Origin: Coriobacteriaceae bacterium | GTDB lineage: Bacteria; Actinomycetota; Coriobacteriia; Coriobacteriales; Coriobacteriaceae | DNA: 12,010 nt | Assembly (NCBI GenBank): GCA_902363875.1 | Contig: CABJBO010000044.1 | Location: 1-12,010, forward strand | Reading direction: 5' to 3' | Part shown: positions 1-12,010 of the stretch, piece by piece | How the letters are laid out: each line of letters opens with the position of its first letter | Position numbering within the stretch: the stretch's first letter is position 1 | Translations under genes and position numbers: made by a program | Notes under the pieces: model-generated | Databases searched by the model: none | Told to the model about the DNA's origin: nothing | The model's input: only the letters and a program-made list of their open reading frames with translations

Positions 1-55
1 CTACCGGGAGTAGCGTCGAAGGTTGACAAAACTATAGGAACACCCAACGACTAAG

Positions 56-484
56 TTAGGCGATGTGGAGGGGGTTGGCGGCGTCGACGGCATCGGGGGC
101 ATCGGATAGGCCGTCGGGGGCAGCGTCTGTCGGGTCCTCGTCGGGGGTCTCGATCTGCTTGATCATGACCTCCTGGCCCTGCAGCAGATAGGTCTCGCCG
201 CTACCGCAATGGGGGCAGGTCTTGCCGTGCTCGACCGTCGCGTAGTCGCAGCCGCACGCCTCGCAATGCGTCACGGCCTCGACAGGCTCCACAATAAGCT
301 CCGCGCCCTGCGTGATAGGCTTTTTATCTGCCGCCCAGCGCCAAGCATCAAGCAGCAGATCGGGAACGACGCCCGAGACCTCGCCCAGGAGCAGCGTCAC
401 GCTCGAAACGCGACTCACGCCATTGGCGCGCGCCACATTCTCGACATCGCGAATGATGTGATAGACGATTCCGAGCTCGTGCAC
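56..484 (-). CDS. hypA: HypA/HybF hydrogenase maturation nickel chaperone
   Basis: HypA delivers nickel, together with HypB, to the large subunit of [NiFe] hydrogenases in the cytoplasm. The 142-residue product starts with the family signature MHE, whose His2 and Glu3 contribute to nickel binding, and has the structural zinc site CEAC (74-77) and CPHC (90-93). The usual family length is about 113-120 residues; here an Asp/Ala/Pro-rich tail of about 30 residues follows the core. The start codon is GTG (484-482), chosen because it begins the MHELG motif and sits 7 nt after AAGGA (496-492). The gene shares its strand with the upstream oxidoreductase, about 195 bases away; that gap is highly structured and I see no convincing promoter in it, so co-transcription is possible. 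No other hyp gene is visible; the 55 bases beyond the stop hold nothing recognisable. The identity is firm from the motifs. Confidence 0.93.
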   Translation of the reverse strand: MHELGIVYHIIRDVENVARANGVSRVSSVTLLLGEVSGVVPDLLLDAWRWAADKKPITQGAELIVEPVEAVTHCEACGCDYATVEHGKTCPHCGSGETYLLQGQEVMIKQIETPDEDPTDAAPDGLSDAPDAVDAANPLHIA

Positions 485-496
485 TTTTAATTCCTT

Positions 497-518
497 CCGC
501 CGTTCTACCGAACGGCGG
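497..518 (-). promoter_or_regulatory. Hairpin abutting the hypA ribosome binding site
   Basis: A perfect 9-bp stem with a 4-nt loop: CCGCCGTTC (497-505), TACC, GAACGGCGG (510-518). In the minus-strand transcript it ends directly before AAGGA of hypA. No U-tract follows on either strand, so it is not a terminator. Its upstream arm can instead pair with 639-647 (9 bp through 514-522, one G.U) or with 653-660 (8 bp through 510-517). These pairings exclude the local hairpin, which suggests a switch at the translation start. The structure is seen in the sequence; the regulatory role is inference. Confidence 0.55.
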
Positions 519-533
519 TCGGCTTGACGCTGC

Positions 534-631
534 GCGAGTCCCAGACGGGCGATCTGCCTTTCAATCGTCGGGCATGGGCAAAAGCCCTATGCCCTCCTCT
601 TTCAAGGCACCTCGCCGCGCCTGGGACTCGC
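534..631 (-). ncRNA. Candidate structured RNA in the hypA leader (long purine-mismatch hairpin)
   Basis: The whole segment folds on itself. Arms 534-544 and 621-631 pair over 11 bp; 546-547/618-619, 548-552/612-616, 555-560/604-609, 570-575/589-594 and 576-579/584-587 continue the helix to a 4-nt loop at 580-583, about 34 Watson-Crick pairs in all. Read as minus-strand RNA, the 9x9 stretch GAAAGAGGA (603-595) opposite GACGATTGA (569-561) gives three tandem G.A/A.G steps separated by A-U, A-U and G-C pairs. As plus-strand RNA these would be poor pyrimidine mismatches. This asymmetry argues for function in the strand that also carries hypA. It matches no riboswitch consensus I can recall. It could instead be a palindromic repeat element. 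Confidence 0.5.
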
Positions 632-679
632 TCGCTGTCCAACCGCCCTCTGCGCCGTTCGCTTTCTTGTTAGGTTCTT

Positions 680-3457
680 TTATTTCTTCCCTAATTTAAT
701 CTTGATGGCGCGCTTGAGCGCGTATTTACCAAGGCTTGGGAGCTTTTGCTCGTATTTGACCATCGTGGAGCACTCGGGGCGGTCGCGATCCAGATGGATG
801 GCGTCAAACGCGCACTTGGTGGTGCACAGGCCGCAGCCGATGCACTTGTTGGGGTCGACGATTGAGGCACCGCAGCCAAGGCAACGGGCGGTCTCGGCGC
901 GCACCTGCTCTTCGGTAAAGGTCTCGACGTACTCGCTGAAGGGCGCGGCCTTCTCGCGCTCGTGGTCCACGTGGGCAACCTCACGGCTCGCGTTGTCATA
1001 GCTCTCGATCACGACATCGTCGCGGTCGAGCGCGGCGTAGCGGCGCTGGTTGCGGCCGATGGTGAGCGTGGAGCCCGGCTGCACAAAGCGATGGATGGAC
1101 ACGGCGGCCTCGTGACCGGCGGCGATGGCGTCGATAGCAAAGCTGGGACCGGTGTAGACGTCGCCGCCCACAAAGATGTCGGGCTCGGCGGTCTGGTACG
1201 TCTGCGGATCGGCAAGGGCACCCTGGCTGCGGCCGAGCTCCACCTTGGAGCCAGCCAGCAGGTCGCCCCACACAATGGACTGGCCAATCGACATGACGAC
1301 ACGGTCGGCATCGACACGGCGCAAGTCGTTCTCGTCATACTCGGGCGCAAAACGGCCCTCGTCGTCAAAGACACGCGTGCAGCGCTTAAAGGTGATACCG
1401 CACACACGACCGGCCTCGTCCAGGTGAATCTCCTTGGGGCCCCAGCCGCAGCTAATGTGCGCGCCGTCCTCAATGGCCTCGCGACGCTCCTCCTCGCTGG
1501 CAGGCATCTTGACCTCGCTCTCCAGGCAGAACATCTCAACGTGCTCGGAACCCAGACGGCAGGCGTTGCGCGCGACATCGATGGCCACGTTGCCGCCGCC
1601 CACCACGATGGTGCGCCCGGGCAGCGCGTCGATCTTGCCGCTGTTGACCTCGCGCAAAAAGTCGACGGCCACGGTCACGTCCTCGGCATCCTCGCCCGGA
1701 ATACCGGCAAGGCGGCCACCCTGGCAGCCAATGGCCACGTAAAAGGCTTTAAAGCCCTGCGCGCGAAGCTCGTCGAGCGTCACATCGCGACCGACCTCCA
1801 CGCCATAGCGGAACTCGGCGCCCATCAGGCGAATGACCTCGACCTCGGCCTCGATAACGTCCTTCTGCAGCTTAAAGCTGGGAATGCCGTAGGTGAGCAT
1901 GCCGCCCGGGCGCTCGTTTTTCTCGAACACGACGGGCTTGTAGCCCTTCTCGGCCAGATAGAAGGCGCAGGACAGACCGGCCGGACCGGCGCCGATGATG
2001 GCGATCTTCTGGTCGAAGCCGCCGGCACGCGTCGGGGTCACCACAGGTGGGACATAGCGAGTCGCGGCATCCAGATCGCGCTGGGCGATAAACTTCTTGA
2101 CCTCGTCGATGGCCACGGCCTCGTCCACGCGACCGCGGGTGCAGGCATCCTCACAGCGGCGGTTGCACACACGGCCGCAGATAGCGGGCAACGGGTTCTC
2201 GCGCTTGATGAGCGCCAACGCCTCGTCATAGCGGCCCTGCGCCGCGAGCTTCAAATAGCCCTGAACGGCAACGTGCGCGGGGCAGGCCGTCTTGCAGGGA
2301 GCGGTGCCGGACTCATGCGTCTCGATACGGTTGTCGTTGCGGTAGTTGGGCGACCACTTGGTGTGGTCCCACTTGGTGGCATCGGGCAGCTCCTGGCGCG
2401 GATACTCGGGCACCTGTCCGCCAGCCTTTTTGCTACAGAGCTTCTGGCCCAGTTTGGCGGCGCCGGCCGGACACACCTCAACGCAGCGACCGCAGGCCAC
2501 GCACTTGTCCTTCTCGACCTTGGCGACGTAGGCCGAGCGCGACAGGTTGGGCGTGTTGAACAGCTGCGAAGTGCGCAGGGCGTAGCACACGTTGACGTTG
2601 CAGTTGCAGATGGCGAAGATTTTGTTCTCACCGTCGATGTTGGTGATCTGGTGCACAAAGCCGTTGTCCTCGGCCTGGCGCAGGATGTCGTAGACCTCCT
2701 CGCGCGTCACATAATGGCCGCGGTCGGTCTCGACCACGTAGTCGGCCATATCGCCCACGGCGATGCACCAATCGGCCGGGTCGTCGGCGCAGCCCTCTCC
2801 CATCACGCGACGGCTCGCGCGGCAGCTGCAGGTGCTAGCGGCATACTTACCTTCGTATTTGTCGAGCCAATGCTCGATATGCTCGATCGGCACCGAGGTG
2901 CTCGCGGCATCGATGGCCTTCTCGACCGGAATGACATGCATGCCGATGCCGGCACCGCCGGGCGGCACCATCGGCGTGGCCTTGGACAGCGGTCCCTTGG
3001 ACGCCTGCTCAAAGAACTTGGCATAGACCGGATGCTCCTCGAGCTGGCTCACGCGCATGTTGAGGAACTCGGCGGAACCCGGCACCAGCATGGGCAGCAC
3101 CCACTGCTTGGCGCGCTCGGGGTTTTCCCAGTTGTACTCGAGCAGACCCGTGTAGCTCATGTCGTCGAGCATTTTTTCGATATCGGCCTCGGGCATGCCG
3201 GTGAGCTTGACCATCTCGGGCAGCGTATAGGGACGGCGCATCTTCATCTTGCAGAGCACTTCGGCCTGCTCGTCGGTTGCGGCCTCGGCAAACGACCAGT
3301 ACTCGTAGCCCAGCAGCTCGTCGCGGTGCAGCAGGCGGTTGGTGCAGTGCTCACACAGTTTGACGATGGCCTCGCGCGGATGCTCCGGTATCGGCGGCAC
3401 GAACTCCGCGCCGATATCGGGCTCGGTATAGCTAATCCCCGGTCCGTTGAGAATCAT
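680..3457 (-). CDS. Multidomain FAD/NAD(P)-dependent iron-sulfur oxidoreductase (GltD-like fusion)
   Basis: A 925-residue cytoplasmic electron-transfer flavoprotein. Residues 1-310 form an iron-sulfur module with a winged-helix-like stretch (75-110), CEHC (35-38), CSC (210-212), C223, C231 and CNCNVNVC (284-291). A ferredoxin site CVACGRCVEVCP (319-330) follows. Residues 388-439 carry the GltD-type cysteines (C388, C392, C427, C431, C435, C439). The FAD site GAGPAGLSCAF starts at 489, the NAD(P) site GGGNVAIDVAR at 620, and the second FAD-contact segment GGDVYTGPSFAIDA near 764. The C-terminus has CLGCG (859) and CIGCGLCTTKC (872-882). By family knowledge it moves electrons between NAD(P)H, FAD and 4Fe-4S clusters; substrate and partner are unknown. 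The ATG at 3457 has AAGGGA 5 nt upstream; the open frame continues to 4135 but runs through the divergent promoter and the tetR gene, so that extension is not coding. It is divergent from a TetR repressor gene. Confidence 0.85.
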   Translation of the reverse strand: MILNGPGISYTEPDIGAEFVPPIPEHPREAIVKLCEHCTNRLLHRDELLGYEYWSFAEAATDEQAEVLCKMKMRRPYTLPEMVKLTGMPEADIEKMLDDMSYTGLLEYNWENPERAKQWVLPMLVPGSAEFLNMRVSQLEEHPVYAKFFEQASKGPLSKATPMVPPGGAGIGMHVIPVEKAIDAASTSVPIEHIEHWLDKYEGKYAASTCSCRASRRVMGEGCADDPADWCIAVGDMADYVVETDRGHYVTREEVYDILRQAEDNGFVHQITNIDGENKIFAICNCNVNVCYALRTSQLFNTPNLSRSAYVAKVEKDKCVACGRCVEVCPAGAAKLGQKLCSKKAGGQVPEYPRQELPDATKWDHTKWSPNYRNDNRIETHESGTAPCKTACPAHVAVQGYLKLAAQGRYDEALALIKRENPLPAICGRVCNRRCEDACTRGRVDEAVAIDEVKKFIAQRDLDAATRYVPPVVTPTRAGGFDQKIAIIGAGPAGLSCAFYLAEKGYKPVVFEKNERPGGMLTYGIPSFKLQKDVIEAEVEVIRLMGAEFRYGVEVGRDVTLDELRAQGFKAFYVAIGCQGGRLAGIPGEDAEDVTVAVDFLREVNSGKIDALPGRTIVVGGGNVAIDVARNACRLGSEHVEMFCLESEVKMPASEEERREAIEDGAHISCGWGPKEIHLDEAGRVCGITFKRCTRVFDDEGRFAPEYDENDLRRVDADRVVMSIGQSIVWGDLLAGSKVELGRSQGALADPQTYQTAEPDIFVGGDVYTGPSFAIDAIAAGHEAAVSIHRFVQPGSTLTIGRNQRRYAALDRDDVVIESYDNASREVAHVDHEREKAAPFSEYVETFTEEQVRAETARCLGCGASIVDPNKCIGCGLCTTKCAFDAIHLDRDRPECSTMVKYEQKLPSLGKYALKRAIKIKLGKK

Positions 3458-3550
3458 AGTCGTCCCTTCTCTTGCCACAGCCCGGCGAGACCGCAGCGCC
3501 CCTCTTTTTTTGCAGGCCGGGCATGCCCCCATGCCTTTCACCCGCCATTG

Positions 3551-3619
3551 TTGACATTGTGTCAAAAATAGTATTGACGAACCGTCAACAATATTCAAGA
3601 CTGTTAGGCGAACGGTCAG
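3551..3619. promoter_or_regulatory. Divergent promoter/operator cluster, probable TetR-family binding sites
   Basis: The gap between the oxidoreductase (start 3457, minus) and tetR (start 3647, plus) holds two perfect palindromes with 6-bp arms and 3-bp spacers: TTGACATTGTGTCAA (3551-3565) and TTGACGAACCGTCAA (3574-3588). A degenerate third copy, TAGGCGAACGGTCAG (3605-3619), matches the second at 11 of 15 positions. The three centres lie 23 and 31 bp apart. On the minus strand TACTAT (3573-3568) may be the -10 of the oxidoreductase, which would place it inside the operator. Auto-repression by the adjacent TetR protein is inferred from position. Confidence 0.6.
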
Positions 3620-3646
3620 GCAAAAGAGGATGAAAGGCGGCAAAAC

Positions 3647-4309
3647 ATGGGCAACAACGCAGCAGATATCTCTGTGGTCGATGCCGTCCCCGCATCCGAT
3701 AGCGCGGCAAAACGCCTGACGGGCGACGAGCGCCGTCGCGAGATCCTCGCCGCTGTGCGCGCCGTGAGCGCCGAGCTTGGTGTGTCCCATCTTTCGGTAT
3801 CGGCCGTGACCAAGCGGGCTGGCTGCACGCGTTCGCTGTTCTACCACTACTTTGCCGATATGGATGCCGCCGTCACCGCCGTTATGGACGAGGCAATCGA
3901 CGGCTTTATCGCCGAGCTCGAGCAGTGGAACGCCAGCCGCACGGTTGGCGACATCGAAGGCGCACTCGACACCGTTGCTCCGCTCTTTAAGCGCCTGGTC
4001 GTGAGCGGCCACGAGTTGCCGAGCACGCTCACCTCGAGCAGCGGCGCGCTCTACGGCGGCTTTTTGCACAACGTGGTCCAGCGCGTGGCGCAGTATATCT
4101 GCGATACCACCGTGGTGGATTTTGTCGCCCATCATGAGCTACGCATCGACCATGTCTACGAGACGTTCTACACCCTCATTATGGGGTTGTTGATGTATAT
4201 CCGCACGCACCCCGATGTGCCCGACGAGACGGTCAAGGAAATCATCGCCTCGACACTCCACATCGAGGGCTATACCGCCAAGTATCCGGAGCGCAAGCCC
4301 CAGAACTGA
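3647..4309 (+). CDS. TetR/AcrR-family transcriptional regulator
   Basis: A 220-residue one-component regulator. The N-terminal DNA-binding domain spans about 28-80, with the helix-turn-helix around LSVSAVTKRAGCTRSLFYHYF (first residues at 49) and the family-typical FYHYF near 65-69. The rest (85-200) is a helical ligand-binding and dimerisation domain that varies too much to name a ligand. The first 25 residues are a poorly structured extension ahead of the usual start. The ATG at 3647 has AAGG 9 nt upstream; an earlier ATG at 3630 is out of frame. It is divergent from the oxidoreductase, with palindromic sites between them, and is followed after 63 bases by the membrane-protein gene, which it probably shares a transcript with. 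Repression of itself, the oxidoreductase and the membrane protein is inferred from layout. Confidence 0.88.
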   Translation: MGNNAADISVVDAVPASDSAAKRLTGDERRREILAAVRAVSAELGVSHLSVSAVTKRAGCTRSLFYHYFADMDAAVTAVMDEAIDGFIAELEQWNASRTVGDIEGALDTVAPLFKRLVVSGHELPSTLTSSSGALYGGFLHNVVQRVAQYICDTTVVDFVAHHELRIDHVYETFYTLIMGLLMYIRTHPDVPDETVKEIIASTLHIEGYTAKYPERKPQN

Positions 4310-4372
4310 CGACATTTGGCCAAACTGCCCGCGATCAGAAGAGGGGCCGCGGGCGTGTGAAAGGAGAGCAGC

Positions 4373-5380
4373 ATGCTGTTCGATGTTTGGGGTAGCGATA
4401 CCCTTATCCACTGGGCCGGCTGGGCCATGGTCTTTATTGGCCTGATCGTGCTCAACGAGATCGGCCGCCGCACCAAGCTGGGCGCGGCAATCATCTTTGG
4501 CGTGGCTCCGCTGGCCATGACCATCTACTGCGTCGCTATCGCCATCGGCGTTTCGCAGGGCGCCGAGTGGGCGCTCACCAACCCCACCCATGTGTACCAG
4601 AACAGCTGGTTCCACTACGCCAAGGTCTACGCGGCGTTGGCCGGTTGCTGGGGCTTCATCGCCATTAAGTATCAGTGGGGCAAGATCGGCAAGGCGCACT
4701 GGTTCCGCGCGTGGCCGTTTGTGATCGTCGCCATCAACATCATGATCGCCGTCGTGTCCGACTTTGAGAGCGCCTATCACTTCTTTGTCCTGGGCCAGTC
4801 CACTTGGGTCACCTCCGAAGGTGCTACGCAGCTTGCCGGCTGGAACAACGTGTTCAACGGCATCGCCGGTATCATCAACATCTTCTGCATGACCGGTTGG
4901 TGGAGCGTCTACGCCTCCGAGGACAAGACCGACATGCTGTGGCCCGACATGACCTGGGTCTACATCATCGCCTACGATATCTGGAACTTCTGCTACACCT
5001 ACAACTGCCTGCCCGCCCACTCCTGGTTCTGCGGCTTTGCGCTGCTGCTGGCGCCCACCGTCGCCGCCTTTATCTGGAACAAGGGCGGTTGGATCCAGAA
5101 CCGCGCCTTTACGCTGGCCATTTGGTGCATGTTTGCCCAGGTGTTCCCGTACTTCCAGGAGGAGTCCATCTTTGTGACCCACTCCACGCTCGACCCCAGC
5201 GCCGCTACTGCGGTCTCGATCGCCGCACTGGTCGCCAACATCGCCGCGATCATCTACATCGCCTACCGCGCCAAGAAGCTCGGCCGCAATCCCTACAAGC
5301 AGGATGTCTTTGAGGGCACCAGCGATTGGGAGAAGGCTACCGCTCGCCGCGCCAAGGTGGATTACGCACACGCCGAGTAA
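4373..5380 (+). CDS. Polytopic membrane protein, DUF5692-like
   Basis: A 335-residue integral membrane protein with about nine hydrophobic helices (roughly 11-30, 36-60, 81-100, 112-129, 157-176, 192-209, 216-235, 243-261, 278-297) and a basic/acidic cytoplasmic tail from 300. It is unusually rich in Trp, Tyr and Phe at helix ends. I recognise it as resembling the DUF5692 family of gut Coriobacteriia and Clostridia; no biochemical function is established that I know of. The ATG at 4373 has a strong AAGGAG (4361-4366) 6 nt upstream. The gap after tetR includes a 7-bp stem (4327-4333 with 4348-4354). A strong terminator follows the gene. Its pairing with an NAD(P)H/Fe-S oxidoreductase and a repressor suggests a regulated membrane redox or transport unit, which is inference. 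Confidence 0.72.
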   Translation: MLFDVWGSDTLIHWAGWAMVFIGLIVLNEIGRRTKLGAAIIFGVAPLAMTIYCVAIAIGVSQGAEWALTNPTHVYQNSWFHYAKVYAALAGCWGFIAIKYQWGKIGKAHWFRAWPFVIVAINIMIAVVSDFESAYHFFVLGQSTWVTSEGATQLAGWNNVFNGIAGIINIFCMTGWWSVYASEDKTDMLWPDMTWVYIIAYDIWNFCYTYNCLPAHSWFCGFALLLAPTVAAFIWNKGGWIQNRAFTLAIWCMFAQVFPYFQEESIFVTHSTLDPSAATAVSIAALVANIAAIIYIAYRAKKLGRNPYKQDVFEGTSDWEKATARRAKVDYAHAE

Positions 5381-5448
5381 CGCGCTCGCTGCCGTCCGCA
5401 TTTGGATGTAGGCGCGTCTCTTTGGCTCCGTAATCTCGCGTTATGCGC

Positions 5449-5489
5449 AGCCCCCGGAAAGCAATTCGTTTGCTTTCCGGGGGCTTTTT
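5449..5489 (+). terminator. Rho-independent terminator of the tetR / membrane-protein unit
   Basis: A perfect 16-bp stem (5449-5464 with 5470-5485), a 5-nt loop TTCGT, then TTTT (5486-5489), about 70 bases after the stop codon of the DUF5692-like gene. It lacks an upstream A-tract, so it works in the plus direction only. Confidence 0.9.
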
Positions 5490-5622
5490 GCTGTCGCGCG
5501 TGCATTCATGCACATATTCACAATGTATCGCGCAGATAAAATCGAATTTCCGACTGCACGCCAGCTCTATGTGACCTTAATTTTGGGTACATTGTTGTCC
5601 CGATATTGAGCTTGGGGGATAT

Positions 5623-7110
5623 ATGGAAAATGAGACGAGGGGCCAAGAGGACGCGGCCCAAGATGCAGCGGCGTGCGCCGAGGCCTTGGAGAGCCTAGAC
5701 CGGTTTTCGCTGGACGAAGTTGCGTTTGACGAGACAATCGCCGACATGCAGGACGCGGCGGGCGATGGCATACCGGATACGGGCGACGACGTCGAGGATG
5801 CTCGCGATGAAGCCGATGTCGAAAAAGGCGATGACGAGGGCAATGGCCAACCGGAACCCAACGCGGGAGATGAGACCTCCCTGCTTGGCGACTTGCCCGT
5901 CGACGAATCGCTCACCCGCGAGCTCCCCGGCTTGGGCTCTGCGCCAGTCGTCGACGAGACCATCGCCATGGGAGATATTCCCCTGCCGTCCGCTCCCTCG
6001 GCACACGAAGCCGAGGTTCGTCATCGTAAGATGTCGCCCAAGCGCCGCAATCTGATGGTCGCCGGTGTCGTGGCTGTCGCGCTCGTCGCCGGCGGCGCGG
6101 GCTATGCGGCTTGGAACGGATACCAGCAAGAGCAGGCCGCCGTAGTTGCCGCAAACGCCCATACCATGATGTCGGTGCAAATTGGCGTACATGCCGCGGG
6201 ACTCGACTGCTCCACCGGCTCAAAGATCCCCGTGCAGGTGAGTGGCCAGGACTCCGACGGCTCTTCTGTGAGCGAAACGCTCTACGTTGACGAGCACGGC
6301 CGCGGCATCAAACTGCTGCCCGGCGATTACACGCTCTCCATCGCTGCCTCCCCCATCGCGGCCGACGGCACCATCTATACCGTCCCGACCACCAAGACGC
6401 AGGTCACCGTTAAGAGCGATGGACAGGATTTAAGTGCCCAGGCTGCCTTTAAACTCAAGGTGCCTTCGGCCGACACGGTAACCAACGACCAGATCGACGC
6501 CGCCGCCAAGTATGCCGAGGAAGGCGGCGCGAGCTCCGCCGCCACCGCCAAGGTGCTCCAGCAGGCGGCAACCGCGCGGCGCGACGCCGCCGTCAATGCC
6601 GTGAGCGCGCAAAAGGCACAGGCAGCCCGTGATGCCGACGCCCGTCACAAGGCAACCGACCTCTACCAGCTCGATATCCCCGTCGAATGGTACGGCAAGG
6701 TCGAGACTTGGCAAAATGGCAGCACGCTATGCATCTATCTTGCCGGCGACAGCGATACGCCGATTGTGACGCTCGTCGCGGTGCGCGAGGGCGAGAGCTT
6801 TACGCCCGATGAGGGCGATACGGTTTTGGGTGCGGCCAATCTAGGCAACGGTTATACCGTCTACGCCAGCGGCCCCGTCTATCCGTACGTGGTGCCCCAG
6901 ACCATCAACGGGCGCACGCAGAACCCCGTGTCGACCTATCCCATGGACACAGCCATTGAGCTTGTCGAGCTTACGACCGGCAACCGCTACACCTACAGCC
7001 AGATCAAGAGCGTGCTGGTCGGCAAAGACGGCAAGGCCGACGCTGCCACCAAGCTCGAATGCGACTACATCGCCCAGATTCTGCTGCCGAGCATCAAGGC
7101 CCAGGACTAG
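5623..7110 (+). CDS. Single-pass membrane protein with acidic cytoplasmic tail, function unknown
   Basis: I do not recognise a named function for this 495-residue protein. Residues 1-130 are low-complexity and strongly acidic (Asp, Glu, Ala, Gly), with two related patches, FDETIADMQD near 35 and VDETIAMGDI near 110. A basic cluster (RHRKMSPKRR, 133-142) precedes a single transmembrane helix (about 144-164), so by the positive-inside rule the tail is cytoplasmic and 165-495 faces outside. The outer part has a beta-rich segment (183-280), an Ala-rich helix probably forming a coiled coil (288-345), and a C-terminal domain (346-490) starting LDIPVEWYGKVETW, a type common in surface proteins of Collinsella-like bacteria. 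The ATG at 5623 has only a weak GGGGGA 3 nt upstream; the next in-frame Met is residue 42. It stands alone between a terminator and a convergent gene. The acidic tail could be a phosphorylated FHA-docking region, which is speculation. Confidence 0.7.
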   Translation: MENETRGQEDAAQDAAACAEALESLDRFSLDEVAFDETIADMQDAAGDGIPDTGDDVEDARDEADVEKGDDEGNGQPEPNAGDETSLLGDLPVDESLTRELPGLGSAPVVDETIAMGDIPLPSAPSAHEAEVRHRKMSPKRRNLMVAGVVAVALVAGGAGYAAWNGYQQEQAAVVAANAHTMMSVQIGVHAAGLDCSTGSKIPVQVSGQDSDGSSVSETLYVDEHGRGIKLLPGDYTLSIAASPIAADGTIYTVPTTKTQVTVKSDGQDLSAQAAFKLKVPSADTVTNDQIDAAAKYAEEGGASSAATAKVLQQAATARRDAAVNAVSAQKAQAARDADARHKATDLYQLDIPVEWYGKVETWQNGSTLCIYLAGDSDTPIVTLVAVREGESFTPDEGDTVLGAANLGNGYTVYASGPVYPYVVPQTINGRTQNPVSTYPMDTAIELVELTTGNRYTYSQIKSVLVGKDGKADAATKLECDYIAQILLPSIKAQD

Positions 7111-7145
7111 CCGGGCGCATCATGGTACTCCCCAACCGTGATGAA

Positions 7146-7167
7146 GGGGCCAGGAGGTCCTGGCCCC
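7146..7167. terminator. Stem-loop between convergent genes
   Basis: A perfect 9-bp stem, GGGGCCAGG (7146-7154) with CCTGGCCCC (7159-7167), and loop AGGT, in the 73-base gap between two converging genes. There is no T-tract on either side, so it is a weak or atypical bidirectional terminator judged mainly by position. Confidence 0.45.
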
Positions 7168-7183
7168 ACAGATCCGTAGATGA

Positions 7184-8536
7184 TTAGGCAAGGAGCCACT
7201 TCCATGCGGGCACAGCGTGTACCACACCGTGTTCACATGGAATATCGGCCTGTTCATCCATAGTAACGATTACCGACTCACCAAGATCAAACTGGGCCAT
7301 CGAGGCATCGAGGGCTGCAATTTCGCGTTCGCGCGTTTTCTCGCTTGCCATATCCACACTCACCTGAGTCAGGCTATAAGCCTGCATGAGAAGTGCATCC
7401 CCAGCCACAAAGTCAACCTCATGGCTTTTATTCTTCTCCTTGACCAGTAGGCGGCAGACCGAACCGACCCGCACCGCAGGAGTCCTTCTTCTGAGCGCAT
7501 TGAACACCGCAGTCTCGAGCCTCTGGCCCTGGTCCAATGCCGATGCGGGAGAGAATGCTCCAAACATCGCAGGATCGACAGCGTAGACTTTAGACGCAGA
7601 CCGCGTATTATTTGCAAGTGAACGCGTAAACTCCGGCACAGAAAACAGCAGGTAGGCGTCCTCGTAATACTCAAGTAAGTCGCTGAGCGAATTACGACTG
7701 ACGGGTATCTGCCTGCTCTTGAACTCGTTGTACACCTTGTTCACCGACAGCTCTCGTCCCGAAGATGCCATACACCGCGTCAGAAACAGTGAGGCCAAAC
7801 GAGGGCTCTTGACGTCGTAACGCTCCACAACGTCCATAGCGACCGTTCGCGACGCATATTCCTGTAGCAGCTGAATCGCGTCTGCGGGCGTCTGCTCAAG
7901 TGTCGCGATGAATCCCCCTCGCTCGAGATATCCGACCAGATGGTGTCGGAGCAACGCTGCAGCGCTTGAGGAGAAGGGCGCGTTCGACTCAGGAACGCTC
8001 CCCGTCTTATATCGGACGTATTCCGAAAAACTCAACGGAAAAAGCTCTCGCACAAGAGAACGGCCCCTGAACTCGCTCTTAAGTTCTGAGGACAGCATCT
8101 TAGAAGAAGATCCCGTCACGTAAACGGTCGCCTTCTCCGTATCGACCACGCGTCGCAGAAACGCACCCCATTCGGGTATTTCCTGGATCTCGTCAAAGAA
8201 AAGGTAGGCGCCCTCGCCTCGAGCAGCAGGATATAGTGCATAGAATGTATCGAGCACGTCCGCTAGTAGCGATGGCTCATACGGACGCAAGCGCTCATCC
8301 TCAAAATTGAAATATAGCATCCGGTCAAGCTCGACGCCTTGGCCCTGAAGCCGCCGCATCTCCTGATACAAGCGATACGTCTTTCCACAACGACGGGCGC
8401 CCACAATCACATATACGATGTTGTCGCGCTTTGGCTCCTGCGGGTTGCCCAGATCAAGGTCGCGCTCAAAGACCTGCGGAATCCCCTGTTGCTCAAAGTC
8501 CTTTATTTTTTGAGCCACCAAGTCGTTGAATGCCAT
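7184..8536 (-). CDS. AAA-family ATPase with C-terminal DUF4143-type domain
   Basis: A complete 450-residue member of the widespread AAA_14/DUF4143 ATPases, whose biological role is not settled. The N-terminal ATPase has Walker A GARRCGKT (46-53), Walker B YLFFDE (111-116) and a sensor-like TGSSS (141-145). The stretch EFRGRSLVRELFPLSFSEY (155-173) is characteristic of the family. The C-terminal half has the conserved LE at 340-341, HEVDF (372-376) and QVS (391-393), an arrangement resembling a PD-(D/E)XK nuclease fold, though activity is unproven. The ATG at 8536 follows GGAG at 4 nt. Codon use (CAA, AAA, ATA, TGT, GGA near the start) is more relaxed and A/T-richer than in clpB and the oxidoreductase, suggesting horizontal acquisition. 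It is transcribed alone from a promoter lying inside a long inverted repeat. Confidence 0.88.
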   Translation of the reverse strand: MAFNDLVAQKIKDFEQQGIPQVFERDLDLGNPQEPKRDNIVYVIVGARRCGKTYRLYQEMRRLQGQGVELDRMLYFNFEDERLRPYEPSLLADVLDTFYALYPAARGEGAYLFFDEIQEIPEWGAFLRRVVDTEKATVYVTGSSSKMLSSELKSEFRGRSLVRELFPLSFSEYVRYKTGSVPESNAPFSSSAAALLRHHLVGYLERGGFIATLEQTPADAIQLLQEYASRTVAMDVVERYDVKSPRLASLFLTRCMASSGRELSVNKVYNEFKSRQIPVSRNSLSDLLEYYEDAYLLFSVPEFTRSLANNTRSASKVYAVDPAMFGAFSPASALDQGQRLETAVFNALRRRTPAVRVGSVCRLLVKEKNKSHEVDFVAGDALLMQAYSLTQVSVDMASEKTREREIAALDASMAQFDLGESVIVTMDEQADIPCEHGVVHAVPAWKWLLA

Positions 8537-8544
8537 AATTCTCC

Positions 8545-8604
8545 AATCTTGCTCTCCTGCTAATCAAGATTATAACGATTCTTGATTAGCAGGAGAGCAA
8601 GATT
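8545..8604. repeat. Perfect 25-bp inverted repeat around the ATPase promoter
   Basis: Arms 8545-8569 and 8580-8604 are exact reverse complements separated by 10 bases. A further partial copy follows: CAAGATTAT (8598-8606), then TCTTGATTA (8612-8620), repeating the order CAAGATTAT (8565-8573), then TCTTGATTA (8580-8588) at the centre of the first. The area therefore holds two overlapping quasi-palindromes. There is no T-tract suited to termination. It could be an operator array or the scar of an inserted palindromic element. Confidence 0.85.
8569..8574 (-). promoter_or_regulatory. -10 box of the DUF4143 ATPase gene
   Basis: The minus strand reads a consensus TATAAT (8574-8569) spanning the inner edge of one arm of the inverted repeat. 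No good TTGACA lies 16-18 bp upstream, TTGCTC being 20 bp away. A start near 8562 would give a leader of about 26 nt carrying the GGAG ribosome site. The weak -35 and flanking palindrome fit a regulated promoter. Confidence 0.55.
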
Positions 8605-8703
8605 ATGCGTATCTTGATTAATGGATAAGCAAGTTTTCTATTAGTGGCCCCTCCCGGAGGATATCGAGCGGCCGAGGGGGGCAGGCATGAACGCCTCTAG
8701 CCG

Positions 8704-8746
8704 AAAACAAAGTAGCTAAAAAAGCCCCGTCCCAAATGAGCTACTT
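8704..8746 (-). terminator. Probable terminator of the small acidic-protein gene
   Basis: In minus-strand RNA an 8-bp stem, AAGTAGCT (8746-8739) with AGCTACTT (8717-8710), and a 21-nt loop containing a run of six U are followed by UGUUUU (8709-8704). The first stem arm overlaps the stop codon of the gene at 8745. The 103 bases between here and the inverted repeat (8605-8703) show only small GC-rich stems (8647-8682) and no gene. Confidence 0.55.
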
Positions 8747-8939
8747 AACGCCAGGGGTCGGCTTCGAAGAGGGGCTCGCGCTCGGGGCGACGATCGCTAT
8801 AAGGATCGTAGCCGTCGTCATCCTCGTTCTCGGCACGGATGTAGGGGTCGCGCGGCTTGGGCACAGGCTTGGGTGCAGGCTTGGGTGCGGCCGGCGCGGC
8901 GTTGGCGACCGGCGCATTCGTCTTGTTCTTGTCTATCAT
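8745..8939 (-). CDS. Small Pro/Ala/Lys-rich acidic protein, unknown function
   Basis: A 64-residue protein that I do not recognise. It has three parts: a short polar start (1-9), an Ala-Pro then Pro-Lys repeat stretch (10-30, PKPAPKPVPKPR), and an acidic, Tyr-containing tail (31-64) ending in DPWR. No membrane helix, cysteine or catalytic motif is visible, and it is probably disordered. The frame is open to 9011, but the ATG at 8939 is preferred because AAGGAG lies 8 nt before it, while the in-frame ATG 6 bases further upstream would overlap that site and the still longer frame would read through the clpB terminator. It lies 134 bases downstream of clpB on the same strand, with a terminator between, so it needs its own promoter or readthrough; GATAAT (8979-8974) is a possible -10 without a clear -35. 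Confidence 0.6.
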   Translation of the reverse strand: MIDKNKTNAPVANAAPAAPKPAPKPVPKPRDPYIRAENEDDDGYDPYSDRRPEREPLFEADPWR

Positions 8940-8991
8940 CTGCATATCTCCTTGCCATGCAATCGTGTTCAACATTATCGATTGTCGCACG

Positions 8992-9028
8992 AAAAAGGGC
9001 GGCGGACCCAATTGGATCCGCCGCCCTT
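8992..9028 (-). terminator. Rho-independent terminator of clpB
   Basis: On the minus strand a 12-bp perfect stem (9028-9017 with 9006-8995), with a 10-nt loop partly able to pair (CCA with TGG), is followed by TTTTT (8996-8992). It lies about 45 bases after the clpB stop codon. Confidence 0.88.
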
Positions 9029-9073
9029 GGCGTTTAGAGACGGCTGGCAGATTTTAAGGCATGTCCCATAAAT

Positions 9074-11701
9074 CTACTCGGCGTCGGGGACCTCGTAGGT
9101 AGCAGACGGCGTGTTGTCGCACACGACGGTAAAGCCGCCGTCCTTGTCGGCATCGACCGTCACCTGATCGCCCTCGCGCACCGTACCGTCGATGATGGCG
9201 GCGGCGATGGCGTCCACGACCTCGCGCTGGACCAGGCGCTTGAGCGGACGGGCACCGAACACGGGGTCCAGGCCACCCACGGCGAGCATCTGCTTGGCCG
9301 CCGGGGTGATGGCAAGCGTCATGCGCTCCTTGGCCAGACGCGCGCGGACGTCGGCAAGCTGGATGTCGACGATCTTCTCGATCTGCGACATGCCGAGCGG
9401 ATGGAACACCACGATATCGTCGATACGGTTGAGGAACTCGGGGCGGAAGGTCTGAGCCATGGCGGCGTCGACCTGATGGCGCATCTCCTCCTCGTCCTTA
9501 CCGGACAGATCGGCGATGGCCTTGGAGCCCACGTTAGACGTCATGATGATGATCGTGTTCTTGAAGGACACCTGGCGACCCTGGCCATCGGTCAGACGGC
9601 CGTCATCAAGCACCTGCAGCAGCACGTTAAAGACATCCGGATGAGCCTTCTCCATCTCGTCGAGCAAAATCACGGAGTACGGACGACGGCGCACGGCCTC
9701 GGTAAGCTGGCCGCCCTCGTCGTAACCCACGTATCCCGGAGGCGCACCGATCAGACGTTGGACGCTGAACTTCTCCATGTACTCGGACATGTCGATACGC
9801 ACGAGCGCACGCTCGTCATCGAACAGGCACTCGGCAAGCGCCTTGGCGAGCTCGGTCTTGCCCACGCCGGTGGGGCCCAGGAAGAAGAAGCTGCCGATGG
9901 GCTTGTCCGGATCGGAGAGGCCCGCACGGCTGCGACGCACGGCCGCGGCGACAGCGGAGACCGCCTCGTCCTGGCCGATGACGCGCTTATGCAGCTCGCC
10001 CTCCAAGCCCTTCAGCTTGTCGAGCTCGCCCTGCATCATCTTGGAGACGGGCACGCCGGTCCAAGCGCTCACGACCTCAGCGATCTCATCGGAGGTCACC
10101 TGCTCGTTGAGGCCCTCGCCGTCCTGCTGCTTTTGCGCCTCGAGCGCAGCCTCGGAATCCTGAATCTGCTGCTGCAGGCCCGGAATCACGGAGTAGCGCA
10201 GCTCGGACGCACGGCCCAGGTCGCCGTTGCGCGTCGCACGCTCCTCTTCGCTCTTGGCCTCGTCGAGCTGTCCCTTGAGCTCCTGCACGTGGTCGATGGC
10301 GTTCTTCTGGTTGAGCCAGCCGGCCTTTTGCACGTTGAGCTTTTCTTGGACCTCGGCAATCTCTTGGCGCAGGGCCTCCAGACGCTCCTTGGAGGCGTCG
10401 TCGGTCTCCTTCATGAGCGCCTGCTCCTCGATCTGCAGCTGGGTGAGCTGACGCGTGGTGGCATCGATCTCGACCGGCATGCTGTCGAGCTCCATGCGCA
10501 GGCGGCTTGCCGCCTCATCAACCAGGTCGATGGCCTTATCGGGCAGGAAGCGGTCGGCGATGTAGCGATCGGAGAGGTCGGCGGCCGCCACGAGCGCGCT
10601 ATCGGTGATATGCACGCCGTGGAAGATCTCGTACTTCTCCTTGAGGCCACGCAGGATCGAGATGGTGTCCTCGACGGTGGGCTCGGAGACCATCACGGTC
10701 TGGAAACGACGGGCGAGTGCCGCGTCCTTCTCGATGTACTTGCGATACTCGTCGAGCGTAGTCGCGCCGATTGCGTGCAAGTCGCCACGGGCAAGCGCCG
10801 GCTTCAGGATGTTGCCGGCGTCCATGGAGCCCTCGGTGGCACCCGCGCCCACGATGGTGTGGAGCTCATCGATGAACAGGATGACCTTGCCTTCGGACTT
10901 TTGGACTTCCTTGAGCACGGCCTTCAAGCGGTCCTCGAACTCGCCGCGGTACTTGGCGCCGGCGACCAGCGCGCTCATGTCGAGCTCGATGAGGTCGCGG
11001 TCGCGCAGGGTGCTCGGTACGTCGCCGGCCACGATTCGCTGAGCAATGCCCTCGACGATGGCCGTCTTGCCGACGCCCGGCTCGCCGATAAGCACGGGGT
11101 TGTTCTTGGTGCGGCGGGACAGAACCTGAATAGTACGACGGATCTCGTCGGTACGGCCGATGACCGGGTCGAGCTTGCCGGCGCGAGCCAGATCGCAGAT
11201 GTTGCGACCGTACTGCTCCAACGCCTCAAACTGCGTCTTGTCCTCGGCAGACGTCACGCGGTCATCGCCGCGCAGTTCCTCGTAGACTTGCTCGATGCGC
11301 TCCTTGGTCACGCCGGCGCCACGCAGCACGCGACCCGCCTCACCCTTGTCCTCGGCAAGTGCCATCAGCAGATGCTCGGTCACCACAAAGCTGTCGCCCA
11401 TCTTGGTGGCCTTTTTCTCGGCCTTCTCGATCACGCGAACGAGCTCGTTGGACAGGCCCATCTGCTGACCCTCGCCCGACACCTTGGGCGCATGGTCGAT
11501 GGCATCTTGTGTGGAGCGTGCGAGCTGAGCCGGGTCGGCACCGATGCGCTCGATGATCACGGAGATATTGCGCTCGCCGGCACCGAGCAGGGCAGACAGC
11601 AGGTGGATCGGCTCCACCGCGCCGGCCTGTGCATCGGCAGCCGTGCTCATGGCGGTCTGCAGCGCCTCGCGCGACGTCATTGCTAGCTTATCGATTCTCA
11701 T
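9074..11701 (-). CDS. clpB: ATP-dependent chaperone ClpB (protein disaggregase)
   Basis: ClpB is a hexameric cytoplasmic AAA+ machine that, with DnaK, pulls polypeptides out of heat-induced aggregates. The 875-residue product is full length. The N-domain spans 1-145. NBD1 has Walker A GEPGVGKT (206-213), Walker B ILFIDE (274-279), pore loop KYRGEFEDR (250-258) and arginine finger ARRF (330-333). The ClpB-specific coiled-coil middle domain spans about 405-530 and separates it from ClpA and ClpC. NBD2 has Walker A GPTGVGKT (609-616), Walker B VILLDE (677-682), pore loop GYVGYDEGG (656-664) and NRIDD (758-762). The C-terminal domain ends in an acidic tail. No IGF/L ClpP-docking tripeptide is evident, as expected. 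The ATG at 11701 has AGAGGTGA 4 nt upstream. It is monocistronic or weakly linked to the small gene beyond its terminator. Confidence 0.97.
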
Positions 11702-11717
11702 GGAATCACCTCTCTTG

Positions 11718-11740
11718 GGGCGGCCGCCCTACGGGGCGGC
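11718..11740 (-). promoter_or_regulatory. GC-rich hairpin in the clpB leader
   Basis: In minus-strand RNA, GCCGCCC (11740-11734), CGUA and GGGCGGC (11729-11723) form a 7-bp stem just ahead of the ribosome site. An alternative uses the self-complementary GGGCGGCCGCCC (11729-11718). The two share an arm and are mutually exclusive. The position in a heat-shock gene leader suggests translational or stability control, but the Shine-Dalgarno bases are not visibly sequestered. Confidence 0.4.
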
Positions 11741-11779
11741 TTCACGTTGTTCGAGAAGTATTGTTGCCAGCTTTACGCG

Positions 11780-11815
11780 ATCTTATACACAAATCTAAGT
11801 CTCTATATATAAGAT
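11780..11815 (-). promoter_or_regulatory. A/T-rich clpB promoter region with inverted TATAAG boxes
   Basis: The minus strand carries TATAAG (11787-11782), preceded by TGTG, a plausible extended -10 about 80 bases before the clpB start codon. No consensus -35 lies 17 bp upstream. An 8-bp inverted repeat, ATCTTATA (11780-11787) with TATAAGAT (11808-11815), places an equivalent hexamer on the plus strand. I could not find a CIRCE or HAIR (HspR) operator here. Confidence 0.4.
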
Positions 11816-11878
11816 TTTCTGAGTGAATTACGGATAGGGTACTGAGATGTCAGCCCGCCGCTGCCCAGGCGCGCTACC

Positions 11879-11935
11879 GTCTCGATCTGTAACATCTAGC
11901 AGCCATTTTTGATCCTAGATGTTACAGATCGAGAC
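11879..11935. repeat. Perfect 21-bp extragenic palindrome
   Basis: Arms 11879-11899 and 11915-11935 are exact reverse complements around a 15-nt loop, CAGCCATTTTTGATC. No U-tract follows on either strand, so a simple terminator is unlikely. It lies upstream of clpB, beyond the probable promoter. A perfect arm of this length suggests a dispersed palindromic element or a recombination site. Confidence 0.8.
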
Positions 11936-11963
11936 AGACCGAAAACCACCACAAAGAGGACAG

Positions 11964-12010
11964 TGAACTGCCTCCCATTTCTTGGACATCGGGAAATGGG
12001 AGGTTTTCCA
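11964..12010 (+). mobile_element. Possible left end of an IS3/IS150-type insertion sequence (partial)
   Basis: From 11964 the sequence reads TGAACTGCCTCCCATTTCTT then GGAC, resembling the terminal repeats of IS150-group IS3 elements, which begin with TG and carry CTG-CCCC and TTGGAC blocks. It includes an 11-bp perfect stem (11971-11981 with 11993-12003) followed by TTTT. The window ends before any transposase frame, so the assignment rests on the end sequence alone. Alternatively it is a stand-alone terminator hairpin, although no plus-strand gene ends nearby. Confidence 0.4.

Follow-up and report, generated by a model that had tools for sequence, protein, structure and literature searches.

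The hairpin on the minus strand at positions 534 to 631 of the window, the 12,010-nucleotide stretch of Coriobacteriaceae DNA analyzed here, is not a switch for the adjoining nickel gene, hypA, but one copy of a scattered repeat. As far as searches show, the repeat is an undescribed family that is new, unusually structured, and REP-like. The explanation that we favor, at a probability of roughly 0.6, is a REP-like palindrome dispersed in Collinsella and related Coriobacteriia, whose spread and effect on the host we infer. It is backed by the many copies, the compensatory changes that accompany a retained fold, the tail-first placement at stop codons, and the exchange of variants at one site between strains. 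Word searches of the open-access literature, taken to their best-ranked results, returned no paper on such a Collinsella repeat. PMC8040213 gives, in the part available to us, 3161 candidates, 250 of them palindromic, and the repeat may figure among the candidates in its tables.

The window hairpin and its parts

All features of the window described here are read from the minus strand unless otherwise stated. The segment at 524 to 641 folded with a predicted energy of −81.5 kcal/mol, against a mean of −43.3 kcal/mol (standard deviation, 3.7) for 200 dinucleotide shuffles, none of which folded as well (z = −10.32). The plus strand of the same segment also folds, less strongly (−67.9 kcal/mol; z = −8.34). 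The long hairpin described in an earlier note on this sequence was recovered at 534 to 631 from the fold energy and from covariation among copies, with 38 predicted pairs instead of the approximately 34 that had been claimed. Its 9-by-9 central region reads in the order given there, namely, G.A/A.G, A-U, A-U, G.A/A.G, G-C, and G.A/A.G. The 5′ half, GAAAGAGGA, occupies 595 to 603 (read 603 to 595) and is supported by the sequence, the fold, and the conservation of its outer G.A step; the 3′ half, GACGATTGA, occupies 561 to 569 (read 569 to 561) and is supported by the sequence, the fold, and conservation. An extra 2-by-2 loop, GG opposite GA, lies outside this region.

Further parts of the unit were absent from the earlier note. 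The aligned copies share a 5′ end motif, GGACAGCGAGCG (629 to 640, read 640 to 629), in which AGCGA is invariant in the 15 rows of alignment A1, and a 3′ end motif, GCAGCGTC (526 to 533, read 533 to 526), whose invariance in the same 15 rows is partly circular because the motif served to orient and trim the copies. A small second hairpin, CCGCCGTTC-GGTA-GAACGGCGG, occupies 497 to 518; it adjoins the big hairpin in many copies and shows compensatory changes in its stem. The big hairpin with its end motifs (523 to 640) was the sole match in the window to covariance model R1, at 129.5 bits, a score obtained by a sequence that was itself one of the 15 used to build R1. Downstream of this inverted copy lies the hypA-like gene (56 to 484, with a GTG start at 484 to 482), an open reading frame that takes its name from the earlier note, and upstream lies another open reading frame on the same strand (680 to 4135, stop codon at 680 to 682).

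No Rfam family matched above its gathering threshold over the whole window. At a relaxed threshold, positions 440 to 760 gave one chance-level snoRNA match (E value of 1.8). Collinsella-1 RNA (RF01700; Weinberg 2010, PMC2864571), in the accessible part of that paper a candidate structured RNA of Actinobacteria and the human gut, is like the element in that description but differs in that the window gave no Rfam match to RF01700.

Copies, range, and conservation of the fold

The genome nearest to the window among those compared (G001) gave 18 BLAST matches to the segment at an E value of ≤0.001, representing 17 distinct places on many contigs and 69 to 97% identical. The window and 14 of the G001 copies make up A1, which excludes L066, L068, L074, and L079 and from which R1 was built. 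At an E value of ≤0.01, R1 located 37 places in G001 and 32 to 48 in nine others of the 13 genus genomes in the set of relatives, with three places in G013, one in G005, and none in G002. At an E value of ≤0.001, matches were present in 48 of 59 family genomes, comprising 34/37 within the genus and 14/22 in other genera (up to 42 matches). The 37 Collinsella genomes divide into 22 with 28 to 48 matches and 15 with 0 to 14, and no match at this threshold was obtained in G002, G063, and G064. The complete genome G056 holds 38 R1 matches, one of which is a second reading of another; the totals per genome may likewise count a few palindromes twice (e.g., L174 of L167). A broader model, R2, matched at least 57 of 197 genomes of the class in at least 18 of 93 genera, lower bounds that reflect stricter filters and the scoring of only 22 candidates per genome; 22 of the 57 matching genomes lie outside the family, with 1 to 10 matches each.

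Copies are frequent across G056 except between 0.384 and 0.914 Mb of contig C1, approximately 530 kb around the likely replication terminus that contain no R1 match. Phages yielded no match to the element and plasmids a single record, a 900-kb Collinsella piece. This record (NZ_OY725717.1, named plasmid 6; 899,693 bases) looks like a piece of chromosome because it carries the genes for rpoC, RNA polymerase alpha, and ribosomal proteins.

The unit consists, in order, of the big hairpin (∼100 nt), the linker GCAGCGTC, and usually the small hairpin (∼22 to 28 nt), which follows the linker in many copies and whose loop reads, for example, GGTA or GTTA. Pair types swap at five of nine positions among 40 distinct small stems, although these counts lean toward pairing because only perfectly paired stems were collected. 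A narrow pattern for the small hairpin matched once in 400 kb sampled from G056, as part of an element copy. A divergent short subtype (L068, L104, L105, L106, L117, and L173) lacks both the small hairpin and the end motif. In L156, L078/L085, L208, and L209, a copy is joined to another at the apical loop or a second unit begins inside the first, an arrangement that suggests breakage and joining at the hairpin tip.

The earlier note looked to covariation in the arms as the mark of a genuine fold, and the copies display it. Both sides had changed in 23 of 35 predicted pairs among the 15 sequences of A1 and in 26 of 29 pairs in A3, an alignment of 30 cluster representatives of <88% identity that excludes two L167 rows, L074, L163:1512, and L117:1439. 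Paired cells made up 83.2% of A3, compared with 64.8% for shuffles and 31 to 46% when one side was slid, and the covariation score was 0.464, compared with 0.155 and 0.077 to 0.180, respectively; the structure is favored over its slid versions by having been drawn from the same sequences. The measure of further pair types in A3 did not exceed the shuffles (163 of 500). Judged from these alignments, evolution has preserved the folded shape of the family through changes in its sequence.

Conservation of the G.A positions, also expected in the earlier note, holds for the outermost step, which is nearly invariant (A3 columns 24/70 and 25/69, in 28/30 and 30/30 clusters), and fails for the two inner steps, which occur in 12 to 15 of the 30 clusters and are replaced in other subtypes. 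The three-step motif is real, and the family is defined by just one step, the outermost. The copies also have unpaired purines and an apical-loop CTT that are conserved. We know of few bacterial repeats that vary in sequence from copy to copy but retain a detailed non-Watson-Crick fold. One near-perfect palindromic copy (L167, positions 1501 to 1620; −106.4 kcal/mol) has lost its G.A mismatches.

The structure had also been proposed to be specific to the strand that bears the G.A pairs. With the arms aligned symmetrically, pair-flanked mismatches on that strand numbered 17 G.T and 4 A.C in 27 clusters and 63 G.T and 11 A.C over 93 sequences, L167, L163:1512, and sequences shorter than 99 nt being excluded. 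The model-based alignment (28 clusters) likewise gave 40 G.T and 17 A.C, both of these counts belonging to alignment A2. A3 did not show the asymmetry (20 G.T and 24 A.C), probably because it misaligns the arms of the short subtype. Strand specificity is borne out by two of the three counts and contradicted by the third; on balance, and with moderate confidence, the selected fold appears to be that of the G.A strand.

Placement and exchange at gene ends

Placement was tallied at 89 loci with a central match, comprising the best-scoring places and the top 29 of G056, a nonrandom sample with sites common to several genomes; here and in the replication counts, genes were called with our own codon-score script in place of a standard caller. 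On the 3′ side of the G.A strand, the neighboring gene was opposite in direction at 76 loci, in the same direction at 11, and unassigned at 2, and the corresponding numbers for 40 distinct sites were 36, 2, and 2. Its stop codon lay 25 to 40 nt from the model end at 28 of the 36 opposite-strand sites and 28 to 34 nt from it at 58 of the 76 opposite-strand loci, a distance close to the length of the small hairpin plus linker, so that the stop abuts the small hairpin. Six loci, apparently one site (proB) in six genomes, have the stop 3 nt from the model end. On the 5′ side, the neighbor was random in direction (45 same, 41 opposite, and 3 unassigned among the 89 loci).

The RefSeq annotation of NZ_OY725717.1, which is taken to equal contig C6 of G007 since the match position agrees, gave the same picture. 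For all 11 copies checked, of 14 listed, the next gene was opposite, and its stop lay either just inside the model end or no more than 33 nt from it. The genes ending there are proB, an M20 peptidase, an SDR, queA, tyrS, map, rpoC, lysS, DAHP synthase, a hexose kinase, and lacB. Another gene with a copy at its 3′ end is, from its sequence, presumably prfA. No metal or redox theme is common to proB, queA, tyrS, map, rpoC, lysS, lacB, and prfA. In the usual arrangement, the G.A strand runs antisense to the gene behind which the element lies. The window copy, whose G.A strand is in sense with hypA, is inverted relative to this arrangement.

Most copies share one orientation to the replication fork. 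This was the case for 26 of 29 copies in G056, where 177 of 307 sampled genes (58%) are leading, and, by hand tally, for 23 of 29 in G061 (one near the skew switch left out; genes, 192/314) and 27 of 33 in G068 (two near the skew switch left out; genes, 219/296). Because much of this bias follows gene orientation and the excess in G068 is small, no separate replication effect is claimed.

Many element sites are common to different species, and two were followed across the genus, with loci obtained from 30 of the 38 genomes that have queA and from 30 of the 37 in which prfA matched strongly. The unit lies directly behind the stop codon at 18/18 close queA loci (≥93% identity) and 17/17 close prfA loci (≥94%). 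R1 matched all 35, more weakly in five that are cut by contig ends or aberrant. By eye, the 25 more distant genus loci (12 queA and 13 prfA) have no unit at the gene end. The stop stays at the same position or within about a codon of it. R1 and R2 found nothing in these 25 besides two weak matches (18 and 22 bits) in L244 (3257 to 3365) and L245 (3278 to 3386), more than 1 kb from the end of prfA. Close genomes differ in how they combine the small hairpin with big-hairpin arms and the tail that follows, and the same arm types recur at other loci (at prfA, 16 of the 17 loci were compared, L234 being left out). The proB copy is identical in G001, G010, G011, and G053, against whole loci that are ∼92 to 93% identical, and this perfect identity beside diverged flanks could reflect a host function. 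No clean insertion with target duplication was seen among the compared sites.

Candidate explanations and known systems

If the element is a dispersed REP-like palindrome, the unit would spread, or exchange between sites, via its folded single-stranded form, either DNA or an RNA copy, on which a candidate host or mobile enzyme would act. It would settle behind stop codons because no gene is broken there and, lying then in the 3′ untranslated region (UTR), would perhaps affect mRNA ends as reported for REPs. The copy beside hypA would be an inverted exception with no special tie to that gene. Counting against this explanation are the 11 of 89 loci with a 3′ neighbor in the same direction, the lack of any clean insertion among the compared sites, the many sites common to different species, the wobble count on A3, the identical proB copies, and the outcome of the search for a mobilizer, in which none emerged among the candidates tested.

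RAYT matches (PF01797) were present in 14 of 21 relatives, and a RAYT partner was rejected, since R1 found no copy in the 16 PF01797 neighborhoods examined (approximately 7 kb each, one of 5.2 kb) out of 33 listed. The high-copy genomes G001 and G006 contain one RAYT apiece, and the two are of different types. Several RAYT types occur in Collinsella (L130 to L145), and some are flanked by their own GGGGACAG-type repeats, which are separate from the element family. A reverse transcriptase partner (group II intron or retron) was rejected on the absence of PF00078 from all seven high-copy genomes; PF00078 was found in two of five low- or zero-copy genomes (G005 and G013). An IS110 partner was likewise set aside, being absent from two of eight genomes. 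IS110-family genes do adjoin element copies in L352 (NZ_OY725717.1, 458120 to 459444) and in G061:C1 (2219838 to 2221328 and 221881 to 223371); the two G061 matches begin exactly 1372 bases before a copy, and no copy is listed near a third, equally scoring G061 gene at 972884. REPs are targets for some insertion sequences, and by analogy the element end CGCTGAC may be a target of IS110.

The element is a REP-like palindrome in the broad sense: like REPs, it is dispersed, palindromic, and intergenic, with many copies near gene 3′ ends. It differs in its unit of ∼120 nt with a second hairpin, its nearly invariant tandem G.A step, and its preferred gene orientation. REPs elsewhere are also reported near gene ends and stop codons; the position is in that respect familiar, and what is added here is a preferred orientation. 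Di Nocera 2013 (PMC3733652) describes, in the part available to us, GTAG-tagged and CGTC-tagged REP families of 20 to 40 bp with stems of 5 to 13 bp, the CGTC families having no dedicated transposase. In the species diagrammed there, conv-REPs lie mostly ≤20 bp from the 3′ ends of both flanking open reading frames and uni-REPs lie near the 3′ end of the upstream one, and stop codons are often formed by GTAG termini; a word search of the main text found no mention of Collinsella. In the comparison with GTAG-tagged REPs, a crude motif script found GTAG immediately ahead of the small hairpin in 11 of the 76 copies, from 89 loci, in which that hairpin was recognized, and the element flanked a RAYT gene at none of the 16 loci taken from the 33 listed places. 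CGTC-tagged REPs have an 8- to 9-bp stem with an adjoining unpaired CGTC; here, CGTC falls within GCAGCGTC between the hairpins, the big hairpin greatly exceeds that stem length, and several linker bases set the small hairpin apart.

The element also resembles other palindromes. ERIC, YPAL, and similar palindromic miniature elements are ∼100 to 170 bp long, fold as palindromes, and are intergenic, and the Collinsella element is like them in size, fold, and position. The comparison is one of descriptions, and to our knowledge neither the G.A step nor a two-hairpin unit belongs to ERIC or YPAL.

A host-selected 3′-UTR element, whose paired hairpins in the mRNA would terminate the transcript, shield it, or delay the ribosome at termination, is rather unlikely. 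The placement behind stop codons and the identical proB copies in four genomes with differing flanks agree with it, and E. coli REPs within 15 nt of a stop codon stall ribosomes, according to the accessible portion of PMC12306157. The strand with G.A conservation and, in two of the three counts, G.T tolerance is antisense to the mRNA, which is moderate evidence against a simple role at mRNA 3′ ends and for single-stranded DNA or an antisense RNA. Intrinsic terminators (a G+C stem and a U run) did not exceed chance at the window copy (one terminator-like site in 440 to 760 against 0.8 expected), the 25 distant queA and prfA loci have no unit at the gene end, and variants replace one another at one site.

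A more far-reaching reading is doubtful. It would make the family an old, Coriobacteriia-wide class of strand-specific, shape-recognized elements, set exactly at stops by a dedicated single-strand mechanism. The mechanism would be attC-like or RNA-templated exchange at ordinary gene ends, the hairpins would act as interchangeable cassettes, and the G.A step would be the recognition mark.

The G.A strand might instead encode a trans-acting small RNA family, that is, many copies of one regulatory RNA, as the wobble asymmetry, the conserved unpaired purines, and the apical CTT would allow. This is very unlikely given the random direction of the 5′ neighbor and the lack of a sigma-70-like promoter in 440 to 760, a scan of the window copy by a model from which Coriobacteriia promoters may differ. 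That the element is itself an attC-like single-strand recombination site, recognized by its shape, is highly improbable. Such sites lie behind stop codons, and at 76 of the 89 loci the Collinsella element likewise has its folded strand, as assigned by two of the three wobble counts, antisense to the gene and directly behind the stop. Set against this likeness, no integron integrase scored above the TIGR02249 cutoff in 13 genomes (weaker matches occurred in every control genome as well), no cassette array was seen, and the attC core motifs as we know them are not apparent at the ends. Variant exchange and the pairing of low sequence conservation with high structure conservation would fit a site of this kind, the bottom strand of attC being folded and recognized as a single strand by its structure (PMC8191803, in the part available to us).

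A hypA leader RNA or a riboswitch with a metal or redox ligand, which the earlier note suggested and which the position of the window copy directly before hypA, with the G.A strand in sense, would favor, is scarcely credible given the copies at many unrelated genes and the hypA loci themselves. The 20 closest hypA relatives are all from Collinsella (L001 at 99%); the window's copy is present at 5 of these loci, a different copy in the opposite orientation at 2, and no R1 match at 13, so the link to hypA is incidental. A riboswitch found consistently upstream of hypA and nowhere else was rejected on the 5 of 20 loci and the dozens of other sites. In L002, L005, L008, L010, L013, L016, and L018, the place of the element upstream of hypA is taken by a different hairpin with GGGGACGGCG arms. 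What survives of the original proposal is a structured element that is unknown to Rfam and covaries, with one conserved G.A step and, against one of three counts, strand specificity; its link to hypA does not, the copies being dispersed at unrelated genes. The earlier note had itself named many genomic copies at unrelated sites as the mark of a repeat, and the 17 places in G001 and 38 matches in G056 are of that kind. Such hairpins should not be annotated as gene-specific riboswitches.

If the placement at stop codons and the antisense fold hold, the dispersed element would provide a testable instance in which a folded single strand is recognized at gene ends, and the family would give a common human gut genus variable markers at dozens of its genes.
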